Shown one piece after another: positions 1 to 64,000 of a stretch of DNA of 64,000 nt. A model generated the notes under the pieces. That model did no database searches, was not told the DNA's origin, and worked only from the letters and a program-made list of their open reading frames with translations. Position 1 is the stretch's first letter. The number at the start of each line of letters is the position of its first letter. The stretch lies in contig CACNWE010000003.1 in the NCBI GenBank assembly GCA_902623995.1, positions 62,001-126,000 of the forward strand, read 5' to 3'. The stretch comes from an uncultured SAR116 cluster alpha proteobacterium. Its GTDB lineage: Bacteria > Pseudomonadota > Alphaproteobacteria > Puniceispirillales > Marisalimonadaceae. The position numbers and the translations under genes were made by a program.

Positions 1-1
1 A

Positions 2-568
2 AGAAGTACAAAAGAAGCTGTGTTAAGTTATAACAAACGAACACAAAAGGTTTATGAGCTTATTGAGGCGTTTCCGAAGCCAACGATAGCGAAAATTAAT
101 GGATATTGTATTGGTGGAGGTCTCAATTTAGCTGTATGTTGTGACATAAGAATTTGCTCTGAAAAGTCACAATTTGCAATGCCTGCGGCGAAACTATCTC
201 TTGGCTACCCTTTTTCATCAATAAAAAGATTGTTTGATATAATGGGACCTGGGATGGCTAAACACTTTATGTTTACTGCTGAAAAAATATCTTCAAAAGA
301 GGCAGTTTCTTGTGGATTAATTCAAAAGCTAGTAAGTGAAGAAAATTTAGAAACTTTTGTTAATGATTATGCTTTTACAATCTCTAAAAATGCTCCTTTA
401 ACTATAAAGGCAATGAAACAAATTGGTATTGAAATTTTAAAAAATCCTTCAGAAAGAGATTTGACTTTATGTGAAAATTTAGCTTCCGCTTGTTTTGATA
501 GTGAAGATTACAAGGAGGGAAGAAAAGCATTTATGGAAAAAAGGAAACCAAACTTCAGAGGGGTCTAA
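2..568 (+). CDS. Enoyl-CoA hydratase/isomerase (crotonase) family protein, 5' end cut by window
   Basis: The open frame runs in from the left edge, so the N-terminus is missing; an internal GTG at 20 is not the real start. The crotonase signature is clear: the oxyanion-hole segment KINGYCIGGGLNLAV, followed by CDIRIC and a PAAKLSLGYP stretch, with the helical C-terminal region intact. Classic enoyl-CoA hydratases carry Glu in the segment that reads MPAAKL here, and a second Glu about 20 residues later where AKHFMF stands. Both appear replaced, so it may be another crotonase activity (isomerase, hydrolase or decarboxylase). It converges on the amidohydrolase gene with three bases between stop codons. 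The family call is firm; the substrate is unknown. Confidence 0.88.
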   Translation, partial: RSTKEAVLSYNKRTQKVYELIEAFPKPTIAKINGYCIGGGLNLAVCCDIRICSEKSQFAMPAAKLSLGYPFSSIKRLFDIMGPGMAKHFMFTAEKISSKEAVSCGLIQKLVSEENLETFVNDYAFTISKNAPLTIKAMKQIGIEILKNPSERDLTLCENLASACFDSEDYKEGRKAFMEKRKPNFRGV

Positions 569-571
569 ACT

Positions 572-1474
572 TTACAGGGGATTATAATATTTAATTGCAT
601 TATCGTGAAACAAACACTGAATTTCATTTTTGGGCAACCCTGCTGTTATGTTTTTAAAACCATTATAAATTTCATCAAAAGTAGCACATAAACTATCTAC
701 AGGAAAATTAGATGCAAACATACATCTTTCATATCCAAATATATTTATTACATCCAATATAATTTCTTTGTTGAGGTTAACAGTCCATTTTTTATCAGGA
801 ACACAAATGCCAGAAATTTTGATAGCGGTATTTGGTTGTTCAGAAAATTCTTCTAAATACATTCTCCATTGATTTAATCCATCAAAAGATCTATCAGAAG
901 GTAGACCTGTGTGGTTAAGAATAATGATAGTATCAGGGAAATCTTTTGCTAATTGAGTTGCATCATTAAGGTGCCACCATGGAGTTTGCAGATCAAAATG
1001 TAGTTTGTGTTTTTTTAATAAAGAATACCCGCTTCTAAAAACAGGATCATTTAATGATCCCTTTATATTATCAAGATTTGTATTTGGATTATCAGTTGAT
1101 TTAGGTTTATGTCTTATACTTCTTGTAAGGTCATATTTAGACTGATTTTCTAGCACTTTTTCAATATCGTTCCTGTCAAACCATGCTTGTGCAACCAAAG
1201 CATTTGGAAAACCAGTCATTTCAAATAATTTATGAAGCCATTTAGTCTCCCCAATGGGGTCATTTGGATCCCATTCAGTTTCCATATGGACAGTTTTTAC
1301 AATGTTATGATTTTTACTAACTTCAAAATAATCTGTTGTTAAAAAATTTTTACAAATAGATTTATAATCACCATATCTAAATGGTATTTGTTTATCTGGG
1401 TTCAACCAAGGATTTTTCTTTAAACTTAAATCCCAGAAGTGGTGATGGGCGTCGATTATAGGTATATCTTTCAT
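572..1474 (-). CDS. Amidohydrolase family protein (amidohydro-rel, TIM-barrel metal hydrolase)
   Basis: This 300-residue protein opens with IIDAHHHFWD (residues 6-15), the N-terminal metal-binding His motif of the Amidohydro_2 family of lactonases, decarboxylases and hydrolases. Further family marks are ILNHTGLP in the middle (a metal-ligand His strand) and CMFASNFPVD near the C-terminus, where the FGSDWP-like motif normally sits with Asp; here Asn occupies the GSD position. Length is typical. It follows the dehydrogenase gene on the same strand with nine bases between, so the two probably form an operon for catabolism of a small organic acid, sugar lactone or aromatic breakdown product. The exact reaction cannot be read from the sequence. 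Confidence 0.85.
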   Translation of the reverse strand: MKDIPIIDAHHHFWDLSLKKNPWLNPDKQIPFRYGDYKSICKNFLTTDYFEVSKNHNIVKTVHMETEWDPNDPIGETKWLHKLFEMTGFPNALVAQAWFDRNDIEKVLENQSKYDLTRSIRHKPKSTDNPNTNLDNIKGSLNDPVFRSGYSLLKKHKLHFDLQTPWWHLNDATQLAKDFPDTIIILNHTGLPSDRSFDGLNQWRMYLEEFSEQPNTAIKISGICVPDKKWTVNLNKEIILDVINIFGYERCMFASNFPVDSLCATFDEIYNGFKNITAGLPKNEIQCLFHDNAIKYYNPL

Positions 1475-1483
1475 TGAAAATGC

Positions 1484-2371
1484 CTAAATAATTCCTTTTA
1501 AATCAAATAATTTTACTATAGATGTGCCATCTAATTTTTCTTTTGAGCTATTTACCAAAATTGTGAATAATTGTTTGGTCAGAGAAGACATAGGTATGGG
1601 TGTGTTTTTAGCATTAGCTAATTTAGACACCATTTGTAAATCCTTTAAAATCTGTGAAGCGTATCCTTTAGGTGCAAAATCTCTATTTACTATTCTAGGA
1701 AATAGATCATTTAATAAATTAGACCCGGCATGACCATCAGAGAGTGCTTCTGGAATTTTGTTTGCATCAATATTCCAAGCTTGTGCAAAGGAAGCTGCTT
1801 CCGCCAAAATTGCATAATTATTTAAAACTATTATTTGATTTATCATTTTTACTATTTGACCAGATCCAGTTTCACCAAAAAAAGTAAATTTTGAAGATAT
1901 TTCTTGTAAAATAGGTTTGACATATTTTACCACTTTTTCATCTCCACCTACCATAATAGCTAAATTCCCCTGTAATGCTTTATCAGGGCCACCTGAGACT
2001 GGTGCGTCAATCCACGACGCTCCCGTTTTTTTATTTAGTTGATTAGCAAAATTAATTGTTTCATCTGCTAATGTAGTTGATAAATCTAAAATAATAGTGT
2101 TACTATTAGCATTGTTAACTAAACCGTCTATACCAAATACTACTTCTTTTACACTCTCTGTTTTATCAACACATAAAATTATTATGTTATTATTTTGGGA
2201 CACCTCAGAAGCTTTTTGGTTCAATCTGACATTTGATGTTTTTTTTAATGGTTCAAGTTTTTTTAAATTTTTATCATAAGCATCTATTTTGTAACCTAAT
2301 TTAGATAATCTCTTGACTAGAGACAATCCCATTAATCCTACACCTATAAACCCTAAATTTAGATGATTCAT
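1484..2371 (-). CDS. NAD(P)-dependent 3-hydroxyisobutyrate dehydrogenase / tartronate semialdehyde reductase family
   Basis: The 295-residue protein begins with the Rossmann motif GFIGVGLMG (residues 7-15). It carries the substrate-binding signature DAPVSGGPDKALQGNL and the catalytic-lysine segment GQIVKMINQ, in the usual order for beta-hydroxyacid dehydrogenases. Its C-terminal helical domain is complete. These enzymes oxidise beta-hydroxy acids such as 3-hydroxyisobutyrate or reduce tartronate semialdehyde. It is the first gene of a two-gene minus-strand unit with the amidohydrolase and faces away from the EamA transporter across a 134-base AT-rich gap that must hold both promoters. No strong Shine-Dalgarno precedes the ATG. 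The exact substrate is not determined. Confidence 0.87.
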   Translation of the reverse strand: MNHLNLGFIGVGLMGLSLVKRLSKLGYKIDAYDKNLKKLEPLKKTSNVRLNQKASEVSQNNNIIILCVDKTESVKEVVFGIDGLVNNANSNTIILDLSTTLADETINFANQLNKKTGASWIDAPVSGGPDKALQGNLAIMVGGDEKVVKYVKPILQEISSKFTFFGETGSGQIVKMINQIIVLNNYAILAEAASFAQAWNIDANKIPEALSDGHAGSNLLNDLFPRIVNRDFAPKGYASQILKDLQMVSKLANAKNTPIPMSSLTKQLFTILVNSSKEKLDGTSIVKLFDLKGII

Positions 2372-2505
2372 TTTTAGTACGCAAAAAATTAAAATTTATT
2401 TACACATAATGAACTTAAACATACATATAGATGGCATCAATATTAAAATTTATTTTAAAATTATATATTTTTTAACTTTAAAACACATTTTGGAACAAAA
2501 CTGTC

Positions 2506-3378
2506 ATGACTAATAATGTGAAACGAGGTATCTTGATAATAATCCTCTCAACACTATTTTTTGCAACCATGGATGGCGTTTCAAGATACTTAGCTGATAC
2601 TTATAACGTTTTTGTAATTAACATGATAAGAAGTTGGGTTTTAGCTCTGTTAGTTGTTTCCATAAGTCTCAGAAATCAAAACGGTATTGTTAAAGTTTTG
2701 AGAACAAAACAACCTTACATACAATTCATTAGAGGCTTATTACTTATAAGTGCTATTTTAATCGGGGTTTATTCTTTTACTAAACTTGGTCTAGTCCAAA
2801 CCCACTCAATATTATCCTCTTTTCCATTAATTGTTGTTGCTTTTTCAGGACCAATATTAAAAGAAAAAATTGGTGTTCAGAGGTGGTTGGCAGTCATTTT
2901 TGGTTTTATAGGTGTTTTAATCATATTGGATCCTACAAATTACATATTGAGCTTTGATGCAATTTTACCGGTGCTCGGTGCTTTTGTACTGGGTTTTTAT
3001 TCTATTCTTACAAGAAAGGTTTCAGAAACAGACACGTCAGAAACAAGTTTTTTCTGGGTTGCCATTGTAGGTTGTATTGTCATGACAATAGTTGGTCCTT
3101 TTTTCTGGGAACCAATTTTATTTCAAGATTGGGGCTGGATGGCAGTGTTATGTATTTTGAGTACTGCAGGTCATTTTCTTTTGATAAAGGCTTATGAAAA
3201 TGCAGAAGCTAGTGTCCTTCAACCATTTACGTATTTCCAGTTGTTCTTTGCTTCTATAATTGGAATAATAATTTTTAATGATACATTAACCATATCAATT
3301 CTTCTTGGAGGTAGTATAGTTGTTGCAAGCGGTATATTTGCAGCATGGAGAACACACATAAAAAGCAAAAACAACTAA
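2506..3378 (+). CDS. EamA/RhaT family (DMT superfamily) transporter
   Basis: The 290-residue protein is almost entirely hydrophobic, with about ten transmembrane helices in two repeats, as expected for 10-TMS drug/metabolite exporters. The first repeat starts GILIIILSTLFFATMDGVSRY, and the second around ILPVLGAFVLGFYSILTRKV. A short basic tail (WRTHIKSKNN) should be cytoplasmic. Such proteins export or import small metabolites; nothing here gives the substrate. It is transcribed away from the dehydrogenase/amidohydrolase pair, so joint handling of one metabolite is possible but unproven. Confidence 0.86.
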   Translation: MTNNVKRGILIIILSTLFFATMDGVSRYLADTYNVFVINMIRSWVLALLVVSISLRNQNGIVKVLRTKQPYIQFIRGLLLISAILIGVYSFTKLGLVQTHSILSSFPLIVVAFSGPILKEKIGVQRWLAVIFGFIGVLIILDPTNYILSFDAILPVLGAFVLGFYSILTRKVSETDTSETSFFWVAIVGCIVMTIVGPFFWEPILFQDWGWMAVLCILSTAGHFLLIKAYENAEASVLQPFTYFQLFFASIIGIIIFNDTLTISILLGGSIVVASGIFAAWRTHIKSKNN

Positions 3379-3422
3379 AATTCATATTTTTAAATTAATG
3401 ATCGCTTGATGCAGGAGGTTTT

Positions 3423-4115
3423 ATGAAAAAAAATGTTTTAATTACTGGTGCCAATAGAGGTATTGGTTTGGCACTAACAAAAAAATGTCTGGGTAAACAA
3501 TTTTATGTTGAAGCATGTTGTAGAAATCCTGATAATTCTCATGAACTAAATAATTTATCAAACAACAATCCTCATCTCAATATAACTAAAATGGATGTAA
3601 CCAGTTCAAAAAGTATTTTGAAAGCCTCTGAAAATTTTAAAAATGAAATTGACATTTTGGTTTGTAATGCAGGTGTTAATAATGGTAAAGGTGATATTTT
3701 TAGTGATGTGCATAACGAGAATGCTATCATGGAAGTAATGATGGTTAATGTTGGTGGGCCATTTTTAACAATTCAAAATCTTTATAAAAACCTTAATAAA
3801 AAAACTATATCTAAAATTGTTATTATTTCTTCCCTAATGGGAACTCAAACTCATGCCTCAAATAATGCTCCTATATACAGAGCCTCTAAAGCAGCTGCTA
3901 ATAATTTGATGAGAACAATATCTAATCATTTTTTGAATGATAATATTATTGTATCATCTTATCATCCAGGTTGGGTGAGAACTGACATGGGTGGAACTAA
4001 TGCTGATATATCAACTGAAGAAAGTGCAACTGGGTTAATAAATCACTTTTTAAATTTACAAAAATCTGATTCTGGGAAATTTTTCAATTACGATGGAAAA
4101 CCACTTCCATTATAG
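3423..4115 (+). CDS. Short-chain dehydrogenase/reductase (C-factor-like SDR)
   Basis: A strong AGGAGG precedes the ATG. The 230-residue protein has the classical SDR marks: cofactor motif TGANRGIG (residues 8-15), the CNAG strand (81-84), catalytic Ser137, and Tyr152-Lys156 in YRASK. The segment after the active site, HPGWVRTDMGG, is typical of the C-factor/CsgA-like subgroup. It is a cytosolic NAD(P)-dependent oxidoreductase with unknown substrate. It lies 44 bases after the EamA gene and 35 before the GNAT gene, so it may be co-transcribed with them. Confidence 0.88.
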   Translation: MKKNVLITGANRGIGLALTKKCLGKQFYVEACCRNPDNSHELNNLSNNNPHLNITKMDVTSSKSILKASENFKNEIDILVCNAGVNNGKGDIFSDVHNENAIMEVMMVNVGGPFLTIQNLYKNLNKKTISKIVIISSLMGTQTHASNNAPIYRASKAAANNLMRTISNHFLNDNIIVSSYHPGWVRTDMGGTNADISTEESATGLINHFLNLQKSDSGKFFNYDGKPLPL

Positions 4116-4150
4116 AAGTTTTTAAATCTATACTCTAGTTAAAAAATATT

Positions 4151-4597
4151 ATGCATAATTTTATGTTTAAAAAAGTAAGTTCAAAAGAAGAAATGGAAAA
4201 ATCTTATGCCATTAGAACTAAAGTTTTTTGTGAAGAACAAAAAATATCTAAAGAAATAGAGTTTGACAATTTAGACCACCTTTGCAGTCATTTTTTAATT
4301 TTTGATGATAAAAAAGTAATAGCAACAGCAAGAGTGCGTCAAAAAGAAGAAAACATTTTAAAAATTGAAAGGGTTGCTGTTTTGTTTGAGTTTAGAAGGC
4401 AAAAGGTAGGATCAACTTTAATCAAAAATATCATTAAATATTTCATTAACTTAAATGAAAACATATCTTTTATTTTGCATAGCCAAGTTGCTGTTGCAGA
4501 TTTTTATGAAAGTATAAATTTTATTACTTACGGAGATGAATTCTTTGAAGATGGAATTCCCCATATAGCAATGGAATATAAAAAACTAAAATCATAA
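4151..4597 (+). CDS. GNAT family N-acetyltransferase (ElaA-like)
   Basis: The 148-residue protein matches the GNAT fold: N-terminal IRTKVFCEEQ as in ElaA-type acyltransferases, a central beta strand LKIERVAVLFEFRRQKVGSTLI holding the acetyl-CoA pyrophosphate-binding Arg-rich loop (usual form RxxGxG/A, here RRQKVG), and the C-terminal AVADFYESINFITYG helix-strand. It should transfer an acetyl group from acetyl-CoA to an unknown amine. The Shine-Dalgarno is weak, and a second Met at residue 5 could be the real start. It converges on tRNA-Thr. Confidence 0.82.
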   Translation: MHNFMFKKVSSKEEMEKSYAIRTKVFCEEQKISKEIEFDNLDHLCSHFLIFDDKKVIATARVRQKEENILKIERVAVLFEFRRQKVGSTLIKNIIKYFINLNENISFILHSQVAVADFYESINFITYGDEFFEDGIPHIAMEYKKLKS

Positions 4598-4660
4598 TTT
4601 TTAACTGTCTCTTAAGTATCATAAGATGATCAGCTAAAAAAATCTAACATGATTATTTAA

Positions 4661-4736
<76 letters not shown>

Positions 4737-4782
4737 ACAAGGTGATAAATAATAGATATTTAATTTATAAACAAGAGATTAT

Positions 4783-5631
4783 TTAATTTTTTATAACATT
4801 TTTTTGTAGTTGGAACATAGCAATTGATGCTGCATTTGAAACATTTAATGAATTAGACTCAATGTTAATTGGTATTTTAATTAAATGGTCAACTTGTTCT
4901 CTTGTTAGTCTTCGAAGACCTTTCCCTTCAGATCCTAATATTAAAGCTACATTTCCTGTTTCATTTTCAAGTTCATAAACATCGTTTTCACCTTCTCCAG
5001 CAAGTCCATAAACACTAAAATTATTTTTTTGAAGTTTTTTTATTTCTCTGTACATGTTTGACAATTCAATTATTTGAAGTTTCTCAATAGCTCCAGAAGA
5101 CGCTTTTGTTAATGCAGAAGTTTCCTGTGGACTGTTTCTTTGAGATAATGCTAAGGCATCCATTTTAAAAGCTAATGCAGATCTAATAATTGCTCCGACA
5201 TTTTGAGGATCAGTAACTTCATCAAGTAGAATAAGCCTTACTGGCACTTGCTTATTAGATCTATGATGGAATAAAAATTCATCCATTGACAATCTTTTAA
5301 GGGGTTCTGTTACCAAAATTGCATTTTGATGTGGCTTGTAATTATTTATTTTGTCCATCTCTTCTTTAGTTTTGACTTCGATGTCTAATTTCAATTTAAA
5401 TTTATTGATTTCGTCTTTCCAATTAGAGACGTTTGTATTAGTTGTGATAAGGTAATGAAGTTTTCTATTTTTATTGTTGAATGCTGATAAAATAGAATGT
5501 TTGCCTACTATTGGTATTTGATTATTTTTTAATGAAGTATAATTAAAATGAAAAATTTTTTTTTCTTTAGTTGTTTTATTTTTTTCCGCTTTGGCAAAAT
5601 GATTATCAAATTTTTTTGAATTTCTTTTCAT
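4783..5631 (-). CDS. rlmB: 23S rRNA (guanosine-2'-O)-methyltransferase RlmB / TrmH family
   Basis: The 282-residue SpoU/TrmH-family protein has a Lys-rich N-terminal tail of about 35 residues, then IVGKHSILSAF, the substrate-binding domain start typical of RlmB. The SPOUT catalytic domain (about residues 130-280) shows all three motifs: LDEVTDPQNVGAIIRSA with the catalytic Arg, ILGSEGKGLRRL, and IPINIESNSLNVSNAASIAMF at the SAM-binding knot. It is predicted to 2'-O-methylate a guanosine in the 23S rRNA peptidyl-transferase region. Its place beside tRNA-Tyr and tuf is common in Alphaproteobacteria. The start is the first Met of an open frame with no strong Shine-Dalgarno. Confidence 0.92.
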   Translation of the reverse strand: MKRNSKKFDNHFAKAEKNKTTKEKKIFHFNYTSLKNNQIPIVGKHSILSAFNNKNRKLHYLITTNTNVSNWKDEINKFKLKLDIEVKTKEEMDKINNYKPHQNAILVTEPLKRLSMDEFLFHHRSNKQVPVRLILLDEVTDPQNVGAIIRSALAFKMDALALSQRNSPQETSALTKASSGAIEKLQIIELSNMYREIKKLQKNNFSVYGLAGEGENDVYELENETGNVALILGSEGKGLRRLTREQVDHLIKIPINIESNSLNVSNAASIAMFQLQKNVIKN

Positions 5632-5753
5632 ATAACCATTTGATGTAAATTGTTTTATTTTTTTGTTTACTTTTAATAAAAGCTTTCATATTTAGTAAGC
5701 CTTGTGTATATAACATAACAATTTTTTAAATTTAAGTAAGGTAAAATTTTAAT

Positions 5754-5759
5754 TATACT
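5754..5759 (+). promoter_or_regulatory. Candidate -10 element for the tRNA-Tyr / tuf transcript
   Basis: TATACT lies 11 bases before the first base of tRNA-Tyr, which puts transcription start just ahead of the tRNA. The sequence 17 bases upstream (TTTAAG) is a poor -35 box. This is the only reasonable promoter position between divergently transcribed rlmB and the tRNA. Confidence 0.4.
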
Positions 5760-5770
5760 AATTTGATTTT

Positions 5771-5855
5771 GGTGGGGTGGCCGAGTGGTTAAAGGCAGCA
5801 GACTGTAAATCTGCCCGCATAGCGTACGTAGGTTCGAATCCTACCCCCACCACCA
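5771..5855 (+). tRNA. tRNA-Tyr(GUA)
   Basis: This is an 85-nt class II tRNA. The acceptor GGTGGGG pairs with CCCCACC, the anticodon loop CTGTAAA gives GTA, there is a long variable arm (CCGCATAGCGTACG region), the T-arm is GTTCGAATC, and CCA is encoded. It heads the ribosomal superoperon; tuf begins 33 bases after the CCA, so tRNA and mRNA are probably cut from one transcript. Confidence 0.97.
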
Positions 5856-5858
5856 CAC

Positions 5859-7078
5859 ATAAATAAAGTTAAAGAAAGGTCATAAAAGATGTCTAAAGAA
5901 AAATTTGATCGTAGCAAACCGCATGTTAATATTGGTACAATAGGTCATGTTGACCATGGTAAGACTACACTAACCGCAGCAATTACTAAAGTTATGGCTG
6001 ATGCTGGTCGTGCTGACTTTTCTGCTTATGACCAAATCGATAAAGCTCCAGAAGAAAGAGAGAGAGGTATAACTATTTCTACTGCTCATGTAGAGTATGA
6101 AACTGAGAATCGTCACTATGCTCACGTTGATTGCCCAGGTCATGCTGACTATGTAAAAAATATGATTACAGGTGCGGCTCAAATGGATGGTGCAATATTG
6201 GTTGTGAATGCTTCTGATGGCCCTATGCCACAAACTAAAGAACATATTCTATTAGCTCGTCAGGTTGGTGTCCCTTCTCTGGTTGTTTATATGAATAAAG
6301 TAGATCAGGTTGATGATGAAGAGCTGTTAGAATTAGTTGAGTTAGAAATTCGTGAATTACTAAGTAGTTATGAGTTTCCTGGCGATGATATTCCAATTAT
6401 TAAAGGAAGTGCCTTAGCTGCACTTGAAGGTCGCGATGAAGCCATTGGTGTGAATTCAATCACTGAGTTAATGGCTGCTGTAGATTCTTATATTCCTCAG
6501 CCTGAGCGTGATAAAGATAAACCCTTCTTAATGCCTATTGAAGATGTTTTTTCTATATCAGGAAGAGGTACTGTTGTAACAGGTCGTGTTGAGCGAGGTG
6601 TTATAAAAGTTGGTGAAGAGATAGAGATAGTTGGAATCAAAGAAACAGCTAAAACAACATGTACAGGTGTTGAAATGTTTCGTAAATTGTTAGATTCTGG
6701 TGAGGCTGGTGATAATGTTGGGGTTCTATTAAGGGGCACAAAAAGAGAAGAAGTTGAACGTGGTCAGGTATTATCTGCGCCTGGTTCAATAAAGCCTTAT
6801 TCTAAATTCAAAGGTGAAGCCTATATTTTAACTAAAGATGAGGGTGGGAGACATACACCATTTTTTAGTAACTATCGTCCACAATTCTATTTTAGAACAA
6901 CTGATGTCACTGGGGCTGTTGAGTTGCCATCTGGTACAGAGATGGTGATGCCAGGCGATAATATCGCAATATCTGTAGAATTAATAACTCCAATTGCAAT
7001 GGATGAAGGACTAAGGTTCGCGATAAGAGAAGGTGGAAGAACCGTAGGCGCTGGAGTTGTATCAAGTATTGAAGCTTA
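5859..7078 (+). repeat. Long direct repeat, copy 1 (tuf gene plus 30-base leader)
   Basis: These 1,220 bases match 22026-23245 with a single difference, T at 6213 against G at 22380. The identity starts 30 bases before the tuf start codon, covers the Shine-Dalgarno, and ends inside the stop codon (TAG here, TAA in the other copy). Flanks are unrelated. Such near-identity including all silent positions points to recent gene conversion. Confidence 0.95.
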
Positions 7079-7079
7079 G
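5889..7079 (+). CDS. tuf: Elongation factor Tu, copy 1
   Basis: The 396-residue EF-Tu delivers aminoacyl-tRNA to the ribosomal A site. G-domain motifs are GHVDHGKT (G1, residues 19-26), the switch I RGITI, DCPGH (G3, 81-85), NKVD (G4) and GSALA (G5), followed by the two beta-barrel domains and the C-terminal GRTVGAGVV strand. It differs from copy 2 only at residue 109 (Ser here, Ala there), next to the DGPMPQT loop. It sits between tRNA-Tyr and tRNA-Trp, the usual place for the first tuf before secE-nusG. It contains more CGT codons than nearby ribosomal genes, as expected for very high expression. Confidence 0.98.
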
Positions 7080-7122
7080 AAATTAATTTAAGGGTTTTAA
7101 ATAATAATTATTAATATAATTT

Positions 7123-7198
7123 AGGAGTGTAGCTCAATTGGTAGAGCACCGGTCTCCAAAACCGGGGGCTGGGGGTTCGAGTCCCTCCACTCCTGCCA
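7123..7198 (+). tRNA. tRNA-Trp(CCA)
   Basis: The acceptor AGGAGTG pairs with CACTCCT. The D-arm is TAGCTCAATTGGTAGAGCA, the anticodon loop CTCCAAA gives CCA, the T-arm is GTTCGAGTC, the discriminator is G, and the CCA tail is encoded. Length is 76 nt. It lies between tuf and secE, a conserved bacterial arrangement. Confidence 0.97.
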
Positions 7199-7288
7199 GA
7201 TATAAAATTATTAATTAATAATTATTAACTTTGACTTATATTAAAAAAAATGTAAATAATCATTTTTTTCTTGCAAGAAAGGCTTCTG

Positions 7289-7486
7289 ATGGCTAAAACA
7301 AATCCCGCACAATTTGTTAGGCAGGTAAGACAAGAAATTAATAGAATAACTTGGGCAACTAAGCGTGAAACACTATATGCATCACTTAGTGTTTTTGTAA
7401 TGGCAATAATTGCATCTTTATTTTTTCTATTAGTTGATTTGTTATTATCCAACATTGTTCAGTTTTTATTGGGTCTTGGTGGTTAA
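7289..7486 (+). CDS. secE: Preprotein translocase subunit SecE
   Basis: This short (65-residue) SecE has a single transmembrane segment near the C-terminus (SVFVMAIIASLFFLLVDLLL), preceded by the family signature VRQEINRITWATKRET. It clamps SecY in the SecYEG channel. The ATG at 7289 was chosen because AAGAAAGG lies six bases upstream; the longer open frame from a TTG at 7271 adds six residues and would place that Shine-Dalgarno inside the gene. It is followed by nusG after about 50 bases. Confidence 0.94.
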   Translation: MAKTNPAQFVRQVRQEINRITWATKRETLYASLSVFVMAIIASLFFLLVDLLLSNIVQFLLGLGG

Positions 7487-7536
7487 CTAATATTAATGAT
7501 TTATCTTATTTTATTTTTTAATAGTGGAATTTTGTA

Positions 7537-8067
7537 ATGGCCAAAAGATGGTATGTTGTCCATGTTTTTTCTGGAACTGAAAAAAAAGTCTGCCAAAATA
7601 TTGAAGAACAAATTATCTCCAAAGATATGGGATCTCTTATTGATGAAGTCTTAGTGCCTACTGAAGAAGTGGTCGAAATTAAGCGTGGTGCAAAAATCCA
7701 ATCTGAAAAAAAATTTTTTCCGGGATACATTTTAATAAAAATGGAAATGACCGATGAAACATGGCATTTCATTAAATCTCAACCTAAAGTTACTGGCTTT
7801 CTTGGTGGGAAAGGTAAACCAGTTGCAATAAGTGAAACTGAAGCTAATAGATTAATCGATCAAATAAGTGAAGGTGTTGATAGACCAAGATCAAGCGTTA
7901 TCTATGAAATAGGTGAAGAAGTAAGAGTCTCAGACGGTCCTTTTCAGAGTTTTAATGGTTTAGTTGAAGAAATCGATGAAGATAAATCAAGATTGAAAGT
8001 TGCTGTGTCTATTTTTGGTAGATCAACTCCTGTCGATCTAGAATATAGTCAAGTTGAAAAAATTTAA
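7537..8067 (+). CDS. nusG: Transcription termination/antitermination protein NusG
   Basis: The 176-residue protein starts with RWYVVHVFSGTEKKV, the NGN-domain opening that contacts the RNA polymerase clamp. FFPGYILIKMEM and VTGFLGG follow. A KOW domain at the C-terminus (EEVRVSDGPFQSFNGLVEEI) binds Rho or ribosomal protein S10. It follows secE as in nearly all bacteria. Length and domain order are normal. Confidence 0.97.
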   Translation: MAKRWYVVHVFSGTEKKVCQNIEEQIISKDMGSLIDEVLVPTEEVVEIKRGAKIQSEKKFFPGYILIKMEMTDETWHFIKSQPKVTGFLGGKGKPVAISETEANRLIDQISEGVDRPRSSVIYEIGEEVRVSDGPFQSFNGLVEEIDEDKSRLKVAVSIFGRSTPVDLEYSQVEKI

Positions 8068-8101
8068 TAATTAAGCAACATATGTTGTTGCGGAGGTTAA
8101 T

Positions 8102-8530
8102 ATGGCAAAGAAAATAGAAGGTTACATTAAACTAAATATCCCTGCAGGTGCAGCAAATCCATCTCCTCCAGTTGGTCCAGCTTTAGGTCAGCGTGGTGTT
8201 AACATAATGGAGTTTTGTAAGGCTTTTAATGCTTCAACAGATTCTTTAGAAAAAAATATGCCTATACCAGTTGTAATAACTGTTTTTTCTGATAAAAGTT
8301 TTAGTTTTGTTACTAAAACACCACCAGTATCCTTTTTTCTTAAAAAAGCTATTGGGAAAGATAAAGGATCAAGCGAACCTGGTAGAGTAGTTGGTGGATC
8401 AATAAAAATTGAACAAATTAAAGAAATTGCTGAAAATAAAATGAAAGACTTAAATGCATCAACCATCGATGGTGCAATTGAAATGGTGAAAGGTTCAGCC
8501 AGATCAATGGGATTAGAGGTATTGGAGTAG
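8102..8530 (+). CDS. rplK: 50S ribosomal protein L11
   Basis: This 142-residue protein has the Pro-rich helix of the N-terminal domain ([20 protein letters not shown]), which binds the thiostrepton loop of 23S rRNA, and the C-terminal RNA-binding domain ending [10 protein letters not shown]. The Shine-Dalgarno is strong (CGGAGG, six bases before ATG). It is four bases from rplA, so the two are translated from one mRNA. Confidence 0.98.
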
Positions 8531-8534
8531 TGTT

Positions 8535-9209
8535 ATGAGTAAAGGAAAGTATCTCTCAGATTTATATAAAAGTATTGAAAATAAAACTTTCAATGTTGAA
8601 GAAGCAATCAAATTTATTGTAAGCAAAAAAAGAGAAAAATTTGATGAAACTATTGAGATTTCTATGAATTTAGGTATTGATCCTAGACATGCAGATCAAA
8701 TGGTAAGAGGTGTAGTATCCTTGCCTAATGGTAATGGAAAAGTAATGAAAGTTGCTGTATTTGCAAAAGAAAAAAAAGCAGAAGAAGCAAAGGAAGCAGG
8801 AGCAGACGTCATCGGAGCTGAAAATCTGGCTGAAGACATGCAAAATGGTAATTTAGATTATGATAGGGTTATAGCTACACCTGACATGATGGGTGTTGTT
8901 GGCAAAATAGGTAAGATACTTGGTCCAAAGGGATTAATGCCAAACCCTAAGCTTGGAACTGTAACAGCTGATATAAAAGCGGCAGTTGAAGCTGCAAAAT
9001 CAGGTCAAGTTCAATACCGCGCAGAAAAAACTGGAATAGTTCAAGCTGGAATTGGAAAGATAAGTTTTGGATCTGATAAATTAATTGAAAATGTCAATTC
9101 ATTTATTGAAGCCATACAAAAATCCAGACCATCTGGAGCCAAAGGTACTTTTATAAAAAAAATTTCTATCAGCTCAACGATGGGAGTTGGTATTAACGTA
9201 AATATATAG
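8535..9209 (+). CDS. rplA: 50S ribosomal protein L1
   Basis: The 224-residue L1 of the mobile stalk at the ribosomal E site shows the family's hallmark [17 protein letters not shown] (here beginning GKIGKI) and the two-domain layout. In E. coli L1 represses its own rplK-rplA mRNA. The stop is followed by a 227-base leader before rplJ, marking a change of regulatory unit. Confidence 0.98.
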
Positions 9210-9436
9210 TTAATTATATATTTACTTCAGAGTAATATTTATTTATTGCTCTTAACTCAGCCTAAATTAGGTTGAACCTGTCCAAGACTGTAGGTGATTT
9301 TATCTTAATACCCTACATAGACAATAAGGGCATTTAATGCCTGGTTTTTGGTAGGACGGGCCGTGGGTAATTTATTACCTTAAATGCAACAAATGTTTAG
9401 ATTTATAATTCTAAACAAAAATGTGGAGGCACATCG
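9210..9436 (+). promoter_or_regulatory. Ribosomal protein L10 leader (rplJ-rplL autoregulatory RNA)
   Basis: The non-coding stretch between rplA and rplJ is rich in paired arms. CCTGTCC (9277-9283) can pair with GGACGGG (9354-9360) as a closing helix. Inside it are TGTAGG/CCTACA and GGGCATT/AATGCCT arms, and a GGTAA-TTTA-TTACC hairpin follows at 9366-9379. A seven-base stem (9395-9401 with 9410-9416) stands just before the rplJ Shine-Dalgarno GGAGG at 9425. Position and layout match the L10 leader family, in which the L10-(L12)4 complex binds its own mRNA. The fold was made by eye. Confidence 0.75.
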
Positions 9437-9943
9437 GTGAATAGAAATCAAAAAACCGATTTAGTCAAAACTTTGCGTGATACATTTGAAGATTCGACAT
9501 CAGTCGTAGTCGTTCATTGTATTGGTCTTACTGTCGCGGAGAGCACTGATCTTCGAAATAAAATGCGTAACGACAACTGTTCATTTAAAGTTACTAAAAA
9601 TAAAATTACGCGTTTAGCGTTAAAAGACACAAAATACCAACACATGGATGCAATGTTTAGAGGGCCTACTGCTATTGGTTCTTCTAAAGATCCGGTAATG
9701 GCAGCAAAAGTTTTGGTAAATTTTGCTAATGAAAATGAAAAGTTAGTTATAATCGGAGGAGGTTTAGATGATAAACCACTTTCAAAAGAAGATGTGGTAG
9801 CTTTAGCTAAGCTCCCAAGTCTTAATGAACTTAGAGGCAAACTAGTTGGTCTTCTTCAAGCTCCAGCTTCAAAGTTTGCAAGGCTTACAAAAGAGCCAGC
9901 TTCTAAGGTTTTAAGAACTATTTCACAAAAATCACAACAATAA
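9437..9943 (+). CDS. rplJ: 50S ribosomal protein L10
   Basis: The 168-residue L10 forms the base of the L7/L12 stalk. The N-terminal rRNA/L11-binding part includes LRNKMRNDNCSFKVTKNKITRLAL and FRGPTAIG. The C-terminal helix that docks L12 dimers is VLRTISQKSQ. GTG is the start, set by GGAGG eight bases upstream. It is separated from rplL by only 24 bases. Confidence 0.97.
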   Translation: MNRNQKTDLVKTLRDTFEDSTSVVVVHCIGLTVAESTDLRNKMRNDNCSFKVTKNKITRLALKDTKYQHMDAMFRGPTAIGSSKDPVMAAKVLVNFANENEKLVIIGGGLDDKPLSKEDVVALAKLPSLNELRGKLVGLLQAPASKFARLTKEPASKVLRTISQKSQQ

Positions 9944-9967
9944 TAATTCAATTTTTAGGAGAAAAAT

Positions 9968-10345
9968 ATGGCAGATTTAGAAAAAATAGCGGAAGATTTA
10001 AGTTCTTTGACAGTCTTAGAAGCGGCTGATTTGGCAAAAATTCTGGAAGAGAAATGGGGGGTTTCAGCTGCTGCGCCAGTTGCAGTCGCGGCAGCTTCAG
10101 GTGGTGGAGATGCTCCTGCTTCAGCAGATGCTAAAACAGAATTTTCTGTTTCTTTAACATCAGTAGGTGATAAAAAAATAAATGTCATCAAAGAAGTTAG
10201 AGCAGCAACAGGTTTAGGACTTAAAGAAGCTAAAGATTTGGTTGAAGCTGCTCCTTCTATAGTTAAAGAAGGAATACCAGAAGCTGAAGCAAATGAGATA
10301 AAGGCTAAACTTGAAGAAGCTGGTGCTACAGTTGAGATTAAGTAG
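9968..10345 (+). CDS. rplL: 50S ribosomal protein L7/L12
   Basis: The 125-residue protein has an N-terminal dimerisation helix region ([20 protein letters not shown]), an Ala/Gly-rich hinge around residues 36-55, and the C-terminal factor-binding domain with [21 protein letters not shown]. It recruits EF-Tu, EF-G and other GTPases. AGGAG lies seven bases before the ATG. It ends the rplJ-rplL unit and is followed by strong hairpins before rpoB. Confidence 0.98.
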
Positions 10346-10347
10346 TT

Positions 10348-10398
10348 CTTGTTTTATCCATAATTATAAAACAAGCTTAATTTGTTAAGCTTGTTTTA
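10348..10398 (+). promoter_or_regulatory. Two mutually exclusive hairpins between rplL and rpoB (attenuator/processing site)
   Basis: Hairpin A pairs 10348-10357 with 10366-10375, a perfect ten-base match with an eight-base loop. Hairpin B pairs 10367-10380 with 10385-10398, a perfect fourteen-base match with loop TTTG. They share 10367-10375, so only one can form at a time. No long T run follows, so B is a poor classical terminator. In E. coli this gap holds a partial attenuator and an RNase III site that lower rpoBC expression relative to rplL; a like role is inferred. Confidence 0.65.
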
Positions 10399-10449
10399 CA
10401 GCTTGTCTATATTTTTGTTAAACTATTTTATAATTAAAAGGGATCATAA

Positions 10450-18818
<8,369 letters not shown>

Positions 18819-18866
18819 TTTAGTCTATTATTATAAGAATTATTTAATAACTTTATATTTTTGTTC

Positions 18867-18895
18867 TTGACCAATTCATTAGTTAGGAATACAAT
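18867..18895 (+). promoter_or_regulatory. Near-consensus sigma70-type promoter for rpsL-rpsG-fusA-tuf
   Basis: TTGACC (18867-18872) and TACAAT (18890-18895) are separated by exactly 17 bases, each one base from consensus. Transcription would start near 18902, giving a leader of about 100 bases before rpsL. It is one of the best promoters in the window. Confidence 0.8.
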
Positions 18896-18902
18896 CCCGC
18901 GA

Positions 18903-18946
18903 TATTGAGTCCTGGTTGTAATTTCAGATTAGACGCTAGCTCAATA
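18903..18946 (+). promoter_or_regulatory. Structured 5' leader of the str operon
   Basis: TATTGAG (18903-18909) pairs perfectly with CTCAATA (18940-18946) around a 30-base apical region, starting right at the predicted transcript 5' end. Whether it protects the end, binds a ribosomal protein or does nothing cannot be told from the sequence. In E. coli the S7 target lies between rpsL and rpsG instead. Confidence 0.4.
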
Positions 18947-19001
18947 ACATAATTGCTTTTTAATGTGTCTGTATATCATTAATATTATAAAGGAAACATA
19001 A

Positions 19002-19373
19002 ATGCCTACAATTAATCAGCTAATAAGGCATGGTCGAGTTAAGCCAATTAATAAAACAAAAGTACCTGCAATGCAATCTTGTCCACAAAAACGTGGTGTA
19101 TGTACACGCGTTTATACAACAACACCAAAAAAACCCAATTCAGCCCTCAGAAAAGTTGCTAGGATTAGGCTTACAAATGGTTTTGAAGTCACTTCTTATA
19201 TCCCAGGTGAAGGTCATAATTTACAAGAGCATTCTGTTGTCATGATTAGAGGTGGAAGGGTAAAGGATTTACCTGGTGTAAGATATCATGTTATTCGTGG
19301 AACTCTAGATACTCAGGGTGTTGCAGATAGGCGGCAAAGAAGATCTAAATACGGTGCTAAACGACCTAAATAA
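19002..19373 (+). CDS. rpsL: 30S ribosomal protein S12
   Basis: The 123-residue protein of the decoding centre carries both loops tied to streptomycin response, [12 protein letters not shown] and [13 protein letters not shown], with the wild-type lysines. AAGGAA precedes the ATG by six bases. It is the first gene of the str group and lies 14 bases from rpsG. Confidence 0.98.
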
Positions 19374-19387
19374 AAGAAAGTAGTTTT

Positions 19388-19858
19388 ATGTCTAGAAGAA
19401 GAAAAGCAATTAAAAGGCAAATAATGCCAGATCCAAAGTTTAATGATAAGATTGTTTCAAAATTTACATCTTGTCTAATGTTTGATGGAAAGAGGTCAAC
19501 TGCTGAAAAAATAGTTTATGGCGCTTTTGAAGTTATACACAAGAAGGTTGGTACTGAGCCCATAAAAGTTTTTCATGATGCTCTTGAAAATGTTCAACCT
19601 CAACTTGAGGTAAGATCTAGAAGAGTAGGTGGAGCTACTTATCAGGTTCCAGTTGAAGTGCGTTCTGACAGGGCACTTGCTTTGGCAATTAGATGGCTCA
19701 TAAACAGCAGTCGAAATAGGTCTGAAAATTCAATGACTGAAAGGTTGAGTGGGGAGTTAATTGATGCCTCTTCTAATAGGGGAGCATCTGTAAAAAAGAA
19801 AGAAGACACTCATAAAATGGCTGAAGCTAATAAAGCTTTCTCACACTATCGTTGGTAG
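19388..19858 (+). CDS. rpsG: 30S ribosomal protein S7
   Basis: The 156-residue S7 nucleates the 30S head by binding the 3' domain of 16S rRNA. Conserved stretches are [35 protein letters not shown] (with the beta hairpin that touches the E-site tRNA) and the C-terminal [14 protein letters not shown]. It lies between rpsL and fusA with short gaps. In E. coli this protein represses its own operon. Confidence 0.98.
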
Positions 19859-19878
19859 TAATTAAATAGGTATTAAAA

Positions 19879-22017
19879 ATGGCTCGTGGATATAATTTAA
19901 ATAGATATAGAAACTTTGGTATAATCGCTCATATTGACGCGGGTAAAACCACTACTTCAGAAAGAGTTTTATACTATACCGGTAGATCTCACAAAATTGG
20001 TGAAGTTCATGATGGTAATGCTACTATGGACTGGATGGAACAAGAGCAAGAGCGTGGTATTACAATTACATCTGCCGCCACAACGTGTTTTTGGACCAGA
20101 ACAGAAGATGGTAAAGATTTTGATAAATACTATGGCTCCAGTGAAGACGAGGCCAAATTTAGATTTAACATAATAGATACACCAGGGCACGTAGATTTTA
20201 CAATAGAAGTTGAAAGATCTCTTGCCGTTCTAGATGGAGCTGTTGTTGTTTTAGACGCAAATGCAGGAATTGAACCTCAGACAGAAACTGTGTGGCGTCA
20301 AGCTGATAGATATAAAGTGCCAAGAATTGTTTTTGTCAATAAAATGGATAAAATTGGTGCAGATTTTTTTAAATGTGTAAGTATGGTTAAAGACCGTACT
20401 GGTGCTACTCCATTACCTATAAATCTACCAATCGGTGCGGAAAATGATTTTTCAGGATTAGTTGATCTTGTTTCTATGAAAGAGTGGGTTTGGGACTCAG
20501 AAGATTTGGGTGCGTCATGGACTATCCGTGAAATAAGAGAAGAATTAACAGAAAAAGCGAAAATAATGAGAGCAGAGCTTATAGAATTAGCTGTTGAGCA
20601 AGATGATGAATGGATGGAAAAATATTTGGAAGGCGAAGAGCCTGACGAAGTTTCTCTGAGAAAATTGATTAGAAAAGGTACTCTAGCAATGGATTTTGTA
20701 CCGATTTTGTGTGGATCTGCTTTTAAAAATAAAGGTGTCCAAACCATGCTGAATTCAGTTGTAGACTTTCTTCCTGACCCACTTGATGTTCCAGCTTATT
20801 TAGGATTTGTACCTGGAGACAAAACAGAAACGAGAAACATCGAAAGAAAAGCTAGTGATGAAGAGCCTTTCTCTGGTCTAGCATTTAAGATTATGAATGA
20901 TCCATTTGTAGGTTCTCTTACTTTTTTACGAATATATTCTGGTTCCATCAAAAAAGGTGATTCTCTTCTCAATTCTACCAAAGGGAAAAAGGAACGTGTT
21001 GGTAGAATGATGATGATGCATTCTAATAACAGAGAAGAAATTGACGAGGCATTTGCTGGTGATATTGTTGCACTGGCTGGAATGAAGGAAACAACAACAG
21101 GTGACACCCTATGTGATCCATTAAAAGCTGTCGTATTAGAAACAATGTCTTTTCCAAATCCAGTTATTGAGATTGCAGTAGAGCCAAAATCAAAAAATGA
21201 CCAAGAAAAAATGTCCACAGGTCTTGCTAGGTTAGCTGCTGAGGATCCTTCGTTTCAGGTTTCGACGGATATAGAGTCAGGTCAAACTATAATGAAAGGT
21301 ATGGGTGAGCTTCATTTAGATATTTTGATTGACCGTCTCAAGCGAGAATTTAAGGTTGAGGCTAACATTGGTGCGCCTCAGGTTGCTTACAGAGAAACAA
21401 TAACTAAAGAAGTTGAAGTTGATTACACTCATAAAAAACAATCTGGTGGTTCCGGACAATTTGCAAGAGTTAAAATGACATTTTCGCCAAACCAAGATCA
21501 AGACTTTGAGTTTATTAATTCAATAAAAGGAGGTAATATTCCGTCTGAATATATTCCCGGTGTTGAAAAAGGTTTAATGCAAGCAAAAGAATCTGGTATA
21601 ATCGCTGGTTTCCCTGCGATAGACTTTAAAGTAAATCTACATGATGGTGCATTCCATGATGTTGACTCATCTGTTATGGCATTTGAAATTGCTGCAAGAG
21701 CTGCTTTTAGAGAGGGTATGACTAAAGCTTCACCAGTTTTACTTGAGCCAATAATGAAAGTTGAATGCGTAACACCGGAAGAATACATGGGTGATATAAT
21801 TGGAGACTTAAACAGTAGGCGTGGACAAGTTAATGGCATGGATGCAAGAGGTAATGCGCAAGTAATTAATGCTATGGTGCCTTTAGCTAATATGTTTGGT
21901 TATGTAAATAATTTAAGATCTATGAGTCAGGGAAGAGCACAGTATACAATGATTTTTGATCATTATGATCAAGTTCCACAAGCAGTGGCAGATGAAGTTA
22001 AGGCTAAGTTAGCTTAA
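19879..22017 (+). CDS. fusA: Elongation factor G
   Basis: The 712-residue translocase GTPase shows G1 [14 protein letters not shown] (residues 16-29), switch [15 protein letters not shown]3 DTPGHVDF, G4 NKMDK, and the G-prime domain that marks EF-G. Domain IV holds [10 protein letters not shown], and the C-terminal region carries [11 protein letters not shown]. It is slightly longer than the E. coli protein (704 residues). It is followed by tuf copy 2 after 38 bases, as in the classic str operon. Confidence 0.98.
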
Positions 22018-22025
22018 TGAATTTA

Positions 22026-23245
22026 ATAAATAAAGTTAAAGAAAGGTCATAAAAGATGTCTAAAGAAAAATTTGATCGTAGCAAACCGCATGTTAATATT
22101 GGTACAATAGGTCATGTTGACCATGGTAAGACTACACTAACCGCAGCAATTACTAAAGTTATGGCTGATGCTGGTCGTGCTGACTTTTCTGCTTATGACC
22201 AAATCGATAAAGCTCCAGAAGAAAGAGAGAGAGGTATAACTATTTCTACTGCTCATGTAGAGTATGAAACTGAGAATCGTCACTATGCTCACGTTGATTG
22301 CCCAGGTCATGCTGACTATGTAAAAAATATGATTACAGGTGCGGCTCAAATGGATGGTGCAATATTGGTTGTGAATGCTGCTGATGGCCCTATGCCACAA
22401 ACTAAAGAACATATTCTATTAGCTCGTCAGGTTGGTGTCCCTTCTCTGGTTGTTTATATGAATAAAGTAGATCAGGTTGATGATGAAGAGCTGTTAGAAT
22501 TAGTTGAGTTAGAAATTCGTGAATTACTAAGTAGTTATGAGTTTCCTGGCGATGATATTCCAATTATTAAAGGAAGTGCCTTAGCTGCACTTGAAGGTCG
22601 CGATGAAGCCATTGGTGTGAATTCAATCACTGAGTTAATGGCTGCTGTAGATTCTTATATTCCTCAGCCTGAGCGTGATAAAGATAAACCCTTCTTAATG
22701 CCTATTGAAGATGTTTTTTCTATATCAGGAAGAGGTACTGTTGTAACAGGTCGTGTTGAGCGAGGTGTTATAAAAGTTGGTGAAGAGATAGAGATAGTTG
22801 GAATCAAAGAAACAGCTAAAACAACATGTACAGGTGTTGAAATGTTTCGTAAATTGTTAGATTCTGGTGAGGCTGGTGATAATGTTGGGGTTCTATTAAG
22901 GGGCACAAAAAGAGAAGAAGTTGAACGTGGTCAGGTATTATCTGCGCCTGGTTCAATAAAGCCTTATTCTAAATTCAAAGGTGAAGCCTATATTTTAACT
23001 AAAGATGAGGGTGGGAGACATACACCATTTTTTAGTAACTATCGTCCACAATTCTATTTTAGAACAACTGATGTCACTGGGGCTGTTGAGTTGCCATCTG
23101 GTACAGAGATGGTGATGCCAGGCGATAATATCGCAATATCTGTAGAATTAATAACTCCAATTGCAATGGATGAAGGACTAAGGTTCGCGATAAGAGAAGG
23201 TGGAAGAACCGTAGGCGCTGGAGTTGTATCAAGTATTGAAGCTTA
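22026..23245 (+). repeat. Long direct repeat, copy 2 (tuf gene plus 30-base leader)
   Basis: Second copy of the 1,220-base repeat, offset by 16,167 bases from copy 1, with one mismatch at 22380. The repeat carries the same Shine-Dalgarno (GAAAGG) and start-codon context as copy 1. Recombination between the two direct copies would delete or duplicate the secE-to-fusA interval. Confidence 0.95.
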
Positions 23246-23246
23246 A
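22056..23246 (+). CDS. tuf: Elongation factor Tu, copy 2
   Basis: This 396-residue protein is identical to copy 1 apart from Ala in place of Ser at residue 109, with all GTPase motifs intact. Ala is the common residue at this place in proteobacterial EF-Tu ([11 protein letters not shown]), so this copy probably holds the ancestral state. It is the last gene of the str group and leads into rpsJ after 37 bases, so the S10 operon can be read from the same transcript. Confidence 0.98.
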
Positions 23247-23283
23247 TTAATAAAATTTGAAGAGATAAAGTAACGAGGATTTA

Positions 23284-23592
23284 ATGGACAATCAAAATAT
23301 TAGAATTAGGCTTAAAGCTTTTGATCATAGGATATTAGATCAATCTACTTCTGAAATAGTCAATACAGCAAAAAGAACGGGTGCAAAAATTCGTGGCCCT
23401 ATTCCTCTTCCCACGTCATTAAACAGGTTTACAGTCCTTAGAGGACCTCATGTTGATAAAAAAAGCCGTGAACAATTTGAGATGAGAACTCATAAACGTG
23501 TCCTTGATATACTTGAGCCCACCCCGCAAACAGTTGATGCACTTATGAAGTTGGATTTAGCCTCAGGTGTTGACGTAGAAATTAAACTATAG
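23284..23592 (+). CDS. rpsJ: 30S ribosomal protein S10 / NusE
   Basis: The 102-residue protein has the expected opening [16 protein letters not shown] and the loop [30 protein letters not shown] (given here as a region), ending DVEIKL. Besides its 30S role it binds NusB and the NusG KOW domain in antitermination. It opens the S10 group. AACGAGG precedes the ATG. Confidence 0.98.
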
Positions 23593-23602
23593 GAACAATA
23601 TT

Positions 23603-24370
23603 ATGCGCTGCGGAATTGTTGCAAGAAAATTGGGTATGTCTCGCTTATTTAACGAGAATGGTGAACATGTTCCAGTCACTGTGCTAAGAATTGAAGATCT
23701 TGAAGTCTTATCCATTAAAACAACTGATAAGGACGGGTATACTGCAGTTCAGTTAGGTTTCAATAATAAAAAGCCAAAAAACATATCTAAACCAGTTAGA
23801 GGAGTCTTTGCTAAGGTGAAGATTGAACCAAAGGAAAAAATTGTTGAGTTTAGGGTAAGTGAAGATGCTATTTTGAATGTTGGTGATAAATTAGGAGTTA
23901 ACCACTTCGTTGCTGGTCAGAAAGTTGATGCTGTTGGTGTATCACAAGGTAAAGGGTTTTCTGGTGCAATGAAAAGACATAATTTTGGTGGAATGCAAGC
24001 TTCACACGGTGTTTCAATCAGTCACAGATCTCATGGTTCTACTGGAAATAGCCAAGATCCAGGTAGAACCTGGAAGGGTAAAAAAATGGCTGGTCAATAC
24101 GGTAACGTAAGAACAACAATACAAAACTTAAAAGTAGTTAAATTACTTGAAGATGACGATTTAATTTTAATCCAAGGTTCAGTTCCAGGTTCAAGAAATG
24201 GGGTAGTGCTATTAAGAGATGCTATCAAACACAAAACCCCAAATGAAGCCCCATTTCCTGCTGGCTTTAGAAATGATAGAAAAGCTAATAAAAACGATCC
24301 CTCTTTGTCATCTGATCAAAATGAAAAAGAAATTTCTTCGGAAGTTGAAGGAGCTGAAATTGAAAATTAA
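23603..24370 (+). CDS. rplC: 50S ribosomal protein L3
   Basis: The 255-residue L3 has GVSQGKGFSGAMKRHNFGG and ASHGVSISHRSHGSTG, the loop reaching the peptidyl-transferase centre; its Gln is the PrmB methylation site in E. coli. The last 40 or so residues (FRNDRKANKNDPSL onward) are a charged extension absent from the 209-residue E. coli protein; such tails are common in Alphaproteobacteria. The 3' end overlaps the start of rplD. Confidence 0.97.
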   Translation: MRCGIVARKLGMSRLFNENGEHVPVTVLRIEDLEVLSIKTTDKDGYTAVQLGFNNKKPKNISKPVRGVFAKVKIEPKEKIVEFRVSEDAILNVGDKLGVNHFVAGQKVDAVGVSQGKGFSGAMKRHNFGGMQASHGVSISHRSHGSTGNSQDPGRTWKGKKMAGQYGNVRTTIQNLKVVKLLEDDDLILIQGSVPGSRNGVVLLRDAIKHKTPNEAPFPAGFRNDRKANKNDPSLSSDQNEKEISSEVEGAEIEN

Positions 24371-24977
24371 ATCTGTTAATTTAAGTAATAAGATTGGTAA
24401 AGAAATTGATCTTAATGAAAAAGTTTTTGGTATAGTTCCAAGAGAGGATATAGTCTCACGGGTCATTAGGTGGCAATTAGCAAAACGGCGATTGGGAAAT
24501 CACTCAGTGCAGACACGAAGTCAAGTAAAAATGACAACTGCTAAAATGTACAAGCAAAAGGGTACTGGAAAAGCTAGGCATGGTTCTGGCTCTGTTTCAC
24601 AATTTAGAGGAGGTGGAATGGCTCACGGTCCTGTAGTTCACTCTCATGCACATAGTTTGAATAAAAAAGTTAGAAAATTAGGATTAAGGTCTGTTTTATC
24701 AAATAAGTTTAAGTCTGGAAAACTTATAATTTTAGAAGCCTCTAATAGTGATGGTAAAACATCTTCATTAAAGAAAAGCTTAAATAAAATGGGTGTAAAT
24801 AATGCTCTTATTATTTCGGGCAATGATGTCGATCAAAATCTAATAAGGGCTGCAGCTAATATTAGAAATTTAGATATTTTGTCTCATCTAGGATTAAATG
24901 TTTATGATGTAGTTAAAAAAGATAATTTAATTATTATAGATGATGCTTTGAAATTTGTTGAGGAGCGATTGTCATGA
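24360..24977 (+). CDS. rplD: 50S ribosomal protein L4
   Basis: The 205-residue protein starts MKIKSVNL when read from the TTG at 24360. GGAG lies six bases upstream, and the length matches L4. The open frame continues upstream to 24219 only because it runs inside rplC. Family blocks are [17 protein letters not shown]-like [19 protein letters not shown] and [10 protein letters not shown], the arm lining the exit tunnel. It overlaps rplC by eleven bases and rplW by four, so translation of the three is likely coupled. In E. coli L4 represses the S10 operon. Confidence 0.93.
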
Positions 24978-25303
24978 GTATAAGGCCAAGAAAAAAGGTT
25001 GATTTAAAGATAAGTCAAAACAAAGCTTACCAGATTATTTTAAATCCATTGGTTACAGAAAAATCAACACAGCAGTCAGAATTTAATAAAATGGTGTTTT
25101 CTGTGCCCGTCAATGCCACGAAAATGGAAGTTAAGTCATCAATTGAAAAAATTTTCTCTGTAAAAGTTAAGGCTGTTAATACGATATTACTTAAGGGCAA
25201 AGTCAAAAGATTTAAGGGCATGTTAGGTAGACGCTCTAATACAAAAAAAGCTATAGTAACGCTTGCTCCAGGAAATACCATTGACTTGTCGGCAGGAGTT
25301 TAA
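24974..25303 (+). CDS. rplW: 50S ribosomal protein L23
   Basis: The 109-residue protein sits at the tunnel exit, where trigger factor and SRP dock. Marks are [27 protein letters not shown] and [20 protein letters not shown]. Start and stop overlap with rplD as ATGA. An N-terminal extension of about 17 basic residues precedes the usual core. Confidence 0.96.
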
Positions 25304-25306
25304 ATT

Positions 25307-26131
25307 ATGGCATTAAAGCAATACAAACCTAATACACCTGGACAAAGAGGGTTAGTCTTAGTTGATAAGTCTAACCTTTTTAAAGGAAAACCAGTTAAAA
25401 AGTTAACAGTTGGCCTTAATAAGTCTGGTGGTAGAAATAACTCTGGTAAGATTACAATGTGGCAACGTGGAGGTGGTCACAAAAGACGTTATAGAATTAT
25501 AGATTTCAAAAGAAAAAAATTGGACATTCTAGGAACTGTTGAACGAATAGAATATGATCCAAATAGATCAGCCTTCATAGCTCTTATTAAATATGAAGAT
25601 AATGAATTAAGTTACATTATTGCTCCCCAGAGATTAGCTTTAGGTGATAAGGTGGTATCTTCAAAAAAAGCTGACATAAAGCCTGGCAATTGTATGCCCC
25701 TTTCTTCAGTACCTGTAGGTACTATAATTCATAATGTTGAATTAAAACCTGGTAAGGGTGCCCAGATTGCGCGATCAGCTGGTTCCTATGTGCAATTAAT
25801 AGGAAAGGATCTTTCGTATTCAATTCTAAGATTAATGTCAGGTGAGGTAAGATTAGTATTATCATCCTGCTTATGTACAATTGGAGCAGTTTCTAATCAA
25901 GATAATCAAAATACAAATCTAGGTAAAGCAGGTCGCAATAGGTGGCTTGGTAAAAGACCATCTGTTAGAGGTGTTGCAATGAATCCTGTAGATCATCCTC
26001 ATGGAGGTGGTGAAGGAAGAACTTCAGGTGGTAGGCACCCAGTAACACCTTGGGGAAAGCCAACTAAAGGATATAGAACAAGAAATAATAAAAGAACAGA
26101 TAAATTAATAATTAGAAGAAGAAAAGTATAG
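25307..26131 (+). CDS. rplB: 50S ribosomal protein L2
   Basis: The 274-residue L2 is needed for peptidyl-transferase function. The [15 protein letters not shown] start, [10 protein letters not shown], the [15 protein letters not shown] stretch and the key histidine in [14 protein letters not shown] (near residue 229) are all present. The C-terminus ends in a basic RRRKV tail. It lies three bases from rplW. Confidence 0.98.
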
Positions 26132-26141
26132 GGTAAACTTT

Positions 26142-26417
26142 ATGTCAAGATCTATATGGAAAGGTCCATTTGTGGACGGATATCTATTAAAAAAAGCTGA
26201 AATTGCTAGAAACTCTGGTAGGAACGACGTGATCAAAACTTGGTCCAGAAGATCAACCGTTATGCCACAATTTGTTGGTCTTACATTTGGTGTTTATAAT
26301 GGGAAAAAATTTATACCTGTGACTATAACTGAAGCAATGGTTGGTCATAAATTAGGTGAATTTTCACCTACCAGAACATATTATGGTCATACTGCGGACA
26401 AAAAGTCTAAGCGATAG
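26142..26417 (+). CDS. rpsS: 30S ribosomal protein S19
   Basis: The 91-residue 30S head protein begins [20 protein letters not shown] and includes [25 protein letters not shown]-like core and [15 protein letters not shown] near the end. All positions match the family. It is ten bases from rplB and eight from rplV. Confidence 0.98.
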
Positions 26418-26425
26418 GAGTTAAA

Positions 26426-26803
26426 ATGGGTAGAGAGAAAAATAAGCGAAGAGAATTAGATAATGAAGCTAAAGTTGTGCTTAAAAATATAAGAGTAAGT
26501 CCACAAAAGCTAAATCTTGTTGCGCAAATGATAAGAAAAGAAACTGCTTCAAAAGCCATATCTATTTTGCAATTTTCAAAAAGAAGAATATCTGTTGTTG
26601 TTGAAAAAGCTTTAAGATCAGCTATAGCAAATGCTGAAAACAATCATTCGTTAGATATAGATAAGTTAATTATTAAAGAAGCATATGTTGGAAAAGGGCT
26701 GGTTATGAAGCGTTTTCATGCTAGAGCTAGAGGACGTGGTGCAAGAATTTTAAAGCCATTTTCTCATTTAACAATATTATTATCTGAACAGGAAGGTAAC
26801 TAA
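26426..26803 (+). CDS. rplV: 50S ribosomal protein L22
   Basis: The 125-residue protein has the L22 layout: a core starting [18 protein letters not shown], then [22 protein letters not shown]. The beta-hairpin loop protruding into the exit tunnel is [18 protein letters not shown]. It lies two bases from rpsC. Confidence 0.97.
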
Positions 26804-26804
26804 A

Positions 26805-27500
26805 ATGGGTCAAAAGACACAGCCAATAGGGTTTAGATTGGGTATAAATAGAACCTGGGATTCTAGATGGTTTGGAGGTAAGTCATACGGAGACTTACTT
26901 CATCAAGATATTGAACTAAGAAAATATTTATTTGAAAAACTCAAATCGGCAGCAGTTAGTAAAATTGTTATAGAGAGACCTGCAGGTAGAGCTCGTATTT
27001 CAATTTATGCAGGCAGGCCTGGATTAGTGATAGGCAAAAAAGGCCAAGATATTGAAACTTTGAAAAATACATTGAGTAAGAAAGTAAATGCTGAGGTAAG
27101 TCTAAACATTATTGAGATAAGAAAGCCTGAGCTAGATGCTAAATTAGTTGCTGATGGCATTGCTCAACAACTTGAGAGAAGAGTCGCGTTTAGAAGAGCT
27201 ATGAAAAGAGCCGTCCAAAGTGCAATTAGGCTTGGTGCAGAAGGTGTTAGAATAAATTGTGCAGGAAGACTTGGTGGCGCAGAAATCGCAAGAACCGAAT
27301 GGTACAGAGAAGGAAGAGTTCCATTACATACACTAAGAGCTGACGTTGATTATGGAGAATCTACTGCTTTAACTACATATGGTGCAACAGGCATTAAAGT
27401 TTGGATTTTCAAGGGTGAAGTTTTGGAGCATGATCCTATGGCACAGGAGAAAAAAATGACCAATGCTGTAAAAGGTTCCAATATGAAAAATATGGACTAG
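26805..27500 (+). CDS. rpsC: 30S ribosomal protein S3
   Basis: This 231-residue protein of the mRNA entry channel starts [22 protein letters not shown]. It has a KH domain with GXXG in [10 protein letters not shown], then the C-terminal domain with [20 protein letters not shown] and [20 protein letters not shown]. Length is normal for Alphaproteobacteria. Confidence 0.98.
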
Positions 27501-27509
27501 GGGTAAATA

Positions 27510-27923
27510 ATGCTACAACCAAAAAGAACAAAATTTAGAAAGGCTCATAAAGGTAGAATTCATGGGCTGGCTAAAGGTGGGACAAAGTTAAATTTTGGAT
27601 CATATGGATTGAAAGCAGTTCAACCTGAAAGAGTTACTGCTAGACAAATAGAAGCAGCTAGAAGAGCTATTACAAGACATCTTCGACGTGCAGGTAGAGT
27701 TTGGATTAGAGTATTCCCTGATGTTCCAGTTTCGAGTAAACCAGCTGAGGTTAGAATGGGAAAAGGAAAAGGTTCTCCTGAATATTGGATTTGTAGAGTT
27801 AAACCAGGAAAAATAATGTTTGAATTGGATGGTGTTTCAGAAGATGCTGCCAAAGAAGCTTTAAGCCTTGCTGCTGCAAAGCTCCCAATGCATACAAAAG
27901 TTGTTAAAAGATTAGGTGAATAG
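27510..27923 (+). CDS. rplP: 50S ribosomal protein L16
   Basis: The 137-residue protein near the A site shows [38 protein letters not shown], a [18 protein letters not shown] stretch and [18 protein letters not shown]. The Arg that is hydroxylated in some bacteria sits in the RRAGRVW region. It lies between rpsC and rpmC with short gaps. Confidence 0.98.
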
Positions 27924-27937
27924 TTGGAGGTATTTAA

Positions 27938-28153
27938 ATGGCAAAGTATAAACCTAAGGATTTAAAAACAAAAACTATTGATGAATTAAAAGATCATTTG
28001 AAACTTCTTAGAAAAGAACAATTCAATCTTCGGTTTCAAGTTAGTAATGGACAAAACGAAAATCCTGCGAGATTTGGTTTAATTCGGAAAGAGATAGCTT
28101 GTATTAAAACTATTTTAAATAATGTTATATCAACTAAAAGTTTAGGAAATTAA
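27938..28153 (+). CDS. rpmC: 50S ribosomal protein L29
   Basis: This 71-residue, two-helix protein at the tunnel exit has the typical [20 protein letters not shown] and [19 protein letters not shown] segments. The Shine-Dalgarno is TTGGAGG, and it is followed by rpsQ after five bases. Confidence 0.95.
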
Positions 28154-28158
28154 TTATC

Positions 28159-28386
28159 ATGCCGAAAAGAATTTTGACAGGTAAAGTTACAAGTAACAAG
28201 TCAGACAAGACTATTACGGTACTTGTGGAAAGAAAAATAATGCACCCTATGTATAAAAAATTTGTGACAAAATCAAAAAAGTTTGCTGTTCATGATAATG
28301 AAAATAAGTTCAAGGTTGGGGATATTGTGAATATAAAAGAATGCACTCCCATTTCAAAAAACAAACGTTTTGAAGTGATATATTAA
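28159..28386 (+). CDS. rpsQ: 30S ribosomal protein S17
   Basis: The 75-residue OB-fold protein starts [19 protein letters not shown], with [16 protein letters not shown], then [21 protein letters not shown]. It is an early assembly protein of the 30S body. The whole protein matches the family. Confidence 0.96.
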
Positions 28387-28406
28387 TAAATTAGCGGAGA
28401 CAAATT

Positions 28407-28775
28407 ATGATACAAATGCAAAGCAATCTTGATGTTGCGGATAATTCAGGAGCAAGAAGAGTACAATGTATAAAAGTCTTGGGTGGATCTGGAAGAAAGA
28501 CTGCTGCTGTAGGTGATATAATTGTAGTGTCTATTAAAGAAGCTATTCCGAGAGGCCGAGTAAAAAAAGGTGATGTCCATAGAGCTGTGATAGTCAGAAC
28601 ATCTAAAGAGGTAAGAAGAAACGATGGTACTTGTATTAGGTTCGACAAAAATGCAGCAGTTTTAGTGAATAAAAGCAATGAACCTATTGGAACTCGTATA
28701 TTTGGTCCTGTCACACGTGAGCTCAGGAGTAGAAAATTTATGAAAATAGTCTCACTTGCTCCGGAGGTTTTGTAA
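28407..28775 (+). CDS. rplN: 50S ribosomal protein L14
   Basis: The 122-residue protein opens [19 protein letters not shown] and carries CIKVLGGS and [18 protein letters not shown]-like ([18 protein letters not shown]) blocks. It forms bridge B8 with 16S rRNA and is the site of RsfS silencing. Its stop overlaps the start of rplX by one base. Confidence 0.98.
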
Positions 28776-29095
28776 TGAATAAAAAATTTAAAATTAAAAC
28801 TGGGGATACAGTTATTGTTATTACTGGAAAAGACAAAGGCAAAACTGGGAACGTTACATCAGTAATGAAATCTAATGATAGAGTAATTGTAGAAGGCGTT
28901 AATATTATAAAGCGTCATAAGAAAGCAACTCAAGAAAGTCCTGGTAAAATTGAAGAAAGAGAAGCATCTATTCATATATCCAATGTAGCTCACTTGGATC
29001 CTGATACTGGAAAAGCAACAAGAGTAAAATATGATTTAAAAGATGGTTTGAAAAAAAGATTATCTGTTGTTTCTGGTTCATTATTAGATAAGTAA
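28775..29095 (+). CDS. rplX: 50S ribosomal protein L24
   Basis: The 106-residue assembly-initiating protein has a KOW motif in KTGDTVIVITGKDKGKTGNV, then VEGVNIIKRHKK and HISNVAHLDP. It overlaps rplN by one base and is followed by rplE. Confidence 0.97.
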   Translation: MNKKFKIKTGDTVIVITGKDKGKTGNVTSVMKSNDRVIVEGVNIIKRHKKATQESPGKIEEREASIHISNVAHLDPDTGKATRVKYDLKDGLKKRLSVVSGSLLDK

Positions 29096-29108
29096 TTAGG
29101 AGATTAAG

Positions 29109-29651
29109 ATGAATACAAGGCTGAAAGAAAAATATAAAAAAGAAATATCCAAAACTTTAAAAGATAAATTTAAATACAAAAATGATCTTGAAATACCTAA
29201 GCTTGAAAAAGTTGTCATAAACATGGGAGTTGGTGAAGCTGTTAAAGATAGTAAAAAAATAGAGTCTGCAGTAAATGAATTAGCGGCTATAACAGGACAA
29301 AAACCTGTTATAACAAAATCTAAAAAAGCTAATGCAAGTTTTAAACTTAGAGAAGGTATGCCAATAGGTGTAAAAGTTACATTAAGAAAAAATAAAATGT
29401 ACGAATTCGTAGATAGATTTGTAAATATTGCATTGCCAAGAGTCAGAGATTTCAGGGGAGTAAACACCAAAAGCTTTGATGGTAAGGGAAATTATGCATT
29501 AGGATTAAAAGAACAATACGTTTTCCCAGAAATTGAATATGATAATGTGGACTCAGTTAGAGGTATGGATATAATTTTTGTAACCTCTGCTAAATCAGAC
29601 GAAGAGGCTCGGGAACTTTTAAATGGATTTGATTTTCCCTTTAATCAATAA
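29109..29651 (+). CDS. rplE: 50S ribosomal protein L5
   Basis: This 180-residue protein binds 5S rRNA and the P-site tRNA. Hallmarks are [50 protein letters not shown], and [17 protein letters not shown]. It is complete. Confidence 0.98.
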
Positions 29652-29672
29652 TAATTTAATTAGGAGATGTAG

Positions 29673-29978
29673 ATGGCAAAAAAAAGTGCTATCCAAAAAA
29701 ACTTAAATAAAGAAAAACAAGTTAAAAAAAATAAATCAAGAAGAGATCGCTTGAAAGCTATATGTAGTAATAGGACCCTTCCTATGGAACAACGTTTTGA
29801 AGCTCAACTAAAATTATCTGAAATGCCAAGAAACGGTGCTAAAATAAGATTAAGAAATAGATGTTTAATTACGGGAAGACCTCGTGGATATTATCGAAAA
29901 GTTAAAATGTCACGAATAGCTCTAAGAGAATTAGCTTTATCTGGTCAAATTCCAGGTATGGTAAAATCAAGTTGGTAG
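29673..29978 (+). CDS. rpsN: 30S ribosomal protein S14 (zinc-independent long form)
   Basis: The 101-residue form lacks the CxxC pairs of zinc-type S14; a single Cys remains in [27 protein letters not shown] and [18 protein letters not shown] match proteobacterial S14. It is part of the spc group between rplE and rpsH. Confidence 0.97.
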
Positions 29979-29991
29979 AAAGGTATTAATT

Positions 29992-30390
29992 ATGTCAATG
30001 AGTGATACACTTGGGGATATGTTGACCAGGATTAGAAATGGTCAATCAGCCAATAAAGCAGTTGTTGAGGCTCCTGCCTCAAGATTTAGAGGTAATGTAT
30101 TAGATGTTCTTAAAAGAGAAGGCTACATTCGTAATTTTTCTAAATTTGAAAAACGTCCTGGTATTCATGAATTCAAAATTGAATTAAAATATTTTGAAGG
30201 TAAACCAGTTATTAGTGAAATTAAAAGGGTGTCTACTCCTGGAAGAAGAGTTTACTCAAGTATAAATGATTTACCAAGGACTTATAATGGTCTTGGTATA
30301 TCAATTTTATCTACTCCAAGAGGTGTAATGAGCGATAATGAAGCTCGAGCAGCTCATGTGGGTGGCGAAGTTCTTTGTCAAGTATTTTAG
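29992..30390 (+). CDS. rpsH: 30S ribosomal protein S8
   Basis: The 132-residue protein starts [18 protein letters not shown], with [17 protein letters not shown] and [20 protein letters not shown]. In E. coli S8 represses the spc operon by binding near rplE. A second Met at residue 3 could be the start, giving MSDTLGDM; the upstream Shine-Dalgarno (AGAAAGG) fits the first ATG. Confidence 0.97.
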
Positions 30391-30400
30391 GAGTATTTTT

Positions 30401-30934
30401 ATGTCAAGAGTTGGCCAAGCCATTATTAATATACCTAATGGTGTTGAAGTTAAAAAAGTAGATAACAAATTTTTAGTTAAAGGTTCTAAGGGTGAATTAA
30501 CAGCCCCACTAGATGAAATGGTAGAAGTAACAATCAATGAAGATGAAATTAAAGTAGAGCTCAAAGATAAAAATGCTAAAAATAAAGCGCTATGGGGTAC
30601 TACAAGAGCCCTTATTAATAATGCAGTTCAAGGTGTAAGTGTTGGTTTTGAAAAAGAGATGGAAATTGTTGGTGTGGGTTATAGGGGAGCTCTTCAAGGA
30701 AAAAAATTAACTTTAAACCTTGGATTAAGTCATCCTGTTGAAATTGAAGTTCCTGATTACATTTCTATTAAAATGGATGGTAATACAAAATTTATTATTT
30801 CTAGCCCAGATAAGCAAAAATTAGGAGAATTTGCTGCAATGGTTCGTTCTAAGAGACCACCAGAGCCGTTTAAAGGTAAAGGGATACGCTACAGCAATGA
30901 ATTTATTTTAAGAAAAGAAGGCAAGAAGAAATAG
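30401..30934 (+). CDS. rplF: 50S ribosomal protein L6
   Basis: The 177-residue protein starts [17 protein letters not shown], with AGGAG seven bases before this ATG. The open frame extends upstream to 30338 but only inside rpsH. The two-domain L6 fold is visible, with [20 protein letters not shown] and the C-terminal [19 protein letters not shown], which touches the sarcin-ricin loop region. Confidence 0.96.
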
Positions 30935-30942
30935 AGGTCAAA

Positions 30943-31305
30943 ATGGGTAATTCAGTATCTTTGCACAATAAACGAAAATTAAGAAACAGAAAGGCTTTAA
31001 AAAGTAAATCCTATGGAAAATTGAGATTAACTGTCTTTAGGTCAAGCCGTCATATTTATGGTCAAATTATTGATGATGTTAAGGGTATTACAATCACAGC
31101 CGCTTCTAGTCTTGAAAGTGATATAAAAAAACAGTTTAAAAATTGCGGTACTAAAGAGGCAGCTACAGTAGTTGGAAAGGTAATAGCCGAAAAAGCAATA
31201 AAAAAGGGTATAAAAAATGTTGTATTTGACAGAGGTGGTTATATTTATCACGGAAGGATTAAGAACTTAGCCGATGCTGCAAGAGAAAATGGTCTAATAT
31301 TTTAG
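30943..31305 (+). CDS. rplR: 50S ribosomal protein L18
   Basis: This 120-residue 5S rRNA-binding protein has [50 protein letters not shown] (region) and [11 protein letters not shown] at the end, all standard. It lies eight bases after rplF and ten before rpsE. Confidence 0.97.
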
Positions 31306-31314
31306 GGGAAAGTA

Positions 31315-31881
31315 ATGGTAAGAATGGAAAAACAAGATAAGAAAATTAATAAAGATGATAATGACCTTATCGATAAGTTAGTTGGAATAAATAGAGTTGC
31401 TAAAGTTGTAAAAGGTGGAAGACGCTTTGGGTTTGCAGCCCTCGTTGTTGTTGGAGATCAAAGAGGGAAAGTTGGTTTTGGAACTGGTAAAGCAAAGGAA
31501 GTACCTGAAGCAATTAAAAAAGCAACGGATGACGCAAAAAAAAATATGGTAAAAGTTCCATTAAAAGAAGCTAGAACATTACATCATGACATGAAAGGTC
31601 ATTTTGGAGCTGGTAGAGTTGTTTTAAGAACAGCACCATCTGGGACAGGTATAATTGCAGGTGGTCCAATGAGAGCTGTTTTTGAAACCTTAGGAGTACA
31701 AGATGTTGTGGCAAAATCAATTGGCACTTCTAATCCACATAATATGATAAAAGCGACATTCGATGCTTTTTCATCAATGTATTCTCCAAGAAATGTGGCT
31801 AGTAAAAGAGGTAGAAAAGTTTCTGAAATTTTTGGAAATCAATTAAAATCAGATACAGCCTCTGACGCAAATGCTAGTTAG
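31315..31881 (+). CDS. rpsE: 30S ribosomal protein S5
   Basis: The 188-residue protein has the double-stranded-RNA-binding N domain [20 protein letters not shown] and the C domain [18 protein letters not shown], plus [13 protein letters not shown]. It helps in decoding fidelity at the mRNA entry site. A short Asp/Lys-rich N-terminal tail and a C-terminal tail flank the core. GTAATG at the start: ATG follows GGGGAAAG. Confidence 0.98.
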
Positions 31882-31889
31882 GAAGCAAA

Positions 31890-32072
31890 ATGTCAAATAA
31901 AAAAATAATTATTGTTACACAAAAGAAAAGTCCAATAGGTAGAAAATCCTATCAAAGAAAAACATTAATAGGTCTTGGTTTAAACAAAATTGGAAGAACT
32001 AAAGAATTGGAGGATACACCTTCAATAAGAGGTATGATAGATAAAGTTAAACATCTAGTTGAAGTTAATTAA
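31890..32072 (+). CDS. rpmD: 50S ribosomal protein L30
   Basis: The 60-residue protein matches L30: [19 protein letters not shown], then [24 protein letters not shown] (region), and VKHLVEVN. It lies between rpsE and rplO as in other spc operons. Confidence 0.95.
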
Positions 32073-32100
32073 TTAAATCTTTGCTAGATAGGAGTATAAA

Positions 32101-32601
32101 ATGAAACTTAACGAATTAAAAGATAATATAGGTTCAACTAAGTCACGGAAAAGAATTGGTAGAGGTATAGGCTCAGGTAAAGGTAAAACATCTGGAAAAG
32201 GACATAAGGGTCAAAAGTCCAGATCTGGTGTTTCCATCAAAGGTTTTGAAGGTGGGCAAATGCCAATACACAGACGTTTACCTAAAAGAGGTTTTAATAA
32301 CGTAAATAGAATTCGCTTTACTGAATTAAACTTAGGTAATATTCAAAATCTTATTGATAGCAAGAAAATTGATCCTAAAAAAATAATTAGTTATAAAACA
32401 CTATTTGATTTAGGACTAGTAAAATCAAAAAAATCAAAAATAAAACTCTTAGGAAAAGGAGATATTGAAGTTAAGATTGATATAGAGGTATCTGCTTTTT
32501 CTAAGTCAGCAAAAGATAGTGTTGAGAAAATTGGTGGTTCTATAATAATCCTTGATGATAAAAAAAAATCTATAAGTCAAGATAAAAAAACTGGGGTTTG
32601 A
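32101..32601 (+). CDS. rplO: 50S ribosomal protein L15
   Basis: The 166-residue protein has the Gly/Lys-rich N-terminal extension RIGRGIGSGKGKTSGKGHKG that threads through 23S rRNA, then FEGGQMPIHRRLPKRGF and a C-terminal globular part. The stop lies three bases before secY. Confidence 0.97.
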   Translation: MKLNELKDNIGSTKSRKRIGRGIGSGKGKTSGKGHKGQKSRSGVSIKGFEGGQMPIHRRLPKRGFNNVNRIRFTELNLGNIQNLIDSKKIDPKKIISYKTLFDLGLVKSKKSKIKLLGKGDIEVKIDIEVSAFSKSAKDSVEKIGGSIIILDDKKKSISQDKKTGV

Positions 32602-32604
32602 TTT

Positions 32605-33933
32605 ATGGCTAATGAAAGTATGTTTGGTATATTGGGTCAAGCTACAGAACTACGGCAAAGAATATTGTTCACACTTGGTGCTTTAATAGTATATAGACTT
32701 GGAACATATATACCTGTACCAGGTATAAACGCAGTAGCTTTATCAGAAATTGTAAATAATACGAATAGCGGTGTTTTGGGAATGTTTAATATGTTCTCTG
32801 GTGGCGCACTAGGTCGTATGACCATATTTGCTCTTACAATCCTTCCATATATTTCTGCTGCAATCATAATGCAACTAATGACGTCAATTTCACCACAGAT
32901 GTCACAACTAAAAAAAGAAGGTGAATCTGGAAGAAAAACCATTAATCAATATACTAGATACTTAACCGTATTACTTGCAACAGTTCAAGCTTATGGCTTT
33001 GCTGTTGCACTAGAGGGTACCTCAGGATCTTCAGGATCACTAGTAAATAATCCGGGTGTTTTTTTTAAGATTACAACCGTTGTTACGTTAGTTGGCTCAG
33101 TAATGTTTCTACTTTGGTTAGGAGAGCAAATTACTTCTCGGGGTATAGGTAATGGCGTTTCATTAATTATTTTTGCTGGTATAGTAGCAGAACTCCCAAG
33201 AGCTATCGCTCAAATTTTAGAACAAGGAAGAACTGGTTCAATATCAACATTTTTAATTATAGGCATTTTAATTCTTGCAATAGCAGTTATCGTTTTTATT
33301 GTTTTCATTGAACGATCACAGAGAAAGATTATTGTTCAATATCCAAAAAGACAAATGGGAAACAAGATGTTTGCTGGTGATTCTTCACACTTACCTCTAA
33401 AAATTAATGTTCCTGGTGTAATACCTCCTATCTTTGCTTCTGCTTTATTGTTGTTACCAACTTCATTATCTTCATTTTCTGGATTAGATGGTAATAGCTC
33501 TGATTGGGTATTAACGCTAAACTCATATTTTGGAAGAGGACAACCTCTATATCTAGCTATTTATATTGGATTAATAGTGTTTTTTGCCTTTTTTTATACA
33601 GCTATTGTATTTAATCCAGATGAAACTGCCGATAACCTTAAAAAAAATGGAGGATATGTTCCAGGAATAAGACCAGGTCCTCCGACTGCAGATTATTTAG
33701 ATTTTGTTTTGACAAGATTGACAGCAATAGGCGCAGCATATCTAGCGGCAGTTTGTATTTTGCCTGAAATTTTAATATCTAAGTATTCAATTCCTTTTTA
33801 TTTAGGTGGAACTAGTTTATTAATTGTAGTCACGGTTTCCATGGATACAGTTTCACAAGCTCAATCACATTTAATTGCGCACAGATATTCAGGTTTGATA
33901 AAAAAAACAAAATTAAGAGGTGGGAGGCGATAA
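32605..33933 (+). CDS. secY: Preprotein translocase subunit SecY
   Basis: The 442-residue channel subunit has ten predicted transmembrane helices. Signatures are YRLGTYIPVPGIN in TM1, the plug region GMFNMFSGGALGRMTIFAL, ILPYISAAIIMQL, the cytoplasmic loop IVQYPKRQ, and the GGYVPGIRPGPPTADYLD loop before the last helices. It partners with the SecE encoded 25 kb upstream. It is directly followed by adk, with no bases between stop and ATG. Confidence 0.98.
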   Translation: MANESMFGILGQATELRQRILFTLGALIVYRLGTYIPVPGINAVALSEIVNNTNSGVLGMFNMFSGGALGRMTIFALTILPYISAAIIMQLMTSISPQMSQLKKEGESGRKTINQYTRYLTVLLATVQAYGFAVALEGTSGSSGSLVNNPGVFFKITTVVTLVGSVMFLLWLGEQITSRGIGNGVSLIIFAGIVAELPRAIAQILEQGRTGSISTFLIIGILILAIAVIVFIVFIERSQRKIIVQYPKRQMGNKMFAGDSSHLPLKINVPGVIPPIFASALLLLPTSLSSFSGLDGNSSDWVLTLNSYFGRGQPLYLAIYIGLIVFFAFFYTAIVFNPDETADNLKKNGGYVPGIRPGPPTADYLDFVLTRLTAIGAAYLAAVCILPEILISKYSIPFYLGGTSLLIVVTVSMDTVSQAQSHLIAHRYSGLIKKTKLRGGRR

Positions 33934-34500
33934 ATGAATTTAATACTTTTTGGTCCACCTGGCTCCGGTAAAGGAACGCAAGCAGAAATTTTAATTAACA
34001 AATATAATATAGTTCAGATCTCAACTGGAGATATGTTAAGAGAAGAAGTTAAATTAGGAACAGAATTAGGAAAAACTGCTAAATCTATCATGGACAATGG
34101 TGATTTAGTGTCTGATGAAATTATAATGTCAATGATTGAAAAAAGAATTATAAAACCAGATTGCAAAAATGGTTTTATTCTTGATGGTTTTCCAAGGACA
34201 CTTAAACAAGCGAAAGATTTAGATAATATTTTAAATCTATTTGATATTCTAATAGATAAAGTTATAGAAATTAACGTTAATGAGAATATTCTTTTAAAAA
34301 GAATTTTGAAAAGAGCTTCAGAAAGCAAAAAAACAAGAGATGACGACAATTCCGAAATTTTAAAGAATAGAATTGTAGTTTATAAAAAAGATACATTACC
34401 AGTATTAGAATATTACAAAAATTTAAATAAATTATACTCAGTTGATGGTATGCAAAATGTAGCAGAAGTATCGAAGGATATTCAAAAAATATTAACCTGA
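33934..34500 (+). CDS. adk: Adenylate kinase (short form)
   Basis: This 188-residue enzyme interconverts ATP + AMP and 2 ADP. It has the P-loop FGPPGSGKGTQAE (residues 5-17), the AMP-binding ISTGDMLREE and FILDGFPRTLKQA, and the Arg-rich lid. The lid is the short type, without the zinc-finger-like insertion found in longer bacterial forms, as usual in Alphaproteobacteria. Placed after secY, as is conserved; it ends the spc group before a new promoter. Confidence 0.97.
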   Translation: MNLILFGPPGSGKGTQAEILINKYNIVQISTGDMLREEVKLGTELGKTAKSIMDNGDLVSDEIIMSMIEKRIIKPDCKNGFILDGFPRTLKQAKDLDNILNLFDILIDKVIEINVNENILLKRILKRASESKKTRDDDNSEILKNRIVVYKKDTLPVLEYYKNLNKLYSVDGMQNVAEVSKDIQKILT

Positions 34501-34508
34501 TTATAAAG

Positions 34509-34536
34509 TTGACTGTTAATCTTTTAACATTATAAT
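34509..34536 (+). promoter_or_regulatory. Near-consensus promoter for the alpha operon (rpsM-rpsK-rpoA-rplQ)
   Basis: TTGACT (34509-34514) and a perfect TATAAT (34531-34536) lie 16 bases apart in the 89-base gap between adk and rpsM. Transcription would start near 34543, about 47 bases before the rpsM GTG. This allows rpoA and the last ribosomal genes to be expressed apart from the spc group. Confidence 0.8.
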
Positions 34537-34589
34537 CTCCGGTTTATTTAGTATCAAATAGACCTTAATTAGAGAAAAAGGAGAGTTTA

Positions 34590-34958
34590 GTGGCACGTAT
34601 TGCAGGCGTTAATGTACCAACTAATAAAAGAGTTCTAGTAGCACTTACTTATGTTCATGGTATTGGATTAACTAGTTCTAAAAAGATTTGTAAAAAAGTT
34701 GGAATCGCTGAAGATAAAAGAATTAACAATTTATCAGATGATGAACTAACTAAAATTAGAGATTTAATTGATACAGATTACCTAGTTGAAGGTGATTTAA
34801 GAAGAAAAACTTCAATGGATATAAAAAGGTATTTAGATTTGGGTTGTTTGAGAGGTTTAAGACATAGGAAAAATTTACCTGTAAGAGGTCAAAGAACACA
34901 CACAAACGCAAGAACAAGAAAAGGTCCTGCAAAAGCAATCGCAGGAAAAAAGAAGTAA
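34590..34958 (+). CDS. rpsM: 30S ribosomal protein S13
   Basis: The 122-residue protein starts with GTG; AAAAGGAGAG lies just upstream and the protein reads [15 protein letters not shown]. Other marks are [36 protein letters not shown] (region) and a basic tail. It forms bridges to the 50S subunit and touches the P-site tRNA. Confidence 0.98.
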
Positions 34959-34979
34959 TATTTATAAGGGGGCTAAATA

Positions 34980-35375
34980 ATGGCTAAACAACCTACGCAA
35001 AGTAGAATTCGTCGTAAAGAAAAAAAGAATGTAACTAATGCTGTAGCTCATGTTAATTCATCTTTTAACAATACTGTTATTACAATTACAGATATACAAG
35101 GTAATGCCATCTCATGGTCCTCATCTGGTACAATGGGGTTTAAAGGTTCTAGAAAATCAACCCCATACGCAGCACAACTTGCAGCCGAAGATGCAGGGAA
35201 AAAAGCATCTGAGCATGGTGTAAAGACAGTTGACATTCAAGTTCAAGGCCCTGGTTCAGGAAGAGAGTCAGCGTTGAGGGCATTACAAACGATTGGTTTC
35301 CAAGTTAATTCTATTAGAGATGTGACGCCAATTCCTCACAATGGTTGTAGGCCAAAAAAACGTAGAAGAGTCTAG
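34980..35375 (+). CDS. rpsK: 30S ribosomal protein S11
   Basis: The 131-residue platform protein has [39 protein letters not shown] and the C-terminal [25 protein letters not shown] precedes the ATG. It is 21 bases after rpsM and 49 before rpoA. Confidence 0.98.
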
Positions 35376-35424
35376 ATCAACAATTAAAAATTTATAACTA
35401 AATTATTATTTACAGAGAGTAATC

Positions 35425-36441
35425 ATGATTGAAAAGAATTGGAAAGAAATAATCAAACCATCGAAGCTTGAGGTTAGGGAAGAGAGTAAGTCTGAGAATA
35501 CCTCAACAATAATTGCTGAACCTCTTGAAAGAGGGTACGGAGTTACGATAGGAAATGCTTTACGAAGGATACTTCTTTCATCGCTTCAGGGCTCAGCTAT
35601 AACTTCAATTCAGGTTCAAGGTGTATTACATGAGTTTTCTTCTATACCAGGAGTTAGAGAGGACCTAACGGACATTATTTTAAATGTTAAAGGTATTAAA
35701 GTTAGAATGGACTATGACGGAGTAAAGAAAATTGTACTTAATGTAGATGGTCCTGCTAAAGTTACAGCTGGTATGATAGAGTGCCCGACTGAAGTTGAAA
35801 TTATGAATAAAGATCACGAAATTTGCACCCTAGATAATGGAGCAAGACTCTCTGTTGAATTTACTGTAGAAAATGGTAAAGGTTATGTATCATCCACAAC
35901 TAACAGAAATGAAGAGCTCCCAATTGGTGTTATTCCAATTGATGCAATATATAGTCCAGTTGTTCAAGTTTCATACAATGTCGATAATGCACGTGTTGGT
36001 CAACAAACTGATTATGATAAATTATCATTAGTAGTTAAGACTGATGGTTCTGTTTCACCAGAAGATGCTGTTGCATTTTCTGCCAGAATCATGCAAGACC
36101 AATTAAATAATTTTATTAATTTTGAAGAGCCAGAAGAAGAAGAAGTCACTGAAGTTTTAGAAGATCTTCCATTCAATAAAAACCTTCTCCGAAAAGTGGA
36201 TGAATTAGAATTATCTGTGAGGTCAGCTAATTGCTTAAAAAATGATAATATTGTATATATAGGTGATTTAGTTCAAAGATCAGAGCCAGAGATGTTACGT
36301 ACACCAAATTTTGGTAGAAAAAGTTTAAATGAAATAAGAGAAGTTTTAAAAGTTATGGGCTTAGAATTAGGTATGGATGTTGAAAATTGGCCACCAGAAA
36401 ATATTGAAGAATTATTAAAAAGAATAGAAGAACCATTCTAA
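35425..36441 (+). CDS. rpoA: DNA-directed RNA polymerase subunit alpha
   Basis: The 338-residue subunit has the N-terminal dimerisation domain with [20 protein letters not shown] and [18 protein letters not shown]-like blocks. An acidic linker ([16 protein letters not shown], about residues 232-247) leads to the C-terminal domain, with [30 protein letters not shown] and a terminal helix. The C-terminal domain contacts UP elements and activators. It lies between rpsK and rplQ as expected. Confidence 0.98.
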
Positions 36442-36467
36442 TTTAATTGAGGATTTAGGAGTATCTA

Positions 36468-36908
36468 ATGAAACACAAGATAAAGGGTAAAAAATTAAAC
36501 AGAAGCTCTTCTCACAGAAAAGCCCTTTTTAAAAATATGGCTCAGGCTATAATTAAGCATGAGCAAATAATAACAACATTACCTAAAGCCAAGACTATGA
36601 AGCCTATAATTGATAAACTAATAACATTAGGTAAAAAGGGTAGTTTACACGCTAGACGACAAGCATTTTCTCAACTTAGGGATAATAATATAGTATCAAA
36701 ATTGTTTGGAGATCTTGCAACAAGGTATGCAGAAAGACAAGGAGGATATTCAAGGGTTCTAAAAGCAGGTTATAGATATGGAGACGCCGCTGCAATGGCT
36801 GTTCTTGAGTTAGTTGATAGAAATGAAGATGCTAGAGGTAAAGATAGTGGACCAGTTCAAACCAATAATGCAACCGAAGATGAACCAAAAGAAACTGTTG
36901 CTGGATAA
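36468..36908 (+). CDS. rplQ: 50S ribosomal protein L17
   Basis: The 146-residue protein starts [20 protein letters not shown], with [23 protein letters not shown] and [22 protein letters not shown] (regions). About 25 C-terminal residues ([11 protein letters not shown] onward) form a polar extension beyond the core, common in Alphaproteobacteria. It is the last gene of the superoperon; a terminator follows 22 bases later. Confidence 0.97.
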
Positions 36909-36930
36909 TTATAGTAGTAAACGAATTTTA

Positions 36931-36963
36931 AAACCGTTCAAATAATGTGAACGGTTTTTTTTT
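36931..36963 (+). terminator. Rho-independent terminator ending the ribosomal superoperon
   Basis: AAACCGTTCA (36931-36940) pairs perfectly with TGAACGGTTT (36948-36957) around a seven-base loop. Six T's (36958-36963) follow. It is the clearest terminator in the window. Confidence 0.93.
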
Positions 36964-36972
36964 GAGTAAAAA

Positions 36973-37830
36973 ATGATTTTTGATAAATTCATAGGAATAG
37001 ATTGGTCTGGTGACAAAAATAATTTTCAAAAAGGGATTAGTGTTGCTGAATGTCCTAAAGGCAATAAAGTACCACAAATAGTAAAACCGTTGGATGCTAA
37101 ATATTGGACAAGATCAAACTTAATAGAATGGCTTTATAAAGAAATAAAATTGCAAAGAAACTTAATAGGATTTGATTTTGCATTCTCATATCCTTTTTAT
37201 GATAAGTGTTGTTATTTCCCAGGCATAAAAGATAGTCCTATTAATTCAGAAAAATTATGGAAGTTAATAGAAGATACCAATACAAACGCAAAAAATTTTT
37301 ATGGTGGAGATATATGGGCAAATAAAACTTATGGTAAATTTTTTAACTCACCAAAACTTAAAGGTTCACATTTTGCCAGTAGAAGAAGATGTACGGAGAG
37401 ATTTGCTAAGAAAAAAATACTTTCTCCAAGTCCAACTTTTAATTGTGTAGGACCAGGTGCTGTTGGGACAGGTACGTTAGCGGGTATGAGAATTCTAAAC
37501 TTATTAAAAAATAAAACAAACATTTGGCCTTTTGATGAGCTTAATTTTTCAACTAAAACAGTTATAGTTGAAATTTTTCCATCTTATTATTTTAGGCTCT
37601 CTAAAATTAAACCTGAAAAAAAAGTAGGTTATACAATAGAAAATATTAATAAATCATTAGAATTTTTCAATTCAAAACCTCTTAAAAAAAATCAAATAAT
37701 TAGTGGTCCAGATCAAGATGATGCTGATTCTATAATTTCATCAGCGGCATTAAGATTTTTCTCTGCTGACAAACAAATTTGGAATGTTTCAAATTCATCC
37801 AAGAAAGAGGGATGGATTTTTGGTGTATAG
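36973..37830 (+). CDS. DUF429 family protein (predicted RNase H-fold nuclease)
   Basis: The 285-residue protein has the DUF429 hallmarks: an N-terminal FIGIDWSG strand with an acidic residue (residues 6-13), a middle IGFDFAFSYPF strand, VIVEIFPSYYFR, and QDDADSIISSAALRFF near the C-terminus followed by EGWIFGV, the usual closing of the family. These motifs give the acidic residues of an RNase H-like fold; no reaction has been established to my knowledge. The ATG lies nine bases after the terminator T run with no Shine-Dalgarno, so its promoter must overlap the terminator or it is read through. Confidence 0.8.
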   Translation: MIFDKFIGIDWSGDKNNFQKGISVAECPKGNKVPQIVKPLDAKYWTRSNLIEWLYKEIKLQRNLIGFDFAFSYPFYDKCCYFPGIKDSPINSEKLWKLIEDTNTNAKNFYGGDIWANKTYGKFFNSPKLKGSHFASRRRCTERFAKKKILSPSPTFNCVGPGAVGTGTLAGMRILNLLKNKTNIWPFDELNFSTKTVIVEIFPSYYFRLSKIKPEKKVGYTIENINKSLEFFNSKPLKKNQIISGPDQDDADSIISSAALRFFSADKQIWNVSNSSKKEGWIFGV

Positions 37831-37855
37831 ATAAATATAACGTAAAATAAAATTT

Positions 37856-38851
37856 ATGATGTTAAATATTAAAATACCTGAAAATGAACATGGAACTCGA
37901 CTTGACAGATGTGTCAGAAGATTATTGGGACAGTTAAACCAATCACTTTTAGAAAAGTTTTTAAGATCTGGAATGATTTTGTTAGATGGGAAAAAAGCTA
38001 AGTCATCAACTAAGGTATCTTACGGTCAAGAACTAAACTATTCACAAAAATTAAGTTTTGATAAACTTTATCAAGTAAAAAAAATAAGTGAATATAACGA
38101 AAAGTATTATAAAAATTTATTTAAAAAAATATTTATAAAAGAAACAAGTGAATATATAGCGATAAATAAACCTAGTGGTCTTGCTGTGCAAGGTGGTAGT
38201 AAGCAAAAGTTTCATGTTGATGACATGTTAAAATGTGTTTCCACTGATAACATCTCATTAAAACTTGTCCACAGAATTGACAAAGATACATCTGGTTTAT
38301 TGTTGCTAGCAAAAGAAAATAAGGTTGCAAAAAAATTTACATCTTTGTTTAAAGATCGAAAAATTATTAAAACATATCTTGCAATTGTTTCACCTTGCCC
38401 AAATAATGATAGAGGTACTATTGATTTGCCAATATCAAAATCTGGTGCAAAAAGCTATCAAAGAATGTCAGTTGACCAAAATATGGGTAAAAGAGCTATA
38501 ACTGAGTATAAAGTTTTAGATAAGGTTGGATCACGCGTGGCTTTAGTTGCTCTTTTTCCAAAAACAGGACGTACTCATCAATTAAGAGTTCATCTAGAAT
38601 ATATAAATGCCCCTATAGTTGGAGATAATAAATATAGAGGTTTATCAGAAGTTTTTAAGTCTTCTCACAATTTATCAGAACATAAGAAACTTTCTCAGAT
38701 TAAATGGATACCAAATAATATAAAGAACTTACAATTACACGCTTATTCAATTAGAATAACTGAGAGTGAAACTATTACAGCAGAAGTCTCAGAAGATTTT
38801 AAACAAAACCTAAAATTCCTTGGATTAAAATTACCAAAAAAAATTACATGA
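37856..38851 (+). CDS. rluC: 23S rRNA pseudouridine synthase, RluC/RluD family
   Basis: This 331-residue protein has an N-terminal S4 RNA-binding domain (about residues 5-65, with TRLDRCVRRLLGQLNQSLLEKFLRSG as the helical part) and the RluA-type catalytic domain with AINKPSGLAVQGG, catalytic Asp in VHRIDKDTSGLLLLAK, and PKTGRTHQLRVHL. It should make pseudouridines in 23S rRNA; the S4 domain and neighbour genes favour RluC over RluA. No clear Shine-Dalgarno; two tandem ATGs mark the start. The rluC / HAD / ATP12 order is, as I recall, common in Alphaproteobacteria. Confidence 0.92.
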   Translation: MMLNIKIPENEHGTRLDRCVRRLLGQLNQSLLEKFLRSGMILLDGKKAKSSTKVSYGQELNYSQKLSFDKLYQVKKISEYNEKYYKNLFKKIFIKETSEYIAINKPSGLAVQGGSKQKFHVDDMLKCVSTDNISLKLVHRIDKDTSGLLLLAKENKVAKKFTSLFKDRKIIKTYLAIVSPCPNNDRGTIDLPISKSGAKSYQRMSVDQNMGKRAITEYKVLDKVGSRVALVALFPKTGRTHQLRVHLEYINAPIVGDNKYRGLSEVFKSSHNLSEHKKLSQIKWIPNNIKNLQLHAYSIRITESETITAEVSEDFKQNLKFLGLKLPKKIT

Positions 38852-38881
38852 TATTTTTATTTAATTTTTGGAGAGTATAAA

Positions 38882-39553
38882 TTGTCAGAAGATTTAAAAT
38901 TAGCTTTATTTGATTATGATGGAACAATAGTCGACTCTGCGATAATGATTGTTAAAGGTGCTATTGAAGCTTTTAGAATGTGTGGATTACCTGACCCTGA
39001 TCCAAAAAAAGTTAGAGAAAATATTGGTAAGCCGCTGGCGATTGCCCTAGATGATTATATGCCACCAGGTTTTGATGTAACACCAGAACAAATTTCAGAT
39101 GCTTACAGATCATGGTATGCGGAACAAGGTAAATTAGGTTTGCAAAATGAACCACTATACCCTGGATTGGTTGAATTATTAAATGAGCTTAAAGAAACTA
39201 ATTGGTTAATTGGAATTGCAACCAACAAGTCTAGAATTGGATTGACAAATGGTTTGGCTAAACACGATTTATCTAAGATTTTTGATATAACAATGAGTAC
39301 AGACGAAAATATACCAAAACCTAATCCAGCGATGGCAATTAAAGCTATGAATGATTTAGGTGTGCAAAAGGAACGTTGTGTAATGATTGGTGATACAATT
39401 AATGATATTGGATTAGGAGTTAATGCCGGGATTATTAGTATAGGAGTTACATGGGGTTATAACAGTAAGGAATTATTATCTTCAGCTGGAGCAAGTTATT
39501 TAGTCAATGACTCAATTGAATTGAGTAAATTAATGAAAACAATATGTCCCTAA
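38882..39553 (+). CDS. HAD superfamily hydrolase (phosphoglycolate-phosphatase-like)
   Basis: The 223-residue protein has all four HAD motifs: I, FDYDGTIVDS (about residues 10-19); II, IGIATNKSR; III, the Lys in NIPKPNPAMA; IV, MIGDTINDIGLG. A helical cap lies between I and II. TTG at 38882 is the start, with GGAGAG six bases upstream. It lies between rluC and the ATP12 gene and ends one base before the latter, so they are co-transcribed. Gph-type activity is likely but the substrate is not proven. Confidence 0.88.
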   Translation: MSEDLKLALFDYDGTIVDSAIMIVKGAIEAFRMCGLPDPDPKKVRENIGKPLAIALDDYMPPGFDVTPEQISDAYRSWYAEQGKLGLQNEPLYPGLVELLNELKETNWLIGIATNKSRIGLTNGLAKHDLSKIFDITMSTDENIPKPNPAMAIKAMNDLGVQKERCVMIGDTINDIGLGVNAGIISIGVTWGYNSKELLSSAGASYLVNDSIELSKLMKTICP

Positions 39554-39554
39554 A

Positions 39555-40247
39555 ATGAAAAAATTTTGGGAAAAAGTAAGTATAAAAAAAATATCATCTG
39601 ATTCTTTTTGTGTTATGTTGGACAAAAGAATTCTAAAAACCCCCTTAAAAAGAGAGTTAGTATTACCAAACTTAAATTTAGCACAAGAGATTGTAAAAGA
39701 GTGGGATCAAAATTCCCAAAATATAAATACAGAATCAATGATTTTTTATGGCCTTATATCAATGTCTTTAGATAAAATAATAGATAATAGAAGTTTATAT
39801 ATTGATGATATTCTTGATTATATTGATACAGATTTAATTTGTTATCGCGCTGAAAATCCAAAAGAATTAGTTGAACTCCAAAAAAATAAATGGGATCCAA
39901 TAATATTACTTATTGAAAAATATATCGGCACTAAAGTTCAAGTATTTAAAGGTGTTTCACCTAAAAAACAACATCCCAATGTACACGTTAGGTTAAAAAA
40001 TTTAATTAATCAATTTGATCTTTTTAAGATCTCAGCATTACATAGAATTACAAATATTACAGGATCTATCTTTTTATCATTATGTGCTTTAAAAAAAGAT
40101 ATTTCAAAAAATGAAATCTTTCAGTTGTCGTTTTTAGACGAATCGTGGCAGGCAGAAAATTGGGGTTTTGATGAAGAAACTTCAAAGAAAAGACAAGAAA
40201 TATCTATTGAGTTAAATAAATCTATATCTTTTTTAGATTTTCTCTAA
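39555..40247 (+). CDS. ATP12 family F1-ATPase assembly chaperone
   Basis: The 230-residue protein shows the ATP12 pattern: N-terminal FWEKVSIKKISSDSFCVMLDKRILKTP, a middle DYIDTDLICYRAENPKEL, and the C-terminal SFLDESWQAENWGFDEE. Atp12 binds the F1 alpha subunit until it joins beta; the family is known from mitochondria and Alphaproteobacteria, which supports the taxonomic call. Lys-rich tracts and AT-rich codons match the neighbours. It begins one base after the HAD stop. Confidence 0.92.
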   Translation: MKKFWEKVSIKKISSDSFCVMLDKRILKTPLKRELVLPNLNLAQEIVKEWDQNSQNINTESMIFYGLISMSLDKIIDNRSLYIDDILDYIDTDLICYRAENPKELVELQKNKWDPIILLIEKYIGTKVQVFKGVSPKKQHPNVHVRLKNLINQFDLFKISALHRITNITGSIFLSLCALKKDISKNEIFQLSFLDESWQAENWGFDEETSKKRQEISIELNKSISFLDFL

Positions 40248-40265
40248 TGAAAAACAGTTTTAACT

Positions 40266-40637
40266 ATGCCAAAAAAGATAAATGAAGATTTCATAAAGCA
40301 ATTAAATCCACACGCCAGAGTGTTATTTGAAGAATACAAAATTGCATTTGAAAAAAAAATGTGGGCCTCAGTAATGATATTATCCCTTACTATTATTGAT
40401 AATATTTTGAATGATACAGATAACTTACATTATGTTGATGGATTAGATATAAATCACTTTAAAAGCTCAAAAGATTTCCATTGGTTAAGAATAAGACGAA
40501 ATCAAATACTACATTTTGAAAAACCAGTAGAAGGATTTCTTGGAAATAAAGATAGTGATAAAACTTTAAAATTAGACGCAGTTCGTGCTGACGAGATCTT
40601 GAAAAAATGCATTTATATTTTGTTCAGGAAATACTAA
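40266..40637 (+). CDS. Small protein with HEPN-like RNxxxH motif, function unknown
   Basis: The 123-residue protein was not recognised as a named family. It looks all-helical, with a long amphipathic stretch (about residues 8-50) and a second after residue 100. Between them RIRRNQILHF places Arg78-Asn79 and His83 in the R-N-x3-H spacing typical of HEPN domains, which include RNases of toxin systems and non-catalytic helper proteins. No nucleotidyltransferase (MNT) or antitoxin gene is adjacent. It lies 18 bases after the ATP12 gene in the same direction and ends head to tail with lipB's stop, so a housekeeping partner role is as likely as a toxin. Confidence 0.6.
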   Translation: MPKKINEDFIKQLNPHARVLFEEYKIAFEKKMWASVMILSLTIIDNILNDTDNLHYVDGLDINHFKSSKDFHWLRIRRNQILHFEKPVEGFLGNKDSDKTLKLDAVRADEILKKCIYILFRKY

Positions 40638-41288
40638 TTATTTTAGTTTAAATAAACCTTCATTACCAAAAACTTTATTAAAATTTTTTTTTAAACTGAT
40701 ATCTAATTCTTTAAGAGCTATTTTTTTACCCAATTTGTAAAAACTAGTTACACCAGAATTCTTTATTCCACACGGTACAATATTATTGAATTCGTCTAGA
40801 TTTGGATTTACATTTATAGATATTCCATGAAAAGTTATCCAACTTGATATTCTAATACCTAGTGCAGCAATTTTATTACATCCATTATTATCTTTTGCCC
40901 ATACACCAGGCTGGCCATTAATTCGTAAACCATCAATATGGAAATCTTTTAAAGTAAGAATTATTAATTCTTCTAGTGCATATATGTATGCTTTCACATC
41001 CTGTAATCTATTATTTAAATTTAACATTAAATAAACAACTCTTTGACCAGGACCATGCCAAGTCCACTGTCCACCTCTTCCGGTATATTGAATATTTACT
41101 TTACTGTTTTTTAAATCCTCTAGTTTAGCAGATGTTCCAGCAGTAAAAATAGATTTATGTTCTAAAAGCCAGACCATCTCAAACGCAGAATTTTTTTTAA
41201 TCTCTAAAACACGTTTTTTCATTTCTGAAACTGCAAAATCATATTCTACAAGATTATTTGATGTTTTCCATTCTAGTTCATTAATCAA
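40638..41288 (-). CDS. lipB: Octanoyltransferase LipB
   Basis: The 216-residue enzyme transfers octanoyl from acyl-carrier protein to lipoyl domains, the first step of lipoate synthesis. The signature TGRGGQWTWHGPGQRVVYLML is near residues 69-89; the catalytic pair is Lys139 (GCNKIAALG) and Cys173 (IVPCGIKNSGVTS). The start is TTG, as no in-frame ATG precedes the conserved N-terminal part. It converges on the HEPN-like gene with no gap and faces away from tRNA-Leu. Confidence 0.94.
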   Translation of the reverse strand: MINELEWKTSNNLVEYDFAVSEMKKRVLEIKKNSAFEMVWLLEHKSIFTAGTSAKLEDLKNSKVNIQYTGRGGQWTWHGPGQRVVYLMLNLNNRLQDVKAYIYALEELIILTLKDFHIDGLRINGQPGVWAKDNNGCNKIAALGIRISSWITFHGISINVNPNLDEFNNIVPCGIKNSGVTSFYKLGKKIALKELDISLKKNFNKVFGNEGLFKLK

Positions 41289-41332
41289 AATAATTACTTC
41301 CGTTAAATTTAATACATAATATATTATTTATC

Positions 41333-41361
41333 TTGCAATAATTATATCATTTTGTTATCGC
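41333..41361 (+). promoter_or_regulatory. Possible promoter for tRNA-Leu
   Basis: TTGCAA and TATCGC lie 17 bases apart, with the -10 box 15 bases before the tRNA. The -10 box is a weak match, so this is tentative. Confidence 0.3.
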
Positions 41362-41376
41362 AGAAGAGTAATTATT

Positions 41377-41463
41377 GCGGCTGTGGCGGAACTGGTAGAC
41401 GCGCAGCGTTGAGGTCGCTGTGGGATAAAACCCGTGGAAGTTCGAGTCTTCTCAGCCGCACCA
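41377..41463 (+). tRNA. tRNA-Leu(GAG)
   Basis: This 87-nt class II tRNA pairs acceptor GCGGCTG with CAGCCGC. The anticodon loop TTGAGGT gives GAG, there is a long variable arm (GGGATAAAACCC region), the T-arm is GTTCGAGTC, and CCA is encoded. GAG reads CTC/CTT codons, which are infrequent in such an AT-rich genome. No copy of its 3' end was found in the following 1.5 kb. Confidence 0.97.
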
Positions 41464-41502
41464 TCTACTTCAAATATAGATTTTATTTAAAATTTTAATA
41501 AA

Positions 41503-41715
41503 CTATGCAGATTTCATTTTTACTTTTACGCAACTCTTACTTATCATTACAGGATAACTAAGTGCAGTTAAAAGTTCAGTTTCCATTTCTTTTATTCTGA
41601 TATTACACTTATCCTTTGTTAAATAGTAACCATTGGTGTCTTCAATTCCAAAGCATTCATTACCATGATGTATAAGATTGAGAGGGGAGCAAACTAACAT
41701 TATTGCAAAAAACAT
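41503..41715 (-). CDS. Small Cys-containing protein, possibly secreted; unrecognised
   Basis: The 70-residue open frame is supported by AAGGAG five bases before its ATG. The N-terminus (MFFAIMLVCSPLNLI) is hydrophobic but starts without a basic n-region, so it is either a poor signal peptide, a lipoprotein-like tail or a membrane-touching helix. The rest is polar, with Cys at 9, 21, 37 and 62; the NECFGIEDTNGYYLTKDKC stretch looks like a small disulphide-bonded domain. It stands alone on the minus strand after a long AT-rich gap. No function can be assigned. Confidence 0.6.
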   Translation of the reverse strand: MFFAIMLVCSPLNLIHHGNECFGIEDTNGYYLTKDKCNIRIKEMETELLTALSYPVMISKSCVKVKMKSA

Positions 41716-41843
41716 AACATCTCCTTTTGTAAATTACCTCCCGAAAACAACATATGACAAATTATTTTAATAACAATAACAATAAAAGCTTACAAATCAC
41801 AAAAAAATATAAATGTAATTTTTTTATGCATTAACTTAAATTT

Positions 41844-41868
41844 AATTAAAATTTAATCAATTTTAATT
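41844..41868. repeat. AT-only inverted repeat
   Basis: AATTAAAATT and AATTTTAATT form perfect ten-base arms around TAATC. It lies in the longest gap of the window (41716-41943), which holds no gene that I can support. It could end transcription of the minus-strand gene at 41944, but without G-C pairs or a clean U tract this is weak. Confidence 0.3.
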
Positions 41869-41943
41869 AATTAAATTTTATACAACTATTCTAAATACAG
41901 TTGATTATTGAGAAATAAGCTGTTTAAACAAAAAATGTAAATT

Positions 41944-42192
41944 TCAGTTAGCTTTGTTTTCTGAAATTTTAGATTCTTTTTTGATCTTTTGCTCTAAGTG
42001 ATCAATCATTATTCGTCTCATATACTCAGCTCTCGCTAAATTTGTAAATGAATATTCACGAATATCATCATGGGCTATTCTTATAGAAAAATTATAGAAT
42101 GCACCGCTTTTCTTTATACTAGACGCACTTCCTGCAGCTATTTTACTAGTATTTACTAATGTACCAAATTTAGTTTCGATTATGTTTGACAT
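41944..42192 (-). CDS. Small conserved-looking protein, function unknown
   Basis: This 82-residue open frame has GGAG seven bases before ATG, supporting translation. The first half suggests beta strands (FGTLVNTSKI, FYNFSIRIAHDDIREYSF), and the second is a charged helix (ARAEYMRRIMIDHLEQKIKKESK). No signal peptide, no cysteines. I do not recognise the family. It faces the same way as the neighbouring small genes, but gaps of about 90 and 228 bases on either side suggest its own transcript. Confidence 0.6.
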   Translation of the reverse strand: MSNIIETKFGTLVNTSKIAAGSASSIKKSGAFYNFSIRIAHDDIREYSFTNLARAEYMRRIMIDHLEQKIKKESKISENKAN

Positions 42193-42282
42193 AGTTAATC
42201 TCCATAAAATTAAGCTTTTTAAAATTATGATATCAAAACTTCAAATATGTCAAAATAAAACTTTATTTATATTATTTAAAAT

Positions 42283-42627
42283 TTAACAATATTCATACAA
42301 AAAATGCGATCTATCATAAGTATGTTGCCTTACTTGTGTGCTCCATCGTCCTTTTTCAACAGCAATTGCCCATTCTTTACTATTGATAACTTTTGGATTA
42401 TCAATTTCGTACATAGCCACAAACTTTTGATTGGGTGAATCCATTGATTTTGTTTCACCACCTATAGAAAAATTAAATGGTATTCCTTGACCTCTGGTTA
42501 CTTTATTCACTCCTGGAACATTAAGCAAATGCGGTACATGTTCTTCATCATATACTTCATTGAATAAATCTTCATATTCTTTTTTAACATTCATAGAGAC
42601 TATAAAAACAAACTTAGAAATACTCAT
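42283..42627 (-). CDS. Small protein with dimeric alpha/beta-barrel (EthD/antibiotic-monooxygenase-like) features
   Basis: The 114-residue protein starts FVFIVSMNVKKEYEDLFNEVYDEEHVPHLLNVPGV, whose pattern (strand, helix with a D/N-E-x-H motif, then a short loop to a GV..V strand) resembles ferredoxin-like dimeric alpha/beta-barrel proteins such as EthD. A second strand FVAMYEID and a helix AIAVEKG follow. These folds can bind small hydrophobic molecules or be enzymes; nothing more can be said. AAGGAG stands six bases before ATG. It lies 14 bases after the GIY-YIG gene and is likely co-transcribed. Confidence 0.6.
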   Translation of the reverse strand: MSISKFVFIVSMNVKKEYEDLFNEVYDEEHVPHLLNVPGVNKVTRGQGIPFNFSIGGETKSMDSPNQKFVAMYEIDNPKVINSKEWAIAVEKGRWSTQVRQHTYDRSHFLYEYC

Positions 42628-42641
42628 TATGACTCCTTTTA

Positions 42642-42890
42642 TTAATTATATGATTTGACTAATAATTCTTTATTTTTTTTATCAAGTTTTTTTATTTCTA
42701 TTTCTCTTTTAATAGCTTTGCTTCTACTTAGGCACTTCTCAGTGTAAATTAATTTAAAAGGTAATCTGGCTCTAACATATTTTGAACCATTACCCTTTGC
42801 ATGAGTATCTAATCTCCTATTCAAATTATTTGATATCCCAGTGTAAATAGAACTATCATTACATTTCACCATATAAACAACCCAGTTCAT
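42642..42890 (-). CDS. GIY-YIG domain protein (UPF0213/YhbQ-like)
   Basis: The 82-residue protein is one GIY-YIG nuclease domain: VVYMVKC (residues 4-10) stands for GIY, SIYTGIS (14-20) for YIG, then NLNRRLDTH with Arg26, the FKLIYTEKC strand, and Glu63 in AIKREIEIKKL. All usual catalytic positions are occupied. Stand-alone members are widespread and thought to act on DNA, with poorly known roles. It lies 13 bases after the ABC ATPase gene in the same direction. Confidence 0.85.
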   Translation of the reverse strand: MNWVVYMVKCNDSSIYTGISNNLNRRLDTHAKGNGSKYVRARLPFKLIYTEKCLSRSKAIKREIEIKKLDKKNKELLVKSYN

Positions 42891-42903
42891 TCAATTATTT
42901 CAT

Positions 42904-43860
42904 CTAATTATCTTTGATCAAATTAACAAAAACTTCTTCAAGGCGGACATTTTTAGTAGATAAATCTAATATTTTTAGATCTGTTTTATAAATTGTTTCT
43001 ATAATTTTATTCATAGATGTGTATCTAGGGTCGAAGTATATTTCAACTTTATTTTTAAGAATTTTTACATTACCAATATTTTTAAGACAGTTCTTATCTT
43101 TTTCAGTAATCTTGTCGTTAGTTAATGTAATAAAGATTACTTTTTGACTTGATTTTGAAAGTAATGACTTTTTTGTTTCATTAGCAATAATTTTGCCTTT
43201 ATTGATTATGGCAATATGATCGCATAAAAATTCAGCCTCTTCTAAATAATGTGTGGTTAATATTATTGTAACACCCAATTCATTTAATTTTTTAAAATAA
43301 GTCCATAGTTTTTGTCTTAATTCTACATCTACTCCTGCAGTTGGTTCATCTAATATGATAATTGGTGGCGAATGAACCATAGCTTTAGCTACTAATAGTC
43401 TTCGTCTCATTCCGCCAGATAATTTTCGACTATATATTTCAGCTTTGTCAGTCAAATCCATTAATTTTAAAAGCTCATCTGTTCGCCAATTATTTTTTGG
43501 AACATTAAACATTCCAGAATGCAGATTAAGAGTTTCTTTGGGTGTAAAAAAAGCATCTATATTGAGTTCTTGTGGTACAACACCAACAGCGAGTTTAGAT
43601 TGTTTTCTATATTTATCTATATCTAAACCCCATATACAAACTCTCCCAGATGTTTTTATAACTACTCCAGAAATAATATTAATTAGAGTTGATTTTCCCG
43701 CACCATTAGGTCCAAGTAGACCAAATATACTTCCAACGGGGACATTTAAGGATATATCATCTAAGGCAATATTATTGACTTTATCATTATAAATTTTAGA
43801 TAACTTTTCAATTTGCAATGCTAATTGGTTATATGGAACTTCCCAATATTTCTCTGTCAC
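42904..43860 (-). CDS. ABC transporter ATP-binding protein (ABC-2 type exporter), no permease adjacent
   Basis: The 318-residue ATPase has Walker A GPNGAGKST (residues 50-58), Q-loop GVVPQELNI, signature LSGGM (147-151), Walker B IIILDEP (167-173) and H-loop TTHYLEEAE. This pattern and the C-terminal 100-residue domain fit the CcmA/NodI/DrrA-like subfamily that works with ABC-2 permeases. The start is GTG, giving a MTEKYWEVPY extension before the usual opening. Both neighbours are unrelated, so the membrane partner must be elsewhere or absent. It faces away from polA. Confidence 0.9.
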   Translation of the reverse strand: MTEKYWEVPYNQLALQIEKLSKIYNDKVNNIALDDISLNVPVGSIFGLLGPNGAGKSTLINIISGVVIKTSGRVCIWGLDIDKYRKQSKLAVGVVPQELNIDAFFTPKETLNLHSGMFNVPKNNWRTDELLKLMDLTDKAEIYSRKLSGGMRRRLLVAKAMVHSPPIIILDEPTAGVDVELRQKLWTYFKKLNELGVTIILTTHYLEEAEFLCDHIAIINKGKIIANETKKSLLSKSSQKVIFITLTNDKITEKDKNCLKNIGNVKILKNKVEIYFDPRYTSMNKIIETIYKTDLKILDLSTKNVRLEEVFVNLIKDN

Positions 43861-43920
43861 TTAAGTTCTTTCTTTTCTTAAATATATAATAATAAATAAA
43901 ATGACATTAATTTTGATTTA

Positions 43921-43949
43921 ATGACAACTCTCTAATGATTAATTATAAT
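43921..43949 (+). promoter_or_regulatory. Candidate promoter for polA
   Basis: ATGACA and a perfect TATAAT lie 17 bases apart, about 90 bases before the polA ATG, in the gap shared with the divergent ABC gene. Confidence 0.65.
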
Positions 43950-44039
43950 AATACTGTTATTAAATAAGTTGCAAGGTAGTTTTAAATGCAATTTTTCTTA
44001 AACGAAAATAAATATAATAAAAAGAATTCTCTAAATTAA

Positions 44040-46889
44040 ATGAATATATCGATTGAAAACAACCCAAGACCTAATCTTAAATTGAATGATCCAAATAATT
44101 TATTTCTTATTGATGGGTCGGGATATATTTTTAGAGCTTTTTATGGCCTACCTTCAATGAGCAACAATGATGGTGTTCCAGTAAATGCAGTATTTGGTTA
44201 TACTAAAATGCTTTTAAAGCTTATTGAAGATTTTAAACCAATTTATGTAGCAGTTATATTTGACGTTGCTAGAAAAACTTTTAGAAATGATTTGTATGAT
44301 TTGTATAAAGCAAATAGATCTGATCCTCCTGATGAATTAATCCCTCAATTTTCAATTATACGAGATGCTACTAACGCGATCGGATTACCAGTTGTCGAAA
44401 TGGAAGGGTATGAAGCTGATGACTTAATTGCTACTTATTCAGATATAGCGTCAAAAATGAATAAAAATGTTATAATTGTATCTAGTGATAAAGATTTGAT
44501 GCAGCTAGTTGATCAAAATACAACTTTATTCGATCCTATGAAACAATTCTGGATAAATGATGATAAAGTTTTTGAAAAATTTGGAGTTTATCCCAATAAA
44601 GTAATTGATGTTCAATCTCTTGCAGGGGATACTAGTGATAACATACCTGGTGTGCCAGGGATTGGTATTAAAACAGCAGCAGAATTGATTAACGAATATG
44701 GAGACCTCGATCAATTATTAAATAGAGCTTCTGAGATAAAACAAAATAAAAGGAGAGAAAATTTATTAGAGTTTGCAAATCAAGCAATATTGTCCAGATC
44801 ATTAGTAACACTTAAAAAAGATGTTCCTATTAAATCTCAGATAGAAGAATTTAAAATAAGTTCTGAATTAGAGTTAAATAAATTAATTCCTTTTTTAAAG
44901 ACACATGGTTTTAATAGCATACTAAATAAATATGAAAATAGTAGAGAACTAAAAACGAATATCTCTAAATCTGAGATAAAAATTAATCCTGTTAAAAACA
45001 TAAATGAATATAGCTCTATTTCCAAAAAATACGAATTAATTGAAAATAAAGATCAATTGATAAAATTTTTAGAGAATTGTTATAGTAAATCAGTAATTGG
45101 ATTTGATTGTGAAACTAATTCTTTAAATGCAAAAACTGCAGATTTAGTAGGGATTTCTCTTTCATGTGAAGAAGGTTTAGCCTGTTATATACCATTAAGA
45201 CATGGACAAAAACTAGATGATAATCAATCCGACTTTAATTTTGATAATGTAAAATCTTTTAATCAAATTCATTTTGAAGATGCCATTGAATTACTCAAAC
45301 CTATTTTAGAGGATAAATCAATTTTAAAAATTGGTCATAACATCAAATTTGATGCGCTAGTAGTTAAACAATTACATAATGGTAATATGAATATTGATCC
45401 AATTGGAGATACTATGTGCCTTTCTTATGTTGTTGATTCAGGCAGAGTAGATAGTCACAAATTGGATGCTATGGCTTTTCGTGAATTAAATCACAATACA
45501 ATCAAATACGAAGATGTTTGTGGAAAGGGCAAAAACAAAATCTTATTTAATCAATTGTCACCATCTGATGCATTGGATTATGCATCTGAAGATGCAGATA
45601 TAACCTTAGCAATATATAATAGAGTTTTACCGAGAGTATTTAATGATAAAAAATATTCTGTTTATAAAAGATTAGAAAATCCATTAATTAATGTATTAAT
45701 TGAAATGGAAAATACTGGTATAAAGATTAATGCTCAAAAACTATCAGAAATTTCCAAAAATTTATCTGATGAAATTATAAAATTAGAAAATAAAATTTTT
45801 GATTATAGTGGTAAAACTTTCAATGTTGGTTCTCCAAAACAATTAGGAGAAGTTTTATTTGAGGAAATGAAGATTGAAGGTGGTAAACGGTCCAAAAACG
45901 GATCTTGGCAAACTAGTGTAGAGGTACTTGAAAATCTATCAGATTTAGGAAATGAAATTGCACAACTAATTTTAAATTGGAGGCATTTTTCTAAGTTAAA
46001 GAGTACTTATACTGATGCATTAGTTGAACAAATAAATCCAAAAACAAAAAGAGTCCATACTAATTATTCAATGGTTGGCGCAAGTACTGGAAGATTATCT
46101 TCTTCAAATCCTAATTTACAGAATATACCCATAAAAACAGAAGAAGGAAGATTAATTAGGACAGCTTTTGAGTCTAAACCAGGTTTTAAAATAGTATCTA
46201 TGGACTATTCACAAATTGAGTTAAGGCTAATAGCGCACATAGCTGATGAAATAAAAATGTTGGATGCATTTAATAATGATCTAGACATCCACTCTGACAC
46301 TGCTTCAAAAGTCTTTGGGGTTCCAATAAATAATATGACATCAGATTTTAGAAGGAAAGCTAAAGCTATAAACTTTGGAATTATATATGGAATTTCTGCA
46401 TACGGTCTTGCAAAACAATTGAAGTGCTCTACGAATGAAGCAAAAGAATTTATAGATTCCTATTTTAAAAGATTTCCAAGAATTAGAGATTATATGGAAG
46501 AGATTAAATCTAAATTAGAAGAAAATGGCTTCGTAGAAACGCTGTTCAATAGACGAATCTATATAAACGATAGCAATTCTAAAAATCAAAGGTTAAGAGG
46601 ATTTGCTGAAAGGCAAGCGATCAATGCGCCTATTCAAGGATCAGCGGCGGATATAATAAAACTAGCAATGGTAAAAATACACAAAAATTTATTTAATTAT
46701 AAAAATGATGTTTCAATGCTAATGCAAGTTCATGATGAGCTTGTATTTGAGATAAAAGAAAATAGCATTGATAAATATTCAAAGATTATCCAAGAAATTA
46801 TGGAGCACGCTAATTTACCAAGAGTTTCATTAAACGTAAATTTAAAAGTAGATACTGGTTTTGGAGATAATTGGGCTGAAGCTCATTAG
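44040..46889 (+). CDS. polA: DNA polymerase I
   Basis: The 949-residue enzyme has all three domains. The 5'-3' exonuclease (about 20-290) has LIDGSGYIFRAFYGL, VVEMEGYEADDLIATY, and the helix-hairpin-helix GDTSDNIPGVPGIGIKTA. The 3'-5' proofreading domain (about 335-520) keeps its acidic residues: FDCETNS near 355, GHNIKFDALV, and YASEDADI. The polymerase (about 560 to the end) has motif A MDYSQIELRLIAH, motif B RRKAKAINFGIIYG and motif C QVHDELVFE. Many streamlined bacteria lose the proofreading residues; here they look functional. It fills gaps at Okazaki fragments and in excision repair. Confidence 0.97.
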   Translation: MNISIENNPRPNLKLNDPNNLFLIDGSGYIFRAFYGLPSMSNNDGVPVNAVFGYTKMLLKLIEDFKPIYVAVIFDVARKTFRNDLYDLYKANRSDPPDELIPQFSIIRDATNAIGLPVVEMEGYEADDLIATYSDIASKMNKNVIIVSSDKDLMQLVDQNTTLFDPMKQFWINDDKVFEKFGVYPNKVIDVQSLAGDTSDNIPGVPGIGIKTAAELINEYGDLDQLLNRASEIKQNKRRENLLEFANQAILSRSLVTLKKDVPIKSQIEEFKISSELELNKLIPFLKTHGFNSILNKYENSRELKTNISKSEIKINPVKNINEYSSISKKYELIENKDQLIKFLENCYSKSVIGFDCETNSLNAKTADLVGISLSCEEGLACYIPLRHGQKLDDNQSDFNFDNVKSFNQIHFEDAIELLKPILEDKSILKIGHNIKFDALVVKQLHNGNMNIDPIGDTMCLSYVVDSGRVDSHKLDAMAFRELNHNTIKYEDVCGKGKNKILFNQLSPSDALDYASEDADITLAIYNRVLPRVFNDKKYSVYKRLENPLINVLIEMENTGIKINAQKLSEISKNLSDEIIKLENKIFDYSGKTFNVGSPKQLGEVLFEEMKIEGGKRSKNGSWQTSVEVLENLSDLGNEIAQLILNWRHFSKLKSTYTDALVEQINPKTKRVHTNYSMVGASTGRLSSSNPNLQNIPIKTEEGRLIRTAFESKPGFKIVSMDYSQIELRLIAHIADEIKMLDAFNNDLDIHSDTASKVFGVPINNMTSDFRRKAKAINFGIIYGISAYGLAKQLKCSTNEAKEFIDSYFKRFPRIRDYMEEIKSKLEENGFVETLFNRRIYINDSNSKNQRLRGFAERQAINAPIQGSAADIIKLAMVKIHKNLFNYKNDVSMLMQVHDELVFEIKENSIDKYSKIIQEIMEHANLPRVSLNVNLKVDTGFGDNWAEAH

Positions 46890-46921
46890 ATATTATGAAT
46901 ATAAATTAACGTAATTTAGCC

Positions 46922-46948
46922 TTGAATAAACCAAAATTTTCTATTCAA
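46922..46948. repeat. Inverted repeat upstream of chvI
   Basis: TTGAATA (46922-46928) and TATTCAA (46942-46948) are perfect seven-base arms around a 13-base spacer. A TATAAT (46951-46956) lies two bases beyond the right arm. It could be an operator at a chvI promoter or a weak polA terminator. Confidence 0.4.
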
Positions 46949-46990
46949 ATTATAATATAATTAAATTTTAATAAAAGCACAGGCAAAAGA

Positions 46991-47680
46991 ATGAGTGAAA
47001 AAATAATTCTTATCGATGATGATAATAACATTTTAACCTCAGTTTCAGTAGCTTTAAAAGCTGAAGGTTGGGTGATAGAAACTTATAATGACAGTGAACA
47101 AGGGCTAATAGCACTTCAAAGGAACACACCTGATATAGCAATATTAGACATTAAAATGCCAAAACTTGACGGTATGGAAGTTTTAAAAAAACTACGAGAA
47201 TCAAATGATGTTCCAGTAATTTTTTTAACAAGTAAAGATGATGAAATTGACGAAGCAATAGGACTTAGAATGGGAGCTGATGATTATATTACTAAGCCTT
47301 TTTCACAAAAGCTTTTGGTTGAAAGAATAAGAGCTGTACTCAGAAGAAGCTCATATAAAAATAATGATGTATCAGATAAGTTGATTAATAGAAATAATCT
47401 ATCACTTGATCCAGATAGACATCTCTGTAAATGGAAAGGTGAAGAAATAAGGCTTACAGTTACTGAATTTTTAATTCTTTATTCTTTAGCTCAAAGACCT
47501 GGCTTAGTAAAAAACAGAGATCAACTCATTGATACAGCTTACGGTGAGACTATATATGTCGATGACAGAACAATTGATAGTCATATCAAAAGAATGAGAA
47601 GGAAATTTAGAGTTTATGATAAAGATTTTGATCATATTGAGACTTTGTATGGTGTGGGATATAGATATAGAGATTCATAA
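46991..47680 (+). CDS. chvI: Response regulator, ChvI type (OmpR family)
   Basis: The 229-residue protein has a receiver domain with acidic pair Asp10-Asp11, phosphoacceptor Asp53 ([13 protein letters not shown]) and Lys in DYITKPFSQ. The C-terminal OmpR-type winged helix (about 135-229) ends [17 protein letters not shown]...YGVGYRYR. It is four bases from the kinase gene; the pair matches ChvI-ChvG of Alphaproteobacteria, which responds to acid and cell-envelope stress. That assignment rests on the sequence type and on ahcY lying downstream. Confidence 0.88.
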
Positions 47681-47683
47681 AAA

Positions 47684-49288
47684 TTGAAATTTATTTTAAA
47701 AAAACTGGAGAAGTTATATTTTCCTCTGAAAATGAGGATTTTATTTATAATATTATTACCAGTTATATTATACCCAATCATATTAATTTATTTTAATAAG
47801 TATCAAGATATTCTAATTAAGTCAGAATTTGCAGCTATTGAAAGACAAGGTTTAACTCTGACTAAAGCGCTTGCGTTGGCAGAAAATCAGTATGGTTTAA
47901 TCCAGAATAATCAAATATCAAGTCCAGCTCTACAAAGTCTTATCCCAAAGGTTGAATATGGTTCTAACATAAGAGCAAGGCTTTTTAATATGTATGGAAA
48001 TTTAATAGCAGATACAAAAGCAAGCATGAAGTACAGTCCATTTGTTAAAGTGAGCCCGTTACCAGCTGTTGACAATAGTTTTTCCGTAAAAAATAGTTTA
48101 ACAAAATTTGTATCTTTATTTTCAAATTTAATATCAAAACCTCTTAATTTACCTCTGTATAGAGATAATGCAATTTTCTCATTTGAGGACTTCCCAGAAA
48201 TTATTATGGCTTTAAAAGGCAGAACAAAAAAAATCTTGCGACAAGATAGTAAAGGTAAACTTTATTTGTCCGTAGCCATACCAATTAAAAACATTCGTAT
48301 GGTTAGGGGAGCTGTTCTTCTGTCTGTTTCAGGAAAAAAAATTGAACAAGAATTAGTTGACTTGGAAACTGAACTTTTTAAAGCTTTTGGTCTTATATTG
48401 TTAGCAACTGTCGCTCTGGCTATTTATTTTGGAAGATCAATTACAAATCCAATAGTGAGATTGTCCAATGAAGCAGATAAAATTGCAGAGGACAAAACAC
48501 TAAAAACTTTTAATCTAAATAAATTCAGAAATAGGAAAGATGAAATAGGTAATTTAGCACAATCTTTTTTTAAAATGACTAATGAGTTACAAAAAAGAAT
48601 AGATCATATTGCAGAGTTTGCTGCTGATGTGGCACACGAGTTAAAAAATCCAATTACTTCCGTTAGATCAGCTTCTGAAACTATTACAAAAGTTAAAAGT
48701 TTGAGTGAGCAAAAAAAATTAATTAAAGTAATACAAAATGACGTTGAAAGAATAGATAGATTGATAAATGATATTTCTGCTGCTTCTAGATTAGACGCAG
48801 AATTATCAAGAATAGAAATTAAAGAAATCAATATTTCGAATCTTCTTGAAACTCTTGTTGATATAAGGTCATCTACAATAAATTCAAAAATTAATCTTTT
48901 GAAGCACGTAGAAGATATTCATATTTTAGGTGATGAAAATAAGATTGCTCAAGTTTTTGATAATTTGATACAAAATGCTGCTTCTTTTTCAAAGGAAAAT
49001 AATTTTATAAATATTCGAATAGAAAAAAGTTTAGAAAATGTAACCATTACAGTTGAAGATAATGGCCCAGGTTTTTCAAATGGATCTCTAAAAAAGGTCT
49101 TTGACAGATTTTATACAGACAGACCTAAAAATGAAAAATTTGGTAATCATTCAGGTTTGGGATTATCTATTTCTAAACAGATCGTTGAAGCTCATAATGG
49201 AACAATAGAGGCTTTAAATCGATTAAATCAAAAGAATGAATGTCTTGGGGGTAGTATTAAAGTTACTTTTCCAGAAGCAAAAAATTAA
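47684..49288 (+). CDS. chvG: Sensor histidine kinase, ChvG type
   Basis: The 534-residue membrane kinase has TM1 (MRILFIILLPVILYPIILIYF), a periplasmic sensor of about 180 residues, TM2 (FGLILLATVALAIYFG), a HAMP domain, and the H-box FAADVAHELKNPITSVRSA with phospho-His near 317. The ATPase region has NLIQNAASFS, VEDNGPGF and GLGLSISKQIVEAHNG. TTG at 47684 gives the full frame; its Shine-Dalgarno is poor, and an ATG 16 codons on (before RILFII) is an alternative. It phosphorylates the ChvI-type regulator just upstream. No hprK-like gene follows. Confidence 0.87.
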   Translation: MKFILKKLEKLYFPLKMRILFIILLPVILYPIILIYFNKYQDILIKSEFAAIERQGLTLTKALALAENQYGLIQNNQISSPALQSLIPKVEYGSNIRARLFNMYGNLIADTKASMKYSPFVKVSPLPAVDNSFSVKNSLTKFVSLFSNLISKPLNLPLYRDNAIFSFEDFPEIIMALKGRTKKILRQDSKGKLYLSVAIPIKNIRMVRGAVLLSVSGKKIEQELVDLETELFKAFGLILLATVALAIYFGRSITNPIVRLSNEADKIAEDKTLKTFNLNKFRNRKDEIGNLAQSFFKMTNELQKRIDHIAEFAADVAHELKNPITSVRSASETITKVKSLSEQKKLIKVIQNDVERIDRLINDISAASRLDAELSRIEIKEINISNLLETLVDIRSSTINSKINLLKHVEDIHILGDENKIAQVFDNLIQNAASFSKENNFINIRIEKSLENVTITVEDNGPGFSNGSLKKVFDRFYTDRPKNEKFGNHSGLGLSISKQIVEAHNGTIEALNRLNQKNECLGGSIKVTFPEAKN

Positions 49289-49366
49289 ACTTTAAATTTA
49301 TTAATTCGAGCTTTAATTGGGTGATTTAAAATGTTATAGAATTACAAATTTTAAAAAAGGATTATT

Positions 49367-50758
49367 ATGAAAGATTATTCAATCACAGATATAAAACTTG
49401 CTGAATGGGGAAGAAAAGAAATATCAATAGCTGAGACTGAAATGCCAGGTTTAATGGCATGTAGAGAATTGTTTTCAAAAGATAAACCATTAAAAGGTAC
49501 AAGGATTGCAGGCTGTTTGCATATGACGATTCAAACAGCAGTCCTCATAGAAACCTTAACTAGTCTTGGGGCTAGTGTTAGATGGGCAAGCTGTAATATT
49601 TTTTCAACACAAGATCACGCAGCTGCGGCAATAGCAAAACAAGATATACCAGTTTTTGCAAAAAAAGGTGAAACTTTAAAAGAATATTGGAATTATGTAG
49701 ATCAAATATTTACTTGGTCAGATGATACAGTTGCGAATATGATCCTAGATGATGGTGGTGATGCAACTTTGTACATTATACTAGGCGCTAAAGCAGAAAG
49801 TGGTGAACAAGTTTTACCTAACCCTGCTAATGAAGAAGAAGAGGCTCTTAAATCACAAATTTTATCTAGACTTGAAAGTTCTCCAGGATGGTTCACAAAA
49901 GTCAAAAATAGCATTAAAGGAGTTACTGAAGAAACAACTACAGGGGTTCTTAGATTATATCAAATGGCAGAAAAAGGCGATCTTCCTTTTCCGGCAATCA
50001 ATGTGAATGATTCAGTAACAAAATCTAAATTTGATAATCTTTATGGATGCAGAGAATCTCTAGTAGATGGCATAAGAAGAGCTACTGACGTGATGTTATC
50101 TGGTAAAGTTGCAGTTGTTGCAGGTTATGGTGATGTAGGAAAAGGATCTGCTGCTTCACTTCGTCAAGGTGGAGCCAGAGTGATTGTAACTGAAATTGAC
50201 CCTATTTGTGCATTACAAGCAGCAATGGAAGGATATGAAGTGTGTTCTATGGAAGAGGCATGTTCTAGGGGAGATATATTTGTAACAGCAACTGGGAATA
50301 AAGATGTTATTACTGTGGATCATATGAGGGAAATGAAAGATAGAGCTATTGTATGTAACATTGGTCATTTTGATTCCGAAATTCAAGTTGAGTCTCTTCA
50401 AAATATGAAATGGTCAGTGGTCAAGCCTCAAGTGGATGAGGTTGAGTTTCAAGATGGAAAACGTTTAATAGTTTTAGCAAAAGGAAGATTGGTAAACCTG
50501 GGATGTGCTACTGGACATCCTAGTTTTGTTATGAGTGCCTCTTTTACTAACCAAGTTCTTGCACAAATAGAGTTATGGGAAAAGCCAGAAAGTTATGAAA
50601 ATAAAGTATATACACTGCCAAGACATTTAGATGAAAAAGTTGCTAAATTACATCTTGATAAAGTTGGCGCTACTTTAAGTAAGCTTTCAAACGAACAGGC
50701 GGATTATATTGGGGTCCCAGTTCAAGGACCTTTTAAATCAGACAATTATAGATATTAA
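49367..50758 (+). CDS. ahcY: S-adenosylhomocysteine hydrolase
   Basis: The 463-residue NAD-dependent enzyme splits S-adenosylhomocysteine into adenosine and homocysteine, recycling the product of SAM methylations. Signatures are [25 protein letters not shown] (region), [16 protein letters not shown], the catalytic [11 protein letters not shown], Rossmann motif AGYGDVGKG near residue 250, and the C-terminal DNYRY that reaches the partner subunit. Its place after chvI-chvG is conserved in Alphaproteobacteria even though the PTS genes that usually intervene are absent. AAAGGA precedes the ATG. Confidence 0.98.
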
Positions 50759-50761
50759 TTT

Positions 50762-51255
50762 ATGAAATTGTTACTAGAAATAACGATTAAATCTAAAACT
50801 GAAATGCATAACTTTGGTATACAATTGGCAAAGTTACTTTCGTTTAACGATCTGATTACATTTGATGGCGATTTAGGTGTAGGTAAAACTTTTCTTTGTA
50901 AATCAATAATAAATAACTTAACAAAAATTAATGAAGTTGTAAGTCCTACATTTAATATTGTTCAAACATATCCATTACAAGATGATGAAGAACTCTGGCA
51001 TTGTGATTTTTATAGGATTAATAGTTTTGAAGAAGTATATGAGATTGGTGTTTTTGAGGAGTTAAAAAAAAAATTGTTCTTCTTGAGTGGCCAAAATTTA
51101 AAATCGAATTAAGTCAATTTGATCCTTTGAACCTTAGTATTGAGATTATAAAAAGTAATAAAAGTAATTTATCTGAATACAGAAAAATCTCTTTATCTGG
51201 TTCAAAAAAATGGGATAATAAAATTAAAAATCTAAGTAACTTTTTAGCTTTGTGA
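50762..51255 (+). pseudogene. tsaE: tRNA threonylcarbamoyladenosine biosynthesis ATPase TsaE, frameshifted in an A10 run
   Basis: The first 104 codons give a normal TsaE front: P-loop GDLGVGKT (residues 36-43), SPTFNIVQTY, and WHCDFYRINSFEEVYEIGVFEEL. The reading frame then meets ten A's (51064-51073) and ends early at codon 117 with unrelated residues (LFFLSGQNLKSN). In the next frame the missing family motif appears at once, IVLLEWPKFKIEL, and continues 60 residues to a TGA at 51253. With 8 or 11 A's the product would be about 164 residues, normal for TsaE. TsaE is needed for t6A in tRNAs reading ANN codons and is usually essential. It may be an assembly error, polymerase slippage restoring the frame, or a true loss. 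Confidence 0.85.
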
Positions 51256-51265
51256 GAGCAATAAT

Positions 51266-52675
51266 TTGAATTATGTCTTCTATGATTTAGAAACTACAGG
51301 AAGAAATTCTGCCTGGGATCAAATAATTCAAGTGGCAGCTATACTTACTGACGATAAATTTAATGTGATTGACAAAATTGAAGAGAGATGTCGATTAAAA
51401 AAAGGTTTAGTACCCTATCCTGAGGCAATGCTTGTAAATAAAACATCAGTTGAAATTTTAAAAAATGTGAATTTGTCACATTATGAGTTAATAAAAAAAA
51501 TAGAAACAACATTTAAAAAATGGTCACCAGCTATTTTTGTTGGATATAATTCAATAAACTTTGATGAAGAATTTATTAGAAAATCTTTCTTTAAAACCCT
51601 TTTTGAACCGTATCTAACGCAATTTAATGGCAATAAAAGAGCTGATGTCATTGGCATGACTAGAGCATCTAAATTTTATTTTCCTGATTGTTTAAAAGTT
51701 GGAATTAATGACAAGGGGAATCAAGTTTTTAAATTAGATGTCTTAACTGAACTTAATAATATTTTTCATAATGCTCATGATGCTATGGGTGATGTAGATG
51801 CTACTATAGAAATTGCTAAAATTTTAAGAAAAAATTCTAACAAAGTTTGGAATGCTGGGCTTAAAAATAATAATAAAATAGATGTAGATAACTTCCTAAT
51901 CAAAAATAATATTGTTTGCATGGATGAATATCTTTTTGGTAAATTCAACGTTCATGCTGTTACTTATATTTGCAAGAATCAATTTAATTATCCTCAATGT
52001 TTTGATTTATTACACGATCCACTTGATTATATTGATATGTCTATTAAAGATTTAAAAATTAAAATGAAACAAAAACCTAAATTAATTAAAGAAATTAAAA
52101 ATAATAAAAATCCTATTTTATTAGATTCAAGCGTTATTGATAAAATGCCAGTGTATCAATCAATTGGTATGGAAGTTTTAACTTACAGAGCAGAAATTAT
52201 TAAACAAAGTACTGATTTTAAAAATAAAATCCAAACAATTCTTTTTGAAGAGTACGAGACAAAACAAATGATTAAATCACAGATTGATATAATGCCTGAA
52301 GAAAGTATCTATTCTGGTGGTTTCCCTGATAATCATGAAAAATCCAAAATGATTGATTTTCATAATGCTGATTGGGAAGAAAGATTTTATATTTCAAATC
52401 AGTTTAAAGATGAACGTTATAAATATTTTGCTCATTTGTTAATTTATGAAGAGATGCCTCATGTACTTCCTAAATCTGACTATGAAAATATTCATAAAAT
52501 TATTGCCAATCAGATTTTAAGCACTGATAATCAAAAGTGGAATACAATCCCTAAGGCATACCATGAGCTTGATAATTTACGTGAAGAATATGAAAGACAA
52601 GGTAATGATGAAAAGTTGTTATTCTTAGAAGATTGGGATTATTTTCTACAAGATCTTGAAAAAAAATATCAATGA
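51266..52675 (+). CDS. sbcB: Exodeoxyribonuclease I (SbcB) family protein
   Basis: The 469-residue protein starts with the DnaQ-like exonuclease domain: Exo I FYDLETTGRNSAWDQIIQVAA with Asp7/Glu9, Exo II GYNSINFDEEF near residue 95-105, Exo III NAHDAMGDVDAT near 170-180. The C-terminal half carries ExoI-type features (IYSGGFPDNHEKSKMIDF, then FKDERYKYFAHLLIYEE, corresponding to the SH3-like and helical ExoI-C regions). It should degrade single-stranded DNA 3' to 5'. Start TTG, chosen as the first codon before the conserved strand; the Shine-Dalgarno is weak. It lies where addB-addA is usually found in this neighbourhood. Confidence 0.88.
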   Translation: MNYVFYDLETTGRNSAWDQIIQVAAILTDDKFNVIDKIEERCRLKKGLVPYPEAMLVNKTSVEILKNVNLSHYELIKKIETTFKKWSPAIFVGYNSINFDEEFIRKSFFKTLFEPYLTQFNGNKRADVIGMTRASKFYFPDCLKVGINDKGNQVFKLDVLTELNNIFHNAHDAMGDVDATIEIAKILRKNSNKVWNAGLKNNNKIDVDNFLIKNNIVCMDEYLFGKFNVHAVTYICKNQFNYPQCFDLLHDPLDYIDMSIKDLKIKMKQKPKLIKEIKNNKNPILLDSSVIDKMPVYQSIGMEVLTYRAEIIKQSTDFKNKIQTILFEEYETKQMIKSQIDIMPEESIYSGGFPDNHEKSKMIDFHNADWEERFYISNQFKDERYKYFAHLLIYEEMPHVLPKSDYENIHKIIANQILSTDNQKWNTIPKAYHELDNLREEYERQGNDEKLLFLEDWDYFLQDLEKKYQ

Positions 52676-52707
52676 AAGTAAATTTTGTTAACTAAGGAGA
52701 GATTAAA

Positions 52708-53028
52708 ATGGCGACAAATAAAACAGATGATCAAAACTTTAAAGCAGACGTATTAGAAGCCAAAGAACCTGTGTTAGTAGATTTTTGGGCAGAATGGTGC
52801 GGACCTTGCAAAGCAATTGCACCTTCCTTAGAAGAATTATCTGAAGAAATGAGCAACAAATTAAAAGTTGTTAAAATTAATGTTGATGAAAATCCTTCAA
52901 CATCTCAAGCGTATAGTATAAGAAGTATTCCCGCTTTAATGATCTTTAAGGATGGAGAAAAAATCTCTGAGAAGATGGGAGCTCTTCCAAAATCGACTCT
53001 TGAGTCATGGATTAAAGATACAATCTAA
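52708..53028 (+). CDS. trxA: Thioredoxin
   Basis: This 106-residue protein has the WCGPCK active site (residues 31-36) in VDFWAEWCGPCKAI, VNVDENP-like KINVDENPSTS, and the cis-Pro loop in SIRSIPALMIF. It is the cytosolic disulphide reductant. AAGGAGAG stands before the ATG. Its end overlaps that of folC by four bases on the opposite strand. Confidence 0.97.
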   Translation: MATNKTDDQNFKADVLEAKEPVLVDFWAEWCGPCKAIAPSLEELSEEMSNKLKVVKINVDENPSTSQAYSIRSIPALMIFKDGEKISEKMGALPKSTLESWIKDTI

Positions 53029-54260
53029 TCAATAATCGTATCGTTAAATTTTAGCGCATAACCTGCTAAATATAAAGATCCAGTTATTAACAAGGGAATT
53101 TTATCGTCGGCTTTTTTAAGTGCATTTTCTAAACTTTTTGAAGTTTTTGTATTAAAACCTAATCCATCTAATTTATTTTTAATGTCTAGTGCTGAAAGTG
53201 AATTTTTTTGTTCAGGTATTTCAACAGCATAAATTCGATCAATATGTTTTTTAAAGATTTTTACAAAATCTTTAACTTCTCTATTATTTAACATCCCTAT
53301 AATTAGGTTCCATTTACCTAATGCTTCTTTAGTTAGATATTTTTCAAGAACAACAGCACCATCTTGATTATGTGATCCATCTATTATAGTAATATTTTTT
53401 CTGAAATTGAAAATTTTACCTTCATTTAATTTTTGGATTCTTCCAAACCAAGAGGTTCTTGCGAGTCCTATCTTTACTCTGGGTAAGGAAATAGACGGTA
53501 TAAAAAATTTAGCAGCTGTAAATGCTGTTGATGCATTATCGTATTGGAAGTCACCAGTTAATCCTAATTTTGTGTCTCTAGAGATTTTTTCTAACCTAAT
53601 TACCTTTGAATTTAATTCTTTTGCATTGTATATCAATGTTTTGAATGTTTTATCTCTACTTTGTTTAGCAATTATTACAGGAATATTTTTTCTTAAAATA
53701 CCTGCTTTCTCTTTTGCTATTTTTTGAATATTGTTTCCTAAAAATTCTTCATGGTCTAAACCAATTTTAGTTATAATGGTAAGCTTTTTATTTTCTATAA
53801 TATTTGTTGCATCTAACCTTCCACCCAACCCAGTCTCAAAAATATTAATATCAGCAGGAAATCTTTTGAAAGCAATAAATGCTGCTGCAGTAGTAATTTC
53901 AAAAAATGTTATTGGATTACAATCATTTTTCAGCTCAACCTCTTCTAATATATTTATTAAATTTTTATCTGAAATTAATTCTTTGTTTGTTCTAATTCGC
54001 TCATTAAAATTTATTAAATGAGGAGAAGTATATATATTAACTGATAAATTATGAGCTTCTAAAATTTCTTTTAGAAATGCTGCAGTTGAGCCTTTACCAT
54101 TTGTCCCAGCTATATGAACCACATTGTTTAAATTATTTTGTGGATTATGAAATTTATCCATTAAAACTTTTAATCTTTTTAGATCAAAATCTATGAGTTT
54201 TGGATGTAATTCAAACATCCTTTTTAAGATTGAAGATAATTTGTTTTTCGTATTACTCAA
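53025..54260 (-). CDS. folC: Bifunctional folylpolyglutamate / dihydrofolate synthase
   Basis: The 411-residue Mur-ligase-family enzyme has the P-loop HIAGTNGKGSTAAFLKE (residues 47-63), the folate-binding TSPHLINFNERIRTN, the metal site FEITTAAAFIAF, and DATNIIENK. The C-terminal domain starts near IIDGSHNQDGAVV. It makes dihydrofolate and adds glutamate tails. TTG start. It is the last gene of the minus-strand cluster, 22 bases after accD. Confidence 0.95.
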   Translation of the reverse strand: MSNTKNKLSSILKRMFELHPKLIDFDLKRLKVLMDKFHNPQNNLNNVVHIAGTNGKGSTAAFLKEILEAHNLSVNIYTSPHLINFNERIRTNKELISDKNLINILEEVELKNDCNPITFFEITTAAAFIAFKRFPADINIFETGLGGRLDATNIIENKKLTIITKIGLDHEEFLGNNIQKIAKEKAGILRKNIPVIIAKQSRDKTFKTLIYNAKELNSKVIRLEKISRDTKLGLTGDFQYDNASTAFTAAKFFIPSISLPRVKIGLARTSWFGRIQKLNEGKIFNFRKNITIIDGSHNQDGAVVLEKYLTKEALGKWNLIIGMLNNREVKDFVKIFKKHIDRIYAVEIPEQKNSLSALDIKNKLDGLGFNTKTSKSLENALKKADDKIPLLITGSLYLAGYALKFNDTIID

Positions 54261-54282
54261 TTTAAATTAAAAATTAGTAGTG

Positions 54283-55137
54283 CTAATTTAAATAAAAAGT
54301 TAAAGATTTTAAAAGTTTCGAAATTTTAGTTTTTTGTTCTGATCTAGGAACAACAATATCTATCATACCGTGAGATTTTAAATATTCAGCTGTTTGAAAA
54401 TCTTCAGGTAATTTTTCTTTAACTGTTTCTTCTATAACTCTTCTACCAGCAAATCCAATAATAGCTCCTGGTTCTGCAACATGAATATCACCAAGCATAG
54501 CAAAGCTTGCAGTAACACCCCCAGTAGTTGGATTTGCGTGTAAAACTATATATGGAAGCTTTGCTTTTTTTATTCTATTAATTGCAATTGTTGATCTTGG
54601 CATTTGCATTAAGGAAAATATGCCTTCTTGCATTCTTGCTCCCCCTGAAGATGGAACTACTATAAGGGAACATTTTCTTTTTATAGCTTCTTCAGAGGCT
54701 AAAATTAATCCATCTCCTACATATCTACCCATTGATCCAGCCATAAATGCAAAATCAAAACATGCCAATATTACTGGTGTTTTATCAATTAATCCAAAAC
54801 TAATTAACAAAGCATCATCTAGTTTTGTTTTGTTTTGAGCATCTTTTATTCTATCGCTATATTTTTTTTTATCTTTAAAATTTAGTGGATCTAATTTTGG
54901 TTTTGGTATTGTAATATTTTCTATTGTGTCTTTATCAAGAAGAAATTCAATTCTTTCTCTTGCTGATAAGTGATCATGATAACCACATGTTTTACAAACA
55001 TTATGATTTGAAGAAAATTCTTTATGAAATATCATTTGAGAACAAGATTTGCATTTTACCCACAATACTTCCTCTGGTTCTTTTATTTTAACAAAAGCTT
55101 TAAACTTAGGTAAAACTGTCTCTTTAATCCAATTCAA
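54283..55137 (-). CDS. accD: Acetyl-CoA carboxylase carboxyltransferase subunit beta
   Basis: The 284-residue subunit has an N-terminal zinc ribbon (Cys29, Cys32, Cys48, Cys51 in WVKCKSCSQM and VCKTCGYHDHL). The crotonase-like core has FAFMAGSMGRYVGDG, SSGGARMQEG and NPTTGGVTASFAMLGD. With AccA it forms malonyl-CoA for fatty-acid synthesis. TTG start with GGAAAG upstream. The link to trpA and folC is conserved in Proteobacteria. Confidence 0.97.
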   Translation of the reverse strand: MNWIKETVLPKFKAFVKIKEPEEVLWVKCKSCSQMIFHKEFSSNHNVCKTCGYHDHLSARERIEFLLDKDTIENITIPKPKLDPLNFKDKKKYSDRIKDAQNKTKLDDALLISFGLIDKTPVILACFDFAFMAGSMGRYVGDGLILASEEAIKRKCSLIVVPSSGGARMQEGIFSLMQMPRSTIAINRIKKAKLPYIVLHANPTTGGVTASFAMLGDIHVAEPGAIIGFAGRRVIEETVKEKLPEDFQTAEYLKSHGMIDIVVPRSEQKTKISKLLKSLTFYLN

Positions 55138-55182
55138 TTATCTTTCCTTTTTAATTATACTACTTAATCAAATAAATAAGGC

Positions 55183-55995
55183 TTAATTATGTTTTAAAGC
55201 TTTTGTTATTTCTTTAGTAAAGTCTAAACATGTTATTAATTCTACACTGCTTGAATCATCATCTATACTTTTTTTAATTAAATCAACTACTGCAGATCCA
55301 ATAACAATACCGTCAGATACGTCTGACATCAAAGTAGCTTGAGCTGGTGATCGGATGCCAAATCCAATAACAATTGGTAAGTCTGTAACCTGTTTAATCT
55401 TCTTGATATTATCTTGTACATTCTGAATATTAGGGGATTGTGTACCAGTTATGCCGGTTATTGAAACATAATATACAAATCCAGTAGCATTTAACAAAAT
55501 CTTTTTAAGTCTTTTTTCATCAGTGGTGGGAGTAACTAATCTTATCATAGATAGGTTATTTTTTTCAGCTTCAAAATAGAATTCATCATCTTCTTCAGGA
55601 GGTAAGTCTACAATGATGAGTGCGTCTATACCGAATTCTATACATTTTTTAATAAATTTTTCTTTCCCAAATTTATAAATTGGGTTGAAATATCCCATCA
55701 AAATAATAGGAGTATGAGTATTTTTTTCTCTAAAAATTTTAACAAGTGATAAACATTTTTTAATGTTCATACCTGATTTAAGAGCTCTTTGACTTGATAA
55801 TTGTATAGATGGTCCATCCGCCATTGGGTCTGAAAACGGCATGCCAATTTCAATAAAATCTGCGCCATTATCAGGCAGATTTGTAATGAGTTTCAAGGAG
55901 CTTTCAAAGTTAGGGTCGCCAGCTGTTACAAAAATTCCTAAGGCTTTTTTATTTTCTTTAGTTAATTTGTCAAAAGTTTTTTTTATACGATTCAT
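55183..55995 (-). CDS. trpA: Tryptophan synthase alpha subunit
   Basis: The 270-residue TIM-barrel subunit cleaves indole-3-glycerol phosphate. Catalytic Glu49 and Asp60 are in DFIEIGMPFSDPMADGP; phosphate-binding GFGIRSPAQ and a GSAVVD loop follow. It ends the trpF-trpB-trpA set and lies eight bases after trpB. Confidence 0.97.
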   Translation of the reverse strand: MNRIKKTFDKLTKENKKALGIFVTAGDPNFESSLKLITNLPDNGADFIEIGMPFSDPMADGPSIQLSSQRALKSGMNIKKCLSLVKIFREKNTHTPIILMGYFNPIYKFGKEKFIKKCIEFGIDALIIVDLPPEEDDEFYFEAEKNNLSMIRLVTPTTDEKRLKKILLNATGFVYYVSITGITGTQSPNIQNVQDNIKKIKQVTDLPIVIGFGIRSPAQATLMSDVSDGIVIGSAVVDLIKKSIDDDSSSVELITCLDFTKEITKALKHN

Positions 55996-56003
55996 AGTTT
56001 ATA

Positions 56004-57221
56004 TTAACTATCATTTTTCATTATTAATGGTAACACAGCTGACAAATCTTTGTCTCCTCTTCCACACATATTCATAATTATAATTTGACCTTTTCTCTCA
56101 GAAGCTAATTTCCCTGTAATATGTAGGGCATGAGCAGGTTCAAGAGCAGGAATTATACCTTCTAACCTACTACATAACTTAAAAGCATCTAAACTCTGTT
56201 CATCTGTAGTTGATAAATATTTAATTCTACCAATATCATGAAGCCACGAATGTTCTGGCCCAATACCGGGATAATCCAAACCTGCAGAAATTGAATGAGC
56301 ATCAATTATTTGACCATCATCATCTTGAAGTAAATAAGTTCTATTTCCATGAAGTACTCCTGGTGAACCAGCAGTAAGAGATGCTGCGTGCAAATTAGAA
56401 TTCAGTCCTTTACCTGCTGCCTCAACACCAAATATTTCAACCTCTTCGTCGTCAAGGAAAGGGTGAAACAAACCTATTGCATTTGATCCTCCTCCAATGC
56501 ATGCAACTAGAGCATTTGGAAGTTGATTTTCCTTTTCTAAAATTTGTTTTTTTGCCTCTTCACCTATTATTGATTGAAAATCTCTAACCATTTTAGGATA
56601 TGGGTGTGGTCCAGCTGCAGTGCCAATAATGTAAAAATGAGTATTTGCATTACTTACCCAGAATCTTAAAGCATCATTCATTGCATCCTTTAATGTGCCT
56701 GTACCGGAGGTTACTGGATTGATTTTTGCGCCTAATAGTCGCATTCTTTGAACATTTGGTTTTTGACGCTCAATATCTTTTGCACCCATAAAGACTTCAC
56801 ATTCAAAACCAAAAAGGGCACATGCAGTCGCTGTAGCAACTCCATGTTGGCCTGCACCAGTTTCAGCAATAATTTTATTTTTACCCATATTTTTTGCTAA
56901 TAATATTTGACCTATAACATTATTAATTTTATGAGCCCCAGTGTGATTGAGTTCATCTCTTTTTAAGTAAATTTTAGCTCCACCAAAATGTTCAGTAAGT
57001 CTTTCAGCAAAATATAATGGACTGGGTCTTCCAATATAATCTCTTCTATACATATCTAATTCATTAATGAAAGACTGATCCTCTATTGCCTTTTCATATG
57101 CATTTTCAACATCCAAAATTAATGGCATTAGAGTTTCAGCTACAAATCTTCCACCATGAATCCCAAATTTACCATAAGAATCTGGGCCAGTTTTTAAGCT
57201 ATTTAAATTAATTTTCGTCAT
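56004..57221 (-). CDS. trpB: Tryptophan synthase beta subunit
   Basis: The 405-residue PLP enzyme joins indole and serine. The cofactor Lys98 is in [15 protein letters not shown]. Other blocks are [20 protein letters not shown], the phosphate-holding [10 protein letters not shown], and the C-terminal NMCGRGDKD. The motif set is that of the usual TrpB1 that pairs with TrpA. It lies between trpF and trpA with small gaps. Confidence 0.98.
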
Positions 57222-57231
57222 AAGTAAACCA

Positions 57232-57873
57232 TCATAAATTTTTACATTTTATTACAAAATCTTTAATTAATTTAGAATCTTTTAGGCCTTTCCTAATTTC
57301 CAGACCCGAAGAAATATCAATTGCTGGTGCCTTAGTAATATCAATGGCAATTTCTATATTTTCTATATTTAAACCTCCTGCAAGCATCCATTTTTTTTTG
57401 GATTTAAAGTCCTTAAGGATATTCCAGTCAAATTTTTTACCATTACCACCTGGCAAATCTTCAGATGGAGCGTCAAATAAAAGGATATCACAAATATCCT
57501 CAAATTCTTTATTTTTTCTTACCAGATCAATTTTATTCCTAACATTGATACCCTTAATCAAAGGAATATTTATTTTGTGTTTAATGTCAAGACATCTTCT
57601 TGAATTTTCGTTTCCGTGAAGTTGTATATAGTCAGGATTAATAGTTTTTTTAATTTCATTTAAAAAATCATCATTTGGGTCAACAGTTAGTGCTACTATT
57701 TTAGTAGTTTTATTTCTTGATTGAAGTAACCCTTTAGATTGATTAATTGATATGTTTCGGGGTGAATTTGGATAAAAAACCAATCCTATGTAATTGACTT
57801 TACATTTAAGCGCCGTGTTCATTGATTTTTTATCATTTATTCCACACACTTTAATTTCAAATAGATTATTCAT
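57232..57873 (-). CDS. trpF: Phosphoribosylanthranilate isomerase
   Basis: The 213-residue TIM barrel starts [12 protein letters not shown] with the general-base Cys10. [22 protein letters not shown] and the acidic residue in [15 protein letters not shown] follow, then the phosphate loop [10 protein letters not shown] and a DISSGLE near the end. It makes the substrate of indole-glycerol phosphate synthase. trpE, D and C are not in the window. Confidence 0.96.
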
Positions 57874-57915
57874 TTTAAATAAGTTATTTTTTAAGGTAAA
57901 AGATAAAAAATAAAG

Positions 57916-58194
57916 CTACTTGTTTAAACGATCCTTCATACCTTTACCCATTCTGAAATAGGGAACATTTTTTTCTGGAACTGCCACTGCATCACCATTT
58001 TTGGGATTTCTAGCAATCCGTGCTTTTCTTTTTTTAACATCAAATACTCCAAATCCACGTAATTCTACCCTTTCGTTTTTAGATAGAGCTTTAGTAATTG
58101 TGTCAAAAAACACATTTACAATCTTAGTTGCATCTTTTTGATAAATACTTGGATTAAGATTTGCGATTTTAATTATAAGATCTGATTTATTCAA
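57916..58194 (-). CDS. ihfB: Integration host factor subunit beta
   Basis: The 92-residue DNA-bending protein of the HU/IHF family has the dimer core (FFDTITKALSKNERVELRGFGVF region) and the DNA-intercalating arm around RKARIARNPKNGDAVAVPEK with its Pro. The start is TTG, with AAGGTG ten bases upstream. It lies 12 bases after rpsA. In many Alphaproteobacteria a sppA gene stands between rpsA and ihfB; none is here. Confidence 0.94.
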   Translation of the reverse strand: MNKSDLIIKIANLNPSIYQKDATKIVNVFFDTITKALSKNERVELRGFGVFDVKKRKARIARNPKNGDAVAVPEKNVPYFRMGKGMKDRLNK

Positions 58195-58205
58195 AATAAC
58201 ACCTT

Positions 58206-59915
58206 TTAAGAAGATTTTTCATCTTTTTTCGCTAGCGCAGCTCCTAAAATATCACCTAAACTTGCTCCACTATCTGATGATCCATACTCAGCCATGGCTT
58301 TCTTTTCTTCTTCAATTTCTCTGGCCTTAATTGAAAGAGAAATTTTTCTAGTTTTTTTATCAATATTTGTAACTGTAGCATCAACTTTGTCACCAACTCC
58401 GTATCGATCTGTTTTTTGATCTGCTCTTTCGCGTGATAAATCATTTTTCTTAATAAAGCCCTTTAAATTATCACCTACACTAACTTCTAAACCATTTTCT
58501 GTTATTTCAGCAATTGTACAAGTAACTGTTGATCCTTTTCTTATATTATCAATTTCAGTTGCAGTAACATCCTCTGTAAGTTGTTTAATACCAAGAGAAA
58601 TTCTTTCTTTTTCAACATCTATATCTAATATTTTCGCTTGAGCAGAAGAACCTTTTATATAATTTTTAATTAGTTCATCCCCGTTACCGTCCCAACTTAT
58701 GTCAGATAAGTGTACTAGACCATCAATATCTTCAGTAAGAGCTATAAATATACCAAACTCTGTTATATTCCTTATTTCTCCTTCAATTATATCACCGATT
58801 TTATTTGTATTTTTGTAATTTTCCCAAGGATTCTCTACGCATTGTTTTATTCCTAAAGAAATTCTTCTTTTTTGCACATCAATCTCTAGGACCATTACAT
58901 CAACTTTTTCTGATGTAGATACAATTTTCCCTGGATGAACATTTTTTTTAGTCCAACTCATTTCTGAAACATGAACTAATCCTTCGATGCCGTCCCCTAA
59001 TTCAACAAAAGAACCATAATCCGTAATATTAGTTACTATTCCTGTCATTTTTGCACCTACAGGAAATCTCTCAAAAACTTTTAGCCAAGGATCCTCAGTT
59101 AGTTGTTTTATCCCAAGTGATATTCTCTTTGTTTCATCATTAAATTTTATAACTTTAACTTGAACAGATTCACCTACTTGAAGCGCTTCAGATGGGTGAT
59201 TGATTCTTTTCCATGAAATATCTGTTACATGTAATAGACCATCAACACCGCCTAGATCAACAAAAGCACCGTAATCTGTGATATTTTTGATAACACCCTG
59301 TAAAACTTGACCTTCTTGTAAATTTGCAACTAGTTCAGTTCTCGCCTCGGCTCTACTATCTTCCAATACTGCTCTTCTAGAGACAACAATATTACCTCTT
59401 CTTCGATCCATTTTAAGTATTTGAAATGGTTGAGGTGTTCCCATTAATACACCAAGATCTTTAATTGGTCTTATATCTACTTGACTTCCAGGTAAAAAAG
59501 CTGTTGCGCCTTCTAAATCTACAGTAAATCCTCCCTTGACTTTTCCAAAAATTATACCATTAACTCTCTGTTGTTTCTCAAGTGCAACTTCTAAATTTAC
59601 CCAAGCTTCTTCTCTTCTTGCTTTTTCCCTACTTAAAATTGCTTGACCGTTAATATCTTCAAGTCTTTCGATATACACTTCAACTGTATCTCCCACATTT
59701 ATTTTCAAATTGTCATCACTATTCCCAAATTCTCTTAGGGGGACACGACCTTCACATTTCAAACCAACATCAATTAAAATCATATCCTTTTCAATTGATA
59801 TAACTGTTCCAGATACTACAGATCCTTCTATACTCGTCATTTCTTGAAAGCTTTGGTCTAATAATTCTGAGAAGCTTTCCTTGGAAGGTTTTGTAGTGGT
59901 TTCAGTTTGAGTCAA
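58206..59915 (-). CDS. rpsA: 30S ribosomal protein S1
   Basis: The 569-residue protein has six S1 domains at about residues 33-100, 115-180, 200-268, 287-355, 373-443 and 460-525. Repeats 3 to 5 are the most alike (ITDYGAFVDLGGVDGLLHV, ITDYGSFVELG, ITEFGIFIAL). Domains 1-2 dock on the ribosome, the others bind mRNA. The tail AEYGSSDSGASLGDIL is typical. Start TTG with GGAG six bases upstream. It has its own strong promoter and leads ihfB. Confidence 0.97.
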   Translation of the reverse strand: MTQTETTTKPSKESFSELLDQSFQEMTSIEGSVVSGTVISIEKDMILIDVGLKCEGRVPLREFGNSDDNLKINVGDTVEVYIERLEDINGQAILSREKARREEAWVNLEVALEKQQRVNGIIFGKVKGGFTVDLEGATAFLPGSQVDIRPIKDLGVLMGTPQPFQILKMDRRRGNIVVSRRAVLEDSRAEARTELVANLQEGQVLQGVIKNITDYGAFVDLGGVDGLLHVTDISWKRINHPSEALQVGESVQVKVIKFNDETKRISLGIKQLTEDPWLKVFERFPVGAKMTGIVTNITDYGSFVELGDGIEGLVHVSEMSWTKKNVHPGKIVSTSEKVDVMVLEIDVQKRRISLGIKQCVENPWENYKNTNKIGDIIEGEIRNITEFGIFIALTEDIDGLVHLSDISWDGNGDELIKNYIKGSSAQAKILDIDVEKERISLGIKQLTEDVTATEIDNIRKGSTVTCTIAEITENGLEVSVGDNLKGFIKKNDLSRERADQKTDRYGVGDKVDATVTNIDKKTRKISLSIKAREIEEEKKAMAEYGSSDSGASLGDILGAALAKKDEKSS

Positions 59916-59959
59916 TATTTTCTCCTATGTATAAAGTGAATAGTGTGCATTTTTTAGTT

Positions 59960-59988
59960 GTTATAAATATGGAAAGTCAAGAAATCAA
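59960..59988 (-). promoter_or_regulatory. Near-consensus promoter for rpsA-ihfB
   Basis: On the minus strand TTGATT (59988-59983) and TATAAC (59965-59960) are 17 bases apart, about 45 bases before the rpsA start codon. It lies in the 94-base gap after cmk. Confidence 0.72.
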
Positions 59989-60009
59989 TGAATATATTTT
60001 GATAAAATG

Positions 60010-60663
60010 TTAAATTCCTTCTATTATTTTAGTCACCTTTAATAATAACTCATCAGCATCAATAAAACTTGTATCTATTACATATGCATCAACAGCTGGA
60101 GCAAGTGGTGATGTTATTCTACTACTATCTAACTTATCTCTTTCTTTCATTTCTCTAATCAAAGATTGCAACATACACTTTTCATCATTTTCTTGCAAGA
60201 AAGATATGTTTTTTTCTAATAATCTTCTTTTTGCTCTTATATCAATTGATGCATCAATAAAAAACTTAAAATCAGCATTTGGAAGAATTTTTGTGCCAAT
60301 ATCTCTACCATCAAGGATACAGCCAGGAAATTTCGTTTTATTCTTAATTACAAATTCTTTTTGTTTTAAATTTAATATTTCTCTTAATTTAGGATAAGTT
60401 GCAATAAAAGAAGCCAGTTTTGCAGTTTTTTCTGATCTTAGATCTTCTTTTTTTAATTCTAGAAAATTTAAATCTCTGGCAATTTTAGTGCTGTAATATA
60501 CTAAATTTGAAGAAGTATCTTTTTTCTTAATAATTAATTCATCAGCAACTTTTCTATATAAAAGACCTGTATCTAAGTGAGCAAAACCATACTTTTTAGC
60601 TAAATTTTTAGCTAGAGTACCTTTACCCGAAGCAGCTGTTCCATCTATTGCAATCTCTATCAT
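60010..60663 (-). CDS. cmk: Cytidylate kinase
   Basis: The 217-residue enzyme phosphorylates CMP/dCMP. The P-loop is IDGTAASGKGTLAKNLAKK (residues 6-24), then FAHLDTGLLYRKVA. The ILDGRDIGTKILPNADFKFF block (near 120-140) binds substrate, and a lid follows with RAKRRLLE and DSSRITSPLAPA. It lies 41 bases after aroA, an order shared by many Proteobacteria (aroA-cmk-rpsA). Confidence 0.96.
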   Translation of the reverse strand: MIEIAIDGTAASGKGTLAKNLAKKYGFAHLDTGLLYRKVADELIIKKKDTSSNLVYYSTKIARDLNFLELKKEDLRSEKTAKLASFIATYPKLREILNLKQKEFVIKNKTKFPGCILDGRDIGTKILPNADFKFFIDASIDIRAKRRLLEKNISFLQENDEKCMLQSLIREMKERDKLDSSRITSPLAPAVDAYVIDTSFIDADELLLKVTKIIEGI

Positions 60664-60704
60664 TAAAAGTATCTTTTTTGATGTTAAAATATATTATTGT
60701 GTGT

Positions 60705-62033
60705 CTATGTATGTTTCAATTTAGCACCAATTTCATTCATTATCTCATAAAATGAAGGAAAAGAGGATTTTATGGTATCAGTATCGACTACTTTTATAGG
60801 ATTTTCTGTAATTAAACCTAAACATAAAAAAGACATAGCAATTCTATGGTCTAATCTAGATTTAATAGTAATGTTCCCTTTTAAAGCATAATCAGGTCCT
60901 CTACCTTTTATAACTAAACTATCTTTTTTTTCTTTAGTCTCAATACCAGCTGATCTTAATCCCTCACTCATTGTATGGATCCTATCAGTCTCTTTAAATC
61001 TTAGTTCTTCAACACCTTCCATGGTTGTATCGCCAATTGCTCTAACAGCAGCTACAGAAAGTATTGGAAATTCATCTATCATAGAAGCAACTCTAGACTT
61101 AGGAATTTTAATTCCCCTTAAAATACTATATTTTGCTGAAATATCTGCAATTGGTTCACCATTTATTTCTCGTCTATTTGAAAATGAAATATTTGCTCCC
61201 ATTTCTATAAGGCTTTTATATAAGCCTAACCTCAAATCATTAACACACACATTCAAAACTTTAATCTCACTATTAGGTGTTATTATTGAGGCCACTATTG
61301 GAAAAGCTGCACTAGATGGATCTGAAGGAATTTCAATATCTAGTGTTTTGAGTATAGGAAGGCCTTCTAGAGTAATTTTCCAAGAAGAATCAGGTAGTTG
61401 TATTGTAGAAATTTTAGCTCCTAAATACTTTAACATTCTTTCACTATGATCTCTTGACAAAGAAGGTTCAATAATAGTTGTATTTCCTGTTGAAGATAGC
61501 CCAGCTAATAGAATACTTGACTTAATTTGAGCTGAAGCAACGGGACTGTTATATTCAAGAGGTAGTGGAATTTTAGAACCTTTAATTTTAATAGGCAAAT
61601 TATCGTTGTTAGGGTTATCAAAAACTGCACCAGTTTTCCTGAGCGGTTTAATTATTCTTTTCATTGGTCTTTTGGATAAAGATTCATCTCCTATAATTGT
61701 TGCTTCAACATCAGATCCAGCTATTAGTCCCATAAGTAATCTTGATCCAGTTCCAGAATTACCTAAATCCAAACTAAAACCTGAACCGGATAAATTTCCT
61801 ATTCCATTTCCAAAAACTTCCCAAATATTTTTATTTTTTTTAATTATTATGCCTAAAGTTTTTAGTGCCTCAAGTGTTGCAATGACATCATCGCTTTCAA
61901 GAAGGTTTTTAATTATTATTTTCCCTGTTACTAATGATCCTATGATAAGAGCGCGATGAGAAATTGACTTGTCACCGGGTACAACCACTTCACCATATAA
62001 TTTTGAAGATTTATATGAAGTCATAGAGTTCAT
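60705..62033 (-). CDS. aroA: 3-phosphoshikimate 1-carboxyvinyltransferase (EPSP synthase)
   Basis: The 442-residue shikimate-pathway enzyme has the N-terminal VVPGDKSISHRALIIG (residues 18-33), the LGNSGTGSRLLMGLIAG (PEP and S3P binding), SAQIKSSILLAGL, catalytic EFPILSVAA and RFKETDRI, and DHRIAMSF near the end. The Ala in the LGNSGTGSRLL stretch (normally NAGTA/T in class I) and SAQIKSSILLAGL fit the class II type found in Alphaproteobacteria. It is the first gene of the minus-strand cluster. Confidence 0.96.
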   Translation of the reverse strand: MNSMTSYKSSKLYGEVVVPGDKSISHRALIIGSLVTGKIIIKNLLESDDVIATLEALKTLGIIIKKNKNIWEVFGNGIGNLSGSGFSLDLGNSGTGSRLLMGLIAGSDVEATIIGDESLSKRPMKRIIKPLRKTGAVFDNPNNDNLPIKIKGSKIPLPLEYNSPVASAQIKSSILLAGLSSTGNTTIIEPSLSRDHSERMLKYLGAKISTIQLPDSSWKITLEGLPILKTLDIEIPSDPSSAAFPIVASIITPNSEIKVLNVCVNDLRLGLYKSLIEMGANISFSNRREINGEPIADISAKYSILRGIKIPKSRVASMIDEFPILSVAAVRAIGDTTMEGVEELRFKETDRIHTMSEGLRSAGIETKEKKDSLVIKGRGPDYALKGNITIKSRLDHRIAMSFLCLGLITENPIKVVDTDTIKSSFPSFYEIMNEIGAKLKHT

Positions 62034-62113
62034 AAAAAATAATTTCCAGTATTAATAAAGCCTCAATATATCTTTAATTTAGGAAAAGTTAACCAAATTC
62101 TTAAAAAAAACTT

Positions 62114-62143
62114 TTGACATATTGAATATTTTAAGTCTATTCC
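62114..62143 (+). promoter_or_regulatory. Candidate promoter for the TIGR02300 gene and tRNA-Ala
   Basis: A perfect TTGACA and TATTCC lie 18 bases apart, about 33 bases before the ATG. The -35 is excellent, the -10 weak. Confidence 0.5.
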
Positions 62144-62176
62144 AATATTAAGAAATTTTTATTAAGGAGAATAGCA

Positions 62177-62584
62177 ATGGCAAAACCAGAATGGGGTAGA
62201 AAGAGAACTTGTCAGGTATGTGGTAAAAAATTTTATGATCTTAACAAATCTCCTATTATTTGCCCTTGTCCTGAAGCTGTTGAATTTGATCCTAACGATT
62301 ATTTAAAATCAAGAAAAGGTAAAGGTATTCCTCCAAAAGCTTCAGTAGAAGATGACAATGATTTAACAAAAGATATTGAAAACATTGACGATATTGAAGT
62401 CGATGCTGATGGTGAAGTTGTAAGTGACGATGATCCATTACTTGAAATAAATAAAGAAGATCAAAATGTAATAGCAGATGACGAAATTGATATGGATGAG
62501 GATATTTCTTTTATTAACGATGATGAAATTACAGAAGACGATAATGGTATTAATGTAGAAATAAATGAAGATGATAAGAATTAA
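62177..62584 (+). CDS. TIGR02300 family protein (zinc-ribbon-like with acidic tail), function unknown
   Basis: The 135-residue protein starts MAKPEWGRKRTCQVCGKKFYDLNKSP, then ICPCP: Cys12, Cys15, Cys29 and Cys31 could hold a zinc ion. The rest, from about residue 55, is an Asp/Glu-rich low-complexity stretch. This is the TIGR02300 family, seen mainly in Alphaproteobacteria, of unknown role; its small basic zinc-binding head with a long acidic tail suggests binding to nucleic acid or a basic protein. AAGGAG precedes the ATG. It diverges from aroA and leads into tRNA-Ala nine bases later. Confidence 0.88.
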   Translation: MAKPEWGRKRTCQVCGKKFYDLNKSPIICPCPEAVEFDPNDYLKSRKGKGIPPKASVEDDNDLTKDIENIDDIEVDADGEVVSDDDPLLEINKEDQNVIADDEIDMDEDISFINDDEITEDDNGINVEINEDDKN

Positions 62585-62593
62585 AATATTTTT

Positions 62594-62669
62594 GGGGCTA
62601 TAGCTCAGTTGGGAGAGCGCTACACTGGCAGTGTAGAGGTCAGGGGTTCGAACCCCCTTAGCTCCACCA
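62594..62669 (+). tRNA. tRNA-Ala(GGC)
   Basis: The acceptor GGGGCTA pairs with TAGCTCC (one G-T pair). The D-arm is TAGCTCAGTTGGGAGAGCG, the anticodon loop CTGGCAG gives GGC, the T-arm is GTTCGAACC and CCA is encoded. 76 nt. It follows the TIGR02300 gene closely and is likely on the same transcript. Confidence 0.97.
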
Positions 62670-62736
62670 TTAAACTTAGGAGTTTTAAAATATATACTAA
62701 TCAAAATATTAAATCATTTGATTTTGGTATTTAATA

Positions 62737-63675
62737 ATGCCGTTTGTAGCTTTTTATAGTGAGCATAGTGATTTAGAGTTACAAAACGAATGGGAAGATA
62801 GATTACGGGTTCACCACCCATTAGTTAAATTAGTACCTTTGTTCAGTGATCAAGCAGAGAATGCAATAACTGCTCTGTTATGGAAAGCACCTCTTAAAAG
62901 AGTAAAAAAATTAAATAATTTGAGAGGTCTAATATCCTTAGGCCAAGGTGTAGATCACATTCTTAAAGATAATATAATTGATAATAAAATTCCTGTTGTG
63001 AGAATTGTTGATCCTTTTATGTCAAAATCAATGAGTCATTGGGTGATTCTTTCTGTTCTCAATTTTATTAGAGATACTTTTGGTTATTATAATCAACAAA
63101 AAAATAAGATATATAAGTCTAGAAAGGAAATTAACTTTACTACCATAAAAATTGCTGTTTATGGTATTGGAGCAATAGGAAGTATTGTTTCAAAAGATCT
63201 TAAACAATTAGGATTTAAAGTCTATGGCTGGAGTAGGACTCAAAAAAAAATTTCAGGTATAAATTGTTTTATTGGTAAAAATAAATTTAAATATCTACTC
63301 AAATCTTGTGATATTCACATATGTCTCCTTCCATTAACTATAGAAACGAACAACATTTTTAATAACTTTTCGTTTAAAATGATGAAACATGGTTCATGTT
63401 TCATAAATGCTGGAAGGGGAGAACAAGTAGATGAAGAACATTTGATAGAAAATTGTAAATCTGGTCATATCTCTTCGGCAATTTTAGATGTTTACCGTAA
63501 AGAACCATTACCAAAAATGAGTGAGTTATGGCATCAAGAAAATATTATGATTTGGCCTCATGTAGCTGCAGAAACAAACCCTGAAACTGCAGCTAAGCAA
63601 ATAGCAAATGCAATAAAATGTATTGAAAATGGAAAATTACCGCCCAACACAATAGAAAGAAAACTAGGTTATTAA
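62737..63675 (+). CDS. D-2-hydroxyacid dehydrogenase, GhrA-type glyoxylate/hydroxypyruvate reductase
   Basis: The 312-residue protein shows the NAD-binding loop VYGIGAIGSIVSKDL (near residues 139-153), Arg in INAGRGEQVDEE, Glu in LDVYRKEPLP and the catalytic His in WPHVAAETNPETAA, which is the GhrA subgroup signature. It should reduce glyoxylate or hydroxypyruvate with NAD(P)H. It is 25 bases from the aldolase gene, so the two may act in one pathway of short hydroxy acids. Confidence 0.9.
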   Translation: MPFVAFYSEHSDLELQNEWEDRLRVHHPLVKLVPLFSDQAENAITALLWKAPLKRVKKLNNLRGLISLGQGVDHILKDNIIDNKIPVVRIVDPFMSKSMSHWVILSVLNFIRDTFGYYNQQKNKIYKSRKEINFTTIKIAVYGIGAIGSIVSKDLKQLGFKVYGWSRTQKKISGINCFIGKNKFKYLLKSCDIHICLLPLTIETNNIFNNFSFKMMKHGSCFINAGRGEQVDEEHLIENCKSGHISSAILDVYRKEPLPKMSELWHQENIMIWPHVAAETNPETAAKQIANAIKCIENGKLPPNTIERKLGY

Positions 63676-63700
63676 TATTTAGAACTTAAAGGAGATTTAT

Positions 63701-64000
63701 ATGGACTTAAAACAAAAAGTAACTGCATCAACCCAAATGCGTGGTGCAATGGTTTTTGAATTTTTTAGTCCTGGAATACCAATTATATTAAAAAATGCAG
63801 GTTGTGAATTCGTAATTTTTGACATGGAGCATGGAGGTCTTTCTTTAGAACAATTTAAGACCCTATCAATAATATCTAATTCCAATAAAATTGCACCATT
63901 TATTAGAATTCCCGAAATAAAGTATAATTATGTTGCTAGAGCATTAGACTTAGGTGCATCAGGTGTTATGGTTCCAATGGTAAACACACGAGATGACGCA
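63701..64000 (+). CDS. HpcH/HpaI aldolase family protein, 3' end cut by window
   Basis: AAAGGAG seven bases before the ATG fixes the start. The 100 residues seen are MDLKQKVTASTQMRGAMVFE, then AGCEFVIFDMEHGGLSLEQF, RIPEIKYNYVARALDLGASG and VMVPMVNTRDDA, matching the HpcH/HpaI TIM-barrel aldolases that make or cleave 2-keto-3-deoxy acids; DMEHG and VMVPMVNT carry catalytic and metal/phosphate positions. It runs off the right edge. It probably forms an operon with the upstream reductase, since an aldolase yielding pyruvate or glyoxylate would feed that enzyme. Confidence 0.88.
   Translation, partial: MDLKQKVTASTQMRGAMVFEFFSPGIPIILKNAGCEFVIFDMEHGGLSLEQFKTLSIISNSNKIAPFIRIPEIKYNYVARALDLGASGVMVPMVNTRDDA

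Follow-up and report, generated by a model that had tools for sequence, protein, structure and literature searches.

A conserved ten-adenine run divides tsaE between two reading frames in SAR116 bacteria, with transcriptional slippage as its probable rescue

Organization of the tsaE locus

The window analyzed here is a stretch of 64,000 nucleotides that corresponds to positions 62001-126000 of contig 3 in a 2.08-Mb, 48-contig genome (G000) with an estimated completeness of 89%. On its forward strand, tsaE (50762-51255) is flanked upstream by ahcY (49367-50758), named as an S-adenosylhomocysteinase gene from its translation, and downstream by an exonuclease-like gene (51266-52675) that carries a DLETTG motif and is sbcB-like. 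As only 3 nt lie between ahcY and the tsaE start, the two genes are probably co-transcribed, while the exonuclease-like gene begins 10 nt past the shifted-frame stop of tsaE.

TsaE is a tRNA-modifying enzyme of the t6A pathway that is usually essential, as it is in Escherichia coli. Here, its gene is broken by a run of ten adenines (A10) at 51064-51073, with the EWP motif and the C-terminal third of the protein located in the −1 frame, and this arrangement, including the IVLLEWP-led C-terminus in the neighboring frame, matches the original description to the base. The first A of the run is the third base of codon 101 and the remainder forms codons 102-104 (AAA AAA AAA), giving a putative slip site that reads NTA AAA AAA AAA TTN in the 0 frame. 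This frame (50762-51112) encodes 104 TsaE codons, then 12 non-conserved codons and a TAA (51110-51112), and thus a product of 116 residues. The −1 frame continues from 51073 with ATT GTT CTT CTT GAG TGG CCA (I V L L E W P) and runs for 60 codons to a TGA (51253-51255), and the EWP motif (51085-51093) is thereby absent from the unshifted product. An A11 run would give a protein of 164 residues and an A8 run one of 163, which agrees with the length of about 164 foreseen for either case. Against the Pfam TsaE family (PF02367; cut-off 26.6 bits), the N-terminal part alone scores 90.7 bits and the joined 164-residue reading 105.3 bits, the latter as a single domain that spans the junction (residues 10-133). 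Moreover, the motif set of the family (P-loop, SPTF, HxDxYR, and EWP) is complete in the joined reading, with GDLGVGKT, SPTF, and HCDFYR in the N-terminal part and EWP in the C-terminal part.

Conservation of the split among SAR116 relatives

With a GC content of 30.7% over the 1.92 Mb examined, G000 is a low-GC SAR116 alphaproteobacterium, and its GC content matches that of the streamlined low-GC SAR116 subclade, a group reported to be known chiefly through single cells and to evolve under strong purifying selection (PMC8547437). Its nearest named relatives are SAR116-cluster single-cell genomes. To survey these, the joined TsaE protein was searched against 101 relatives and then against the family, and every site was read; in what follows, g1 denotes the genus of the source genome, g3 its sister genus, and g2 and g4 other, more distant genera. 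Most congeners returned two TsaE matches in two frames. An alignment of orthologues had been suggested as a check for a conserved run of nine to eleven adenines, and this revealed a split with exactly A10, in identical phase and at the identical codon, in 26 of the 29 g1 and g3 copies (24/27 in g1 and 2/2 in g3), with all ten positions 100% conserved among the split copies. By comparison, the same-length conservation of other coding runs of at least nine A's, as judged from three control genes, was 4-29%, and the shared run and phase of the tsaE split are therefore not due to chance. The 0-frame stops of the congeneric copies vary in position (0-12 codons past the run), and the first codon of the C-terminal part is ATT, ATA, or ATG. 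The gene order is also maintained: ahcY and tsaE are adjacent in the relatives with a readable upstream flank, and the exonuclease-gene motif is found 1-41 nt past the stop of the tsaE C-terminal part in 32/32 copies.

The three in-frame exceptions are two copies with A11 (G009 and G018) and one with an in-phase A10 (G032, TTT AAA AAA AAA ATC). Outside these genera, tsaE is intact in g4 and g2 with a run of A8 or less, and other families are without the run. Relatives with an intact frame and no homopolymer had been named as a finding that would refute the original interpretation. The outcome is mixed, though not fatal to it: such run-free copies do exist, albeit in other genera, while all three congeneric in-frame copies retain a long run. 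In a four-gene tree with several weak nodes, the in-frame states (G032 and the G009/G018 group) are nested within the split g1 and g3 copies, the simplest reading of which is one origin of the split at the base of g1 and g3 with at least two returns to frame. Repeated origins are conceivable as well, since changes between A10 and A11 are mutationally easy.

Selection on the shifted frame and integrity of the product

A pseudogene, or a gene under loss, might be expected from the short 0-frame product and from the 13 of 39 congeners with no tsaE match. Nevertheless, the number of missing matches fits genome incompleteness, from which 10.0 ± 2.6 are expected, and the coding potential beyond the run is well preserved. 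In the split copies, the median pairwise dN/dS is 0.165 for the N-terminal part and 0.354 for the C-terminal part read in the shifted frame, as against 0.138 and 0.264 for the respective parts of the intact g2 genes. The shifted frame has no stops, while the other two frames of the C-terminal part contain 5.6 and 10.6 stops per copy. On these measures of sequence evolution, the C-terminal part is under purifying selection in the shifted frame and the gene is functional. With a split that spans two genera, t6A partners that are intact, and a tree from which a signal inherited from very recent intact ancestors is unlikely, we see scarcely any probability of tsaE being a pseudogene. TsaB, TsaC, and TsaD (the last as a 373-residue open frame) are all present in open frames, and support of t6A synthesis together with these partners is the candidate role for TsaE.

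We next considered what the protein would lack if the frame were not shifted. EWP is invariant in the 16/16 natural intact TsaE proteins aligned, and in E. coli TsaE the E108A substitution causes a loss of nucleotide binding and of TsaB-TsaD binding, W109A a loss of ATPase activity, with neither variant retaining ATPase activity (PMC4330362). An alignment-based structure prediction for the TsaE of a natural intact congener (84% identical) gave a pLDDT of 90, and a structure search with this model returned nine PDB matches at E<0.001, all of them TsaE (E-values down to 1.2e-11). Here, the strand at residues 104-109 starts right at the KKK, such that a core strand predicted for the TsaE fold lies at the head of the C-terminal part and the junction cuts the nucleotide-binding fold just ahead of this strand. 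As the EWP motif (needed in E. coli) and the C-terminal strands are both missing, the unshifted 116-residue product is expected to be inactive.

The same structural view bears on whether the two parts could be made separately and reassemble as a split TsaE, with the C-terminal part starting at the AUU, AUA, or AUG after the run. This draws some support from that first codon and from a Shine-Dalgarno (SD)-like GGAG before the run in the window. However, ATT is a rare start, an SD is lacking in most copies, the cut falls within the nucleotide-binding fold, and the purity of the run would be needless. We regard a reassembled TsaE as extremely improbable.

Long adenine runs elsewhere and a second conserved case

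Assembly error had been put forward as the main rival explanation, but is effectively excluded: an identical A10 recurs in 26 genomes, some of them single-cell genomes deposited by two submitters, and long runs elsewhere are in frame. In a survey of G000 (44 distinct A/T runs of at least ten), 24 sense-strand A runs of at least ten are read straight through by open reading frames, six of these being A11 or A12, and four genes are split at such runs (tsaE, ygfA, truB, and amiC). General sloppiness of G000 at long runs is ruled out by these 24 runs read through versus four split. Among 30 A10 loci surveyed in G014 and G022, the sole split is tsaE. In a one-per-genome sample of A runs of at least 11 from 30 congeners, all runs placeable in a coding frame are in frame.

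Three of the interruptions are restricted to one or two genomes. The truB gene is interrupted at A10 in G000 only (C6:126427); all 28 remaining full-length copies from congeners are in frame, and seven genomes among these have an A12 at that site. Likewise, aat (leucyl/phenylalanyl-tRNA protein transferase) is interrupted at A9 in G000 only (C1:6856) and intact in 32 congeners. The amiC gene (N-acetylmuramoyl-L-alanine amidase) is interrupted at A12 in G000 (C35:213); in G013 (C3:129374-130517) it is likewise matched twice, in separate frames, and it is split in these two genomes only. Separately, interruptions at A8 were noted in G000 for lepA (C1:254837), a TIGR03643-like gene (C4:162109), and a luciferase-like gene (C21:8702). 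Apparent splits at the Mnh subunits, fabF/mltG, ruvX/pyrB, and gst/sixA proved from their translations to be two-gene junctions and were set aside. As for the run-length distribution, the 1.92 Mb of G000 contain 310 A/T runs of length 9, 33 of 10, 9 of 11, and 2 of 12; the drop from 9 to 10 is steeper than that from 7 to 8, which suggests that runs of ten or more are purged in G000.

A second conserved case is ygfA (5-formyltetrahydrofolate cyclo-ligase), in which 15 genomes, 14 from one subclade along with G030, share a split by exactly A10 near the start of the gene (codons 9-12); in G000 it lies on C5 near 8520. In three genomes (G013, G034, and G026), the ygfA run is A11 and in frame. Run length in this gene tracks clade. 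All 15 split copies have a pure run, while seven in-frame genomes carry an interrupted one, so purity goes with the split and decay with the intact frame. The ygfA and tsaE sites have A10 in common, with a different surrounding context, and across both genes A10 outnumbers A11 by 41:5 (26:2 in tsaE and 15:3 in ygfA).

These counts also speak to whether A11 is the actual run length in all copies, systematically miscalled as A10. Long homopolymers are error-prone, many of the genomes are from amplified single cells, and selection on the C-terminal part would look alike. On the other side, A11 and A12 runs are called, and are in frame, in G000, truB, ygfA, and the 30-congener sample; two A11 copies of tsaE are themselves called; and ygfA run length goes by clade. 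In fact, even at an assumed miscall rate of 1/3, the probability of 26/28 is about 7e-11. We therefore consider systematic miscalling very improbable.

Transcriptional slippage as the probable means of rescue

From the evidence in the DNA, TsaE is probably made through slippage rescue at the A10 run, at the level of transcription and by the addition of one nucleotide. The chromosomal tsaE would then be a working gene that is one A short, on which RNA polymerase slips, with some of the transcripts gaining one extra A. These A11 transcripts would give the full-length 164-residue TsaE, while A10 transcripts would give the shortened and presumably inactive protein, and the dose of TsaE would thereby be reduced. 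That slippage may yield full-length TsaE had been anticipated, and it offers the best fit to the A10 conserved in 26 of 29 copies, the selection in the shifted frame, and the stimulators that are not conserved. Since transcription slips in homopolymeric A/T runs are reported to be mostly single-nucleotide insertions, which become exponentially more frequent in longer runs (PMC5574713), A10 to A11 is the expected direction. In many genomes, homopolymer runs are evidently selected against at a length of nine (PMC1088944), and in frameshifted endosymbiont genes of Blochmannia rescue comes with about 30% full-length transcripts (PMC3017870). As a point against, the three in-frame relatives show that the split is not obligatory.

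The composition of the run is also informative. AAG makes up 16% of the Lys codons and is found in 19 of 24 conserved-Lys columns, and the three Lys codons of the tsaE run are AAA in every split copy. This purity suggests that slippage is needed, though it is no evidence for A10 being better than A11.

Alternatively, with both DNA and mRNA at A10, the frame could be restored by programmed −1 ribosomal frameshifting at A_AAA_AAA within the run. This slippery heptamer is in the correct phase in all split tsaE copies, E. coli dnaX naturally uses A_AAA_AAG (PMC5009743), and AGGAG/GAGG occurs just 5' of the run in some clade-1 copies, the one in the window included. However, no conserved SD was found upstream of the run (an SD-like motif is present in 10/26 copies, mostly of one clade), and the RNA structure downstream is not unusual in the split copies (mean z of −0.3 to −0.7). 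Moreover, seven A's are enough for a −1 shift, yet ten are invariant, and ygfA shares the A10 and not the context. For the invariance of the ten A's and the stimulators that are not conserved, transcriptional slippage is favored, and we judge the ribosomal route unlikely.

A special form of frameshifting in the run would be a t6A sensor, in which the three AAA codons are read by a tRNA-Lys whose decoding of AAA and hold on the frame depend on t6A37, low t6A raises −1 slippage there, more full-length TsaE is made, and t6A is restored. Such a loop would resemble the feedback of release factor 2. In its favor, tRNA-Lys needs t6A (t6A37) for AAA decoding, and frameshifting is raised in t6A-deficient yeast (PMC4810244; PMC5009743). 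By contrast, the ygfA split is unconnected with t6A and points to a general mechanism, and we allow the sensor only a slight chance. The 25 tRNA genes found by ARAGORN in 92% of G000 include none for Lys, Ile, or Glu, which are probably in the remaining contigs.

Returning to transcriptional slippage, one version of it assigns A10 no benefit: A10 and A11 would be near-neutral here, a deletion bias would hold the run at ten, and interruptions would be removed as slippage is needed. This accounts for the purity of the run and the occasional A11, and the overall excess of A10 is within reach of deletion bias. Conversely, coding runs of at least ten A's are seldom out of frame, as the G000 survey shows, which implies that A10 and A11 are not neutral in general, and A10 exceeds A11 in both tsaE and ygfA. 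We hold this version to be a realistic possibility, at rather less than an even chance. The excess itself could stem from dosage control, or from mutation biased toward deletions in genes whose products are required at low levels, and whether A10 is a selected dosage device or is tolerated because little TsaE is needed appears about evenly balanced.

Comparison with known systems

Frameshifts in long A tracts are usually dismissed as assembly errors or pseudogenes, or put down to decay in symbionts that are confined to their hosts and have small populations. In the present case, a gene essential in E. coli is out of frame by a single base in two genera of abundant ocean bacteria that are free-living and streamlined, with the split copies always at A10, and ygfA as a second conserved case suggests a small set of such genes. 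If slippage holds true, full-length TsaE, and perhaps t6A, would hang on the error rate of RNA polymerase, and annotation pipelines would misread such genes as broken. Neither recoding of tsaE nor slippage in SAR116 came up in the literature searched.

The closest parallels are the poly(A) frameshifts of Buchnera and Blochmannia (Tamas 2008 and Wernegreen 2010, as related in PMC3017870), in which, as in tsaE, an A-run indel affects a selected gene in an AT-rich genome. In that account, the frameshifts are kept between species and the rescue is ascribed to RNA polymerase slippage; tsaE is placed alongside by sequence criteria, with an uninterrupted run of at least nine in an otherwise intact and selected gene and a split kept between species (26 genomes, two genera). 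The original prediction had drawn this same likeness to AT-rich symbionts, and the kind of poly(A) frameshift is indeed the same, though the host differs, being a free-living streamlined marine bacterium (PMC8547437), with one exact A10 in all split copies. Judged in this way, tsaE would belong with the slippage-rescued poly(A) frameshifts, and the novelty lies in the gene, in a host that is free-living and streamlined, and in how deeply the exact run is conserved.

Two products also arise from a coding A run in Thermus thermophilus dnaX (A9 transcriptional slippage, PMC1088944), except that in dnaX reading in frame yields the full-length product and slippage the short one, whereas in tsaE slippage would be needed for the full length. 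In Shigella mxiE (PMC1088944), a one-nucleotide insertion likewise joins two overlapping frames into a working protein, but the run is of U's, the gene is regulatory, and there is no t6A link. The A_AAA_AAG −1 frameshifting of E. coli dnaX and IS elements similarly involves an A run in Lys codons and a −1 frame, but relies on SD and structure stimulators that are not conserved at tsaE. Lastly, TsaE, YjeE, and YdiB (PDB ID: 5np9, 1htw, and 6n9a) share the family, fold, and motifs with the protein described here, though in the clade described here it is coded in two frames.
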